A stretch of DNA of 42,447 bases from a virus. The notes under the pieces are model-generated. The model was not told where the DNA came from, searched no databases, and saw only the letters and a list, made by a program, of their open reading frames with translations. The stretch lies in IMG/VR virus record IMGVR_UViG_3300032006_001297, positions 1 through 42,447 of that record, one strand, 5' to 3'. Below, piece after piece: positions 1 through 42,447 of the stretch (positions within the stretch are counted from its first letter, which is position 1; every line of letters begins with the position of its first letter). A program made the translations under genes and the position numbers.

Positions 1-863
1 TCTTTCTTTTCTTGTTTCAATCTATCTATAAGAGCCTGTGCTTCGTCTGTTATATATGTTCTCGAAACAAATCTTCCACCAATTTGTTCAGAGTCTTTCA
101 TTTCATCCAAGCCTTCCATTGATTGTTTACCAATCTCAAGAATACATGGAGTGTAAAGTTGAACAAATGTAGGTCCGATTTCTCTTGCAATCATTACAGC
201 ATTCTGTATAACTTCTTCTACTCTATTTGGTTTACTTACAGTCAACATGGTTGCATATGCACAACCAGCCTCTTTTGCAATTTCAACTAGTCTTACTTTT
301 TCAAACTTCTTACCCTTCGGTGCCATCTTTGCAACAAATCCTTTTTGCATAAGTCCAGATTCTTGACCACCTGTATTTGCATACAACTCATTGTCAAAAC
401 AAATAGTAGTAAAGTTTTCTTGACGAAACCAAGATTGCATAGTCATATCCAAACCAATGTCAACAGTAGCACCATCACCAGCAAGTACAACTACATCTTT
501 TTCTCTATCTGGAAATCGTGCTTTCAATGCTCTTTTCAGACCAGATGCAATCGCATTCTGATTACCAAAGAGAGAATGGATATTATGTACTGCAACGTGA
601 GGGAATACTAGACTAGTACATCCAGTAGAACCAACAAAGACAGTATCTTCTGGGTTCGGCAAACTTGCAAGAATATATCGAAATGCAATAGACTCTGGAC
701 AACCAGCACATAAAGAATGTTGTTCAACTAATTCTTTAGAAGATCCTATATCTTTCCAACCACGATCTTGCTTACCATACGTTGAATTTTCAACTAACTC
801 ATGGTATTCTGGCGGCATAATATCTGCTAAATCATCACACAATGCAATTTTTTCTTTGCTCAT
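1..863 (-). CDS. porB: Pyruvate/2-oxoacid:ferredoxin oxidoreductase beta subunit, PorB-like (partial)
   Basis: The reading frame runs from an ATG at 863, behind a GGGAGAAGG ribosome site, off the left edge, so about 287 residues are visible and the C-terminus is missing. This subunit binds thiamine diphosphate and a 4Fe-4S cluster and decarboxylates a 2-oxoacid, passing electrons to ferredoxin or flavodoxin. The sequence shows LCAGCPES (Cys52, Cys55), TGC (Cys82), the thiamine motif AGDGATVDIG (residues 128-137) and FDNELYANTGGQ with Asn158, all typical of PorB. The form resembles pyruvate-type more than 2-oxoglutarate-type subunits, but the substrate is not certain. It lies 22 bases after the aldehyde dehydrogenase, so the two are probably co-transcribed. 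The alpha and gamma subunits, if the phage has them, would lie beyond the left edge. Confidence 0.85.
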   Translation of the reverse strand, partial: MSKEKIALCDDLADIMPPEYHELVENSTYGKQDRGWKDIGSSKELVEQHSLCAGCPESIAFRYILASLPNPEDTVFVGSTGCTSLVFPHVAVHNIHSLFGNQNAIASGLKRALKARFPDREKDVVVLAGDGATVDIGLDMTMQSWFRQENFTTICFDNELYANTGGQESGLMQKGFVAKMAPKGKKFEKVRLVEIAKEAGCAYATMLTVSKPNRVEEVIQNAVMIAREIGPTFVQLYTPCILEIGKQSMEGLDEMKDSEQIGGRFVSRTYITDEAQALIDRLKQEKK

Positions 864-885
864 GCCTTCTCCCTTTATTTAATTA

Positions 886-2367
886 TTAGTGATCTATTTG
901 TGCTTTTTGTACTTTTCCAGAATAGTCTACCATACAAGATTTCCATTCTGTACAATTTTCGATCATAGAACTTCCTGCGTCTCTGTGACCATTACCAGTT
1001 CCTTTAATACCACCAAACGGTAATTGAATTTCTGCACCAATAGTTGATGCGTTAATATAACATAAACCAGTTTCAATTTTTTCTAATGCTTCAAATGCAA
1101 AATTAACATCAGCAGTATAAACTGCCGCACTCAAACCATATTTAGTATTATTGACCATCCATATGGCCTCATTCGTATTACTGAATGTCGTTACTGCAAC
1201 AACGGGACCGAATATTTCTTCTTGCATTAATGTATCATTAATATCTACATTATCAAAAATAGTTGGTTCAAAAAACCATCCATTACAATCTTCGTTAGGA
1301 TGTCTTAACTCTTTACCACCGACAAGAGGAGTATGACCAGCATATCCTGCATCAGCAACATACTTCATAACTTTACCCATGGCCTTAATATTAATTAAAG
1401 GACCCACATCAGTTTTAGAACTAAGACCACAACCAACACTTAATGTTTTGGTTTTTTCAACTAGTTTTTCTATGAATTCATCATGGACATTTTCATGTAC
1501 CATCACACGGCTACACGCAGTACATCTTTGACCAGTAGTACCAAATGCACCCCAAACTACTCCGTCAACAGCAAGGTCAAGGTCTGCATCATCCATGATA
1601 ACAATTCCATTTTTACCACCCATTTCAAGTGAATATGGTTTCATATGTTCTGCACAAGTTGTGGCAACAATCTTACCAGTTGCAGTTGAACCTGTAAATG
1701 AAACCATTTTTACTTTTGGATTTTCTAGTAATGGTTGACCAGCAGTTGGGCCATAACCAGTTACAACATTAAAAACACCTGCAGGCAATCCTGCTTCTGC
1801 TAACACTTCAGCAAGTTTAATAACAGACCAAGGTGTATCTTCTGCTGGTTTAATAACCATAGTGTTACCAGCAACCAATGCAGGAAATGCTTTCCAAGAT
1901 GGAATTGCAATCGGGAAGTTCCACGGTGTAATTGCACCAATAACTCCTATTGGTTCTCTACGCGACATACACCATTTACTGTTTAGTTCGGAAGGGACAG
2001 TTTCACCAGCCATACGTCTACCTTCACCCGCAGCATAATATGCCATGTCGATTGCTTCTTGAACATCACCTCTTGTTTCTGCCAATGTCTTACCCATCTC
2101 TTGAGTCATTTGTTTGGCAATACATTCTTTATCTCTAACAAGAATTTCTCCAGCCCTAAACAATATCTCACCACGTTTAGGTGCCGGAGTATTCTTCCAT
2201 GTTAAGAATGCTTGGTCTGCGTGTTCTACTGCACGATCTATATCTATTGCTGAAGAATCTTGAAATTCAGCAATAACTGTTTCAGTATGTGCAGGATCTC
2301 TATTTTCAAATGTTTTACCTGTAGAACAATCTATCCATGCACCACCGACAAAATTTTTATATATCAT
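886..2367 (-). CDS. NAD(P)-dependent aldehyde dehydrogenase
   Basis: At 493 residues this is a full-length member of the aldehyde dehydrogenase superfamily, which oxidises an aldehyde to the acid with NAD(P). Visible landmarks are the WNFP motif with Asn150, Lys173 in IKPAED, the FTGST cofactor loop (224-228), the general base Glu248 in LEMGGKN, the catalytic Cys282 in GQRCTACS, and the C-terminal [14 protein letters not shown] segment. A GGAG ribosome site precedes the ATG. The substrate cannot be read from sequence; succinate or aminoadipate semialdehyde are possible. The neighbours are a phage-type gene upstream and the ferredoxin-oxidoreductase beta subunit downstream, which suggests a small central-carbon cassette taken from a host. 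All catalytic residues are intact, so it is likely active. Confidence 0.93.
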
Positions 2368-2399
2368 TTCATACTCCTATAACAAAAAATTATTTAATT

Positions 2400-2768
2400 T
2401 TAACTCCGTGTTATTGCAACAATTTTTTTAACTTGTTTCTCTATAACAGTTTTACGATTAGGCCATTTAATGTAAATATCATCTGGGTTCTTCATCAAAT
2501 TATACAACAAAGGCATAATTAGTTTTTCAACTTTTAACAAATCTTCTTTACGTTTCTTTGTTACTTCTTCAACTCTAGTAGTATCACCACTTTTTAGTTC
2601 CAATAAAGCATCAATCTTTCCTTCCAATGTTGCAGACATTTTTCCGGTTTCATCTGCAACTCTGGATTTAACTTTACTTTCATATTCTTCAACTTCTGTT
2701 TCATCAACAATACTAAAACCGAAATCGAAATTATCATCATAATCTTCGATATTAAATTCTTGTGCCAT
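2400..2768 (-). CDS. Conserved T4-like marine phage protein, unknown function
   Basis: A 122-residue acidic protein. The N-terminus is rich in Asp and Phe (EDYDDNFDFGFS), a charged helical middle follows (residues 25-85), and the C-terminus reads PDDIYIKWPNRKTVIEKQ. From memory this layout matches an uncharacterised protein found in many marine T4-like phages, usually ending in a WPNR-type segment. The ATG at 2768 follows an AGGAG ribosome site. It sits between the PD-(D/E)XK nuclease gene and the aldehyde dehydrogenase. I assign no function. Confidence 0.75.
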   Translation of the reverse strand: MAQEFNIEDYDDNFDFGFSIVDETEVEEYESKVKSRVADETGKMSATLEGKIDALLELKSGDTTRVEEVTKKRKEDLLKVEKLIMPLLYNLMKNPDDIYIKWPNRKTVIEKQVKKIVAITRS

Positions 2769-2778
2769 CTTACTTCTC

Positions 2779-3462
2779 CTAAGTCTGTTGTATTACAGTT
2801 GGATTTTTTTTCATAATAGTTATTAATTTGTCAATGTAAATCTCCATATCCTGCAACGGTTTTTTGAAAACTTGCACTTCAAAAGAATCTCTAATAGCAA
2901 TTAATATTATAATTTGTTCTGGTATAGCACCTGTCATTTCAAAAAATGCTGCGGCATAAAAGAATGCTTGAATAAAATAATCGTCAATCCATTCTTCTTT
3001 TTTCGTTTTCTTTGATGTTTTAAAATCAATTACAGATAACTTGCCGTTATACTCGGCAACACAATCTACCGTTCCGGCAACACTTAACATATCACTATAC
3101 AACGGTGCTTCTAAACAGTAAATATTATTAATATTTCCAAGTAAAAATCTTAATCTATTAAAAATACTAATTGCTTCTACATCATTACATTTCAACGTAT
3201 CATTATAAAGATAATCTTCACACAAACTATGAACCTTTGTTCCTAATGCCGTAGATTCTTTAGATATACGGTTTGCTTCTGCTTCACCAACTCTTTTCCT
3301 CCACTCCTCAATTCCTGGCTTTTCTTGCAAAGACAAAAGTGATGTAATAGAAGGATATATGTTTCCACCTGGTGTAACATAAACTCTATTACCACCCACT
3401 ACTTTTCGTGTTGGTACTTGAATATCATCAAAATCATTTAAGTGTATAAATTTTTTCTTCAT
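2779..3462 (-). CDS. PD-(D/E)XK family nuclease (RecB/Cas4-like)
   Basis: The 227-residue protein has the layout of RecB-type nucleases: GTKVHSLCEDYL (residues 74-85) supplies the early His/Glu, GTVDCVAEY supplies the Asp, VIDFKTSKK is the D-x-K catalytic strand, and a QAFFYAAAF helix corresponds to the QxxxY motif. Such phage enzymes act as exonucleases in recombination or host DNA breakdown. The C-terminus is slightly short for the family but the core is complete. The start overlaps the stop of the protease gene by four bases (TAAATG), which implies coupled translation. Substrate polarity and any partner are unknown. Confidence 0.85.
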   Translation of the reverse strand: MKKKFIHLNDFDDIQVPTRKVVGGNRVYVTPGGNIYPSITSLLSLQEKPGIEEWRKRVGEAEANRISKESTALGTKVHSLCEDYLYNDTLKCNDVEAISIFNRLRFLLGNINNIYCLEAPLYSDMLSVAGTVDCVAEYNGKLSVIDFKTSKKTKKEEWIDDYFIQAFFYAAAFFEMTGAIPEQIIILIAIRDSFEVQVFKKPLQDMEIYIDKLITIMKKNPTVIQQT

Positions 3463-4562
3463 TTATTAGTTCTAAGTTTCATTACTACAGGAATACGAAG
3501 CCCATTCCTCAATACTTCCAATCGTAAAATTTCACCAATCTTTTTTGATTTTACTTTTGTTGCAAGCATTTTCCATTTCACCGGTTCGTCATTAACTTTT
3601 AAAATTATATCTCCAACTCTTAAAATATCATTAGAAGGACTATCTTTTACTATTTCTTGTATATATGCACCATAACCATAACGAAAATCTTTCATATCCT
3701 TTTCTTCTAAGGGACGATACATAATTCCCAAGAACGGCCATAATATTTTTTTACCAGTTTTTAATTTTTCAATAATTGCCTGTGCATATGTTCCATCAAT
3801 AGAAAAACCAATACCGATACTGCCCGGTGCTGTGCCAGGAGTTATAATCATGGTATTAACACCAATTAATTGACCATCTGTATTAAACAACGGCCCACCA
3901 GAATTTCCTGGGTTCATAGAAGCATCAGTTTGAATAAAAGGAACAAATGCTGCGGCATTAGGAACAAATCTATCTATTGCTGATACATATCCAAATGTAA
4001 CAGTAAACGATTGATTCATTGGTGAACCAATAACAATAGTTTCTTCTCCTAATTCTGGTTTTTTACCCCACTTTAAAAATGGATATATTTTATTATTTTT
4101 GTTTATAATTTTTAATAATGCAATATCAGATTCTTCATCATAATTAAATAATGTTGCTTCTTTTGAAGTATCATTATTAAAAATAATAGTAATTTTACCA
4201 CCGTGTTTTATAACATTATTCACAACATGAGCATTTGTTATAACAAAACCTTCAGCACTAATAACAAAACCAGAACCTATATGTGTCGGTTCATCTTTTT
4301 GTTCTTGAAGATTCGGATTTTTATTTCTACCCTGTCCTTGCTGTGGTTGATTCCTATAACGAAAGCCACCATTATTACGCTGTGGTTCAGAACTCTTAAA
4401 CTGTTTACTACTATCTTTTAAACTTCTATCTGCATGAACTTCAACGATTGCTGGGAGTATGTTTTGAACAACACTTGTTTTATGTGTATGATTTCCAGAT
4501 ACATCTGTTATTCCCAGAGTCAGAAAAAAGACAATAATACACAGAATTTTTCTTGTGTACAT
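3459..4562 (-). CDS. Secreted HtrA/DegP-like serine protease with PDZ domain
   Basis: The 367-residue protein begins with a signal peptide (residues 1-22, hydrophobic KILCIIVFFLTLGI). A Gln/Asn/Arg-rich linker (52-88) precedes a trypsin-like domain with a complete catalytic triad: His112 in TNAHVV, Asp146 in ESDIALLKI, and Ser221 in NPGNSGGPL. The C-terminal third (about 265-365) looks like one PDZ domain. HtrA proteases degrade or refold misfolded envelope proteins; a phage copy would act in the host periplasm. Start chosen at the ATG at 4562 behind an AAGGGG site. It follows another secreted protein gene. The single PDZ and low-complexity linker differ from E. coli DegP, which has two PDZ domains. 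Confidence 0.9.
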   Translation of the reverse strand: MYTRKILCIIVFFLTLGITDVSGNHTHKTSVVQNILPAIVEVHADRSLKDSSKQFKSSEPQRNNGGFRYRNQPQQGQGRNKNPNLQEQKDEPTHIGSGFVISAEGFVITNAHVVNNVIKHGGKITIIFNNDTSKEATLFNYDEESDIALLKIINKNNKIYPFLKWGKKPELGEETIVIGSPMNQSFTVTFGYVSAIDRFVPNAAAFVPFIQTDASMNPGNSGGPLFNTDGQLIGVNTMIITPGTAPGSIGIGFSIDGTYAQAIIEKLKTGKKILWPFLGIMYRPLEEKDMKDFRYGYGAYIQEIVKDSPSNDILRVGDIILKVNDEPVKWKMLATKVKSKKIGEILRLEVLRNGLRIPVVMKLRTNK

Positions 4563-4577
4563 TTTTAACCCCTTGGT

Positions 4578-4922
4578 TTATGTTTTTTTTCGTGGGCTAA
4601 ATAAAATAATTCTATTACCTCCAATAATGCAAGAACGATTTTCTTTTGCATAATTGAAAATAATTGCCCATTGTTTATTATTTGTATTCATCAGTAATTC
4701 CATAGACAATAATGCTCTATGTTTATCGTCATTAACGATACCACTTGCAGCTAAACTCAACATATAGTCTTTGACCGCCATCTCTTTAATAAATTCTCTT
4801 GTATTACAATACAAAAGAATTTCCGATAACGGTCGAATAGTCTCCTCTTGTTGTGTTTCTGTAGTTGGTTTATTACCTAGAAAAAATAATAAACACAAGC
4901 CTATTAGTAAATATTTTTTCAT
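4578..4922 (-). CDS. Small secreted protein, unknown function
   Basis: A 114-residue protein with an N-terminal hydrophobic segment (YLLIGLCLLFFLG) followed by a polar Thr/Gln/Glu stretch, consistent with export. The remainder is mostly helical, with two cysteines (LYCNTREF and RSCIIGG) that could form a disulfide in the periplasm. The start overlaps the zinc-ribbon gene stop and follows a GAGGTTAG ribosome site. It lies directly upstream of the secreted HtrA-like protease, so the two may act together in the envelope, but no family was recognised. Confidence 0.7.
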   Translation of the reverse strand: MKKYLLIGLCLLFFLGNKPTTETQQEETIRPLSEILLYCNTREFIKEMAVKDYMLSLAASGIVNDDKHRALLSMELLMNTNNKQWAIIFNYAKENRSCIIGGNRIILFSPRKKT

Positions 4923-5188
4923 TATCTAACCTCAAATTTTGAATCGGTATGTTTTCTTTTTATTCTTGTCATAACTTCTGTAAATTCTTTTGTCGGTCTT
5001 AATCTACCTTTTGTTGATTCCAATCTTGCATTGTCAATAATCCTTGCGGAACCAATAATACGAATAACCCTACCCGTCTTTTTGCAGGATGGGCAAGGTT
5101 TTTTTAATGGTGCATCCATTTCTTTTATGGTTTGAAATTCCTCAAACCAATGTTCACATTCCTGACATTCAAAATTATATAAAGGCAT
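4922..5188 (-). CDS. FmdB-like zinc-ribbon protein
   Basis: An 88-residue protein that opens MPLYNFECQECEHWFEEFQ and has a second pair in PCPSCKKTG. This C-x2-C ... C-x2-C arrangement over about 30 residues matches the FmdB family of small zinc ribbons, often called putative regulatory proteins. The basic C-terminal half (RIKRKHTDSKFEVR) could bind nucleic acid. The ATG overlaps the stop of the SprT-like gene (TAATG). Its role is unknown. Confidence 0.75.
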   Translation of the reverse strand: MPLYNFECQECEHWFEEFQTIKEMDAPLKKPCPSCKKTGRVIRIIGSARIIDNARLESTKGRLRPTKEFTEVMTRIKRKHTDSKFEVR

Positions 5189-5589
5189 TAGATACTAACC
5201 CCTAATGGTATTTCAAATTTTTCTAATTTATTTTTCCATTTCATAAATGTTTGTCCATGATCTGTCTTATTGTATTTCATCCATTGCCATTGATGTATCA
5301 TTTCATGTGCTAAAGTATATAAAAAATATGTTTTATTTTCAAATGTATCATTTAAAGATAATTCCCCAAAAATATAATCACCATTATAACAACCCTGATG
5401 CCAAGCATGACAATCAGATTTTCTTGTTATAGATATGTTTTTAAATGGATGTACTTCATTATTAAATATTTCTTCATTCAAAATATTAAACCATCTAGTA
5501 ACTAAATGCTTAGATGGAATATAATATTCGTATTTACTTTTATTAGATCGAACTGTACTAATAACAATATTATCTTTTTTGATATACAT
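5188..5589 (-). CDS. SprT-like zinc metallopeptidase
   Basis: A 133-residue protein with the zincin motif LAHEMIHQWQW: His95, Glu96, His99 as the HExxH site, and His111 in TDHGQTFMKW as the likely third ligand. This spacing and the ILNEEIFNNEV segment upstream are typical of the SprT/Spartan-like domain. Family members in eukaryotes cleave DNA-protein crosslinks; bacterial and phage roles are poorly known. A GAGGTTGAACC site precedes the ATG at 5589, and the gene is followed by an overlapping zinc-ribbon gene. SprT proteins often carry their own zinc ribbon; here a separate ribbon protein is encoded next door. Confidence 0.82.
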   Translation of the reverse strand: MYIKKDNIVISTVRSNKSKYEYYIPSKHLVTRWFNILNEEIFNNEVHPFKNISITRKSDCHAWHQGCYNGDYIFGELSLNDTFENKTYFLYTLAHEMIHQWQWMKYNKTDHGQTFMKWKNKLEKFEIPLGVSI

Positions 5590-5598
5590 GGTTCAACC

Positions 5599-5934
5599 TC
5601 AAGTTTGCATACTTACAGGCCTTCCACTCTTTTTCCTTTTCACGATAACATTTTCTCTTGCAGTACCTGAAGATATGACTGTTTTATTAGCAGTAAAATT
5701 CCTCTCAACATCATAGTCGCAAGTCATAGTCATACACATAAACGAACCTTCATAAACTTCACCATTCCAACGTAATTCAAGCACATTATGATCCTCTTCA
5801 TCATCCAAATTAACTTTAATATATTTATGACGAAATGCTTCAACTACTGTTGAGTCTTTTTTTTCCTTTTTTCTTTTAGTAACTTGTACAAGAACTAAGG
5901 CTTTTATATTTATTCCTTGAACAACATCTGTCAT
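5599..5934 (-). CDS. Hypothetical phage protein
   Basis: A 111-residue protein of unknown function, predicted mainly beta-strand (ALVLVQVTKRKK, NVLELRWNGEVYEGSFMCMTM) with a basic KRKKSGRP tail. No domain was recognised. Its ATG overlaps the stop of the upstream gene by four bases, so it is part of the same translationally coupled run, next to the SprT-like peptidase. Confidence 0.6.
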   Translation of the reverse strand: MTDVVQGINIKALVLVQVTKRKKEKKDSTVVEAFRHKYIKVNLDDEEDHNVLELRWNGEVYEGSFMCMTMTCDYDVERNFTANKTVISSGTARENVIVKRKKSGRPVSMQT

Positions 5935-6371
5935 TGTCTTACCTCTCGATATAAGTCTGGAAAAACCTCTAAAACTAATTTTTCAGTTAATCCAGTTACT
6001 TTAAGTTTTTTTTGTAACATTTGTATAAACATTTCTGATTCGTCCGGGTGCATAGATTCCAATATTTGTGTAAGTATTTCAGTCAATTTTTCTGCGTGCA
6101 ATCCTTGTGACTTTGGATTACCTTTCATAAAAATACCAACTTTAGGCATTACAGTAAATAATGATGTTTCACTCAAACCAATAGGCGCATCATCTTTATT
6201 CCATTTTGGAATTATACCACCATAATTCCATTCGATTGTAGGATCGAAAGCACCGACTAAAAAATATTTTAACATACTATTTGTTTTATATTTTGCTAAA
6301 AGTTGCTTCTTTTCTTTTCTAGTTTTTGCTTTACTAATTCCATTCATTAGCTCAGATAAATAAACTGTCAT
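5931..6371 (-). CDS. Conserved T4-like phage protein (DUF6433-like)
   Basis: A 146-residue, mostly helical protein. Its order of segments (a short N-terminal helix with KKQLLAKYKTN, a FDPTIEWNYGG strip, then ESMHPDESEMFIQMLQKK and TEKLVLEVFPDLY) matches from memory a family widespread in marine T4-like phages and probably catalogued as DUF6433; the accession is from recall. A GGAG site precedes the ATG at 6371. It sits immediately after RNase H, a position suggesting a link with replication. Function unknown. Confidence 0.7.
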   Translation of the reverse strand: MTVYLSELMNGISKAKTRKEKKQLLAKYKTNSMLKYFLVGAFDPTIEWNYGGIIPKWNKDDAPIGLSETSLFTVMPKVGIFMKGNPKSQGLHAEKLTEILTQILESMHPDESEMFIQMLQKKLKVTGLTEKLVLEVFPDLYREVRQ

Positions 6372-7231
6372 TTTGTAAAATCTCCTATATGTTCCATTAA
6401 GTTTTTCAATTTATTAGTGATAAAATAATTTAATAACTGCCCCTGCTTTTGTGCATCTTTTGGTTTATTGTATTGTTCTACAATAGCATCAGTTAAATGT
6501 TTCGGAATAAACTCAAAGTCAATTAATTTTTGATTTCGTTTCCATTTATCCAACATACCATTTTGACAAAAGTTCTCAGGCTTCTCATTCATCCATAATT
6601 CAACTTTCTTTTTGGATATAGGTTTTTGTCTCACACCTTCAACAATGCAATTATCAGCTGATAATATATTTGGAATACCATCACCTTTATCACCACGAAT
6701 TATATGTTCTTTTAAGTATTTATAAGGGTCAGAACTCACTATCATCTTTTTTTGGATAGGTGAATACTGTTTAATGTTCTTAAATTTCTGTAATTGCGTG
6801 AAATCCTTATCACTAGAAATAATAATACTCTTTTCAGGCACCATTTTACTCAATACTGCGATTATATCATCACCCTCTGCGTGTGGTATTGATATAACTT
6901 TATACGGAAAATACGCATCAATTTCGAGTATAATTTTATTTATAGTCTTAAATAATGCGTTCCAATCCATGCCATCCTTAGACTCTTGTTTCTCCCTCTG
7001 GATTTTTCTATGGGCCTTATAATACTCATATTCACCCTTCCTCCAACTTGAGGAATTATCAGTACAAATTACAATTTCACCGTACTTTTCTTTATGTTTG
7101 ATTCTATAATTTCTAAGACTATTTAACACCAAATGTCTTATAAATGGTTCCGAGGTTCTTTCTTCATTGGGTATCCTATGAGCAATCATAATACTCCCAA
7201 CAATTATATTACTAAAATCTGTCAAAATCAT
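6368..7231 (-). CDS. rnh: T4-like ribonuclease H (5' to 3' flap nuclease)
   Basis: The 287-residue length is close to the T4 enzyme (305). The N-terminus MILTDFSNI carries the first metal-binding Asp, EIVICTDNSSSWRKGEYEYYKAHR is the arch/bridge region, AEGDDIIAVLSK gives the next acidic cluster, and SSDKDFTQLQ and GDKGDGIPN match the remaining acidic motifs of the FEN/5'-nuclease fold. The enzyme removes RNA primers from lagging-strand fragments and works with the single-strand-binding protein and clamp. It overlaps both neighbours by four bases. Confidence 0.9.
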   Translation of the reverse strand: MILTDFSNIIVGSIMIAHRIPNEERTSEPFIRHLVLNSLRNYRIKHKEKYGEIVICTDNSSSWRKGEYEYYKAHRKIQREKQESKDGMDWNALFKTINKIILEIDAYFPYKVISIPHAEGDDIIAVLSKMVPEKSIIISSDKDFTQLQKFKNIKQYSPIQKKMIVSSDPYKYLKEHIIRGDKGDGIPNILSADNCIVEGVRQKPISKKKVELWMNEKPENFCQNGMLDKWKRNQKLIDFEFIPKHLTDAIVEQYNKPKDAQKQGQLLNYFITNKLKNLMEHIGDFTK

Positions 7232-7485
7232 AATACACCTTCAATTATTTTTGTTTCATTAACAGAATCTAAACGAAAACTTCTCCAGGCGTTTTTATCT
7301 ATATCCCAAACAGCCAAAACTTCTTTATTTTCTTTTCGTTCTTTTTGCGACATAGTAGCGACTGGTAAAACACTTTCATGTAAAGTACAATTCATTGTTC
7401 TTTCCTCACCATTAACTTTAGTGAAGTTTACTTTTACTACATTCTGTTTTAAATTTTTAACCAAGTTCGCCCGCATCTTCGTCAT
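7228..7485 (-). CDS. Small SH3-like beta-barrel phage protein
   Basis: An 85-residue protein with alternating strands (VVKVNFTKVNGEERTMNCTLHE) and a closing motif VWDIDKNAWRSFRLDSV. That ending is typical of a small family conserved in T4-like phages, annotated as SH3 beta-barrel or WYL-like. A strong GAAGGAGATTGTT site precedes the ATG at 7485, which lies inside the last 29 bases of the dCMP deaminase gene. Role unknown; it may bind nucleic acid or a small ligand. Confidence 0.72.
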   Translation of the reverse strand: MTKMRANLVKNLKQNVVKVNFTKVNGEERTMNCTLHESVLPVATMSQKERKENKEVLAVWDIDKNAWRSFRLDSVNETKIIEGVL

Positions 7486-7930
7486 AACAATCTCCTTCTA
7501 TATATTCAAGAAAACTTAACTCACGTTGATGTTTAAAAATATCCACATTTGAATATTTGTCTAATAAATTAATACCATCTAAATTTTTATAATCTTCCTC
7601 ATAATGAAATTCTTTTATACCTGATTGCAGGATTAATTTTGCACAATCAATACACGGTGCATAAGTACAAAACATATATGCGTCTTGCCCAGATTCAGTA
7701 GATTTTGCTAACTTGGTAATTGCATTTGCTTCTGCATGAAGTACCTCTGGTTTTGTTTCATTATCTTTTTCACAAACATTAGAACCGCCTGAAGGCATAC
7801 CATTGTATCCGATAGAAATAATTCTATCATCCTTTACAATGATACACCCCACTTGCAATCTATTTGCTGTTGAAAGTTCACCATATATTCTAGCAACTTT
7901 CAAATGTGCTTCAATATATTTACTTTTCAT
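7457..7930 (-). CDS. cd: Deoxycytidylate (dCMP) deaminase
   Basis: The 157-residue enzyme converts dCMP to dUMP, feeding thymidylate synthesis by ThyX, which is encoded in the next upstream unit. The zinc site is complete: His65 and the proton-shuttling Glu67 in LHAEANA, with Cys93 and Cys96 in YAPCIDCAK. An additional Cys/His-rich loop (SNVCEKDN) resembles the T4 enzyme. The gene overlaps its upstream neighbour by 11 bases and the downstream small gene by 29. Allosteric control by dCTP/dTTP is usual for the family but is not visible here. Confidence 0.9.
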   Translation of the reverse strand: MKSKYIEAHLKVARIYGELSTANRLQVGCIIVKDDRIISIGYNGMPSGGSNVCEKDNETKPEVLHAEANAITKLAKSTESGQDAYMFCTYAPCIDCAKLILQSGIKEFHYEEDYKNLDGINLLDKYSNVDIFKHQRELSFLEYIEGDCYDEDAGELG

Positions 7931-8210
7931 TAAACCACGTTTCCTCTTGGAAATGTCTTTCTTGAATATTCCTTTCCATTGGTTCAGATTTTGATTCAGA
8001 TTTTACACTCTCAACAGGCTCTAATGAATCTATATATGCTCTTGGATTAAACAATATTTCATAAGAATTTTTTGCATAACTAAAACCCTTCTCAACCATT
8101 TCTTTTGCCTCAACTGTATCTTTAACTAACAAATCAAAGTTTTCTGGTTTTTGCACCATTAAAGAAAATACAACAAAAACTAAACAGATAATAATAAAAT
8201 TTTTAAACAT
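7920..8210 (-). CDS. Small membrane-anchored or exported protein, unknown
   Basis: A 96-residue protein with a strongly hydrophobic N-terminus (FIIICLVFVVFSLMV, residues 5-19) acting as an anchor or signal, followed by a charged, mostly helical tail rich in Glu, Ser and Lys. No family was recognised. GGAGCATTCTA precedes the ATG at 8210, which overlaps the upstream stop (TAATG). Confidence 0.6.
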   Translation of the reverse strand: MFKNFIIICLVFVVFSLMVQKPENFDLLVKDTVEAKEMVEKGFSYAKNSYEILFNPRAYIDSLEPVESVKSESKSEPMERNIQERHFQEETWFNEK

Positions 8211-9067
8211 TAGAATGCTCCTAATAATATAGTTTGGGCATTAATTCTGCCCGTCAAAATTTGATCTTTAGTTTTCATATCTTTCAATGATTTTTTTAAA
8301 GACCTTTTGTTCAAACCACTCAATGCTTCCATTGGTTTTCTCGCAGTTTTTTGCATTGAAGTTTCTTTGTCAAAATGTTGAATAGTACAACCCTTAACAC
8401 TAAATCCTCTCACCGTATTTTGTGCATAATAAACACCCAGAGTTTTATATCGGGTATTAAAAATCCATAACTCACTAGCACCAATAATTTTTTCTGGATT
8501 GATACTAACAAGCTTGAACTCTGGTGATTCTTTTTGATACTTAAATGTTTTAAGTAATTTTGTCGTTGATACTTCTTTTTTCTTTCTTGGTTTTCTTTGT
8601 GCAGATGCGTTTTTAATAATACGATCTATATCGTCTAAAATCATACCATAAAAATCCATCATTTTTTGAATAGTCTTAGGTTTTAAATGTGACCATGCTT
8701 CTTGAACATAATCATCTTCTTTATTATAAACATCTACCAATTCATTATAAGATTCAAGATATATTTTTCTCATTTTTCTTGCATGAACACTTTTACAACC
8801 AGCCTCTGTAAGTTGTTTATAAAAATCATATTTTAATTTATAATTACTAATAATAAAATCGTCAATTACTCCTTCAATACTTGAAACAAAATCATAAACT
8901 TGATTAGTAATTCTATCTTGAATTGAAATTTTTGGTTTTTCTGGTTTTTCTTCTTTTTTAATTTCTTTCGGTTTACCCTTAGAAGGGTCTACTTTAACAC
9001 CATCAATTATAGGAACGGACCGTGTAACACCATCATCACATAACATCAAATCAAATTCTTTTTTCAT
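8210..9067 (-). CDS. Conserved T4-like marine phage protein, unknown function
   Basis: A 285-residue protein in two parts: a Lys/Glu/Pro-rich linker (residues 30-47) leading to a helical domain (50-160), then a beta-containing C-terminal domain with LVSINPEKIIGASELWIFNTRYKTLGVY-like strands and a basic ending. The phrase pairing IIGASELW with TLGVYYA and GRINAQTILL is one I recall in many cyanophage T4-like genomes, always unnamed. It is a core-type phage gene rather than an accessory one. The ATG at 9067 lies two bases after the upstream stop. Confidence 0.72.
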   Translation of the reverse strand: MKKEFDLMLCDDGVTRSVPIIDGVKVDPSKGKPKEIKKEEKPEKPKISIQDRITNQVYDFVSSIEGVIDDFIISNYKLKYDFYKQLTEAGCKSVHARKMRKIYLESYNELVDVYNKEDDYVQEAWSHLKPKTIQKMMDFYGMILDDIDRIIKNASAQRKPRKKKEVSTTKLLKTFKYQKESPEFKLVSINPEKIIGASELWIFNTRYKTLGVYYAQNTVRGFSVKGCTIQHFDKETSMQKTARKPMEALSGLNKRSLKKSLKDMKTKDQILTGRINAQTILLGAF

Positions 9068-9068
9068 T

Positions 9069-9341
9069 TTATTCTCCTAGAAACATTTTACCGATACCAA
9101 AAACGGCAATTACAATTACAATAACATTTAACATCAGAATGTTTGCACTATTCCTCATATAAGCATTAACTATATGTAATGAAGAACCTGCAATTTGAAT
9201 TAAAAATATTGCAAATACGGAAACAGCATCACCGTACCATGCCATAAGTACATAGATGCTAATAAAACATATTGATCCTATCGTTTCACAAAATAAACGA
9301 AACCTATTATGCTTCCAATCTTCTTTAATCCAACTAATCAT
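9069..9341 (-). CDS. Small inner-membrane protein, three predicted helices
   Basis: A 90-residue protein with hydrophobic segments at about 18-35 (ETIGSICFISIYVLMAW), 39-56 (AVSVFAIFLIQIAGSSL) and 69-86 (LMLNVIVIVIAVFGIG), preceded by a charged MISWIKEDWKHNRFR head. Small proteins of this form occur in marine T4-like phages, but no function is known. The start overlaps the upstream stop by four bases. Confidence 0.65.
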   Translation of the reverse strand: MISWIKEDWKHNRFRLFCETIGSICFISIYVLMAWYGDAVSVFAIFLIQIAGSSLHIVNAYMRNSANILMLNVIVIVIAVFGIGKMFLGE

Positions 9342-9595
9342 AATTTTGCCTTTTCACGTTTAACATCATTTAATAATTTTTTTATATCAGGATGCTGAAC
9401 AATCCCAATACGAAATGCAGAACCCGTTAAGTAATTTGACATAATTCTTAATTTACGTTTATCTTTCCAAGGCTTTGCACCCATAAACTTTCTAAGTTTT
9501 TTAACATTTTCTGCTGGTGTATGTTTCCATGTCCCAACCAAAGATGCTCTTAATGTTTGCCACTCGGGCAATTTAACTATATCTTGTATTGTCAT
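9338..9595 (-). CDS. Conserved small phage protein, unknown
   Basis: An 85-residue basic protein. The segments MTIQDIVKLPEWQTLR, GTWKHTPAENVKKLR and LRIMSNYLTGSAFRIG look like a conserved family of marine myoviruses that I cannot name. It is rich in Lys and Arg and may bind nucleic acid, which is inference only. No clear ribosome site is seen before the ATG at 9595, so coupling with the upstream gene two bases away is likely. Confidence 0.6.
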   Translation of the reverse strand: MTIQDIVKLPEWQTLRASLVGTWKHTPAENVKKLRKFMGAKPWKDKRKLRIMSNYLTGSAFRIGIVQHPDIKKLLNDVKREKAKL

Positions 9596-9596
9596 A

Positions 9597-9887
9597 TTAA
9601 TTATTTGAAATTGTCATTATATAATTTGGACCTTTGACCATCCACTCTGGATATTCAGTCTGATTCATAATTTCGTTTTCATAAATATCGTCTATATTAT
9701 CATCAAGCCATTTTTCGTATTCATGGTCTTGATACTTACCTTTTTCTCTTTCGTAAGCATGTTGTTTTTCCATTTCACGATTATACTTTTCTTCATCAGT
9801 TCCTTCACCTTCTAAAGATGCTAACCATGCTTCAAAATCATATTTATCCATTTCATAATCTTCCCATTCATCTTCCCAAATACTCAT
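9597..9887 (-). CDS. Very acidic small protein, unknown
   Basis: A 96-residue protein dominated by Glu, Asp and Tyr/Trp (MSIWEDEWEDYEMDKYDFEAW), strongly negative overall. Acidic, DNA-mimic-like composition is common among phage inhibitors of host DNA-binding proteins, but there is no recognisable motif to support that. The ATG at 9887 follows an excellent AAGGAGGAAGATT site. Confidence 0.6.
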   Translation of the reverse strand: MSIWEDEWEDYEMDKYDFEAWLASLEGEGTDEEKYNREMEKQHAYEREKGKYQDHEYEKWLDDNIDDIYENEIMNQTEYPEWMVKGPNYIMTISNN

Positions 9888-10120
9888 AATCTTCCTCCTT
9901 GTTTTACTGGTTTGCGTTTAGCAGAAGTACAACGACCGACATATGCACTATAATTTGTATTTTTACTTGCCAGATCATAAAAACTTAAACCAACATTAAT
10001 TAAATTTCTAACTTCTCTGCAATTTGTTTCATTATGAAATTGTAATGTAATTCTTTGTTCTGTCTTTGTCCCGGATGCAGGAAAAAATGTTATTAGAACT
10101 ACTAAAATAAAAGAGGTCAT
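9884..10120 (-). CDS. Small secreted protein, unknown
   Basis: The frame is open further upstream, but the credible start is the ATG at 10120, giving 78 residues with a signal peptide (TSFILVVLITFFPASG). The mature part has two cysteines (TNCREV and GRCTSAKRK) that could pair in the periplasm and a basic tail. The start codon and an AGAGG ribosome-site-like sequence lie in opposite arms of a 12-base-pair hairpin, so translation may be restrained by structure. No family recognised. Confidence 0.55.
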   Translation of the reverse strand: MTSFILVVLITFFPASGTKTEQRITLQFHNETNCREVRNLINVGLSFYDLASKNTNYSAYVGRCTSAKRKPVKQGGRL

Positions 10121-10139
10121 GTTAATACATGGCCTCTTT
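10110..10139 (-). terminator. Hairpin with T-rich tail overlapping a gene start
   Basis: A 12-base-pair stem (10110-10121 with 10128-10139, one G-T pair) closes a six-base loop. Read leftward, the stem is followed by CTTTTATTTTAG, as in an intrinsic terminator. The hairpin also contains the AGAGG site and ATG of the 9884-10120 gene, so it could equally control translation. Its position just before the stop/start junction (10122/10120) fits either role. Confidence 0.55.
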
Positions 10140-10379
10140 ACGCATTTCTCTTTCTGCTTCTCTATCAAGATAAGCTTCCAGATCACCGGGAGTATGAACG
10201 CCACATTCTGCCCAATGATGAATATCATTAGTCAGTAGGCCAATCCACAAATCAGGATTATTATCCATTTCTTTTTGTGATTCGGCGTTAATGGCGTCGA
10301 TATGTTTCACAAGTTTTTCTGCTTGTTCCGCATACCATTCATTATTAGATTCAACCATATAATTTCCATTACCACTCAT
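10122..10379 (-). CDS. Hypothetical phage protein
   Basis: Start placed at the ATG at 10379, which overlaps the upstream stop (TAATG) behind an AAGGAGCAATATA site, giving 85 residues. The protein is acidic and helical (YAEQAEKLVKHIDAINAESQKEMDNN), with WIGLLTNDIHHWAECGVHTPGDLEAYL in the second half. His and Cys are present but no metal motif is evident. Function unknown. Confidence 0.6.
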   Translation of the reverse strand: MSGNGNYMVESNNEWYAEQAEKLVKHIDAINAESQKEMDNNPDLWIGLLTNDIHHWAECGVHTPGDLEAYLDREAEREMRKEAMY

Positions 10380-10834
10380 TATATTGCTCCTTCCCATTTA
10401 ATTTTATAATTTGGATATTCAGTCGAAACATAACCATCCGTAGAATATGTAAAATCACGTTCAAGATTTAAATTAACACCAAGTAGAATATTTCCTCTGG
10501 AGAAATTTCTTGCAGGACTTACATAACTATCTGCTTTTAAAATATCACCCTCAATAAAATAATTTCCTGACTTTAAACATTTAACAGTATTATCTTCTTT
10601 GACAACGAAACCCCAAATAGAATTACCAGTATAAATTTTAATATATTTTTTACCTTCTTCTATGCGAATAGAATGAAGAAATTTTTTAGATGCTAGAATA
10701 AAATCTTCTTCCGACATATCCGGGCTCATGCTTTTCATTGCTTGACGATACCAGTTAATATAATCAGTTTTAATATCAAAGATTAAATCATCAACTGCTA
10801 CTGTAAGTGTTTTAGTTAATTCGGTCGTTTTCAT
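10379..10834 (-). CDS. Hypothetical protein, first gene of the leftmost unit
   Basis: A 151-residue protein with a helical N-terminal half (to about 60) and a beta-rich C-terminal half (SIRIEEGKKYIKIYTGNSIWGFVVKEDNTVKCLKSGN...), ending with YKIKWEGAI. The pattern ILKADSYVSPARNFSRGNIL is suggestive of a conserved phage family, but I cannot name it. It has a good promoter and an AAGGA ribosome site, so it is probably made early and abundantly. Confidence 0.65.
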   Translation of the reverse strand: MKTTELTKTLTVAVDDLIFDIKTDYINWYRQAMKSMSPDMSEEDFILASKKFLHSIRIEEGKKYIKIYTGNSIWGFVVKEDNTVKCLKSGNYFIEGDILKADSYVSPARNFSRGNILLGVNLNLERDFTYSTDGYVSTEYPNYKIKWEGAI

Positions 10835-10870
10835 AATTTATTTATCCTTATTCTCATTAATGTTATCTCT

Positions 10871-10899
10871 ATTATAAGGAAAATAAGCATAAAGGTCAA
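10871..10899 (-). promoter_or_regulatory. Sigma70-like promoter, unit 4
   Basis: Read leftward, TTGACC (10899-10894), a 17-base spacer and TATAAT (10876-10871) form a near-perfect bacterial promoter. Transcription would begin about 30 bases before the ATG at 10834. The -35 is preceded by CC, giving the CCTTG seen at three other promoters in the window. Confidence 0.8.
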
Positions 10900-10930
10900 G
10901 GAAAAAACGACCTCGTAAGTCATTGAAAAC

Positions 10931-10962
10931 AAAGAGTTTATTTAAAAAACCTGTAACTCTTT
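10931..10962 (-). terminator. Possible weak terminator after GAPDH
   Basis: AAAGAGTT (10962-10955) can pair with AACTCTTT (10938-10931) across a 16-base loop, followed leftward by GTTTTC. The stem is AT-rich and the loop is long, so termination would be inefficient. It lies between the GAPDH stop and the unit 4 promoter, where a terminator is expected. Confidence 0.35.
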
Positions 10963-10996
10963 ATTTTATATGGAGTTAGAACTCTTTATTTTATAT
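10955..10996. repeat. 17-base direct repeat at the GAPDH 3' end
   Basis: The 17-base sequence aactctttattttatat occurs at 10955-10971 and again at 10980-10996, a period of 25. The second copy includes the last codons of the GAPDH gene. This looks like a short tandem duplication of the gene end and its flank. Confidence 0.7.
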
Positions 10997-12022
10997 AGTT
11001 TTAGAGGTATTTTTCTTTTTATTTAGGAAATCAAGCAAATCTAGCACTCTGCAACAATAACCATGCTCATTATCATACCATGCAAGGAGTTTAATAAATC
11101 TTTTATTTAGGACATTAGTTGATAGGCAATCTATTACTGCCGAATAAGTGTTACCGATATAATCAACTGAAACTAATGGTTCGCATGAGACATCAATAAT
11201 ACCTTTCATTTTACCTTTGCCTTCTTTAATAAAAAGTTCATGTAGAGTTTCTATATCAACATCTTTTTGCACTTCAATTGAAATATCTAATAATGAAACA
11301 TCTGGAACTGGTACTCGGATTGCTTGTCCATCTAACTTACCATCTAATTCTGGTATAACAAACCCAACACTTTTTGCGGCACCAGTTGTAGTTGGAATCA
11401 TAGATATAGTTGCTGCTCGTGCTCTTCGTAAATCTGGATGTGAGGAATCTAATAAAGTTTGCCCCATTGTGAAGGAATGAATAGTAGTAATAAAACCCTG
11501 TTTAATTCCATAATTATTTTGTAATACTTTTAATATAGGTGTTAAACAAGTAGTAGTACATGATGATGAAGAAATAATGTTATGCTCTTTAATTTTATAA
11601 TCTGTTTCATTAACACCATATACTAATGTTGCATCAACATCTTTTGCTGGTGATGTTACAATTACATTCTTTGCACCAGCTTCTAAGTGTTGTTCTAAAT
11701 CATGTTTGTTTGTAAACTTACCAGTAGTATCAATAACAAAATCAACTTCCAATTCTCCCCAAGGAAGTTTTGCAGGTGACTTTCTATCAAAATTTGGTAT
11801 CGTATGACCATTAATAATTAGATTATCTAATTCATAAGAAACTTCGCCACCAAAATGACCATAAATAGAATCATATTTAAAAAGATGAGCCCGAACATCA
11901 ACTGTCGTTCTTGCATTAATACCAACAATATTATATTTTGGATTATTAATTAAATCACGAACTAATGATCTGCCAATTCTACCAAAACCATTAAACGCTA
12001 TGTTTATCTTTTTCTCTACCAT
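10991..12022 (-). CDS. gap: Glyceraldehyde-3-phosphate dehydrogenase-like enzyme
   Basis: The 343-residue protein covers the whole family length. NGFGRIGR (11-18) is the dinucleotide-binding loop, SSSSCTTTC carries the catalytic Cys155, TTIHSFTMGQ carries His182, HPDLRRARAA and IPTTTGAAKSVG form the phosphate-binding region, and WYDNEHGY ends the domain. It would interconvert glyceraldehyde-3-phosphate and 1,3-bisphosphoglycerate. Two departures stand out: the NAD-selective Asp that normally follows Asn after the second strand is Ala37, followed by Arg38, which favours NADP; and the usual AYTNDQ is SFTMGQ. GAGGTGG precedes the ATG at 12022. An erythrose-4-phosphate dehydrogenase activity cannot be excluded. 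The gene closes the nucleotide-metabolism unit. Confidence 0.9.
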   Translation of the reverse strand: MVEKKINIAFNGFGRIGRSLVRDLINNPKYNIVGINARTTVDVRAHLFKYDSIYGHFGGEVSYELDNLIINGHTIPNFDRKSPAKLPWGELEVDFVIDTTGKFTNKHDLEQHLEAGAKNVIVTSPAKDVDATLVYGVNETDYKIKEHNIISSSSCTTTCLTPILKVLQNNYGIKQGFITTIHSFTMGQTLLDSSHPDLRRARAATISMIPTTTGAAKSVGFVIPELDGKLDGQAIRVPVPDVSLLDISIEVQKDVDIETLHELFIKEGKGKMKGIIDVSCEPLVSVDYIGNTYSAVIDCLSTNVLNKRFIKLLAWYDNEHGYCCRVLDLLDFLNKKKNTSKTI

Positions 12023-12545
12023 TCTTCCACCTCACTTCAAGCTTGTCTTTATGTATATTAAAAAAATAATTCATTTCAGTAAACCAATAATTTCTGTACT
12101 TCGCACCATATGGTAAATTTGCTGATATATTACTATGAACATAAGGATCATATATGTTACTATTAAATAAAACATATGTTCCTTTTCTTGTAATCTTAAT
12201 AAATAATAACCATAAATCATCATCCGATGTAACATCATGCTCAACTTGCTCTATCCAATTATCCAGTTGTGCTATTGTAGTTTTAGCTAACAATAAATGA
12301 AATGGAAAATCTGCATAATTTTTACATTCAGCAAGAAAATAAGGAAAATTCCGAGGTGGTATTATATCTCCTCTAGATAATTTTATTTGTTCTTCTGTAA
12401 GATAATCTCGTCTGTATTCATTCTTTCCACCAACATAAGCACCACTATTAGGTACTCTTATGAATGAATCACGATATAACCCTGATAAGAAGTTACAAAC
12501 ATCCCGTTCCCAACTTTTGCCTTTTGTTTTTGATTTACTTTTCAT
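11991..12545 (-). CDS. PD-(D/E)XK endonuclease, probable resolvase-like
   Basis: A 184-residue protein with the nuclease pattern: Glu in KGKSWERDVCNFL, Asp in SRGDIIPP, and FLAECKNY as the E-x-K strand. The RVPNSGAYVGGKN loop between them resembles archaeal Hjc-type and phage Holliday-junction resolvases. It could take the branch-resolving role played by endonuclease VII in T4, which is inference. The start overlaps the upstream zinc-ribbon stop and the end overlaps the GAPDH start by 32 bases. Confidence 0.75.
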   Translation of the reverse strand: MKSKSKTKGKSWERDVCNFLSGLYRDSFIRVPNSGAYVGGKNEYRRDYLTEEQIKLSRGDIIPPRNFPYFLAECKNYADFPFHLLLAKTTIAQLDNWIEQVEHDVTSDDDLWLLFIKITRKGTYVLFNSNIYDPYVHSNISANLPYGAKYRNYWFTEMNYFFNIHKDKLEVRWKNGREKDKHSV

Positions 12546-12733
12546 TAATCACCAAAAGGATAGTTATCATCATCAAAAGTATAATCATCATCATCTTCAT
12601 CCTCTACATATACGGGTGATGCACAAAATGGACAAAATTTTGGTGTCATTTCATCACTTTCACATTCCATAACAAAAGTATGACCACATTCATGGCATTG
12701 AAATCTTTTTAAAATTTCATCTTCCTCTTCCAT
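12545..12733 (-). CDS. Small zinc-ribbon protein with acidic tail
   Basis: A 62-residue protein with FQCHECGHTF and KFCPFCASPVYV, two C-x2-C knuckles typical of a zinc ribbon, followed by a run of Asp/Glu. AGGAG precedes the ATG. It lies between ribonucleotide reductase and the nuclease. Function unknown; such mini-ribbons often act as adaptors to nucleic acid or polymerase. Confidence 0.7.
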   Translation of the reverse strand: MEEEDEILKRFQCHECGHTFVMECESDEMTPKFCPFCASPVYVEDEDDDDYTFDDDNYPFGD

Positions 12734-12741
12734 TTATTCTC

Positions 12742-14643
12742 CTATTTAATGTCAACTACTTCACACTTATCACCAGTACAAGCATATTCTTGTGAGCCTC
12801 TTGTATTATCATGTATCTCATACTTAGACAATTCATTCCAATCAATATCTTTAGGCATTTTTTTCAACATATCTAAATATTCTTGTTCTGAGCATTCTTG
12901 ATAAGGTGCCTGTTTGTAAGAATGATCTGAATAAGGTAAAAAAGAAATTCCGGAAATCATATCAAAATTCTTGTAGGCCCATGCACCAACTTCAATCCAC
13001 TCCTCCTCCTTTACGGTTATGGTAACAGATGGTTTATGTTCACACCAATACTCTTGATACAATTTCCAGAACTCTAATTGTTCGATAGCAGTTTTATCGT
13101 TTCTACAAATTGCAGTTTTAGATGTTTTAATCGGAAAAGAAAACACCCATGTATGTTCTGGTTTTGTTACATCTGATTCATATGGGATACCCTTTTCAAC
13201 TAAAAATTGACAAAGAGGATCTTTTTTATCTCCTCTTACTGTTCTTATGTAAAATAAAGAATGTCTTGCATGAATACCAGAAGCTGCGTCTACCAGTTGT
13301 GAAACAGTACCAGAGGGTTTAACACAAGTAATTGCTGCTGAATGTTCAACACCAACTTGTTTGGAAATTTTTTTATTTGTTTCAATTGCAACTTTTTTCA
13401 ATCCTTCTAAAAGTTCTGGTAATTTACTTCTAGTTCCGTTCGTATAAGTGTTATCCATTATACCAGTTAAAGATACACCAAGTAATGCTTCTTCCTCACA
13501 ATTAGATTTCCATTCTTTAGATAAATAACGAAAATCAGTTAATGTTGCTTGCCAAGTTCCAAGTATAGTTGCAAGTCTTACTTTTTCTATGAGAGTTGCA
13601 GGATCATCATTTGGTCTAATAACAACTTCTGTTAAATTACAAAATTCTTTATCTCTTAAAATAATTTCACTACACGGATTTGTTCCGAAATTATAATTTA
13701 TGTCTCTACGATCACCAAGTTTTTCGACTTGTTTCTTTGCTGCCGCACGATTAAATATACCACGTTCACCAGATTTAGATTCAATTAAAGACATCCATTC
13801 CTTCAAGAAAATATTAACATCTGGTTTTTCTGTATATACAACAGAATTATTTGACAATGCACGTTGAGTATTATCCAACCACCATTGACCAGACTTTGCC
13901 TTTCTCATTCTTTCATCTGTAAGATTAGACAAAGAAATTAATGCTGATCTACGAACACCACCCACTACGACTATCTCAGCAATCTTACACATTAAATCAT
14001 GGCATTCAATAGAAGATAACTTTCTTCCTTTTGCACCTTGAAAAATCTCTACTGTAAAATTAAACAAATTATCTAATGGGGTAGGTCCTGATGATCTTCC
14101 TCCAAATGTTTTTAATCTTTCTCCTGCAGGCCTAACTTTTGACATATCCCATTTCGGTATTTGTCCTGCATATAACATTTGTACTAATTCTTTATAGGCC
14201 TTTGCCCAACCGATCTTTGAATCCGCAACTACAATAGTTGTATCTGTGTCAAATAATTCATCAGGGACTTCAGGTAATTTCTCAACTTCTCTGCGTTCAA
14301 CAGAAAATCCTACACCAGTTCCACACATTAAAATAAATAAACATTCATCAAATGCCCTTGTCTTATTTACTGCCAAATATGCACAATTATAGCCTGCAAC
14401 ATTATCACGTTCTAATGCCTCACCAGCAGTCATTAATGATCTCATAGAAGGCATAATTTCCATATTAAATACTGCTTCTTCTAATTCTTTTCTTTGTTCT
14501 TTTATTCCTTTACGACCTTTTAAATGTTTTTCAAAAAAGTCAAAATATCTCTTTACAGTTTCTTCCCAAGTTTCTCTCCGGTTGTTATCTTCCAGCCACC
14601 TTGCATATCTGCTTTTATGTATAAATTGTTGGTATATGTCCAT
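12742..14643 (-). CDS. nrdJ: Adenosylcobalamin-dependent (class II) ribonucleotide reductase, monomeric type
   Basis: The 633-residue protein has the features of the monomeric class II reductase, as found in Lactobacillus and in cyanophages. YNCAYLAV gives the N-terminal active-site Cys, TNPCSEIILRDKEFC gives the Cys-x10-Cys pair with the radical-bearing residue, VKPSGTVSQL is the substrate loop, and CTGDKCEVVDIK is the C-terminal redox pair. The enzyme makes deoxynucleotides with no oxygen requirement but needs vitamin B12 from the host. It sits one base downstream of ThyX, so dNTP supply genes are coupled. A GGAGAAATT site lies 10-15 bases before the ATG. Confidence 0.92.
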   Translation of the reverse strand: MDIYQQFIHKSRYARWLEDNNRRETWEETVKRYFDFFEKHLKGRKGIKEQRKELEEAVFNMEIMPSMRSLMTAGEALERDNVAGYNCAYLAVNKTRAFDECLFILMCGTGVGFSVERREVEKLPEVPDELFDTDTTIVVADSKIGWAKAYKELVQMLYAGQIPKWDMSKVRPAGERLKTFGGRSSGPTPLDNLFNFTVEIFQGAKGRKLSSIECHDLMCKIAEIVVVGGVRRSALISLSNLTDERMRKAKSGQWWLDNTQRALSNNSVVYTEKPDVNIFLKEWMSLIESKSGERGIFNRAAAKKQVEKLGDRRDINYNFGTNPCSEIILRDKEFCNLTEVVIRPNDDPATLIEKVRLATILGTWQATLTDFRYLSKEWKSNCEEEALLGVSLTGIMDNTYTNGTRSKLPELLEGLKKVAIETNKKISKQVGVEHSAAITCVKPSGTVSQLVDAASGIHARHSLFYIRTVRGDKKDPLCQFLVEKGIPYESDVTKPEHTWVFSFPIKTSKTAICRNDKTAIEQLEFWKLYQEYWCEHKPSVTITVKEEEWIEVGAWAYKNFDMISGISFLPYSDHSYKQAPYQECSEQEYLDMLKKMPKDIDWNELSKYEIHDNTRGSQEYACTGDKCEVVDIK

Positions 14644-15528
14644 TTATTTTAATTTCTCCTTTAACTCTTTCCATTCACGTTTACTCATTCCAAAGTCTAT
14701 ATCTTCTGCTTGACTAATTCTATCTATATAACTTAATATATTATCACAAAATCCAGATGAATGTTGTTGCAAAGGAAAATGATTAAATACATATTCCAAA
14801 ACATTCTTTTCAAGTCTGCTTAATGTAACACTATCTAAAAGATAATCTTCAAAGGCTTCAGCAGCAATCGGGAAATGAGGTTTCACCATTTCAAACATTG
14901 GTTTTGCATAATCTTGTATTTCTTTTTGTGCGTGATCGTCCATTCTTAATTTACAAAAATGAAAAAAATTATGTAAATCCATTTTCCAGTAACACTCCGT
15001 ATAATTAGATACTGGTAAAATAGTTCTAGATAATTCCCTAGATAAACCACCATGACTTATTGTTTCATTACCAATTAAAAGTTTATAACTATTTACAGCC
15101 TTTTGAGTAATATCATAAATTATTTGTTTATATTTTGTTTTCCAAGATTTTGAAAGTTCTCCTCCACGACCTTGTTTATTTGTAACTGACTGTGGTTGAA
15201 TATAATCTTCTTCTGGAATATAACAATCGTCTGACATAATTGAATATCTACCAGAGTATTCATTTAACTTTGCTGTTCGGTGTCTCACTAATTGTCGCAT
15301 TACAAATATTGGAAGTTTCAAATGAAACTTTACTGAAGCCATTTCAAGAGGGCTAGTATGTTTATGTCTTACCAAGTAACGGATTAAATTTCTATTATCA
15401 GATATTGACCGTGTTCCTTTACCATAACTCACACGGGCCGCATCTGCAATATCACCATCATTTCCCATAATATCAACTAGTCTTACAAAACCATGCTCAT
15501 GTACTTTTCTTGTCTCTATTTCCATCAT
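14644..15528 (-). CDS. thyX: FAD-dependent thymidylate synthase
   Basis: ThyX methylates dUMP to dTMP using FAD, NADPH and methylene-tetrahydrofolate. The signature RHRTAKLNEYSGRY fits the RHRx7S motif, with Lys in place of the usual Ser after RHRTA. YLVRHKHTSPLEMA and SRELSRTILPVSNYTECYW are further family segments. The ATG at 15528 is chosen because a GAGG site lies six bases ahead; ATGs at 15534 and 15525 are alternatives. This gives 294 residues. The start overlaps the preceding small gene by 32 bases. With dCMP deaminase and NrdJ it forms a complete route to dTMP. Confidence 0.92.
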   Translation of the reverse strand: MMEIETRKVHEHGFVRLVDIMGNDGDIADAARVSYGKGTRSISDNRNLIRYLVRHKHTSPLEMASVKFHLKLPIFVMRQLVRHRTAKLNEYSGRYSIMSDDCYIPEEDYIQPQSVTNKQGRGGELSKSWKTKYKQIIYDITQKAVNSYKLLIGNETISHGGLSRELSRTILPVSNYTECYWKMDLHNFFHFCKLRMDDHAQKEIQDYAKPMFEMVKPHFPIAAEAFEDYLLDSVTLSRLEKNVLEYVFNHFPLQQHSSGFCDNILSYIDRISQAEDIDFGMSKREWKELKEKLK

Positions 15529-15682
15529 CAACATCCTCACCAAATATTGCTATCTTTACATCCCTATATGTTTTTCGTCTTTCTAGTAATAAAGGATTTT
15601 GTGTATCTTTATAATGTTCAATCATTTCATTTAAATATTCTTTAATTTCTCCAAAACCTTCTGTGGTATTTGCCTTTAACAT
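15497..15682 (-). CDS. Hypothetical small protein
   Basis: A 61-residue, mostly helical protein with a strong AGGAGGCAG ribosome site ahead of its ATG. The segment GFGEIKEYLNEMIEHYKDTQNPLLLERRKTYRD contains regular charged heptads. It lies between the primase and ThyX genes. No family recognised. Confidence 0.6.
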   Translation of the reverse strand: MLKANTTEGFGEIKEYLNEMIEHYKDTQNPLLLERRKTYRDVKIAIFGEDVDDGNRDKKST

Positions 15683-15691
15683 CTCTGCCTC

Positions 15692-16687
15692 CTAACATTT
15701 TCTCCACCGTGAAAGTGCAAAATTTGCTTGCAGACCAGAATGTATATTATTATCTATAACATCTATAATCTCTCTGCTTGCCATACCGTTCATTATCATT
15801 TCATTGATGTCTTTTCCTTCAATATCATCTGGCCAAATACAAACTTTATATCCTTTAGTAATAAATTTTTCCATAGAATGTACAATTTCTTTATTTCTTT
15901 TTTCATTATCTAGCACTATGATAGTTTCAAGATCAAAAACATTAAATTTAACACCTGCCATTGCCATACAATTAGGTAAAAATAAACTATCAAGTGGGCC
16001 TTCAACACAATATTTTCTTTTTGATTCATCAATTCTTTCCTGCCCGTATATTAAATCCTCGACTCCTTTCATTTTAATAGTTATGTATTTAACTGGTTCT
16101 TTCGGATCAAACGATCTTCCTTGAAAACCAATAACATTATTTTTACTGTCAAAAAATGGTATTATTAATCTCGGTGTATCTCCTTTCAATGAAGAAAACT
16201 TTTTAGGTATTACTTCATTAGTCCACTTTTTAAATTCTGTGCAAAAATAAAGTTTTTCAAAATAGTTTTCTGGTATTAGTCTTTTTGATAAGTATTTTCT
16301 TGCTGGATGATCCTTTTCCAAAGAAGTAATGATTTGAAGTCCGTGAAGAACATTATTAAATTCTGGAACAAAATTAAATTTACGACTACTATCATCTTTA
16401 CTAACAATTCTTTTCTCTTTATACTTTTCAGTAATATATTCTCTATGTAAAGACGGATTTATTTTTTCTAAAAAATTACTAAAATTTGTTCCATACTCAC
16501 AATTATGACAACGATAAAAATATTTATTTTGTTTTTCATAAATAAAGCCTCTGGCCTTATTTTTATTCTTTTGAGAATCTCCGCATATAGGACAACGGAA
16601 GTTCCACAAATTATTTGTTTTCTGTTTAAATTTTTCTAAACTATTAGAACATATGTTTATATATTTTACATCAATAAAAGCATTCAT
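15692..16687 (-). CDS. 61: DNA primase, T4 gp61-like
   Basis: The 331-residue length fits T4 gp61 (342). An N-terminal zinc ribbon is formed by Cys32/Cys35 (RCPICGDS) and Cys60/Cys63 (YRCHNCEYG). The TOPRIM catalytic core includes YCVEGPLDSLFL (Glu229, Asp233), IIVLDNE and KVCIWPDDIEGKDINE. It makes the short RNA primers for lagging-strand synthesis with helicase gp41, which is encoded in the upstream unit. The ATG at 16687 lies two bases after the stop of the dehydrogenase gene. Confidence 0.92.
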   Translation of the reverse strand: MNAFIDVKYINICSNSLEKFKQKTNNLWNFRCPICGDSQKNKNKARGFIYEKQNKYFYRCHNCEYGTNFSNFLEKINPSLHREYITEKYKEKRIVSKDDSSRKFNFVPEFNNVLHGLQIITSLEKDHPARKYLSKRLIPENYFEKLYFCTEFKKWTNEVIPKKFSSLKGDTPRLIIPFFDSKNNVIGFQGRSFDPKEPVKYITIKMKGVEDLIYGQERIDESKRKYCVEGPLDSLFLPNCMAMAGVKFNVFDLETIIVLDNEKRNKEIVHSMEKFITKGYKVCIWPDDIEGKDINEMIMNGMASREIIDVIDNNIHSGLQANFALSRWRKC

Positions 16688-16689
16688 CT

Positions 16690-17781
16690 CTATTCTCTAT
16701 AAATCTTCCCAAATGTTGTTCCATACACATCTTCTAATTCTACATGCTCTTGTCTAACATAACCTTCTTGTAGTATCTTTTTTGTTAAATATAATTCAAC
16801 CATTGCCAATAAACCAATAGCAGTAGTATATTGTATAGCAGTTAAGTATCTTCCATTAATAAATGTCGGTTTAAAAATTTTATGATAGTTATTATCATCA
16901 ACAGAAGCAAATAAAATAACAACATCATCAAGTGTTTTAGGAATTCTTTTAAATATTCCTGTCAATTCACTTTGATTTAAAGATAAATCATTAAAAAGAA
17001 AATCAATATAATTATGATGGCCAATACGTCGGATAGTTTTATAATCAACATTTAAAGATGGATATTGCTGGTCTAATGTTTTTGCAAATGTTCCAAGGCC
17101 ACCAGATGTATGAAATGCCTCGTATTCTCTACCATCCAATGTTATCTTTTCATAACCAGATAGTGCTGGTACTGTTTTATATTTACCATTATGTATAATT
17201 TGACAATCACCTAAATATTCATTAACCAAACCTTCACCACTCCAAGATGTATAATATCTTAATTTGTTAGAAGCATTCTGTGATAATGCACCAACACGAA
17301 TTTTAACACTACGAGGATTTTCGGCTTTTTTCAAAAGATGATTTGCAATAACCGTAGACATGCCAGGGGCAAGACCACAATGTGGCATTGTGAATGGAAT
17401 TTCTTCCCTATCTTTAATTAAAGATATTTCTTTAAGCAATTTAATATGTTTGTCTAGGGAATCATCTTCGGATAAATCAAAGTATGGAACATCATACGTT
17501 ATACAAGCTTTATATAAATTTATGTTTTGATGAAAAGGGAGAGCATTAATGATAAGAGTTTTACCACTAACAAATTGATTGAATTGAGTACACTCACCAT
17601 CATATGTTGGTTTAGTAACTTTCAAACGGACATAATTTTCTTCAGGTATCTTTGCTGGTCTATTAATTTGATCTGCGATAGATATTTTATATCCACAACC
17701 AGTACTAGCAAGTAGGTCGTAAATCGTAGAACCAATAGTTCCTGCACCAACTATTCCAATATGCGTTTCTTCATTAGTCAT
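16690..17781 (-). CDS. Saccharopine dehydrogenase-like NAD(P) oxidoreductase
   Basis: The 363-residue protein opens with a Rossmann motif, IGIVGAGTIGSTIYDLL (residues 8-24), and has HCGLAPGMS near residue 154, the hallmark of the saccharopine dehydrogenase superfamily catalytic domain, followed by alpha/beta segments with GGLGTF and RRIGH. Lysine-metabolising members interconvert saccharopine with lysine or glutamate plus aminoadipate semialdehyde; related members make carboxyspermidine or homospermidine, so the substrate is open. It is the first gene of its unit, and its promoter's -10 is so close that the ATG at 17781 is at or next to the predicted transcription start, with no room for a ribosome site. 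It is unusual in a phage and probably host-derived. Confidence 0.8.
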   Translation of the reverse strand: MTNEETHIGIVGAGTIGSTIYDLLASTGCGYKISIADQINRPAKIPEENYVRLKVTKPTYDGECTQFNQFVSGKTLIINALPFHQNINLYKACITYDVPYFDLSEDDSLDKHIKLLKEISLIKDREEIPFTMPHCGLAPGMSTVIANHLLKKAENPRSVKIRVGALSQNASNKLRYYTSWSGEGLVNEYLGDCQIIHNGKYKTVPALSGYEKITLDGREYEAFHTSGGLGTFAKTLDQQYPSLNVDYKTIRRIGHHNYIDFLFNDLSLNQSELTGIFKRIPKTLDDVVILFASVDDNNYHKIFKPTFINGRYLTAIQYTTAIGLLAMVELYLTKKILQEGYVRQEHVELEDVYGTTFGKIYRE

Positions 17782-17787
17782 ACTATA

Positions 17788-17816
17788 ATAATAACATACG
17801 AAAAGTTAATAAACAA
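17788..17816 (-). promoter_or_regulatory. Sigma70-like promoter, unit 3 (leaderless layout)
   Basis: Read leftward, TTGTTT (17816-17811), a 17-base spacer and TATTAT (17793-17788). The expected start point is at about 17781, the first base of the dehydrogenase ATG. A second weaker -10 (TATAGT) overlaps. CC precedes the -35, as at the other three promoters. Confidence 0.65.
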
Positions 17817-17820
17817 GGAA

Positions 17821-18162
17821 TTAGTTAGGCAGAATATACTTTGCTAATGCACCTATGACGGTAATACCACCAAGAAATATCCAAATATATCTCTCCGTCT
17901 GTGCGATCCGTCTATGAATATTTTTATGTTCAGCAGATACTTTATCCCTAATAGCCTGATGATATTCTAATTCCGTTTGTATATGTTTGTCTAATCTTTG
18001 TTCAACTTTATTAAAATCATCTATTCTTTGTGCGTTCTTTGTAGAAAAATGATCTTTAATAAAATTTATTTCTTTTTGATATTGTTTCAGTATATAAGTG
18101 ATATGCTCTATGTCTTTTCTTAGTTCTACTATCTGTGTTTCTGATTCTCTAGATTGATCCAT
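17821..18162 (-). CDS. Coiled-coil protein with C-terminal membrane helix (XhlA-like)
   Basis: A 113-residue protein: residues 5-90 are charged helical heptads (QIVELRKDIEHITYILKQYQ...) and residues 92-110 are hydrophobic (RYIWIFLGGITVIGALAKYIL). A cytoplasmic coiled coil with a C-terminal anchor is the layout of XhlA-type holin partners and of some antiholins. It directly follows a small lipoprotein gene and ends the unit, a position compatible with a lysis module. This is inference from topology; no sequence family was recognised with confidence. Confidence 0.6.
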   Translation of the reverse strand: MDQSRESETQIVELRKDIEHITYILKQYQKEINFIKDHFSTKNAQRIDDFNKVEQRLDKHIQTELEYHQAIRDKVSAEHKNIHRRIAQTERYIWIFLGGITVIGALAKYILPN

Positions 18163-18165
18163 TGA

Positions 18166-18381
18166 TTAACCACCCTCCCGACAATCCTCCAGTTGCTTTA
18201 GCATTGAATTTTCTGCATCAAACCTATCTTTAATCCAACGAGGTGTTACTTCGTAATTACCATTCGGTAATTTTGTCATTTGTGATTCACCAACAATTCT
18301 TACAGTAGGACGTTCATAAGCATTACTTGTTCCACAACCAACTAAAACAATTAAACAAAATCCCAACATTATATTTTTCAT
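18166..18381 (-). CDS. Small outer-membrane-type lipoprotein
   Basis: The frame is open further upstream, but the ATG at 18381, behind an AAGGAG site, starts a 71-residue protein with a lipoprotein signal: MKNIMLGFCLIVLVGC with lipobox LVGC. The mature part is short and polar (ERPTVRIVGESQMTKLPNGNYEVTPRW) and ends in a charged helix. Small phage lipoproteins are often o-spanins. The adjacent gene encodes a membrane coiled-coil protein, so a lysis role is possible but unproven. Confidence 0.7.
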   Translation of the reverse strand: MKNIMLGFCLIVLVGCGTSNAYERPTVRIVGESQMTKLPNGNYEVTPRWIKDRFDAENSMLKQLEDCREGG

Positions 18382-18391
18382 TGATTTCTCC

Positions 18392-18715
18392 TTAAAACAT
18401 CTTTCCATCTTGTGCTTCAATTTCATCTTTATATTCATCTGCGTATTCTTGTGCAACATAATCTTTAACTTTCTTATCAAATTTAACGCCTGGAAATTCT
18501 TTAGAATATTTCTTTGCACCATCATCTACAAGATATTTCCATAACTTCGGTGCCTTACTATGGTCATATTTTCCAGACTTCATTTTCCTTTGAATATTCT
18601 TAACAATGGGTACTAGTCTTTGTCTATACAAATCACTATCATTATCTATATATAATCTGAGTTCCATTGCTTCATCTTTCCAATTTTCTTTTACAAATGT
18701 CGTGAAATTTTTCAT
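18392..18715 (-). CDS. Conserved phage protein with capsid-targeting-like N-terminus
   Basis: A 107-residue helical protein beginning MKNFTTFVKENW, similar to the internal-protein leader described for the 23-27 kb block. The body (LRLYIDNDSDLYRQRLVPIVKN, KAPKLWKYLVDDGAKKYSKEF) resembles an uncharacterised family of marine T4-like phages. The start overlaps the upstream stop by one base. It may be a virion or head-internal protein. Confidence 0.6.
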   Translation of the reverse strand: MKNFTTFVKENWKDEAMELRLYIDNDSDLYRQRLVPIVKNIQRKMKSGKYDHSKAPKLWKYLVDDGAKKYSKEFPGVKFDKKVKDYVAQEYADEYKDEIEAQDGKMF

Positions 18716-18927
18716 TAACCTTTTCTCCCTGTTTTACCTGCTCTAGCACGTTCAGCAAGATATTCAAACATTGAGTCAATCCCTTCAACATCCTCATCAC
18801 CTAAAGACTTATCCATTTCTTTTTTTCTTTGTTTGAATTCATCAAAACTATCTTTATTAGATTTCTTATCAATCTTATCCATTACTTTTACTGCAAGGCC
18901 CAATGCGTTTCCAATAAGACTTAACAT
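18715..18927 (-). CDS. Small charged protein, unknown
   Basis: A 70-residue protein with a short hydrophobic start (MLSLIGNALGLAVKVM) followed by a Lys/Asp/Glu-rich helix and a GIDSMFEYLAERARAGKTGRKG tail. The first 16 residues could be amphipathic and membrane-associated. It is coupled to both neighbours by one-base overlaps. Function unknown. Confidence 0.55.
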   Translation of the reverse strand: MLSLIGNALGLAVKVMDKIDKKSNKDSFDEFKQRKKEMDKSLGDEDVEGIDSMFEYLAERARAGKTGRKG

Positions 18928-19715
18928 TATTCTTTCTCCAATTGTGAATATTTCTTTAAATAGATCATGTGACCTGTTTTATCACTTTGCACTATGATAG
19001 ATTGTTTTGGATTCTTTTTTGCATACGCATGAATTTTCTTTCCATAATCTGAATTTGTATCAATATGTTTATTCCAACGTGCATATCGTTTTTTACCTTG
19101 CTGACATCTAACAAAATCACCAGAACTTACTTTAAAAACTGGTAAACGTGCAAATGTTGAATCAGGTGTAAGATCAAGAGTATCAGTAGTAGTTGCATCT
19201 TCTCTCAATCTTGGCTCTTTTCGATTATAATTTTGTGTAGTTACTGAAAGATTATTGGCATCATTATTAAGTGGATTATTATCTTTATGATGCACATCCT
19301 TTTTGTCATTCTTTTTCACTTTACCTCTTTTCACCATTAACCTCCTCGCTCTCAAACGAGCAGCGTTCTTTTCACGTTGCTCTGGTTTAGAATGATAATT
19401 ATCATACTCTTTTCTATAATTACGTTCCATCAATGCTTCTATTGTATCTCTATCCAACTCCATTATTCTTGAAATTTCTTCAGCAGACTTACCCTGATCT
19501 ATTAATTTATGTAACCAATCCATATTTTTTCCTTCTTGCTTCAATACTAATTCCGGATCAGGTTTTGCACCAACATAAGTTGTACCTTTTAATTTTTTTC
19601 TTTTCCAAACTTTTTTCTTTTTCTTTCTTTTCCATGTTGTCTTATCATCACCGGTACCGACAACAGCAGGTCCTGTTGCATTTGTTGGTACATCCTCAGA
19701 GAATTTCTTTTTCAT
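18927..19715 (-). CDS. HNH-like protein, conserved in T4-like phages
   Basis: A 262-residue basic protein. The N-terminus (FSEDVPTNATGPAVVGTGDD) resembles virion-associated T4-like proteins. A Lys/Arg-rich stretch follows (29-43), then a helix-turn-helix-like segment, and VHHKDNNPLNNDANNLSVTT (141-160), which matches an HNH endonuclease core. The C-terminal domain (195-262) has GDFVRCQQGKKRYARW strands. It is either a homing-type nuclease or a structural protein with an HNH-like fold; the conserved position argues against a mobile element. The ATG lies inside the upstream gene end, behind AGAGGAAA. Confidence 0.7.
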   Translation of the reverse strand: MKKKFSEDVPTNATGPAVVGTGDDKTTWKRKKKKKVWKRKKLKGTTYVGAKPDPELVLKQEGKNMDWLHKLIDQGKSAEEISRIMELDRDTIEALMERNYRKEYDNYHSKPEQREKNAARLRARRLMVKRGKVKKNDKKDVHHKDNNPLNNDANNLSVTTQNYNRKEPRLREDATTTDTLDLTPDSTFARLPVFKVSSGDFVRCQQGKKRYARWNKHIDTNSDYGKKIHAYAKKNPKQSIIVQSDKTGHMIYLKKYSQLEKE

Positions 19716-19998
19716 TTTCCTCTTCCTCTTTTAGCAATAAAATTGCTGCTGCGGCATAAGAACCAAACTTAGACCTACCACCCGGTATTCTATTTAAAAG
19801 ACGTTTAAGATTAAATATAAATCTTATTAAAACAGTATAAGAATCTTTTTCGGCACTTGTTTTTAATGATTTATATTTTTTAAGAACTTTTCCATCCTTA
19901 TCAATAATACCTTGTTTAAAAGCATCTTGTTCGTCCCAAGGTTTTACCAATGTTTTTATTATTCTGAATGTTATATATGTATCTACTAATGATGACAT
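19696..19998 (-). CDS. Conserved T4-like phage protein
   Basis: A 100-residue protein. MSSLVDTYITFRIIKTLVKPW and RLLNRIPGGRSKFGSYAAAAILLLKE are segments I recall in a small family found across cyanophage-like myoviruses and positioned next to the same neighbours. It ends in an acidic run. Function is not known; a role in virion assembly is likely from context. Confidence 0.68.
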   Translation of the reverse strand: MSSLVDTYITFRIIKTLVKPWDEQDAFKQGIIDKDGKVLKKYKSLKTSAEKDSYTVLIRFIFNLKRLLNRIPGGRSKFGSYAAAAILLLKEEEENEKEIL

Positions 19999-20364
19999 TT
20001 ATTTTATTTTCCTTAAGACGGATATAACTTTTTCATCCAACATTACATCATTAAAATCATTAGGCATTTTATTAATATAAACTAAAAAAGTTTTTAATGC
20101 GGAATGAAAACTCTTTTCTACTTTAAAAAATAAAACTCTAGTCGCTGCCTCTGTTTGAAAAACATTATAGAAAGTAATTAGATGATTTAAAATTAATCTT
20201 TCTTTGAGAATACCATCCGAATCATATCGTTTAAGCAATCTACGAATATAATGTATTCGTTTAATATCCTCAAAAAATTCTTTTATATCTTTACAATGTG
20301 GATTATCATAATGAAGTAATGCGTACATCATATAATTTCCATTTGTCAAAACATTGAACCTCAT
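19999..20364 (-). CDS. Conserved T4-like phage protein (DUF7207-like)
   Basis: A 121-residue helical protein with ALLHYDNPHCKDIKEF, IRRLLKRYDSDGILKERLIL and NVFQTEAATRVLFFKVE. This order of segments is typical of an uncharacterised family common in marine T4-like phages, probably DUF7207 (accession from memory). GAAAGG precedes the ATG at 20364. It forms a conserved pair with the next gene. Confidence 0.7.
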   Translation of the reverse strand: MRFNVLTNGNYMMYALLHYDNPHCKDIKEFFEDIKRIHYIRRLLKRYDSDGILKERLILNHLITFYNVFQTEAATRVLFFKVEKSFHSALKTFLVYINKMPNDFNDVMLDEKVISVLRKIK

Positions 20365-20381
20365 AAAAACCTTTCATAATT

Positions 20382-20621
20382 TTATGATATATATGCTATA
20401 CTTGTACAATTTGATGTTCCACAAGAAATCGTATCCGTTGATGCTTTAACTAAATCTATTGAACCACCAGCAGGTATATATATTGTTCCTAAAGTTGTTC
20501 CACTAGCATTTTTCTGTGTTAATGTAACTGCACCTGTTGCCACAACATGAACTAATGTTGCTGTTCCTATATTATTGTTTGTGGGATTAGCTATTACTGA
20601 TCCTAATAATTTCATTTTCAT
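20382..20621 (-). CDS. Small beta-rich virion-type protein
   Basis: A 79-residue protein without charged clusters, rich in Thr, Ala, Gly and Val (ATLVHVVATGAVTLTQKNASGTTLGTIYIPAGGSIDL). The pattern of short strands and an IPAGGSI turn is typical of small decoration or fibre-associated proteins of marine phages. Two cysteines lie near the C-terminus (TISCGTSNCTS). AAGGAAA precedes the ATG at 20621. Confidence 0.6.
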   Translation of the reverse strand: MKMKLLGSVIANPTNNNIGTATLVHVVATGAVTLTQKNASGTTLGTIYIPAGGSIDLVKASTDTISCGTSNCTSIAYIS

Positions 20622-20639
20622 TTTTATGTTTCCTTTTCT

Positions 20640-21119
20640 TTACGGTGCCTGTTCAGGCCATAATTTTAAAAATCTTTCTCTATACCAATCTTCATGTAAT
20701 TTGTATTTGTAAACAAATTCAGATGTTTTATTCACACCTTGCCAGTCTGCATCTTTGACATTTTTCCAAATTGCCCATTCTTTTAATACATAATAACTAT
20801 ACGGATTTATCTTATCCGAAACTAAAATCCAATGGTCTTTATATTCTGTAAGTTCATATCTGCACATTTTACCTTTACAGGCATACGTTTCAATCAAATG
20901 ATATGCAATAATTAAATCTGGTACACCATCAGCATCAGTATCAAAATAAAAAGATACAGTTCTTGGAACTTCCTCAGGAATCCACTCAACTAATTTATCC
21001 AATGAGGGTTCCTGAAGTTCCTTAAATTGATATTCTTCCGAATTACGGAAGAAATTTTCTTCTGCTTGAGCAAAGTTTGTACAAAAAACAAAGATTAAAC
21101 AGACAAACCTTAATAACAT
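20640..21119 (-). CDS. Secreted protein with EF-hand-like calcium loop
   Basis: A 159-residue protein with a signal peptide (LLRFVCLIFVFCTNFAQA, cleavage after about residue 19). The mature part contains FDTDADGVPDLI (58-69), an Asp-rich loop of the EF-hand or thrombospondin type-3 kind, and two cysteines in YACKGKMCRYE. It probably folds in the periplasm or on the virion. No ribosome site is evident ahead of the ATG at 21119, which lies just after the upstream stop. Confidence 0.65.
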   Translation of the reverse strand: MLLRFVCLIFVFCTNFAQAEENFFRNSEEYQFKELQEPSLDKLVEWIPEEVPRTVSFYFDTDADGVPDLIIAYHLIETYACKGKMCRYELTEYKDHWILVSDKINPYSYYVLKEWAIWKNVKDADWQGVNKTSEFVYKYKLHEDWYRERFLKLWPEQAP

Positions 21120-21123
21120 TTTA

Positions 21124-21741
21124 TTACGTTACAGTAATGGTACAAGCTGCCGTTCCTGTAAAACCACTAAGGTCCCTTGAAGAATTAACAGTATTACTTG
21201 CAGTATCTTTCATTGTTGCACCACCCGGTAGTGCCACAGCATTATGCAAAGCAGTAGCAAGAGTTAAAACATCATTAGTTGCAACTGTTTGACTTGCCAA
21301 AGTAAATCGTTTTCTGTTTGCTGTTGAACCAGTAGCAGTATAAACAAGTACATGAGGTCCTCGACCAGAACCAGAACCTTCATTACCATTCATACAAGTA
21401 AGTGTCGGAGCTCCAGTTACGGTAACTGCCTCATCCCAACTAATTTCTGCGGTCAATGTTACAGAGCCACCACTAACGGCAGACGTAATCCAACGTATAT
21501 CTGTAGGTGTTGCTGTACGCAAACCAGTTGTTGTACTCGTACCAGCCAAACCACGAATAGCAACTAAAATTTCTGGTGTTGCAGTTGTAGAGTCATTACC
21601 CGTAGCAGCAGATCCTGCTCTTCTTACCCAACCATTATTTGTCGCATAAACATCTTCTCTTGCATAATCTGAATTTTCATCATCCGGAGCAAACTTGGGT
21701 TTGTTTGTTGCCGAATCGTGTACTTTTCCCCATAGTGACAT
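21124..21741 (-). CDS. Ig-like virion decoration or structural protein
   Basis: A 205-residue Thr/Ala/Gly/Ser-rich protein. The N-terminal part (MSLWGKVHDSATNKPKF ... YATNNGWVRRAG) resembles marine T4-like structural proteins that begin MSLWG. The C-terminal part (residues 88-205) reads like a bacterial Ig-like domain: VTLTAEISWDEAVTVTGAPTLTC. Codon use looks less AT-rich than in the neighbours, as expected from composition. GAGGAG precedes the ATG. It is probably on the capsid or fibre surface, by analogy with Hoc. Confidence 0.65.
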   Translation of the reverse strand: MSLWGKVHDSATNKPKFAPDDENSDYAREDVYATNNGWVRRAGSAATGNDSTTATPEILVAIRGLAGTSTTTGLRTATPTDIRWITSAVSGGSVTLTAEISWDEAVTVTGAPTLTCMNGNEGSGSGRGPHVLVYTATGSTANRKRFTLASQTVATNDVLTLATALHNAVALPGGATMKDTASNTVNSSRDLSGFTGTAACTITVT

Positions 21742-21743
21742 TT

Positions 21744-22007
21744 TTATTTCTCCTCAGTTAATAGAACTTTTTTATTTTTTGAACTGCTTTCTTTTTTAAA
21801 TGTAACTGCACCAGAAGCAGAATCTTTTGTTGTTGCACGAATAATAGTTTTTACATTATTGTAATGGTCAACATCAAAAGTAATTTCATCCCCATCCTTA
21901 ATATCACCATTTGCTTGAACAACAGTTAAATTAAAATTATATGTTTTTTCTTCTGTTATAATTTGTCCAACACCATCATTGTATTTAGATATTTTTCCAA
22001 TTAACAT
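21744..22007 (-). CDS. Small beta-barrel protein, cold-shock-like
   Basis: The ATG at 22007 is preferred: it has an AAAGG site eight bases ahead, while an upstream in-frame extension would run through a strong hairpin. The 87-residue product opens MLIGKISKYNDGVGQIITEE and continues YNFNLTVVQANGDIKDGDEITFDVDH, a five-strand plan like a cold-shock or OB domain, but without the full RNP1/RNP2 aromatic motifs. The C-terminus is Lys/Ser-rich. A nucleic-acid-binding role is inferred. Confidence 0.6.
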   Translation of the reverse strand: MLIGKISKYNDGVGQIITEEKTYNFNLTVVQANGDIKDGDEITFDVDHYNNVKTIIRATTKDSASGAVTFKKESSSKNKKVLLTEEK

Positions 22008-22027
22008 ATCTGTACCTTTCATAATAA

Positions 22028-22054
22028 TATATGGGGGACAATGCCCCCCATATA
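22028..22054 (-). terminator. Strong GC hairpin between small genes
   Basis: A perfect 10-base-pair stem (22028-22037 with 22045-22054; five G-C pairs and five A-T pairs) closes a seven-base loop. Read leftward it is followed by TTATTATG rather than a long T tract. It is the most GC-rich structure in the window, located between a stop (22062) and a start (22007). It is either a terminator or an RNA-stabilising 3' end. Confidence 0.6.
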
Positions 22055-22061
22055 CCATGAT

Positions 22062-22256
22062 TTATTTTGCGTTTTTATTGTGATGAACATTCAATGCTAA
22101 CCAATTCATAATTGGCCAAAGTTTACCAAGAAACGGTATCTTTTCAGCGTATTCATCTTTTAGGGCCATAGTAAGAGCATTAGCAACAACCACGATTGAT
22201 CCTAATGTACCCCACCACGATTGCCCTTCAGCCCATGCAAATAACATTGATTCCAT
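22062..22256 (-). CDS. Small membrane protein, possibly holin-like
   Basis: A 64-residue protein with hydrophobic segments WWGTLGSIVVVANALTMAL (14-32) and FLGKLWPIMNWLALNV (42-57), an acidic loop between them, and a His/Asn/Lys tail. Two short helices with a charged tail fit small class II holins, but many phage membrane peptides share this form. AAAGGAG precedes the ATG. It is clustered with two more tiny membrane proteins. Confidence 0.55.
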   Translation of the reverse strand: MESMLFAWAEGQSWWGTLGSIVVVANALTMALKDEYAEKIPFLGKLWPIMNWLALNVHHNKNAK

Positions 22257-22274
22257 TTTTTTACTCCTTTACAA

Positions 22275-22346
22275 TTAGTGATATAAAACAGCTGCAACTG
22301 CCCACCCAAGTAAAAACCAAATTCCGTGAACCATCCAACCAGCCAT
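22275..22346 (-). CDS. 23-residue membrane microprotein
   Basis: The ATG at 22346 follows AAAGGAGGTACTGAAC, close to an ideal ribosome site, and encodes 23 residues that are almost entirely one hydrophobic helix (MVHGIWFLLGWAVAAVLYH) before TAA. It fills what would otherwise be a 118-base gap between two other small membrane genes. The very strong ribosome site is the main support. Function unknown. Confidence 0.65.
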   Translation of the reverse strand: MAGWMVHGIWFLLGWAVAAVLYH

Positions 22347-22374
22347 GTTCAGTACCTCCTTTAAGATTTAAATA

Positions 22375-22596
22375 CTATGCACGATTAAAAATTGCATAGA
22401 TTACACCAACAGAAGCCAGACCAACAACGCCCTGTGCTCCGAGTGTACCAATGAGAACACTAATGTTACCAATGATGTCACCACCGATAAACGGTACAGC
22501 CTTACCAAAAATTACTTGTAAAACAATACCAAGAGCAAGAAATGCAATTCCTGCTTCTGTCAACTTCTTAACCCAACCAATAATTTGGTCAAACAT
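22375..22596 (-). CDS. Small membrane protein, two helices
   Basis: A 73-residue protein with hydrophobic segments at 15-32 (AGIAFLALGIVLQVIFGK) and 42-70 (IGNISVLIGTLGAQGVVGLASVGVIYAIF), and a short amphipathic start (MFDQIIGWVKKLTE). AGGAGATTTAG precedes the ATG. With the two following genes it makes a cassette of three small membrane peptides. A holin or membrane-remodelling role is possible. Confidence 0.6.
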   Translation of the reverse strand: MFDQIIGWVKKLTEAGIAFLALGIVLQVIFGKAVPFIGGDIIGNISVLIGTLGAQGVVGLASVGVIYAIFNRA

Positions 22597-22600
22597 TTTA

Positions 22601-23197
22601 CTAAATCTCCTTTGTTGTTTTTAATTTTTTACCGATTTCTTTAAAAACGGCCTTTGCCAATCTGGAGTTTTTCGTCATAAGTCCTTCTTTGAACTTTCCA
22701 AACTGACCTTTAATTACGAACTCTCTCATCTTTGAACCAGACATCCCCGCTACTCCCTCGGCGTCTGGGTCACGATCACCTGCCGAGACTACAGAAAAAT
22801 CTTGTATGTTGTCAAGGTCACTATCAACATACTTACTCATATTTCTTTGAAATTCTTTTACTCTATCACTACCGACTACGAAAATAACTTTTTTATAACC
22901 TTTTTTATTTAATGCGTCCAACGCAGTAAAAGGTGTATTTATTGATCTATCAGTATTTATAATGTTACCATATACATCTTTTAGAACTGCTATTTTAGTC
23001 TTAAACGATAATGGATTCTTTTTTTTATCTTCTGTTTTAGATGCAAATACCATTGGTATTCCACCTTCTTTTTTTGCAACCCAAATTATTTTATTAATTA
23101 ATTTTGCATGACCGATAGTTGGAGGATTCATCCTTCCAAAAGAAAAAACAACTGGCTTATTAATATTTTCTCTTAAAAAGTTTCTAAAAGTAATCAT
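22601..23197 (-). CDS. HxGH-type nucleotidyltransferase with capsid-targeting-like leader
   Basis: The preferred start is the ATG at 23197, which overlaps the upstream stop as ATGA behind AAGAGG; longer forms add an unrelated tail. The 198-residue protein begins MITFRNFLRE, then VVFSFGRMNPPTIGH (Thr27-Ile-Gly-His30), the HxGH-like nucleotide-binding motif of cytidylyltransferase/NMN-adenylyltransferase enzymes, and GMSGSKMRE (about 152-159) as the second signature. FVVGSDRVKEF lies between them. Substrate unknown: NMN and CTP-type reactions are both possible. The leader suggests packaging inside the capsid. Confidence 0.8.
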   Translation of the reverse strand: MITFRNFLRENINKPVVFSFGRMNPPTIGHAKLINKIIWVAKKEGGIPMVFASKTEDKKKNPLSFKTKIAVLKDVYGNIINTDRSINTPFTALDALNKKGYKKVIFVVGSDRVKEFQRNMSKYVDSDLDNIQDFSVVSAGDRDPDAEGVAGMSGSKMREFVIKGQFGKFKEGLMTKNSRLAKAVFKEIGKKLKTTKEI

Positions 23198-23427
23198 TGG
23201 CCTCTTGACATCTTTCCAAGTTTTAATCCTGCAAACATTGAAATCCATTTAATATCTTCGTCTGCTAATTGTTGTAATACTTCCTTTGGATATTTATCAA
23301 CCATGTTCTTTAACTTTTCACCTTGTTTGTATGACATCTTTTCAATGTTACCATATTCTTTGCGTAACTTGTCAATCATTCTAGGTGCAAAAGTTTTACC
23401 TTCTACCATTTCTTTGTAAGTTTTCAT
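23194..23427 (-). CDS. Small internal-protein candidate (MKTYKEMVEG leader)
   Basis: Start chosen at the ATG at 23427, because the protein then begins MKTYKEMVEGK, almost identical to the leaders of its neighbours; the longer form would use TTG. The 77-residue product is basic and helical (MIDKLRKEYGNIEKMSYKQGEKLKNMVDKYPKEVLQQLADEDIKW). Possible DNA-associated head protein. Neighbours on both sides carry the same leader. Confidence 0.7.
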   Translation of the reverse strand: MKTYKEMVEGKTFAPRMIDKLRKEYGNIEKMSYKQGEKLKNMVDKYPKEVLQQLADEDIKWISMFAGLKLGKMSRGQ

Positions 23428-23675
23428 TTTATATATTCCCAACCTTTTTTCAATAGTGCTTTTAACTTAGGAGAATCTTTCTCCATACGCATCACACTAT
23501 CACCATCATCAGAAAGATGAACAATAATAACGTCATCAGATTTTTCTTTCTTAATTTGTTTGGTCATTGTCCTGATAGATTTACTAGTATTGCTTCCAGA
23601 GTAACTACTTTCTTTCTCTCTCTTAACAATATCCTTTAACGTCTTATCTTCTAAGAATGTTTTATAAGTTTTCAT
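23424..23675 (-). CDS. Small internal-protein candidate (MKTYKTFLED leader)
   Basis: An 83-residue protein starting MKTYKTFLEDKTLKD. The leader matches the capsid-targeting sequence of T4 internal proteins (MKTYQEFI-type, then Glu where the prohead protease cuts). The remainder is Lys/Ser-rich, then DDVIIVHLSDDGDSVMRMEKDSPKLKALLKKGWEYIK. It overlaps both neighbours by four bases. Confidence 0.7.
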   Translation of the reverse strand: MKTYKTFLEDKTLKDIVKREKESSYSGSNTSKSIRTMTKQIKKEKSDDVIIVHLSDDGDSVMRMEKDSPKLKALLKKGWEYIK

Positions 23676-24022
23676 ACTTTTTTGATTTCTTTATTAGAGA
23701 TTAACTTTTTCCAGATTTTTGTATCAACATCTTCGATAGGTCCTGTGGTTTTTTTCTTTTTCATGTCATATCTAATTATATAATGTTTTCCTTTTTTCTC
23801 TATTACTTTCATATGACTTGCCGTACTTTTGCGAATACCTGTCCATTTAGAAATCATAATGGTGTTAGCAACTATCTCATACATCTCACCATTTTCAATT
23901 TCTTTTTTGACATCATCCATTAAACCTTCACTAATTTCTTTTTCAAATTGCCTATAGGTTTTCCGGTTTTCTAATATTTCTTCTTGTAAGTCAAGCCATG
24001 GCTGACAAATTAAATCATTCAT
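23672..24022 (-). CDS. Hypothetical protein of the internal-protein block
   Basis: A 116-residue protein whose start (ATG at 24022 behind GAGGAATAA) gives MNDLICQPWLDLQEEI; a KTYRQFEKEISEG segment at residues 21-33 resembles the neighbouring leaders but is internal. The C-terminal half has strands MYEIVANTIMISKW and KHYIIRYDMKKKK, which look like a small beta domain with a basic edge. No family recognised. Confidence 0.6.
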   Translation of the reverse strand: MNDLICQPWLDLQEEILENRKTYRQFEKEISEGLMDDVKKEIENGEMYEIVANTIMISKWTGIRKSTASHMKVIEKKGKHYIIRYDMKKKKTTGPIEDVDTKIWKKLISNKEIKKV

Positions 24023-24025
24023 AAT

Positions 24026-24244
24026 TTATTCCTCTTCTTCGTCCTCATGGTTTACACATGCTTCATCTTTTCCTTCTTCTTCATCATCAGATTTCCATTC
24101 TTTGTCAATTTCATCAAAAAACTTTTTCTTTTCTTCATCCGATAATTCTTCCGGACTATCAACTCCATACTTTTTTAACTTTTTATCAAAGAATTTTTGA
24201 TATTCTTCTTTACTGCCTTCTATAAATGATTTATAAGTTTTCAT
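24026..24244 (-). CDS. Small acidic internal-protein candidate (MKTYKSFIEG leader)
   Basis: A 72-residue protein starting MKTYKSFIEGSKEEYQKFFDKKLKKYGVDSPEELS, with an acidic tail of Glu and Asp. I recall similar short proteins in cyanophage T4-like genomes with the same leader. GAGGAGAAATA precedes the ATG, which overlaps the stop of the zinc-finger gene upstream. Likely head-internal. Confidence 0.7.
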   Translation of the reverse strand: MKTYKSFIEGSKEEYQKFFDKKLKKYGVDSPEELSDEEKKKFFDEIDKEWKSDDEEEGKDEACVNHEDEEEE

Positions 24245-24420
24245 TATTTCTCCTCTTGTAGGCCAACTGCTTCTAGTGACAAATTAATTTTTTCCATACT
24301 AATTTCTTTAAATCTATTCATAATATTTTTATATTTTTTATGATTCGGACAAGTACATTGCCAATTAAACAATGCTTCACATTTAGCACAATACCTCGAT
24401 TTCATTTTAGTAGTAGTCAT
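24244..24420 (-). CDS. 58-residue zinc-finger protein
   Basis: A short gene from the ATG at 24420 (AAAGGTA site) to TAA at 24246-24244. The product contains RYCAKCEALFNWQCTCPNHKKY, a Cys-x2-Cys, Cys-x-Cys and His pattern that could bind zinc, then a Lys/Asn-rich helical tail. It overlaps the upstream gene by 14 bases and the downstream ATG by one, which is typical of this operon and supports it being real. Function unknown. Confidence 0.65.
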   Translation of the reverse strand: MTTTKMKSRYCAKCEALFNWQCTCPNHKKYKNIMNRFKEISMEKINLSLEAVGLQEEK

Positions 24421-24607
24421 TACCTTTTGTCCAATCCTCTAGTTTATTTTTTTCATATTCTTCGTACTTATCAATAAATCTATGTATTATATTTCCCAAC
24501 TCTCTCAAATCCATTTCCTCAGTATTTTGACCAAAAACTTGTTGTCGTTCATACTTAGCAATATATCTGTTTAATACATCTTTTAAATGTTTTAAATCTT
24601 CAATCAT
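24407..24607 (-). CDS. Hypothetical helical protein
   Basis: The ATG at 24607 overlaps the stop of the oxygenase gene as ATGA, giving 66 residues (a TTG at 24622 is an alternative). The product is a charged helical protein (MIEDLKHLKDVLNRYIAKYERQQ ... ELGNIIHRFIDKYEEY), possibly a coiled-coil dimer. No family recognised. Confidence 0.55.
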   Translation of the reverse strand: MIEDLKHLKDVLNRYIAKYERQQVFGQNTEEMDLRELGNIIHRFIDKYEEYEKNKLEDWTKGNDYY

Positions 24608-25212
24608 CCCATTGTCCACCAATTATCTTTTCGTGCTATAGATGTTACCAAATGTATACGATCTTCTTCACCACCATTAAACTGACTGTGATAAAAAACT
24701 GTATTCGTATACCAAGCTCTACCGACAGGTAAATGTTTTACCTCATCTTCAATAACCATCTTAGCACCTATGTTTGTAATAATAGGAACATGAAGTCTTG
24801 GTTCAGGATCGCGATGCCAAGATAAGGAACTTCTTGGTGTTGACTTAATCAAACGTACTCGACCCAACTGACCTTCATATTCACTATCAACATATTGTGA
24901 TAATGTATCATAAACTTCTTTAAAATATGTTTTTTTAAACTCTGGAATAAAAATACCGTAATCTTTTTCATCAAGTTCTTGTTGTCTGATAACTTCTTGT
25001 CCATCAACCATTGTTCGATAAACACCACCAGTACCTTCATAAAAACATTCTGGAGCTTCTTGAAAATCTCTTTTTGTCAAACAAATCTGATGATATTTTT
25101 TATCAGCATTTAAAACTTGATCTGGCCAAGGTGCAATCTCTAAAACTTCTTCAAGTGCTTGTGCAAGTTTTATTTCATCAAATATAATAGGCAACTTCAC
25201 GAAATATTTCAA
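24604..25212 (-). CDS. 2-oxoglutarate/Fe(II) oxygenase-like protein (aspartyl hydroxylase type)
   Basis: The 202-residue protein contains SSLSWHRDPEPRLHVPIITN with the iron pair His133-x-Asp135, and a later FYHSQFNGGEEDRIHLVTSI with the distal histidine (His187) and the Arg that binds 2-oxoglutarate. This resembles the aspartyl/asparaginyl beta-hydroxylase family. The apparent start is TTG at 25212 with an AAAGGA site, because no ATG precedes the conserved region. Substrate unknown: a virion protein or a host protein is possible. It sits inside the internal-protein block. Confidence 0.75.
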   Translation of the reverse strand: MKYFVKLPIIFDEIKLAQALEEVLEIAPWPDQVLNADKKYHQICLTKRDFQEAPECFYEGTGGVYRTMVDGQEVIRQQELDEKDYGIFIPEFKKTYFKEVYDTLSQYVDSEYEGQLGRVRLIKSTPRSSLSWHRDPEPRLHVPIITNIGAKMVIEDEVKHLPVGRAWYTNTVFYHSQFNGGEEDRIHLVTSIARKDNWWTMG

Positions 25213-26424
25213 TTACCAATCCTTTGCAATAGTAAAGTTTGCATGAGAAAATTCAAGTCTATCCACTAACTTAACTGCACCACCTTTTGTATTAATAGCA
25301 ACAAAACCTTCTGGTGCCGTGACTTTAAAACCATTAGGTGTTTTAAGAAATGTTCCAATACTTTTAATTTTCTCTAATTGTTTTACAACCATATTTTTTG
25401 CATCAAGAATACCTAAATAGGTTGCCATAGTAAAATATAATTCATTTTTAAATTTTCTTAAAACTTTTTGTGCATCTTTTTGTATGTCTTTATATTTCTT
25501 TTTACCTTTATCAGATTTCTTTGTATCAATTTCTGTTGATAATCTATCTGTGTAATATTGTTCAAACTCTTTAACAAGATTTTTAGTATCAGCAATTTTT
25601 GAACCAGCACGAACTTTCGTATTAAAAAATACTTTCATCAATGGTGCCAGACCCCATTTTGTTTTATCTTTACCGAGTTCGTTTAAAAACTTACCTGCTT
25701 TTCCAGCAGCACCTGCAATTTGATTTATTTTTTTCTCTAATTTATTTACGTCTGCTGGACTAAATGTGACTGCGTTAGCAGTATCTAAGTAAGCATCATC
25801 AAACCAAACTCTTTTTGATTTCTTGAAAATATTTGCATCAACACCAAAAGATGCCTTTAATGAATCAATTGATTTTCCAGTATACTTTGTGTGCCACACC
25901 ACTCCAAGACTTGCCTTTCTTATTGTTGAGGCTAAGTCACTATCTTCTGGAACAGCATAGGTGATAGTATTAGGTCCGAAAGTCAACATACTGACATCAT
26001 CAATAGTTTGCTTTTTCAAATCACCTTTGGAAAACATAATGTCACCCTGATAGATGCCTTTCATTCCCAGATCAGGTAAAGTTTTCAATGCAACTTTTAA
26101 TTTATCTGAAGGACCCTCTGAACCGTGATTAGCATCAATGTCTGCTACTGTATAATTAATTTTAGGGACCTTATTAAAAAGTGATTTTGTTGCAACAAAA
26201 AACTTTCCGTTCTCTGGATTGATACCAGCAAAAATTGCTGGAGCACCATCCCACTTTACAGTCACATTCGTTTTACTTTTCCCTCCTGCTAACATATCCT
26301 TAAGAGAATTTAAAAACTGAATTGCTGTAGTCGCACCTTTTACACCATTGTTGATGATTTCATCTTCAAGGTGCTCCATGTGCGTATTTTTATCTTCATT
26401 TAATATTTCTTTGAATGATAACAT
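25213..26424 (-). CDS. KxDG ligase/nucleotidyltransferase-like protein with capsid-targeting-like leader
   Basis: The 403-residue protein begins MLSFKEILNEDK, matching the block leader (L-x-E cut site). It then shows a pattern seen in covalent nucleotidyltransferases: VTVKWDGAPAIFAG with Lys57-Trp-Asp-Gly (motif I), GIYQGDIMF (123-131, motif IV-like), GVVWHTKYTG (174-183), and PEGFVAINTKGGAVKLVDR (371-389, motif V-like with Lys385 and Arg389). In DNA and RNA ligases the motif I lysine carries AMP. I recall the family in T4-like phages as DUF6267, unassigned. The ligase fold is my inference from motif order. Confidence 0.7.
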   Translation of the reverse strand: MLSFKEILNEDKNTHMEHLEDEIINNGVKGATTAIQFLNSLKDMLAGGKSKTNVTVKWDGAPAIFAGINPENGKFFVATKSLFNKVPKINYTVADIDANHGSEGPSDKLKVALKTLPDLGMKGIYQGDIMFSKGDLKKQTIDDVSMLTFGPNTITYAVPEDSDLASTIRKASLGVVWHTKYTGKSIDSLKASFGVDANIFKKSKRVWFDDAYLDTANAVTFSPADVNKLEKKINQIAGAAGKAGKFLNELGKDKTKWGLAPLMKVFFNTKVRAGSKIADTKNLVKEFEQYYTDRLSTEIDTKKSDKGKKKYKDIQKDAQKVLRKFKNELYFTMATYLGILDAKNMVVKQLEKIKSIGTFLKTPNGFKVTAPEGFVAINTKGGAVKLVDRLEFSHANFTIAKDW

Positions 26425-26427
26425 GAA

Positions 26428-27531
26428 CTACCACTTAATAGTATTGTTATGTGAAATCAAAGGTTCATAATCCATGTAGTCAACCAATCTTTTAAAATTA
26501 TCTCCAATCCATTCTTTTGCCTGTTCAAATTTTTCTAAAATCCAGTTGACAAATTTAGTAAAAAGTTCCAGTACTTTTTCTTTCATTTTTTTATAAAAAT
26601 CTGCAACACGATCAACAAAACCTTCTGCTATTAATTCTTTTTCAATTTGTTCAAATCCTTCATCCATAACCATCTTGACACCTAAACCAACCGTTGCCCA
26701 AAAGTTATATATTTTTTTTCCTGTCTTGTCTGCACTTCCTTTGACGGATGATGATTTAAATTTAACGTCAGGTTTTACTTGACTAGCAATTTTCTTAACA
26801 TATTTATCTGATGATTTTGTGACAGTATGAAAATCAGATTTCGTTCCTTCATAATTTGTTATCAAAAATGAGGTTGCTGTTCCTTCATTTCTTCCAAATT
26901 TTTGTGATCCTGTCATTGCTTCAAAAGTAAACTCCTCTGCAAAAGCAGAATTTTTCTCAAATGCTTTTCTTAAATCTGTTTTAAATGCTTTATGAAAAGC
27001 ATCTATTTCTTCAAACACTTTTCCTTTTGCTGTTCCTATTAAATCACTTTTATTACCATGAACTTCTTTTCCTTTTTTATCTGTTAAACGAAAAGAAGTT
27101 TTTAACCCTTTTAATTGATTTTCTATTTTCTTTAATAAAACAGTATTATCAACTTTTTTCATCGCAGCATAAAAAGTTGCCTGTGCTTCTGCACGTTGAC
27201 CACTCATTAGTTGGGCATTTCCAGTTTTCAAAGAAATATAATTCTTTCCAATTATAATATCAGTCTTTGGTGTTTTAGTAGAACTAGGAACTTTACCATC
27301 AAAATAAGAAGCCCATTCTTTTGTTACTTCATATCTATTTGAAGGAAACTTACCCTTACCCGTTATCTTTTGTTTCTTCAATACTTTTTTAGCATTTGCA
27401 ACTGTAACTCTGGGATCTTTAAATTTTGCTTTCTTATCATTATTTGCAGCTGCAACTAGTGCTGCTTCCATTTCAAATGCACCAGATGTATCTGCTTCTT
27501 GTAAGTCTAACCAATCTTTATATGATTTCAT
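26428..27531 (-). CDS. Large internal or structural protein with MKSYKDWLDLQE leader
   Basis: A 367-residue protein starting MKSYKDWLDLQEADTSGAFEMEAALVAAANN; cleavage after LQE would fit the T4 prohead-protease rule. A middle domain (60-290) includes KTDIIIGKNYISLKTGNAQLMSGQRAEAQATFYAA, which resembles conserved phage head-associated proteins. The C-terminal 70 residues are helical and amphipathic (KEKVLELFTKFVNWILEKFEQAKEWI). The ILKTGN-like strand with Lys recalls a nuclease-type fold, but no catalytic set is evident. AGGAAAG precedes the ATG. Confidence 0.65.
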   Translation of the reverse strand: MKSYKDWLDLQEADTSGAFEMEAALVAAANNDKKAKFKDPRVTVANAKKVLKKQKITGKGKFPSNRYEVTKEWASYFDGKVPSSTKTPKTDIIIGKNYISLKTGNAQLMSGQRAEAQATFYAAMKKVDNTVLLKKIENQLKGLKTSFRLTDKKGKEVHGNKSDLIGTAKGKVFEEIDAFHKAFKTDLRKAFEKNSAFAEEFTFEAMTGSQKFGRNEGTATSFLITNYEGTKSDFHTVTKSSDKYVKKIASQVKPDVKFKSSSVKGSADKTGKKIYNFWATVGLGVKMVMDEGFEQIEKELIAEGFVDRVADFYKKMKEKVLELFTKFVNWILEKFEQAKEWIGDNFKRLVDYMDYEPLISHNNTIKW

Positions 27532-27538
27532 ATCTTTC

Positions 27539-27727
27539 CTATAAGTTATCTATTTTGCATAATGGACAATCTTTGATGTCTACGGATCGGAATGGACACA
27601 TGGTATAATGATCTACATTTCCTGCTGTGATTCTCCTTAAAATAGAACCATCTGCTATCCGTTCTTTACTCTTTGCGGCCTTTTTAACGACCTCAGAAAA
27701 CATATCTTGTATAGTTTGCTTCTTCAT
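27539..27727 (-). CDS. Small protein with Cys pairs, unknown
   Basis: A 62-residue protein: basic helical N-terminus (TIQDMFSEVVKKAAKSKERI), then TMCPFRSVDIKDCPLCKIDNL with three cysteines near the C-terminus that could bind metal together with the His in NVDHYT. The ATG at 27727 lies only 10 bases after a TATAAATA box. No family recognised. Confidence 0.55.
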   Translation of the reverse strand: MKKQTIQDMFSEVVKKAAKSKERIADGSILRRITAGNVDHYTMCPFRSVDIKDCPLCKIDNL

Positions 27728-27736
27728 AATCTCTTA

Positions 27737-27744
27737 TATTTATA
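27737..27744 (-). promoter_or_regulatory. T4-like late promoter box
   Basis: TATAAATA, the T4 late-promoter core, read leftward, ending 10 bases before the ATG at 27727. The spacing is short for a leader with a ribosome site. In AT-rich DNA such boxes occur by chance, so support comes from its intergenic position. Confidence 0.4.
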
Positions 27745-27764
27745 ATACTTCTTATTTTCGCATC

Positions 27765-27983
27765 CTAATTATAATTCTGTTTTATCAAAAATTCTGGTAA
27801 TTTCCACTCAACGCTGTCGGTATCTATGTTATAATGCCCCAATGCACCACAAAAATTACAGTATTCTATGCCTATATCATAATCCAAAGTAGTCGTATTT
27901 GCTCTATGCTCACATAACTTTCTCATTACGGGTTCTTCATCTATTTTCTTAAACCAGCCGTCTGAAATTGTTAAATCCTGCAT
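27765..27983 (-). CDS. Small zinc-binding protein, unknown
   Basis: A 72-residue protein with LCEHRANTTTLDYDIGIEYCNFCGALGHYN, a Cys-His plus Cys-x2-Cys pattern able to form a zinc site. The N-terminal part (MQDLTISDGWFKKIDEEP) is acidic. It is the first gene behind a late-promoter box and precedes the structural-type block. Function unknown. Confidence 0.6.
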   Translation of the reverse strand: MQDLTISDGWFKKIDEEPVMRKLCEHRANTTTLDYDIGIEYCNFCGALGHYNIDTDSVEWKLPEFLIKQNYN

Positions 27984-28008
27984 AATAGCCTCCGTTTAGT
28001 TATATTAC

Positions 28009-28016
28009 TATTTATA
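28009..28016 (-). promoter_or_regulatory. T4-like late promoter box at the end of gp41
   Basis: TATAAATA read leftward, overlapping the stop codon of gp41 (28012) and lying 26 bases before the ATG at 27983. The placement marks the switch from replication genes to the probable head-protein block and fits late transcription. Confidence 0.5.
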
Positions 28017-29427
28017 TGTTCCAATCTTCATAACTTTTTTCAGTTCGTTTCTGAGGTTTAATTTTAAGTGTATATGGATTGGCATTTGTATTAGCATCGG
28101 ATTTTTTCTCATAATATTTGTTACTTCCGTCATTTGCCAATGCTGGTTGATCGTTTTCTTCAATGTCAACTAATTTCATTTTCTTCTTAATCACATTAAC
28201 CAAAAACTTACTATTCAATGAAATGTCACTATATCTATTTTTTAATTGCTTAAACAAAATCTGATTATTAACTCCCGCACCATCATCCTTTGCAATAATT
28301 GCTAACATCAAATCTGCTGTTGCAGGTAATCCAAAACTTTCTGATGTATTAGATAAATCAGGATCCGAACTTGTAAAACCCTCTCGGTTTAATTGCGAAC
28401 TGGTAATGATCGGAACATTACATTCGACCGACAATCCACGAATTTCCTCTGCAATAGATTTAATGTAGATATAAGTGTTCATATTAGCTGCCCACTTAAC
28501 TCTACTTGATGCACAAATATTTAAATAATCTAAAATAATAACTTGTGGTGTAAAATCTTTTTTGATTTTCAATTCTCTTATCAATGCACGAAAATTTCCA
28601 ACATGAGCACCTGCTGTTGGGTATTCTTTAATAATAAGTTTTCCAATTTTTAAATCATATAATTTTTTTGCAAAAACATCCCTAGGCAGTAAATGTAAAT
28701 CATGCAACTCCGTATCCATTAAATTTGCATCAATTCTTTCTGCGATTCTCTCCTCTGCCATCTCCATAGTAATATATAAAACATCCATTCCCTGTTTTAA
28801 ATATTGACTGGCAAAATGAGTCTTGACCAAAGTTTTACCAACTCCCGTACCACCTAATAAAACTGTCAAAGTTTTTGGTGATATTCCTCCGTTGGTAATC
28901 TTATCAAGCATAGTCATTTGAAATGGAATTTTAGTTTCTTTTTGATGATAGAAATTCCATCTATCCTCACCATCTTCCAAATAATTATGACCGATACTTT
29001 TATCTAATGAAACTGCCAATGCTTCTGTAAGAATTTCTGGTATTGCATCTTTAGACGTTTTCTTTTCTTTACCTTCCAGAATTGAAATACTTTCAACGAT
29101 ACCATTATATACTGCCTGATCTTTTGCCCACTTTTCTGTTTCTTTTGTCAACCATTCTTCATCATCAGTTTTACTTGTTAATGATTTAAGAACTTCATTA
29201 CATTTATTAAATATAGTTTCATTTAAATCTTCTCTATTATTTAATTTAACAGATATTGCTTCTCTTGTCGGAGCCTTATTAAATTCTGAAATATGTTTTT
29301 GTATTTCAATAAAAATTTGTTTTTCTGCATTTTCTTTAAAATATTCTGGTTTTAAAAAGATACCGACAATACTGGCATAATCTTCATTATATAAAAGATT
29401 TTCTAATATTAAGGATTCAGTCCTCAT
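28012..29427 (-). CDS. 41: Replicative DNA helicase, T4 gp41-like
   Basis: The 471-residue length matches T4 gp41 (475). The C-terminal RecA-type motor shows GGTGVGKT (192-199, Walker A), YITMEMAEERIAERI (218-232), VIILDYL (297-302, Walker B) and SSQLNREGF. The N-terminal 130 residues form the helical primase-interaction domain. It unwinds DNA ahead of the fork as a hexamer, loaded by gp59, whose gene lies one base upstream, and pairs with primase gp61. AAAGGAT precedes the ATG. Confidence 0.95.
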   Translation of the reverse strand: MRTESLILENLLYNEDYASIVGIFLKPEYFKENAEKQIFIEIQKHISEFNKAPTREAISVKLNNREDLNETIFNKCNEVLKSLTSKTDDEEWLTKETEKWAKDQAVYNGIVESISILEGKEKKTSKDAIPEILTEALAVSLDKSIGHNYLEDGEDRWNFYHQKETKIPFQMTMLDKITNGGISPKTLTVLLGGTGVGKTLVKTHFASQYLKQGMDVLYITMEMAEERIAERIDANLMDTELHDLHLLPRDVFAKKLYDLKIGKLIIKEYPTAGAHVGNFRALIRELKIKKDFTPQVIILDYLNICASSRVKWAANMNTYIYIKSIAEEIRGLSVECNVPIITSSQLNREGFTSSDPDLSNTSESFGLPATADLMLAIIAKDDGAGVNNQILFKQLKNRYSDISLNSKFLVNVIKKKMKLVDIEENDQPALANDGSNKYYEKKSDANTNANPYTLKIKPQKRTEKSYEDWNI

Positions 29428-29428
29428 T

Positions 29429-30082
29429 TTATCCTTTCTTTAAAACGTCCAATATTATTTTCTTTTGCTTTTCTACATCAACTTCCAAAAATGGTTTATA
29501 ATTTAAAACAAGTCTCTTATGATCTTCCCATATAGGATCATCCAAATACTTATCTATTTCTGGAATAAAATTCAATACCATGTCCAAAACTGTAAAAGCT
29601 TCTAATGATATTACACGACCCAGAACTAATTTTAAAATGAGTGGATGTCTCATACTTTTTGTAATAAACATCTCATTAAAAGTACAATCTTCCTTTTTCA
29701 TAAATCTAACAATACATTCAATATCACAACGAATATGAGTATCAAAATTATTCATTTTATCTCTATAATCTTCATACAAATCACTATCAAAATCAATAGG
29801 GTGATCTAAACCATTAGTAAATTGTGAAAGATAAAAAAATATCAATGATTCTTTATTCGTAAATGCTTTACCTATATTATGAAATAATTTTCTTTGTCCA
29901 GAATATTTTCCATACTGTTCTACTTTTGCAAAACTTCTCTGCATGGAATCTATATTAGCCCAATTACCTTTTCCATTATATTTAAAATAATCATAATCTC
30001 TGGTAAAGTGTGCTCTTATTCCATGCCAAACCACCCAAGCATTATATGTTATTTGTAAATCATTATTTTGCATAGTATTCAT
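29429..30082 (-). CDS. 59: Helicase-loading protein, T4 gp59-like
   Basis: The 217-residue size equals T4 gp59. The YDYFKYNGKGNW segment near the start, a SLIFFYLSQFTNG helix and SLEAFTVLDMVLNFIPEIDKYLDDPIWEDHK follow the T4 protein in order. gp59 binds forks and single-strand-binding protein and loads helicase gp41, encoded next. The start at 30082 is chosen because its ATG overlaps the stop of the 36-residue microprotein (ATGA); ATG at 30094 is an alternative. Moderately diverged but well placed. Confidence 0.8.
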   Translation of the reverse strand: MNTMQNNDLQITYNAWVVWHGIRAHFTRDYDYFKYNGKGNWANIDSMQRSFAKVEQYGKYSGQRKLFHNIGKAFTNKESLIFFYLSQFTNGLDHPIDFDSDLYEDYRDKMNNFDTHIRCDIECIVRFMKKEDCTFNEMFITKSMRHPLILKLVLGRVISLEAFTVLDMVLNFIPEIDKYLDDPIWEDHKRLVLNYKPFLEVDVEKQKKIILDVLKKG

Positions 30083-30189
30083 AGAGTATAACATTGACAA
30101 GATTGTAAAAAATCATAAAAATAAATTCCACCGAGAAGCATAAGACCTATTAACATCCATAAAACAATTATTAATAATCTATGTCTCAT
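30079..30189 (-). CDS. 36-residue membrane microprotein between uvsX and gp59
   Basis: The ATG at 30189 lies inside the last codons of uvsX, with AAAGG about nine bases ahead, and the frame ends in TGA overlapping the gp59 ATG. The product is one hydrophobic helix (RLLIIVLWMLIGLMLLGGIYFYDFL) with a short Cys-rich tail (SCQCYTL). Overlaps at both ends make translation coupling likely and argue against a chance frame. Function unknown. Confidence 0.65.
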   Translation of the reverse strand: MRHRLLIIVLWMLIGLMLLGGIYFYDFLQSCQCYTL

Positions 30190-31207
30190 CCTGTTCGCCT
30201 TTTTTACTACCATAATTAAATTCTTGAAAAACTGCTTCTTCAAGTCTTTTCATTACATCCTCAGTAAAATACTTTTCTGGATTTTTCACTATTGCCTTTT
30301 CAAATACTTTTGTACCATCAGGCATTTCAAATCTAGTTGAAACTTTTTTAAATATCTCATACTTTTCTGCAATCTCAACCAAACCATAATATTGATCTAA
30401 ACCAGTTTGATAATCAAGCATTGCTTCTATTGTAGATTCTTCTTTAGTAAGTCTACCCTTTACCAACTTCATTTTAATAATGTTTCCTAATACCTCAGTA
30501 CCGTCTTTAAACTTTTTCTTTCTAAGTGTTACAATAACAGAAGCTGCATATTTAATTCCACCACCACCAGAAATTTCTTGTGTTGGAACATATGCACCGA
30601 CTTTTTCGTAAGTATGATTCGTAATGATTAGAGGAATATTTTTTGTTGCAAGTTTCAATGCAATAGTTCTGAATGTTCCTCGAACAACTGGTGCTCGCGT
30701 CATATCTCTTTTATCAGAACCACTTGCAGAATCCTCCATTTCTTTTCTAGTAGAAAGATTACCAAGTGAATCTAAAAACATCATAACTTTTGTGTCTTTA
30801 TCTAAACCATCAACCATCTTAATACATTGTGTCCTGAATTCTTCTACTGTGGCAACTGGTAATACAATAAATCTATCAGGATCTAAACCACGTTCCGTAA
30901 TCATATTTGTAGTTAATGCACCTTCACTCTCAAAGTATACAATAACATTTTCTTTATTTTCTTCTAAAAAATTCTTTGCAATACTCAATGCAAAGAAAGT
31001 TTTACCTACAGACTCTTGCCCTGCTAAACAAGTTATCTTGTTTGATGGAACACCACCATACATAGATCCTGATAATAAAGCATTTAACGAATAAGACCCA
31101 GTAGATATATAAGTACTGCAATCGCCAACAATCCCAGAGGATACAACCGACGCCAAATCATTATCACTCTCCTTTAATAAGTGTTTAACTAAACTATTTA
31201 CTGCCAT
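30179..31207 (-). CDS. uvsX: UvsX, RecA-like recombinase
   Basis: The 342-residue protein has the RecA core: Walker A GQESVGKT (63-70), IVYFESEG (89-96, catalytic Glu), Walker B VMMFLDSLGN (141-150), and IITNHTYEKVGAYVPTQEISGGGGIKYAAS with the L2 region. UvsX drives strand exchange, recombination-dependent replication and repair, with UvsY as loader (not in this window). The ATG at 31207 follows GGAGGTAAATA, one of the best ribosome sites in the window, consistent with high expression. Confidence 0.95.
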   Translation of the reverse strand: MAVNSLVKHLLKESDNDLASVVSSGIVGDCSTYISTGSYSLNALLSGSMYGGVPSNKITCLAGQESVGKTFFALSIAKNFLEENKENVIVYFESEGALTTNMITERGLDPDRFIVLPVATVEEFRTQCIKMVDGLDKDTKVMMFLDSLGNLSTRKEMEDSASGSDKRDMTRAPVVRGTFRTIALKLATKNIPLIITNHTYEKVGAYVPTQEISGGGGIKYAASVIVTLRKKKFKDGTEVLGNIIKMKLVKGRLTKEESTIEAMLDYQTGLDQYYGLVEIAEKYEIFKKVSTRFEMPDGTKVFEKAIVKNPEKYFTEDVMKRLEEAVFQEFNYGSKKGEQDET

Positions 31208-31220
31208 TATTTACCTCCTT

Positions 31221-33740
31221 TCACCCAAAAAATGATTCCAATGAACCTGTTTCTTCTGATTTCCAACCAATCACATCTAATATGTTTTTAACAGGCTGAA
31301 GAAATGATTTCTCGAATTGTAAATCATAATCAATATATTTTTCTAAATTTAATTCTTTTGGCAAAACAGTAGAAATTGCTATTACATTTTCACCAAGAAT
31401 ATTTGGTTCTTTCAAATATGCAAACTTAATCTTTTCACCATCACGAATTAATTGATATTTTCTTGTTAGATTTTTTTCTTTTAAATGGTAATTATATAAC
31501 AACGCACCTCTCACATGAATTGGTGTGGCCTTAACGTAGATGTCTTTTGAGGATTTATATTTACTCAATCCTTTAACTGAACGAGGAAAGGCAATATCAT
31601 TAAAACTTAAAGTTTTAAATATTTCTCTATATTCATCAATAGTTTTTATTACTGTTTTCTCATCTGTGTTAATAATAACTTTTATAAGTGCTTGAATGTT
31701 CTCTCTACACCATTGAGGTGTAGAACTTCTAACACTTTCAAGACCCATTATTTTTAACTTGGGTTCTTTATATAATACTCCCTCATTATCATAAACATTG
31801 AGTATGTATCTTTTCTTTGCCGTCCAGATGCCTTTGTCTGCAATCGACTCACGTTTCATCACCATCTTTTGTTCATAAGCATTTATGTATGAATAAAGGT
31901 TCTTATAACAATTATCAATATACGGTTCAATTTTATCTTTACACATCTTATCAAGGAACTGGATGATCTTTTCAGTCTCAATTCCCTCTCCAAAGATTTC
32001 ATCAACCATTTCATCAAAAGTGATATAAATACTATCCGTGTCCGATGCAACCACATAGTCTTTGTCTCCTGTCTTTAATAAATCATTGATGAATTTATTT
32101 ATATACTTCTCTATCCATCTAATAGATAATTGACCAGAAGTTGTAATTGCTTCTGCTTGTTCAGGAGAATAATAAAGAAAATATTGATTTGCTAATGCAC
32201 CGTAAGCACTATTAAGAAGAATCTTCTTTGCCATTTGCACGTTATCATATTTTGCAATATTATTGACTACCTCTTCTTTGTTTTTGTAATTACCATCTTC
32301 CAATCTTTGTTGTTCTTCGAGCATTTTCTTTTTAAAGATAACTCTTTCATCATACATTGCTTTCATCAACTTTGGCAAAAAACCTTGTTTTGTGATTGAA
32401 AAATGTTCACCGTTTGGTGTAACAGTAACTTTATGTTCTTTTAGATATTTTGTATTTAATTTCTTTTCAAGAATACCATTAACACCATCAGAATATTTGA
32501 TTTTTAAAACTTCATCCTTTGATATAGTTTCTGGACTAATATTATATTGCTGAATCAAATGTGGATATAAGCTATTCAGATCAAACGACACCACCCACTT
32601 GTGCATACCAACATGAGGATCTTTTACATAACCACCTTCAATAGTCCTAGAACCACCCTTATGCCTATTCTGTGGAACTGCTATGTTTTGATCTTTAAGA
32701 AAATTGTAAATAATCGTTTCCCAAGTTTTTACCGGAGAAAATACATCCTCGAAATTAATCTTAGATTCGTATGCTATGGTTATAATTAAATCCAACAATT
32801 TCATTTTATCGTCAAGTTTTTTGACAATCTCAACATCTTTGATATTATATTCTATAAATTTCTGATAATCTGTTTTATATAAATCATACCCCTGCATTTC
32901 ATCATCTGTGATCTTACCCATACCGAGTTCGACTTGGCCTATGTAATCTAAACGGTAGGATTCACGCACTTTGTAAGTATATTTTTTATATAACTCAATA
33001 TAATCTAATGTCGATATACCAATAATACTATAATATTGATTATCTCGACCTGCTATAACAACATTCTTATCGACTACTCTTTTTATTGGTGAAAGATATT
33101 GTGATTCAAGACCAAGATATTTCAAACGATTAATAATGTATGGAATATCAAAAAACTTACAATTCCATCCAGAAATAATATGTGGAGGATTGTCCTTCCA
33201 CCATTGTAAAAACAATTCCATCATTTCTGTTTCATTATCAGATTGAAAATATTTAATTGTCTTATCAGGATCATTCGGAGTATATTCACCAATACCAAAA
33301 ACATAATAAACATCAGTAATACTATTATGAATAGTTAATGATGTTATTGGAGATGTTGCTAAACGAATATCTGGAAAACCTTGATCGGAGGCAACTTCAA
33401 TGTCAATGATGTAAATTAATAGCTTGGAAGCATCCCATTGTACATCACCAGAATATTCTTCGGATAGATACTGCATCACATAATTTGTGTTGCCATGAAT
33501 GGAATAATTACTTACACCACTATATCTTTCTACAAATTCTTTAGATTCTTTTATTGAACCAAACTGAACATCACCTAACGGTTCATTCTTTAATGACTTA
33601 AATGTTTGTTTGTCTTTTGGTGCAGGAACATAAAGTGTGGGTTTGAAATTTACAGTAGCAGAATATTCTTCACCTTTGTTATCTATCTCACGAATATAAA
33701 TCTTATTAAAAACTTGACTAGCATAGGTATAGAATTTCAT
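31221..33740 (-). CDS. 43: DNA polymerase, family B, T4 gp43-like
   Basis: The 839-residue enzyme is a bit shorter than T4 gp43 (898). Exonuclease motifs: IDIE (112-115), WNCKFFD (192-198) and YNIKDVE (298-304). Polymerase motifs: A, SFDLNSLYPH with Asp387; B, KKILLNSAYG (505-514); C, SDTDS (566-570). All catalytic acidic residues are present, so replication and proofreading should be active. It works with the clamp gp45. The gene starts unit 2: a promoter ends 10 bases before the ATG, leaving essentially no leader. Confidence 0.96.
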   Translation of the reverse strand: MKFYTYASQVFNKIYIREIDNKGEEYSATVNFKPTLYVPAPKDKQTFKSLKNEPLGDVQFGSIKESKEFVERYSGVSNYSIHGNTNYVMQYLSEEYSGDVQWDASKLLIYIIDIEVASDQGFPDIRLATSPITSLTIHNSITDVYYVFGIGEYTPNDPDKTIKYFQSDNETEMMELFLQWWKDNPPHIISGWNCKFFDIPYIINRLKYLGLESQYLSPIKRVVDKNVVIAGRDNQYYSIIGISTLDYIELYKKYTYKVRESYRLDYIGQVELGMGKITDDEMQGYDLYKTDYQKFIEYNIKDVEIVKKLDDKMKLLDLIITIAYESKINFEDVFSPVKTWETIIYNFLKDQNIAVPQNRHKGGSRTIEGGYVKDPHVGMHKWVVSFDLNSLYPHLIQQYNISPETISKDEVLKIKYSDGVNGILEKKLNTKYLKEHKVTVTPNGEHFSITKQGFLPKLMKAMYDERVIFKKKMLEEQQRLEDGNYKNKEEVVNNIAKYDNVQMAKKILLNSAYGALANQYFLYYSPEQAEAITTSGQLSIRWIEKYINKFINDLLKTGDKDYVVASDTDSIYITFDEMVDEIFGEGIETEKIIQFLDKMCKDKIEPYIDNCYKNLYSYINAYEQKMVMKRESIADKGIWTAKKRYILNVYDNEGVLYKEPKLKIMGLESVRSSTPQWCRENIQALIKVIINTDEKTVIKTIDEYREIFKTLSFNDIAFPRSVKGLSKYKSSKDIYVKATPIHVRGALLYNYHLKEKNLTRKYQLIRDGEKIKFAYLKEPNILGENVIAISTVLPKELNLEKYIDYDLQFEKSFLQPVKNILDVIGWKSEETGSLESFFG

Positions 33741-33749
33741 AGTATATAC

Positions 33750-33778
33750 ATTATATCAAAAAAGAGGTGAAAATACAA
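33750..33778 (-). promoter_or_regulatory. Sigma70-like promoter for gp43 (leaderless layout)
   Basis: Read leftward, TTGTAT (33778-33773), a 17-base spacer and TATAAT (33755-33750). The predicted start lies at about 33743, two or three bases before the polymerase ATG at 33740. CCTTGTATT here is repeated exactly at the QueE promoter. Confidence 0.75.
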
Positions 33779-33785
33779 GGAAAAA

Positions 33786-34067
33786 TTAGGATATAATATT
33801 GGATTTTGCACTCGGAACAACAATACCAGAACCAAATACACGGTTGTATTCATTCAAAATAGTTGAACTAGGGGTGGCAGTAATAATTATCATTGTTTCC
33901 TTTAACTGATATTCTTTATCCTCTGCATATGGCAACCACGGTTGAAATGCAATTTGTTCTTTGTTCACGGGAATCATTATAACTGGATTTTTTATAACAT
34001 TAGTTTTTTCATCATATTCCCCAATAAGCTCCTCGCCGTTGAATAATTTGACTATTTTTATGTTCAT
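33786..34067 (-). CDS. Conserved T4-like marine phage protein, Sm-like fold likely
   Basis: A 93-residue protein: MNIKIVKLFNGEELIGEYDEKTNVIKNPVIMIP, then WLPYAEDKEYQLKETMIIITATPS and EYNRVFGSGIVVPS. The strand order in the first 75 residues resembles an Sm/LSm barrel, and I recall close relatives next to gp43 in cyanophage T4-likes. AAGGAG lies seven bases before the ATG at 34067. RNA binding is inferred only. Confidence 0.7.
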   Translation of the reverse strand: MNIKIVKLFNGEELIGEYDEKTNVIKNPVIMIPVNKEQIAFQPWLPYAEDKEYQLKETMIIITATPSSTILNEYNRVFGSGIVVPSAKSNIIS

Positions 34068-34296
34068 TCACTTTCTCCTTATCATCATCTGGAATAAATT
34101 TATCTGGAATAAATTTCTTTTCAAGCTTTTTATCTTCTTCTTCAGCATTATTACCTAATGCCTTTTCCATTCTTCTATCAGCCATATTACCCAAAGCACC
34201 ACCAACTGCACCAGCAACACTTTGTATGGTAAGATCAGCAACAGTCGAACATCCTGTACACATAATAAAAATAACTACAATCATTTTTTTAATCAT
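34012..34296 (-). CDS. Small lipoprotein with glycine-zipper segment
   Basis: A 94-residue protein with a lipoprotein signal (MIKKMIVVIFIMCTGCS, lipidated Cys about 16), then AGAVGGALGNMADRR, a glycine-zipper-like stretch, and a highly charged tail (EEEDKKLEKKF, DDDKEKVNEHK). The last 56 bases overlap the start of the next gene in another frame. It is unusual to find a lipoprotein within the replication cluster; function unknown. Confidence 0.65.
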   Translation of the reverse strand: MIKKMIVVIFIMCTGCSTVADLTIQSVAGAVGGALGNMADRRMEKALGNNAEEEDKKLEKKFIPDKFIPDDDKEKVNEHKNSQIIQRRGAYWGI

Positions 34297-34763
34297 AATG
34301 CGAAATCTTCACCTATTTCAAAAGTTTTATCTTTTTTAGGATCATCACTTGTTTTAAGGGAAACATTACCAATAGTATACTTAGCCTGCAAATCCCATTC
34401 CGATTTTTCACTAAACGGAAGTATTTTCATTTGTCGAATGGATGTGGTTGGTTGTGCTTTTTCAGGAGACACAATTTCAACTAGATCCCATTCATTTAAC
34501 AGGTTCACAACAGTATTTCTACGTTCAATATCATTTTCAGAAATATTAGTAGGCTTACCATCCAAGGCAAAAAGTTCTTTAAAGTGAACAATATAATATT
34601 TACCTTGTTTGTGAAGTATATGGCAAGATTGAAATAACTTCTTTTCTCTCCGTGAAGCAATTCCAATTCGTGTGAGAGTTTCTTTAACTTTTAAAAAATC
34701 ATCATCCTCTTTCAGTCGGACTTCTATCATATCCTCGATAGACCATTCAACATTCTCATTCAT
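34293..34763 (-). CDS. regA: RegA translational repressor
   Basis: The 156-residue protein has the T4 RegA plan: DFLKVKETLTRIGIASRREKKLFQSCHILHKQGKYYIVHFKELF follows T4 RegA almost segment by segment, as does WDLVEIVSP and the closing WDLQAKYTIGN. It has an 11-residue N-terminal extension and about 30 extra C-terminal residues. RegA binds around the start codon of early messages and represses translation, including clamp and clamp-loader genes in T4. AAAGGATGAG precedes the ATG. Its position between gp62 and gp43 is conserved. Confidence 0.92.
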   Translation of the reverse strand: MNENVEWSIEDMIEVRLKEDDDFLKVKETLTRIGIASRREKKLFQSCHILHKQGKYYIVHFKELFALDGKPTNISENDIERRNTVVNLLNEWDLVEIVSPEKAQPTTSIRQMKILPFSEKSEWDLQAKYTIGNVSLKTSDDPKKDKTFEIGEDFAL

Positions 34764-34798
34764 ATCTCATCCTTTCATTTATATAACCCATGATGTAG

Positions 34799-34806
34799 TA
34801 TTTATA
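34799..34806 (-). promoter_or_regulatory. T4-like late promoter box before regA
   Basis: TATAAATA read leftward in the 46-base gap between gp62 and regA, 36 bases before the regA ATG. Position supports it; base composition makes chance matches common. Confidence 0.4.
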
Positions 34807-34809
34807 ATA

Positions 34810-35187
34810 TTATGACGTACCACCCTTATACAACTTCTGCTTGATATATTTTATGTCCTTTTCAGATAAAATAGACAATGCTCTGATAGCCTTTTCTGTA
34901 CTAAATTTGTAGTATTCTTTTACAATTTCCATATTTTCATATTTTTTTCCCTTTACCCAATACTTCTTTGATCGCTTTTTCTTTGGAACTGCATGATAAA
35001 AAAAATCATAATGTGCTTTATCATTAATATCTGGAAAACTATTTAATTCATTAACATAATGAATAATATCATTATGATAAGACAATGTACGATTAATTAG
35101 AAATTGTTTATAATCTTTTCTTTCTGGTATTTCTTCATCATAACTTTCTTTAGTAACTAAGTCATGTGCATATTCAAAAGGATTCAT
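34810..35187 (-). CDS. 62: Clamp-loader small subunit, gp62-like
   Basis: The 125-residue protein opens MNPFEYAHDLV and contains FLINRTLSYHNDIIHYVNELNSF, AHYDFFYHAVPKKKRSKKYW and IVKEYYKFSTEKAIRALSILS, which matches the shortened gp62 of marine T4-like phages (T4 gp62 is 187 residues). It works with the ATPase gp44 to load the gp45 clamp. gp44, usually just upstream, is not here. It sits two bases after the upstream gene. Confidence 0.85.
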   Translation of the reverse strand: MNPFEYAHDLVTKESYDEEIPERKDYKQFLINRTLSYHNDIIHYVNELNSFPDINDKAHYDFFYHAVPKKKRSKKYWVKGKKYENMEIVKEYYKFSTEKAIRALSILSEKDIKYIKQKLYKGGTS

Positions 35188-35189
35188 TT

Positions 35190-35909
35190 TTACTCCTCTT
35201 CAGCAGGTGGTGAATCTTCATGCCATCTACCTTTTTTAATTTTCAATGAAGCGTCATAGGGATTCCAATCAACATCTCTTAAAAAAGTTAATGGATTAAT
35301 TTTTTTCTTCCTTATTTTTTTCTTTCGTGGCCTTTCAAAATCTTCCATTGGTTCTCCTGACCAAGGATCTGCTAATTCGTCTAAAGAATTACTGCCAGGA
35401 AAATCACCAAATTCGTTTCCATGTTTATCATTGAAATTATCTTCGTCTTGTAAATCTTTCAATAATTTTCGTTTTTCAGCTTCAATATCATCTAAAAAAG
35501 TTTCTTTATATCTATTCATACGTTTACGAAAATCATTTATCCGATTCATTTTTTCCATTTCTTCCTTGGCAGAACGACCTTTATCTATTCTTGCTCTTTT
35601 TTCAATAATCTGTTTTCTTACATCATCCGGCATACTATCCCACTTTTTCATAAGAACCATATTTAAATTATGGAATATACGATTATATAAATCTTCATCT
35701 TCCAAAGCAGATGCCAAGGCCAACACTAAAGAAAAAGTTTTATTTAAATCTTCTATATCACCTAAATAACCATCCTCCGAATTTTCCAAATCGTGACTAG
35801 TTAATTCGACCGTACCATCAGCACGAACTATTAAGGCACTATCATCCGAAGTTAAACGAACAATTAATTTTCCGTCTTTATCGAAATTATTTGGTTTATT
35901 TTCTTCCAT
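35190..35909 (-). CDS. Conserved marine T4-like phage protein in the gp44 position
   Basis: The ATG at 35909 with a GGGGG site is preferred, giving 239 residues; an upstream extension crosses a promoter box. The protein begins NFDKDGKLIVRLTSDDSALIVRADGTVELTSHDLE, then YLGDIEDLNKTFSLVLALASALEDEDLYNRIFHNLNMVL, which I recall as an uncharacterised conserved protein of cyanophage-like myoviruses. The middle is a long charged helix and the C-terminus is basic then acidic. It lacks Walker motifs, so it is not gp44. Confidence 0.75.
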   Translation of the reverse strand: MEENKPNNFDKDGKLIVRLTSDDSALIVRADGTVELTSHDLENSEDGYLGDIEDLNKTFSLVLALASALEDEDLYNRIFHNLNMVLMKKWDSMPDDVRKQIIEKRARIDKGRSAKEEMEKMNRINDFRKRMNRYKETFLDDIEAEKRKLLKDLQDEDNFNDKHGNEFGDFPGSNSLDELADPWSGEPMEDFERPRKKKIRKKKINPLTFLRDVDWNPYDASLKIKKGRWHEDSPPAEEE

Positions 35910-35931
35910 ACCATCCCCCTTTATATAAAGG

Positions 35932-35939
35932 TATTTATA
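35932..35939 (-). promoter_or_regulatory. T4-like late promoter box
   Basis: TATAAATA read leftward in the 49-base gap after gp45, 22 bases before the ATG at 35909, followed by a GGGGG ribosome site. This is the best-spaced of the late-type boxes. Confidence 0.5.
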
Positions 35940-35958
35940 TATCCAGTAAAGAGTATGC

Positions 35959-36627
35959 CTAAGAATATTGACTATTTGGTTCAAGTGCTATCCAATATTC
36001 TAAGTTTTTACCAGCACTTTTGAAATGTGATACCCCTTTAGAAGATATAGAAACATCATAATCACCCGGTAAAAGTTTTAAATTCTCTCTTTTAAAGTAA
36101 ATAGTAAACTTTTCTTTGACACCTTCTCCAATTTCTTCCGAATAATCGGCAGATGTATCATTTTTTTGATTATTTGCACATAAATAAATTTTATTCGACT
36201 TTGTACAACCTTTTAATGAAATATCATGTAATTGCAATATATTTGCTGTCTTGAAAAGATTATTAAAAAAATCTTCCGTCAATTTAAAATTAATTTCACA
36301 TTCTGGCAAATCTATTTCTTTCTCAGGTTTAATTACATAATCGGAGTCTGCATAAAAATATTTAACTTTTCTTTTTGCAGATGATACAACCAAATGACTA
36401 TCTTTAAATTCAACTTCTGCGTCTGGTAAAGAAGTCAACAAACCAAGAAATTCTGTTAAATCATATATTGCAACTTCCATAGGAAAATCCTCTTCAACAT
36501 CTGCATGGGCTAAAATGTTCTTTAGAGAATTAATTGTTTTAATTTTCTTACCAGGTTTTATCACGATTGATTGATTTATTTCAGAAAAATTCTTCAATAT
36601 CTCAAGTGTTTCATTACTAATTTTCAT
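35959..36627 (-). CDS. 45: Sliding clamp, T4 gp45-like
   Basis: The 222-residue protein matches T4 gp45 (228) from the start, LKNFSEINQSIVIKPGKKIKT, through VAIYDLTEFLGLLTSLPDAEV, to the end FKSAGKNLEYWIALE. The clamp is a trimeric ring that holds gp43 on DNA and, in T4, also activates late transcription, which fits the TATAAATA boxes seen in the window. GGAGATTTT precedes the ATG. It directly follows the 7-deazaguanine cluster. Confidence 0.93.
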   Translation of the reverse strand: MKISNETLEILKNFSEINQSIVIKPGKKIKTINSLKNILAHADVEEDFPMEVAIYDLTEFLGLLTSLPDAEVEFKDSHLVVSSAKRKVKYFYADSDYVIKPEKEIDLPECEINFKLTEDFFNNLFKTANILQLHDISLKGCTKSNKIYLCANNQKNDTSADYSEEIGEGVKEKFTIYFKRENLKLLPGDYDVSISSKGVSHFKSAGKNLEYWIALEPNSQYS

Positions 36628-36636
36628 AAAAATCTC

Positions 36637-37938
36637 CTAAAGGGTTTGACCATCTCGAATAGCAACTGCGTCTGCTACTTCATTAAAATTGAATACAGGA
36701 TCAACTAATCCGTTTCTTTCAAATGCTACTTTCCTCATAAAACACGGAGCACAATTATCACAATGTCTTTTACCATCACCATAACAACTCCAAGTTAAAT
36801 CATACGGTACATCTAATGCAACTCCTTCCTTAACAATTTCATGTTTCATATAAGTTGCTATTGGCTGCAACAACTCAATCTTAACTTTATTTTGAGTAGC
36901 AAAAGGAAGTATATCATTGAACTTCCTACCAAACTCTTGCTCATTGTCTGGATATGCACCACTTTCTTCTAAATTACCACCGAATGCTATGTTACCAAAT
37001 TTGTTTGCTTCTGCATAAGCAGTTAAAACTGCCAACATTAATAGATTTCTACCAGACACCCAATCCATAGCATATTCAGTTCCTTCAATCTGTGACTTAT
37101 GATAAGTCCCTTCTGTAATAGTTCCACGCATAACATCAGGCATTTGAATAAATCTTAAATCAAATCCACCATGTTCTGCTATCTTTTTTATGAAACTAAC
37201 TTCTTTATCTTGAGCTAAACAATTATACATTAAATGCACAAGTGTTACATCATAACCTTTTGCCTGTAACATATATGCAACAGTTGTAGAATCTAATCCT
37301 GCTGAAGCACTAACCAAAACTTTTTTATTATGTTCTCTTGGTAAATCTTTTATTTTAATATGATCTGTCGAATAAGCCTTAGAAGAACAAACTTTCATAA
37401 TGGAATATGGTTTCATTGGTACAGAACATCCCATTAACATATCTGGTGTTGATGCAAACATAAAACCATAATTTTTTTTAATAAAATATATTGGTTTATA
37501 ATTACAAGCAAGCATTAATGATTCTTCATCAAAATATGCTATTGCATAACTTCCTTCTATCTTTTGTATATTCTCATAAAGACTACTAAAATTTCTTGGT
37601 TTCAAAACTTTAGGTAATACAATGGAGTCAATAACTTCATCAGAAAAGTGTTTATCATTTGCAATAACTCCATTATGCACAATACCTTGATATGGCTGCA
37701 GTATGTCTATTTCACTTTCTGCTTCAGTTGTCGGTGTGGCACGAAAATTACCTACAACTCGTTTTCCCAATAACAACTTATTAAATAAATCAGGATCAAT
37801 GTCCCCCATACCACGAAATTCTTCCCCATCAATCCAAAAACCATGTCCATCACGACCCCTTTCTCTACCATGACTAAGTATATGGAGTTTTTCATCCGTT
37901 GATATTTCTTCACCCGTCCATCCAACTATTGAACACAT
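36637..37938 (-). CDS. queC: Glutamine amidotransferase-QueC fusion (Gat-QueC)
   Basis: Start placed at the ATG at 37938 behind AGGAG, because the next residue is then the catalytic Cys2 of a class II glutamine amidotransferase (MCSIVGWTG); the longer form would bury it. The 433-residue protein has an amidotransferase half (RERGRDGHGFW, VGNFRATPTTE, IVHNGVIAN) and a QueC half: PP-loop VSASAGLDSTT (209-219), VSGRN, and the zinc set Cys385, Cys393, Cys396, Cys399. QueC converts carboxy-deazaguanine to preQ0. Similar fusions in Crenarchaeota are implicated in archaeosine synthesis and have been reported in some phages. Probably converts preQ0, free or in DNA, to an amidino or amido form. Confidence 0.9.
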   Translation of the reverse strand: MCSIVGWTGEEISTDEKLHILSHGRERGRDGHGFWIDGEEFRGMGDIDPDLFNKLLLGKRVVGNFRATPTTEAESEIDILQPYQGIVHNGVIANDKHFSDEVIDSIVLPKVLKPRNFSSLYENIQKIEGSYAIAYFDEESLMLACNYKPIYFIKKNYGFMFASTPDMLMGCSVPMKPYSIMKVCSSKAYSTDHIKIKDLPREHNKKVLVSASAGLDSTTVAYMLQAKGYDVTLVHLMYNCLAQDKEVSFIKKIAEHGGFDLRFIQMPDVMRGTITEGTYHKSQIEGTEYAMDWVSGRNLLMLAVLTAYAEANKFGNIAFGGNLEESGAYPDNEQEFGRKFNDILPFATQNKVKIELLQPIATYMKHEIVKEGVALDVPYDLTWSCYGDGKRHCDNCAPCFMRKVAFERNGLVDPVFNFNEVADAVAIRDGQTL

Positions 37939-37948
37939 AATATATCTC

Positions 37949-39241
37949 CTAAAATAATGACGCAGCTGATACAGTTGCATCCTTAACGGTTTCTCTGTTA
38001 GTCTTTTTTAAATAATCATCTAAAAACTTATGATTAACTTCTGCCTCGACATTTTTATTATCCAACTCATTAAAAAACTTTTCAATCAGATTAAAATTAT
38101 CAACTATCTTTTTTGGAAAGAACTCATTATAAATGTCTGACAATCCACAACTAAATATTCGATTTATATTTTCAAGATATTCTAATTGTAAATATAAATT
38201 ATGAAATGCTATCATGTTATTGAATTTACCAAACACTAATTTTTCTTCTCCGGTATCTTCATCAATTTTATAACTATTAAAAAAGTTATACGGGTCAACC
38301 AAATCTTCACATATTGGACACCTACAAGGCATTTTAAAATTTTTAGACATTTCTTTATAATGAATCTGATTAGACCATTTCATTGCTTCCATACCCAAAC
38401 CAACAATATATCTTGGCCTTGTCATATAACTACCATATACACAAGTACGATTCCAATATGTCGAATCATAAGTAATCTGTATATCAATATCCATTTTATC
38501 CAATAGCATTTGTATAAACTGAAAATATACCATGCTCTCATTAGATGTTACACCAAAGATATGAAACATCTTACACTTTTCTCTATCCAATTCACCACTC
38601 TTTAATAAAAACTTTAATGCAGGAAGAATACGACCTAGATTTCCATTTGTTCCACCATAGGCCCATCCTTCAAACTGATACTTTCCTATTTCTTTATACC
38701 ATTGAGAAATTTGTTCAACAGTCAAACCTTGCAGAACATTAAGAACCGTTGTATCAGTTCTAGTTCTATTCTCCATATAATACTTTGCAGATGCAACGGA
38801 TAAATCTAAACACTCCTGATAATCTTTATATGGGGATTTTGGTGTACCATCTTCTTTTTTTAGATGTAAAGTAAAAGAAGGTCTATCAAGGATAGGAAAT
38901 ATATCACCATTTTTTTCACTCCATTCAAGAGCTATTTTATCTGTAAACTTTTTAGGATCAACTGTACCATGTGCTAGATTGTACCCACCACTATCTACAA
39001 ATATAAGAGCATCATCTGCTTGGATTGTCTTTCTAAAATCTTTTTTTCGATAAGAAGTTCCAGCAGATATTAGCATAAAAAAATTCTTAAAATAAGACTC
39101 ATTATCTTTTTTATAAATCCTCAACGATTTCTTTTTATTAAAATCTTCTTGATTTTCTTGTGCTATTTCTTGGTCTGATTTTCCATAGAACATTCCCATC
39201 AAACCATCACTATATGCAGGTATATACAATGCTTTCTTCAT
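37949..39241 (-). CDS. dpdA: DpdA-like DNA guanine transglycosylase (TGT superfamily)
   Basis: The 430-residue protein has the TGT barrel features: FVDSGGYN with Asp83, TYDSTYWNR with the probable nucleophile Asp259, and a zinc site Cys306-x-Cys308-x2-Cys311 with His347. AYGGTNGN (195-202) corresponds to the GGLAVGE loop. Phage members of this family (DpdA) exchange guanine in DNA for a 7-deazaguanine, protecting it from restriction. The cysteine-to-histidine spacing (35) is longer than in tRNA enzymes. A tRNA target cannot be excluded, but the full precursor pathway next to it in a phage favours DNA. It is coupled to FolE by an ATGA overlap. Confidence 0.88.
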   Translation of the reverse strand: MKKALYIPAYSDGLMGMFYGKSDQEIAQENQEDFNKKKSLRIYKKDNESYFKNFFMLISAGTSYRKKDFRKTIQADDALIFVDSGGYNLAHGTVDPKKFTDKIALEWSEKNGDIFPILDRPSFTLHLKKEDGTPKSPYKDYQECLDLSVASAKYYMENRTRTDTTVLNVLQGLTVEQISQWYKEIGKYQFEGWAYGGTNGNLGRILPALKFLLKSGELDREKCKMFHIFGVTSNESMVYFQFIQMLLDKMDIDIQITYDSTYWNRTCVYGSYMTRPRYIVGLGMEAMKWSNQIHYKEMSKNFKMPCRCPICEDLVDPYNFFNSYKIDEDTGEEKLVFGKFNNMIAFHNLYLQLEYLENINRIFSCGLSDIYNEFFPKKIVDNFNLIEKFFNELDNKNVEAEVNHKFLDDYLKKTNRETVKDATVSAASLF

Positions 39242-39879
39242 TCATTAATGCCTTTCATGTTATTTAAAAGAGAAAAGAACTCTGCCTTAATTGCAGGATC
39301 ATCTCTAAATATACCTCTAACAACGGATGTCAACATATCACTTTCATGTTCTTTAACACCTCTTGCTGTCATACAAAAATGTTCAGCTTTAACAATAACT
39401 GCAACTCCTTTTGCTTCAGTCTCTTGCTCAATCATATCTGCAATTTGTTCAGTCATTTCTTCTTGAATCTGTGGCCTTGATGCAACCCAATCAACCATAC
39501 GATTAAACTTAGAAAGACCAACAACTTTCTTTCCTGGGAATATACCAACGTATGCTTTTCCTGTAATCGGTTGGAAATGATGTGCGCAAGTGGAATTAAT
39601 ACTTATAGGACCGGACATATAAATCTGGTCATATTGTTTTACATTTGGAAATGCAGTTACTTTTGGAGGGGGATAATATCTTCCACGAAAAATTTCATGG
39701 ACAAACATTTTTGCAACCCGTCTTGCTGTATCTTTTGTATTATGATCGTTTTGTGTGTCTATACCCAATGCTTCCAATACACCTTGAAAAGCATCTGCAA
39801 CTTCGTTTTCTATATCTTGTAAATCTCCAACATCTAAACAATCATAAATTGTATCATTGGCTTTCGTTGAAATCTTCAT
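39238..39879 (-). CDS. folE: GTP cyclohydrolase I
   Basis: The ATG at 39879 is chosen for its GGAG site; it gives 213 residues. The zinc ligands are visible: Cys98 in STCAHHF with His101, and Cys169 in HFCMTARGV. CAHH replaces the more usual CEHH. GLSKFNRMVDW and RPQIQEEMT are standard FolE segments. It makes dihydroneopterin triphosphate from GTP, the first step to 7-deazaguanine. It overlaps QueD by 26 bases and DpdA by four. Confidence 0.95.
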   Translation of the reverse strand: MKISTKANDTIYDCLDVGDLQDIENEVADAFQGVLEALGIDTQNDHNTKDTARRVAKMFVHEIFRGRYYPPPKVTAFPNVKQYDQIYMSGPISINSTCAHHFQPITGKAYVGIFPGKKVVGLSKFNRMVDWVASRPQIQEEMTEQIADMIEQETEAKGVAVIVKAEHFCMTARGVKEHESDMLTSVVRGIFRDDPAIKAEFFSLLNNMKGINE

Positions 39880-40363
39880 TATCAGCTCCATCATTAAAAA
39901 TGTTTCTCACTTTCCAATCACCATAATTATAACTTGCACTATTTGAACCATGTTCAAAAACTTCTACTCTTTTTAAATTTACTCTACCTTTTGTTTCTTC
40001 TATAATTTTCGGTGCAACATAATTATAAACATACTCGGCAAATTTCTCACAACCAACACCATCCATTGTAAGAACTTGTGCCATATTTTCATCATGTATT
40101 TTATATATATGTTCTATATCAGGATCATTTTTATCTATTAAAAGTTTATGGTCAAATGTTTGTTCAAGAAATGTTTTAATCCAACCACAGCCTCCAAAAT
40201 CATAAACCCAATTTCTTTCGTCAAGTTGATCTGTTTCAAATATAAAACGAAAACCCAAACTATACCCATGTAAATATTTACAATGACTGTTTGCCTTCCA
40301 TTGACGAAAACAACAACTTAATCCTCTCTCATTACCATAGGTCTTTGTACTTTGATATTTCAC
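39854..40363 (-). CDS. queD: 6-carboxytetrahydropterin synthase-like enzyme
   Basis: A GTG start at 40363 is preferred: it overlaps the preceding stop as GTGA and has a GGGGG site, and the product then opens MKYQSTKTYGNERG. The 169 residues include ANSHCKYLHGYSLGF, in which catalytic Cys28 and His32 are kept but the second zinc His of HGH is Tyr34; the more N-terminal His seems to be Cys. WVYDFGG and TFDHKLLI are other family marks. It would convert dihydroneopterin triphosphate to carboxytetrahydropterin, step two of the pathway. Confidence 0.85.
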   Translation of the reverse strand: MKYQSTKTYGNERGLSCCFRQWKANSHCKYLHGYSLGFRFIFETDQLDERNWVYDFGGCGWIKTFLEQTFDHKLLIDKNDPDIEHIYKIHDENMAQVLTMDGVGCEKFAEYVYNYVAPKIIEETKGRVNLKRVEVFEHGSNSASYNYGDWKVRNIFNDGADNEDFNESQ

Positions 40364-40815
40364 ATTGAACCCCCGATTCTTTCCCATGGATATACTATCC
40401 ATCTATATAACTGCTCATGTATATAATTTACACCATCATTATTTTTATTTCCAAACAATGCAACTAAAGAATAATCAGGATTTTTTTGAAATTCTGGTAA
40501 TTCTTTGATTGCCCTAAAAGTTGCACCAGTATCATACACATCATCTATAACAATAACATGAGGAAAGAACTTAGGATGCAATTCTTTATCGCCTGTTAAA
40601 TTTAACAACCACTCTGGTTTTTTATCCTGACCATCCCTTGACTGAAACTTTATAATACTCATTGGACAATTAAGAATATTACTCAAATGAGTTGCTATAG
40701 GTAAAGAACCACGATAAATACCTACGATATGTATATTAGATATATTTTTATATCGACTAGCAATATCACCTATATCTTTATAATATTCATCATAATAATA
40801 ATTATACTTATTCAT
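40360..40815 (-). CDS. Purine-type phosphoribosyltransferase
   Basis: The 151-residue protein carries the 13-residue PRPP motif VIVIDDVYDTGATF (87-100) and IHIVGIYRGSLPIA, the other conserved loop, with a VYPWER end typical of xanthine-guanine enzymes such as Gpt. It joins a base to PRPP to give a nucleotide. Its place between the pathway genes suggests salvage of guanine released by DpdA base exchange, or regeneration of GTP for FolE. That link is inferred from context. Confidence 0.82.
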   Translation of the reverse strand: MNKYNYYYDEYYKDIGDIASRYKNISNIHIVGIYRGSLPIATHLSNILNCPMSIIKFQSRDGQDKKPEWLLNLTGDKELHPKFFPHVIVIDDVYDTGATFRAIKELPEFQKNPDYSLVALFGNKNNDGVNYIHEQLYRWIVYPWERIGGSM

Positions 40816-41273
40816 ATCACGTTTTTATTTGTAATATTTAACATCTTTGCCAATACTACCAGTTGCTGTGATAACATTTTGGATTCCGGAGATTTAGATT
40901 CCAAATCCATAATATGATCTTTTGAAATTATACTGGATAACAATTGTGCTATTTCACTTCGTCCTTGTACCCATTGCTCAATGGTTTTCTTTGCTTCAAA
41001 GAATCTTTCACCACCTATCTCTTTTGCTTCATCATGGTATTGAACGAAATTTGTTAAAACACTTCTTACTAATTCTGATTTTGAAACTTTTAATTCAGTT
41101 GCTACTCTACCCAAAGCATTATCTAATTCGTGTGCAAGTCTAAACTTACCTAACCTAACAACATTTCCATTTTCATCATTAACAACTGCTACAAAAAGTT
41201 CTTTATCTTGAACAGCATCTTTTCCCGGTATTCCTTTTTGTCCTTTCTTATTTCTTTTGTTTTCTCCCATCAT
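40812..41273 (-). CDS. Ribbon-helix-helix-like protein, possible regulator
   Basis: Start taken at the ATG at 41273 (ATGA overlap with QueE); one at 41282 is also possible. The 153-residue protein has a basic head (NKRNKKGQKGIPG), then a strand and two helices, VVRLGKFRLAHELDNALGRVATELKVSKSELVRSVLTNFV, the pattern of a ribbon-helix-helix domain, then helical segments. It may regulate the surrounding cluster or bind DNA. Family not identified. Confidence 0.6.
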   Translation of the reverse strand: MMGENKRNKKGQKGIPGKDAVQDKELFVAVVNDENGNVVRLGKFRLAHELDNALGRVATELKVSKSELVRSVLTNFVQYHDEAKEIGGERFFEAKKTIEQWVQGRSEIAQLLSSIISKDHIMDLESKSPESKMLSQQLVVLAKMLNITNKNVI

Positions 41274-42187
41274 GTACCCCATTCATTTCCAAAAAGATTT
41301 AATTGTAACCTGGGACTATACTTATAACCATAACTCAATGCAATTTCTGCTATTTTCTTTTCTTCCATTTGATGATCTAATGCACCCTCTGGCATTAAAT
41401 AAATTGCATCTATCATAACTCCTGCTTTCTCATATTCTTTCAATGCGTTTGTTACTTCATACATACATGAATAATCTCTAACAACAAATTTAAGATACAA
41501 ATAAGACCCAGGCCAAGTGTTATATGATAACAATGCCTCTGGTACTATTGCATCAATCCACCGTTCACCACTATTTTGAAGTTTAGGAGATACAGACCAC
41601 GTTATTCCATGATAAGGTCTATTGATTGCATATTTTTCATAATAAGCAAGATACCTATCATGGTTGTCATTTTGAAAATCATCAAAATGATATTGTTGGG
41701 TTCCGTTTGTTTCAAATGTAACGTATCTTGTTTTTAAATCTGGATGTGTTATTAATTCACTTACTGCTGGTTGGAAACCTTTTAGTAATGGTTCACCACC
41801 GGTCATAACTAAATGAACACCATCATTTTCTTTGAGATCATCAGAAGCACCACGTTTTTCACCATAAAAGTCAAGAACATTCATTTTTTTAATGATGGTA
41901 TCAATGTCCTCATAGTTTGCAAGGTGTCCCCATTTCTTTCCCCAAGAAAAAGAACTATCACAACCAACTTGAGGTACTGGTAAATCTACAAGTGCCTTTG
42001 CATCAGGATAGTCTTGGTTATGAGGCATATTTTCTTTGGGTATCCATTTTGATCTATCTCTATCTTGACCGAAACCAGTACACTCAAAATTACACCCGAA
42101 CAAACGCAAAAAGAGAGATGGCACACCAACGTACCTTCCCTCTCCTTGAAGTGAGTAAAACATCTCGCTGTATCGTAATTTATTCAT
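41270..42187 (-). CDS. queE: 7-carboxy-7-deazaguanine synthase-like radical SAM enzyme
   Basis: The 305-residue protein opens YSEMFYSLQGEGRYVGVPSLF, a hallmark of QueE. The cluster motif is modified: Cys32-x3-Cys36 is followed by Thr-Gly-Phe instead of x2-Cys, and the third cysteine is probably Cys76 in VGCDSSFSW after a 39-residue insert. TGGEPLL is the SAM-binding GGE motif, and ETNGT is also present. It makes carboxydeazaguanine from carboxytetrahydropterin, step three. First gene of unit 1, with a promoter ending seven bases before the ATG. Confidence 0.9.
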   Translation of the reverse strand: MNKLRYSEMFYSLQGEGRYVGVPSLFLRLFGCNFECTGFGQDRDRSKWIPKENMPHNQDYPDAKALVDLPVPQVGCDSSFSWGKKWGHLANYEDIDTIIKKMNVLDFYGEKRGASDDLKENDGVHLVMTGGEPLLKGFQPAVSELITHPDLKTRYVTFETNGTQQYHFDDFQNDNHDRYLAYYEKYAINRPYHGITWSVSPKLQNSGERWIDAIVPEALLSYNTWPGSYLYLKFVVRDYSCMYEVTNALKEYEKAGVMIDAIYLMPEGALDHQMEEKKIAEIALSYGYKYSPRLQLNLFGNEWGT

Positions 42188-42193
42188 AACATA

Positions 42194-42222
42194 AGTATAT
42201 CAAATTTAATTTGTGAATACAA
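42194..42222 (-). promoter_or_regulatory. Sigma70-like promoter for the 7-deazaguanine unit (leaderless layout)
   Basis: Read leftward, TTGTAT (42222-42217), a 17-base spacer and TATACT (42199-42194). The predicted start point lies at about 42187, the first base of the QueE ATG. It has the same CCTTGTATT beginning as the polymerase promoter. Confidence 0.7.
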
Positions 42223-42231
42223 GGAAGAATA

Positions 42232-42447
42232 TTAAAATTTAGGTTTTCCTAATTTTACCAGTATATCATAATCCGAAACAAACATGCGATTTGTATAGAA
42301 TTTTAATTCAGGATAATACAGATCCGTTATAAACAAATCTCTATTTGTTGGTAAATCTTGAAAATTAATTATGGCTGGTTCATTATCTGATGTTTTTTTC
42401 CGACGATCACTATTATAAATTACAATATTGTGTTTTAAATAACCGTC
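42232..42447 (-). CDS. C-terminal end of a gene running off the right edge
   Basis: An open frame enters from the right edge and stops at TAA 42234-42232, giving 71 visible residues. Segments include NIVIYNSDRRKKTSDNEP, LFITDLYYPELKFYTNR and MFVSDYDILVKLGKP. It has no recognisable domain. It ends 45 bases before the QueE start, upstream of the unit 1 promoter. Confidence 0.55.
   Translation of the reverse strand, partial: DGYLKHNIVIYNSDRRKKTSDNEPAIINFQDLPTNRDLFITDLYYPELKFYTNRMFVSDYDILVKLGKPKF

Follow-up and report, generated by a model that had tools for sequence, protein, structure and literature searches.

Why should a group of otherwise unrelated phage genes, some of them encoding enzymes, begin with short N-terminal leaders of one common pattern? 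The question is raised by a 42,447-base IMG/VR fragment of a T4-like marine phage (hereafter, the window), which is AT-rich (31% GC) and carries almost all of its genes on the − strand. Several of these genes have their best annotated match in Pelagibacter phage HTVC008M (Kyanoviridae), the closest isolate, and a nucleotide search of phage records with the window returned no match. The leader-bearing block sits in the interval between a gp41-type helicase (28012-29427) and the primase (gp61, 15692-16687), both named from their position and from the syntenic, annotated islands of phages S-SZBM1 and S-CRM01. The reading that best explains the locus, and which we hold with considerable confidence, is that these are T4-type capsid-targeting sequences (CTSs) placed on a variable cargo operon.

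The initial annotation listed seven such N-termini, all of which are present in the sequence on the − strand (↓ marks the predicted cut). Gene A (26428-27531, 367 aa) starts MKSYKDWLDLQE↓A (leader at 27496-27531), and gene B (25213-26424, 403 aa), a DUF6267 protein, starts MLSFKEILNE↓D (26395-26424). Three small genes have nine-residue leaders: gene D (24026-24244), encoding an acidic protein of 72 aa, with MKTYKSFIE↓G (24218-24244); gene F (23424-23675, 83 aa) with MKTYKTFLE↓D (23649-23675); and gene G (23194-23427, 77 aa) with MKTYKEMVE↓G (23401-23427). Gene H (22601-23197, 198 aa), a cytidylyltransferase/NMNAT-like gene, starts MITFRNFLRE↓N (23168-23197) at an ATG at 23197 within a longer ORF whose longest-ORF start is 23248, and gene I (18392-18715, 107 aa) starts MKNFTTFVKE↓N (18686-18715). 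The six genes of the main block had been described as coupled, which holds for the ATGA overlaps of E-F, F-G, and G-H and for A and B, spaced by 3 bases; the block also holds four genes that start without a leader (24604-25212, 24407-24622, 24244-24420, and gene E, at 23672-24022 on the − strand). The product of 24604-25212 has an aspartyl/asparaginyl hydroxylase domain. The 116-aa product of gene E, which is coupled to gene F, starts MNDLICQPWLDLQEE and has no homolog among phages; the string WLDLQE is common to genes E and A. Upstream of the block lie two copies of TATAAATA, a T4-late-promoter-like site, at 27737-27744 (− strand) and 28009-28016. They are well placed to feed the block, but the window-wide total equals chance (9 vs 8.97), so that as late promoters these sites are suggestive only.

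The CTS of the T4 internal proteins IPI, IPII, and IPIII is known from Mullaney and Black 1996 (cited in PMC9958956, PMC10229621). In T4 (NC_000866), ipII and ipIII start MKTYQEFIAEA and ipI starts MKTFKEFTSTTTPVSTITEA, and the comparison drawn earlier with these proteins stands: the ipII/ipIII leader is MKTYQEFIAE↓A, and the window leaders and those of relatives fit its pattern. The likeness lies in a 10-residue leader with the same aromatic/aliphatic/Glu spacing in a phage group that has gp21. The difference is that the window leaders occur on unrelated proteins, enzymes included, in marine T4-like phages and in a gp41-gp61 operon, and that some of the predicted leaders are one residue shorter or have V for I/L. 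Scored against MKTYQEFIAE, the leaders reach 31 (F), 30 (D), 28 (G), 24 (I), 23 (H), 19 (A), and 18 (B). Six window genes score at least 20, five of them from the original seven, with A and B just under this cut-off; the sixth (12742-14643, MDIYQQFIHK), in which the Glu is missing, is a false positive.

The leader recurs in related phages on unrelated bodies. Across five families in IMG/VR relatives, the pattern M-K-x-F/Y-x-x-F-[I/L]-x-E is shared while the letters vary and the bodies are unrelated, an N-terminal leader of about 10 residues with the M-K-[ST]-[FY]-x-x-F-[IL] form of a CTS. Relatives of gene A start MKSFIEFITE↓S or MKSFKNFLKE↓A, those of gene B MQGFLQYLVE↓A, MNSFREFLSE↓S, or MKVFTTFIAE↓S (E10 does not vary among the 24 aligned members), those of gene D MKTFKGFIKE↓GSKEEY or MKTYKSLMAE↓GSKEEY (the leader is often absent from wider D homologs), those of gene H, many of which carry the leader, for example MKSYRKFINE↓A or MKSFNAFLTE↓A, and those of gene I MKNFKTFIVE↓N, MKGFGTFIKE↓N, or MKTFKTYLVE↓A. 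Some H homologs have no leader and begin at the enzyme core (MSKKVVFTFGR and MKTVAFVFGR). Relatives are unevenly distributed, many for B and H, two for F (in one of which the leader, MKSYKTFLDE↓A, is on an N-terminally extended form), and one full relative for G (MKTYKELMEGKTF), and comparative support for the leaders of F and G is little. By a leader profile built from marine sequences, on which gene G itself scores low (0.6), 244 distinct proteins in about 43 clusters carry the leader among 3560 genes (6.9% of gene starts), a biased frequency because these families themselves served to retrieve the loci, some of which overlap; the 43 clusters include training families and false calls, for example, a UvsX. 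Leaders in HTVC008M are weak or degenerate.

Spread of the leader purely via DNA copying is rejected, since codons and residues both differ in the leaders other than those of D, F, and G. In these three, the MKTYK codons are identical between D and F, with one synonymous change in G, and their first 15 bases may have been copied recently because the DNA is near-identical there. Also considered was whether only one of the DUF6267 and cytidylyltransferase-like proteins needs a leader, the other being carried along with it. The 48 distinct pairs (leader on both in 27, only on B in 10, only on H in 8, on neither in 3) about match independence, and thus do not support this.

With regard to cleavage, the strict site [I/L]-x-E stands at the leader end in A, B, and H (LQE↓A, LNE↓D, and LRE↓N) and is conserved in their relatives. 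Genes D, F, G, and I lack it (FIE↓G, FLE↓D, MVE↓G, and VKE↓N), the leaders of D, F, and G being one residue shorter and gene I having V-K-E; the longer form is seen in certain close relatives of D and I, for example, FIKE↓G and FIVE↓N, and several I relatives have FIE↓A. Over the clusters, [I/L]-x-E occurs at residues 9-13 in 34 of 43, compared with 11% of other starts, a difference partly built in by selection. The prohead protease gp21 (PF03420) is absent from the 42 kb window fragment; HTVC008M, S-CREM2, and S-SZBM1 encode it, as do the contigs of two close relatives. The claim of a shared packaging signal on unrelated proteins is supported by the leader pattern, by gp21 in relatives, and by the virion data below, with two refinements: the strict site is confined to A, B, and H, and the leader is not a requirement for presence in the virion.

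The proteins behind the leaders are diverse. Gene A has no Pfam match and carries a T-K-D…S-x-K signature (TPKTD…ISLK), with D91, S100, K102, and Q107 invariant; its AF2 model, in which residues 1-14 have low confidence (the leader being disordered) and part of the core is ordered, shows in Foldseek a weak resemblance to HinP1I (prob 0.44, E 0.058). The structure-model alignments left out the single HTVC008M database-hit row. Because of the invariant signature together with the weak resemblance to HinP1I, a PD-(D/E)XK-like nuclease is plausible for gene A. Gene B matches DUF6267 (PF19782) with E 3.7e-118 and 395.6 bits against a gathering score of 27, and in its AF2 model residues 1-12 have pLDDT <50, order beginning thereafter. 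Ligase-like motifs seen by eye in DUF6267 (KWDG, FVATKS, and YQGDIMF) make a covalent nucleotidyltransferase conceivable; Foldseek gave no significant match, and an NAD-dependent DNA ligase appears only at rank 18 of its list (E 1.4). Gene H scores 26.1 bits against PF01467 (gathering cut-off 21) and E 4.7e-54 against phrog_3041, and the motifs TIGH and SGSKMR can be recognized in it by eye; gene D matches phrog_28651 (E 2.5e-7).

Mass spectrometry on related phages supports the cargo reading, in that leader-bearing proteins, enzymes included, are found in virions. In cyanophage S-CREM2, 218 annotated proteins were scored, with virion membership taken from Table 3 of PMC10665884. By the T4-only score, which contains no marine data, 5 of 28 virion non-structural ORFs reach at least 18, compared with 1 of 166 others (Fisher p 2.4e-4), and the marine profile built without the cytidylyltransferase family gives p 0.0007-0.01 depending on cut and subset; these p-values are indicative only because some N-termini had been seen before thresholds were set. 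The tagged virion proteins are a cytidylyltransferase homologous to gene H (MKNFSSFLTE↓A), an APH-like kinase (VKRFDAFLTE), a SAM hydrolase (MKDFDSFLEE), and ORFs 13 and 136, and in the Cas9-annotated ORF12 a similar segment, RFASFMAE↓A, is located further in. Many virion-detected non-structural proteins of S-CREM2 have no leader (AUC about 0.6), and thus the leader is one route to virion detection and accounts for no more than a part of the virion cargo. In S-CRM01, a kinase reported in the virion (PMC10665884) starts MISFDQFLSE↓K (profile score 14.7), and its gene is in the same helicase-primase island. The S-SZBM1 virion cytidylyltransferase starts MRFRQFIIE↓A, and the DUF6267 protein of that phage, which has no leader, is absent among the reported virion proteins. 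A cytidylyltransferase-like enzyme has also been detected in the virions of S-SM1 and S-SCSM1.

What the packaged proteins do is a further matter. They might be loaded and cut and yet act in head morphogenesis, as core filler or in DNA condensation, instead of being injected effectors. T4 internal proteins are indeed reported as part of the scaffolding core, and gene D is small and charged; set against this are the enzymes among the cargo (cytidylyltransferase-like, kinase, SAM hydrolase, nucleotidase-like, and the putative nuclease) and the T4 precedent of IPI, which, according to a review, is injected into the host and blocks a host nuclease. A purely morphogenetic role is unlikely on balance, and it is the alternative that survives best. 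Less probable still, at roughly the level of an outside chance, is that the leader docks elsewhere, on a membrane, the replisome, or a host protein, and that virion detection reflects co-purified abundant proteins. The leader genes do sit among replication genes, amphipathic helices of the FxxF[I/L] type are compatible with a wide range of partners, and the S-CREM2 authors themselves raise co-purification (PMC10665884). However, the marine-only profile singles out exactly the three T4 proteins known for CTS use, ipIII (13.1), ipII (13.1), and ipI (9.4) ranking as the top 3 of 24 T4 genes with the next at 3.6; virion proteins are enriched for tagged ORFs, and no core replication protein stands in the S-CREM2 virion table (PMC10665884); and leaderless DUF6267 homologs start at the predicted cut, with (M)AKNTHLEH or (M)GAKNLHLEH directly after it. 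Compositional bias, that is, MK-rich starts and small amphipathic N-termini in an AT-rich genome, has in its favor the 31% GC and the occasional chance match in an AT-rich podophage that lacks T4-type head genes (by the profile, 2 of its 59 starts score 8 or above, one in a 43 aa protein and one without Glu), but is dismissed as very improbable by the controls: N-terminal residue shuffles that keep composition yield 0.11 window genes with a T4-tag score of at least 20, against the 6 observed, the top score over 270 internal Met positions in the window is 20, the profile passes 13 of 13,686 internal Met positions (0.1%) against 6.9% of gene starts, and the pattern holds across families, in S-CREM2, and in T4.

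On the CTS reading, the gp41 helicase-gp61 primase interval would be a cargo operon in which DUF6267 and the cytidylyltransferase-like enzyme form the core and are joined by exchangeable tagged proteins, one of them a putative nuclease. The leader (aromatic residue 4, aromatic 7, Ile/Leu 8, and Glu 9-10) would attach the protein behind it to the scaffolding core of the prohead, gp21 would cut after the Glu and the leader escape, and the mature protein would stay with the packaged DNA and reach the next host cell. We infer docking, cleavage, injection, and the task of each cargo by analogy, with T4 as the model for injection; since the head-loading tag is that of T4 and the particles of relatives carry such proteins, it is probable that the tagged proteins, the enzymes among them, are packaged and enter the next cell together with the DNA.

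Several known systems bear on this scheme. According to a review, other core proteins of T4 do not share the CTS of IPI, IPII, and IPIII. T4 Alt, a packaged ADP-ribosyltransferase, is cut by gp21 at ITE-6 and LTE-619 (PMC5694885), and so resembles the predicted cargo as a packaged enzyme with an [I/L]-x-E cut, whereas a scan of ten window proteins revealed no Alt-like domain. The ejection proteins of the giant phages SPN3US and phiKZ, which are head proteins, are also cut after Glu by a gp21-like protease; their propeptides are mostly longer than 100 residues (PMC5694885), in contrast to the predicted window leaders of 9-12 residues. Also close to the window are the cytidylyltransferase/NMNAT-like proteins and kinases detected in cyanophage virions (PMC3037559, PMC9602691, PMC9146016, PMC10665884), which include homologs of gene H and, in S-SZBM1 and S-CRM01, the same helicase-primase neighborhood. 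No packaging signal is discussed in the available text of these papers; the shared leader would supply one and link the enzymes to the T4 internal proteins. Within the open-access literature, the scope of the search, no report links a capsid-targeting tag to marine T4-like phages or cyanophages, and none mentions DUF6267.

It is also somewhat probable, at a lower level of confidence than the CTS reading of the locus, that the leader serves as a general loading signal, interchangeable among dozens of unrelated proteins of marine T4-like phages, among them NMNAT-like, DUF6267, nuclease-like, kinase, nucleotidase, and SAM hydrolase proteins and many with no assigned function, in which case part of the injected protein set would be readable from sequence alone. 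T4-like phages are among the commonest marine viruses, and enzymes have repeatedly been found in their virions with the route of entry unexplained. A tag that predicts virion proteins from sequence would make injected proteins and their roles in early infection testable in genomes and metagenomes, and would widen the CTS biology of T4 well past its three internal proteins.

An N-terminus of the form SRWxxWxxG...F..F[I/L/M]xE|A, where the bar marks the predicted gp21 cut, is common to proteins of three phages (L079:7704-10313, L214:6702-7253 and L215:4743-6971), with the leader-like motif lying about 17 residues from the N-terminus, and is possibly a longer form of the capsid-targeting tag. The first of these is ORF12 of cyanophage S-CREM2, a Cas9-annotated protein that was detected in the virion. 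In more distant contigs, small proteins with F/L-xxx-I/L..E starts carry candidate leaders (L155:3269-3475, L155:3804-4052 and L156:485-799).

Within the window, gene E (23672-24022) begins MNDLICQPWLDLQEE and shares WLDLQE, as well as 13 identical bases, with the leader end of the putative nuclease gene A (26428-27531); the start of gene E may be a degenerate or recombined leader. The DUF6267 protein (25213-26424) contains KWDGAPA, FFVATKS and YQGDIMF, which are reminiscent, as motifs, of those of covalent nucleotidyltransferases (ligase/capping); a Foldseek comparison of its fold returned no significant match. Elsewhere, genes resembling, by eye, aldehyde dehydrogenase (886-2367), GAPDH (10991-12022), saccharopine dehydrogenase (16690-17781), glutamine amidotransferase/asparagine synthase (36637-37980) and QueE (41270-42187) make up an unusual combination of metabolic likenesses.

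What the first reader, a model, noticed from the sequence alone, without database searches (positions are those of the whole stretch)
25213..26424. A possible ligase-like enzyme packaged in the capsid
The protein has Lys57-Trp-Asp-Gly, a GIYQGDIMF strand and PEGFV...KLVDR, in the order of motifs I, IV and V of covalent nucleotidyltransferases (DNA/RNA ligases, capping enzymes). It also begins with the capsid-type leader. An injected ligase or capping-like enzyme could repair phage DNA or tRNA at entry. The family is, to my knowledge, not assigned a function.
Basis: partly seen in the sequence, partly recalled or inferred. Interest (0 to 1): 0.7.

Follow-up and report, generated by a model that had tools for sequence, protein, structure and literature searches.

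The report
Ligase-like enzyme with capsid-targeting leader
A protein of unknown function shared by hundreds of ocean viruses of bacteria is predicted to have the fold and active site of enzymes that join broken RNA or DNA, and in this virus it starts with a short tag like the ones that send helper proteins into the virus head for injection.

Summary
ORF 25213-26424(-) is real. It is a full-length member of Pfam DUF6267 (PF19782, E 4e-118), a family of unknown function in T4-like marine phages. The motif observation holds, with one correction: GIYQGDIMF is motif III, not IV; motif IV is EGFV and motif V is K385. Across 102 long and 57 short relatives (about 30% identical between the two groups), K57, D59, G60, K80, D128, E372, G373 and K385 are essentially invariant. 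AlphaFold models of both groups (pLDDT 88 and 90) independently give 50 of 50 top PDB alignments to covalent nucleotidyltransferases. RNA ligases lead (Z up to 8.7; T4 Rnl1 7.5, Rnl2 7.4), ahead of DNA ligases. Sequence profiles do not detect this, there is no OB domain, and a helical domain sits between motifs IIIa and IV, so it would be a new, divergent branch. Leader: leaderless relatives begin MAKNTHLEHLED; here ten residues, MLSFKEILNE, precede that core. In S-CREM2 such leaders mark virion proteins (4 of 5; p=0.011). Leaderless DUF6267 proteins were not detected in virions; the leadered form has not been tested. Most likely a lysyl-AMP-forming RNA-ligase-type enzyme, packaged in leadered lineages. 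Catalysis, substrate and injection are inferred.

The parts
25213..26424 (-). DUF6267 protein, 403 aa; predicted covalent nucleotidyltransferase of RNA-ligase type
   Evidence: Pfam PF19782 3.7e-118 over residues 13-401; AF2 pLDDT 88.4, pTM 0.83; VIA-align top 50 all polynucleotide ligases
26395..26424 (-). Capsid-targeting-like leader MLSFKEILNE, residues 1-10, presumed prohead-protease site after E10
   Evidence: absent from leaderless relatives that start MAKNTHLEHLED; pLDDT under 50 for residues 1-14
26362..26388 (-). Conserved N13-x-H15-x-x-H18-x-E20-D21 at the start of the core; role unknown
   Evidence: 94-97% of A2 rows; 56 of 56 covered rows in A5
26245..26256 (-). Motif I, K57-W-D-G60 (predicted adenylated lysine K57)
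   Evidence: K57 101/102, D59 102/102, G60 101/102 in A2; invariant in A5
26185..26187 (-). Motif Ia-like invariant K80
   Evidence: 102/102 and 57/57; assignment to Ia by order and spacing
26032..26058 (-). Motif III, GIYQGDIMF (residues 123-131), acidic D128
   Evidence: D128 102/102; D122 57/57 in short forms; strand 124-132 in the model
25957..25980 (-). FGPNTITY (149-156), strand at the motif IIIa position, invariant Y156
   Evidence: Y156 102/102 and N152 101/102; strand 154-159
25882..25893 (-). Invariant H178-T-x-Y181, family-specific
   Evidence: 102/102 and 57/57
25375..25758 (-). Helical domain (residues 223-350) inserted between the IIIa region and motif IV; reduced in the short forms
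   Evidence: six helices in the model; short-form alignment and model
25300..25314 (-). Motif IV, P-E372-G-F-V375
   Evidence: E372 and G373 in 100 of 100 non-gap rows; 57/57 in short forms
25258..25272 (-). Motif V, K385-L-V-D-R389
   Evidence: K385 and R389 100/100; V387 where KxK ligases have the second Lys
26428..27531 (-). Upstream neighbour, 367 aa, leader MKSYKDWLDLQEAD, conserved W...TPKTD...SLK.G.AQLMSG (nuclease-like signature, not tested)
22601..23197 (-). Cytidyltransferase/NMNAT-like protein with leader MITFRNFLRE, GRMNPPTIGH and GMSxSKMR
   Evidence: PF01467 1e-5, phrog_3041 5e-54; the same PHROG as DUF6267 (phrog_455) covers both domains; homologue found in 117 of 184 DUF6267 loci, within about 5 kb
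24026..24244 (-). Small leader-bearing protein MKTYKSFIEG
23424..23675 (-). Small leader-bearing protein MKTYKTFLED
23194..23427 (-). Small leader-bearing protein MKTYKEMVEG

Best explanation
DUF6267 is a divergent covalent nucleotidyltransferase of the RNA-ligase type. K57 attacks ATP to form a lysyl-AMP, with D59, D128 and E372 binding metal and ribose and K80, K385 (and perhaps R389) binding phosphates. The AMP then activates a 5'-phosphate end so that a nick, most likely in RNA such as cleaved tRNA, is sealed. The helical domain inserted between motifs IIIa and IV probably takes the substrate-binding role that Rnl1 and Rnl2 give to their C-terminal helical domains. In this phage lineage a ten-residue leader sends the protein into the prohead core, where prohead protease would remove it, so that it can enter the cell with the DNA. 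In leaderless lineages it would act only after synthesis in the cell. Shown here: gene, family, conserved residues, predicted fold, leader as a discrete extension. Inferred: adenylylation, ligation, RNA as substrate, packaging of this protein, injection.
For: Two independent AF2 models, long form and a short form from a 57-sequence alignment about 30% identical to the long forms, each give 50 of 50 best VIA-align rows as covalent nucleotidyltransferases. Long form: N. gruberi RNA ligase Z 8.7 (3.6 A, 181 residues), REL1 7.9, Trl1 7.6, T4 Rnl1 7.5, Rnl2 7.4. Short form: N. gruberi RNA ligase 8.3, T4 Rnl1 8.1. Carbonic anhydrases that topped the Foldseek list for the long form drop out of the aligned list. 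Motif order and the IV-to-V spacing (13, like E240-K253 in the proven RNA ligase YspRLIG1, PMC11494293) agree. The motif residues are the most conserved in the family. RNA ligases rank above DNA ligases in both searches, and there is no OB domain. Leader: clean N-terminal extension; in S-CREM2 4 of 5 leadered proteins are in the virion against 47 of 213 others, p=0.011. Leadered cytidyltransferases, in S-SM1 and S-SZBM1 directly next to DUF6267, are reported in virions of S-SM1, S-SZBM1 and S-CREM2.
Against: Z of 7 to 9 is in the range where the aligner warns of common arrangements, and Foldseek gives no PDB match under E 0.001. HMMER and hhalign profiles find no significant link to Rnl1, Rnl2 or gp30; reversed controls score alike. 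Motif III has Asp, not Glu, and motif V lacks the second Lys. No superposition of active-site residues could be made; register rests on order, spacing and range ends. No DUF6267 protein has been seen in a virion: leaderless S-SZBM1_141 and S-CREM2 gp87 are not in the published lists. One large clade has MFSFKGFITK, without the Glu. RNA as substrate rests only on fold ranking and domain make-up.
Confidence: 0.6

Rival explanations
1. It is the replicative or repair DNA ligase of these phages: an OB-less DNA nick sealer that fills the place of T4 gp30 in a replication module next to UvsX and gp41.
For: A review states that cyanomyoviruses lack a gp30 homologue and may have an unrecognised distant one (PMC2984593). 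Nine DUF6267 genomes or long contigs have no ATP- or NAD-dependent DNA ligase and no Rnl1 or Rnl2 family member, while T4 has three ligases and no DUF6267. The gene sits beside replication genes.
Against: Phages DLP6 and S-CRM01 carry both DUF6267 and a PF01068 DNA ligase domain. No OB domain, which DNA ligases use to clamp DNA. RNA ligases rank higher in both structure searches. Host ligase can serve.
Confidence: 0.17
2. It is a nucleotidyltransferase with another acceptor: it moves AMP, GMP or an NAD-derived group to a protein, RNA 5' end or small molecule of the host, possibly working with the neighbouring NMNAT-like enzyme.
For: DUF6267 and the NMNAT-like domain lie in one PHROG and appear fused in an S-PM2 protein, and neighbour each other in most loci. 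Conserved family-specific residues N13/H15/H18/E20/D21 and H178/T179/Y181 have no evident ligase counterpart.
Against: The ligase set of acidic and basic motif residues is retained; closest structures are strand-joining enzymes.
Confidence: 0.15
3. The fold is that of a ligase but the protein is no longer an enzyme, or the likeness is convergent; it serves as a head or scaffold-core component.
For: Leader; neighbours detected in virions; no significant sequence-profile link to ligases; second motif V Lys lost.
Against: Active-site residues are the most conserved positions over very diverged relatives; leaderless forms persist, so a head role cannot be the shared function.
Confidence: 0.08

Closest known systems
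Pfam DUF6267 (PF19782) / phrog_455
   Same: Full-length member, E 3.7e-118; the family is found in at least 467 phage records, nearly all T4-like cyanophages.
   Different: Family has no assigned function; the nucleotidyltransferase reading is new here.
T4 RNA ligase 1 (Rnl1, gp63; PF09511) and RLIG1
   Same: Nucleotidyltransferase fold (Rnl1 Z 7.5 to 8.1), KxDG, motif IV-V wording EGYVAVMKDGSHFKIK versus EGFVAINTKGGAVKLV, spacing 13.
   Different: No detectable sequence homology; Asp in motif III; KLV not KIK in motif V; helical domain inserted before motif IV, not appended after motif V; leader.
T4 RNA ligase 2 and Naegleria RNA ligase (PF09414)
   Same: Among the best structural matches (Naegleria Z 8.7 and 8.3; Rnl2 7.4 and 6.5).
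   Different: No profile match; no C-terminal Rnl2 domain, and no N-terminal OB domain as in the Naegleria enzyme.
T4 internal head proteins (IPI, IPII, IPIII, Alt) with capsid targeting sequence
   Same: Short N-terminal leader ending in a presumed gp21-type site; T4 internal proteins are injected and counter host restriction (PMC3012670).
   Different: Virion presence not shown for this protein; predicted cargo is a ligase-like enzyme.
T4 gp30 DNA ligase
   Same: Same nucleotidyltransferase core; DUF6267 sits among replication genes.
   Different: No OB domain; DUF6267 coexists with PF01068 ligases in DLP6 and S-CRM01.

Membership tests
DUF6267 (PF19782) | Score above Pfam gathering cut-off over the full model | tested here: met
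   395.6 bits against 27, model 1-376 of 376
Covalent nucleotidyltransferase superfamily | Nucleotidyltransferase (ATP-grasp-like ligase) fold | tested here: met
   Two predicted models, 50/50 best rows are superfamily members, Z up to 8.7 and 8.3; moderate Z, model not experiment
Covalent nucleotidyltransferase superfamily | Motif I KxDG with invariant Lys | tested here: met
   101/102 and 57/57
Covalent nucleotidyltransferase superfamily | Acidic residue in motif III | tested here: met
   D128 invariant; Asp rather than the usual Glu
Covalent nucleotidyltransferase superfamily | Motif IV EG and motif V Lys in order after motif III | tested here: met
   E372-G373 and K385 in all covered rows
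Covalent nucleotidyltransferase superfamily | KxK pair in motif V (usual, not universal) | tested here: not met
   K385-L-V387; V387 or Ile conserved; the RLIG1 paper names one motif V Lys, Lys253. I therefore claim the fold and working likeness, and claim superfamily membership only as probable.
Covalent nucleotidyltransferase superfamily | Lysyl-NMP intermediate | not testable with these tools
   needs a labelling assay
Rnl1 (PF09511) or Rnl2 (PF09414) family | Detectable family profile match | tested here: not met
   no Pfam match; hhalign not above reversed controls
Rnl1 or Rnl2 family | Helical domain C-terminal to motif V | tested here: not met
   chain ends 14 residues after R389; helices lie between IIIa and IV
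DNA ligase or mRNA capping enzyme | OB-fold domain after the nucleotidyltransferase domain | tested here: not met
   no strands after residue 386 in the model
T4-type internal head protein | N-terminal capsid targeting leader with protease site | tested here: met
   MLSFKEILNE before a core that starts directly in leaderless relatives; resemblance of sequence only, cleavage not tested
T4-type internal head protein | Present in mature virion and injected | not testable with these tools
   no proteome of a phage with a leadered DUF6267 was found; leaderless forms not detected

The most novel reading that the evidence does not exclude
These phages carry a head-packaged nucleic-acid repair kit: a ligase of a new branch (DUF6267), an NMNAT-like enzyme, in many relatives a polynucleotide-kinase-like P-loop kinase, and a nuclease-like partner, bearing the same removable leader and encoded side by side, injected with the DNA to rejoin RNA or DNA cut by host defences before any phage gene is expressed.
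Probability: 0.25. Interest if true: 0.87.

Novelty: new variant of a known kind. Interest (0 to 1): 0.64.

Why it matters
DUF6267 is in hundreds of sequenced T4-like cyanophages, pelagiphages and relatives, with no function and no published proposal that I could find. Naming its catalytic lysine makes it directly testable. It would give these phages a strand-joining enzyme where most of those checked have no recognisable one, which bears on the open question raised in PMC2984593 of whether cyanomyoviruses hide distant ligase homologues. It would also add an enzyme of RNA or DNA repair to the short list of head-packaged phage proteins, and the leader gives a simple rule for predicting other packaged enzymes in marine phages.

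Tried and rejected
Sequence-only proof of homology to ligases: phmmer and profile HMMER against PDB (only spurious helix and toxin-repeat hits), hhalign of full, core and combined profiles against Rnl1, Rnl2 and gp30 profiles with reversed controls: not significant. The best Rnl1 hit did align motif IV-V correctly, P 0.05, no better than a reversed control.

Weak Pfam hits to SWI2_SNF2 and HBL rejected: far below cut-off.

Foldseek alone gave no significant PDB match. Carbonic anhydrases topped the long-form list with TM about 0.07 and vanished on realignment.

'DUF6267 simply replaces the DNA ligase' was favoured after and weakened by DLP6 and S-CRM01. S-CREM2 gp190, annotated DNA ligase, is DUF6433, not a ligase.

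Leader as a property of the whole family rejected: 66 of 122 distinct N-termini fit the strict pattern; several clades are leaderless or have Lys for the Glu.

PDB families not appearing in the VIA lists (for example RLIG1) are not excluded.

Full report
What is there. The window is a 42-kb virus record (IMG/VR) of a T4-like phage: DNA polymerase, UvsX, gp41 helicase, gp59 loader, clamp, RegA-type repressor. The ORF at 25213-26424(-) encodes 403 aa and is a full-length DUF6267 protein. The family occurs in at least 467 phage records, mainly Synechococcus and Prochlorococcus T4-like phages plus Pelagibacter, Methylophilales and Stenotrophomonas phages, and in many IMG/VR contigs. I found no paper on it.

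Motifs. Alignment A2 (102 sequences) and a separate alignment of short relatives, A5 (57 sequences; about 30% identical to the long ones), keep the same residues: K57, D59, G60, K80, D128, Y156, H178, T179, Y181, E372, G373, K385, R389 (counts). The order and character are those of motifs I, Ia, III, IIIa, IV and V of covalent nucleotidyltransferases. Two departures: Asp for Glu in motif III, and KLV for KxK in motif V. The IV-V segment reads like T4 Rnl1 (EGYVAVMKDGSHFKIK, sequence). The characterised RLIG1 family gives a precedent for a diverged RNA ligase; its viral member has motif IV Glu240 and motif V Lys253, the same spacing of 13 (PMC11494293).

Fold. AF2 gave pLDDT 88.4 and pTM 0.83 for the window protein and 90.4 and 0.85 for a short form. 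VIA-align of Foldseek's top 1000 PDB chains returned only polynucleotide ligases in the best 50 rows for both, RNA ligases first. Foldseek itself was not significant. Z values are moderate, so the weight comes from the uniformity of two lists, from two models, together with the motif residues. Against viral models, the only strong hits look like family members, several of them named cytidyltransferase-like because of a second domain. Sequence profiles do not link the family to ligases. Architecture: NTase strands 53-210, a helical domain 223-350, NTase strands 357-386, a short end helix. No OB domain, no C-terminal helical domain.

Leader. Relatives such as S-SZBM1_141 begin MAKNTHLEHLED; this protein has MLSFKEILNE in front of DKNTHMEHLED. 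In the window six leaders of this type lie between 23197 and 27531, and one more at 18715. T4 internal proteins use a conserved capsid targeting sequence (PMC3012670). To test whether such leaders mean packaging in this phage group, I matched annotated S-CREM2 N-termini (all but the portal protein's, which fell between fetched pieces) to the published virion list (PMC10665884): 4 of 5 leadered proteins are in the virion, against 47 of 213 others, one-sided Fisher p=0.011. The pattern was chosen after looking at examples, so this p is optimistic. The four are an SAM hydrolase, an APH-like kinase, a cytidylyltransferase and a small protein. Leadered cytidyltransferases are also reported in virions of S-SM1 (PMC3037559) and S-SZBM1 (PMC9146016). 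The authors of these proteomes caution that abundant proteins may co-purify. The DUF6267 proteins of S-SZBM1 and S-CREM2 are leaderless and are not in the virion lists, as the leader rule predicts; this is also what one would see if DUF6267 is never packaged.

Context. Around DUF6267 the loci carry a cytidyltransferase/NMNAT-like gene (117 of 184 loci), and in 56 a P-loop kinase of the Zeta_toxin/AAA_33 group, often with the leader, as in MKSFEQILSEGLYDPG. A kinase beside a ligase recalls end-healing and sealing in T4 RNA repair (established knowledge; Pnkp and Rnl1). The window itself has no such kinase.

Ligase content. Five complete phages and four long contigs with DUF6267 have no PF01068, PF01653, PF09414 or PF09511 match, while T4 has three ligases and no DUF6267. 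Two further phages have DUF6267 together with PF01068, so it is not simply the missing DNA ligase.

Conclusion. I rate the nucleotidyltransferase fold and active site about 0.9 likely, lysyl-AMP chemistry about 0.75, RNA-end joining about 0.5, and packaging of the leadered form about 0.6. It works like an RNA ligase on the evidence, but it is not a member of the Rnl1 or Rnl2 families as they are defined.

Noticed in passing
window 22601-27531: Run of six genes with T4-type capsid leaders (MKTYKSFIEG, MKTYKTFLED, MKTYKEMVEG, MITFRNFLRE, MLSFKEILNE, MKSYKDWLDLQE), a likely internal-protein cluster.
   Followed up: partly
window 26428-27531: Upstream neighbour family with conserved W...TPKTD..IG....SLK.G.AQLMSG..E, which looks like a PD-(D/E)XK-type nuclease core; no Pfam or PHROG match.
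   Followed up: partly
L185:9742-10404 and 56 DUF6267 loci: Zeta_toxin/AAA_33 P-loop kinase encoded next to DUF6267, often leader-bearing; possible polynucleotide kinase partner.
   Followed up: partly
S-CREM2 gp190, L272:4930-5433 (OR473000, 144929-145432): Annotated DNA ligase but matches only DUF6433 (1e-30); probably a misannotation.
   Followed up: yes
S-CREM2 gp12, L270:7704-10313: Virion-detected protein annotated Cas9/Csn1 carries an internal leader-like LRFASFMAEAA at about residue 17.
   Followed up: no
DUF6267 clade including L097-L140, N-terminus MFSFKGFITK: Large DUF6267 clade keeps the leader's start but has Lys, Gln or another residue where the protease-site Glu should be; perhaps a lost or altered signal.
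   Followed up: no
window 36637-42187: QueC-like, GTP cyclohydrolase and QueE-like genes, suggesting 7-deazaguanine modification of the phage DNA.
   Followed up: no
window 24604-25212: Aspartyl/asparaginyl hydroxylase-like gene (PF05118, 7e-10) directly downstream of DUF6267; adjacent in several relatives.
   Followed up: partly
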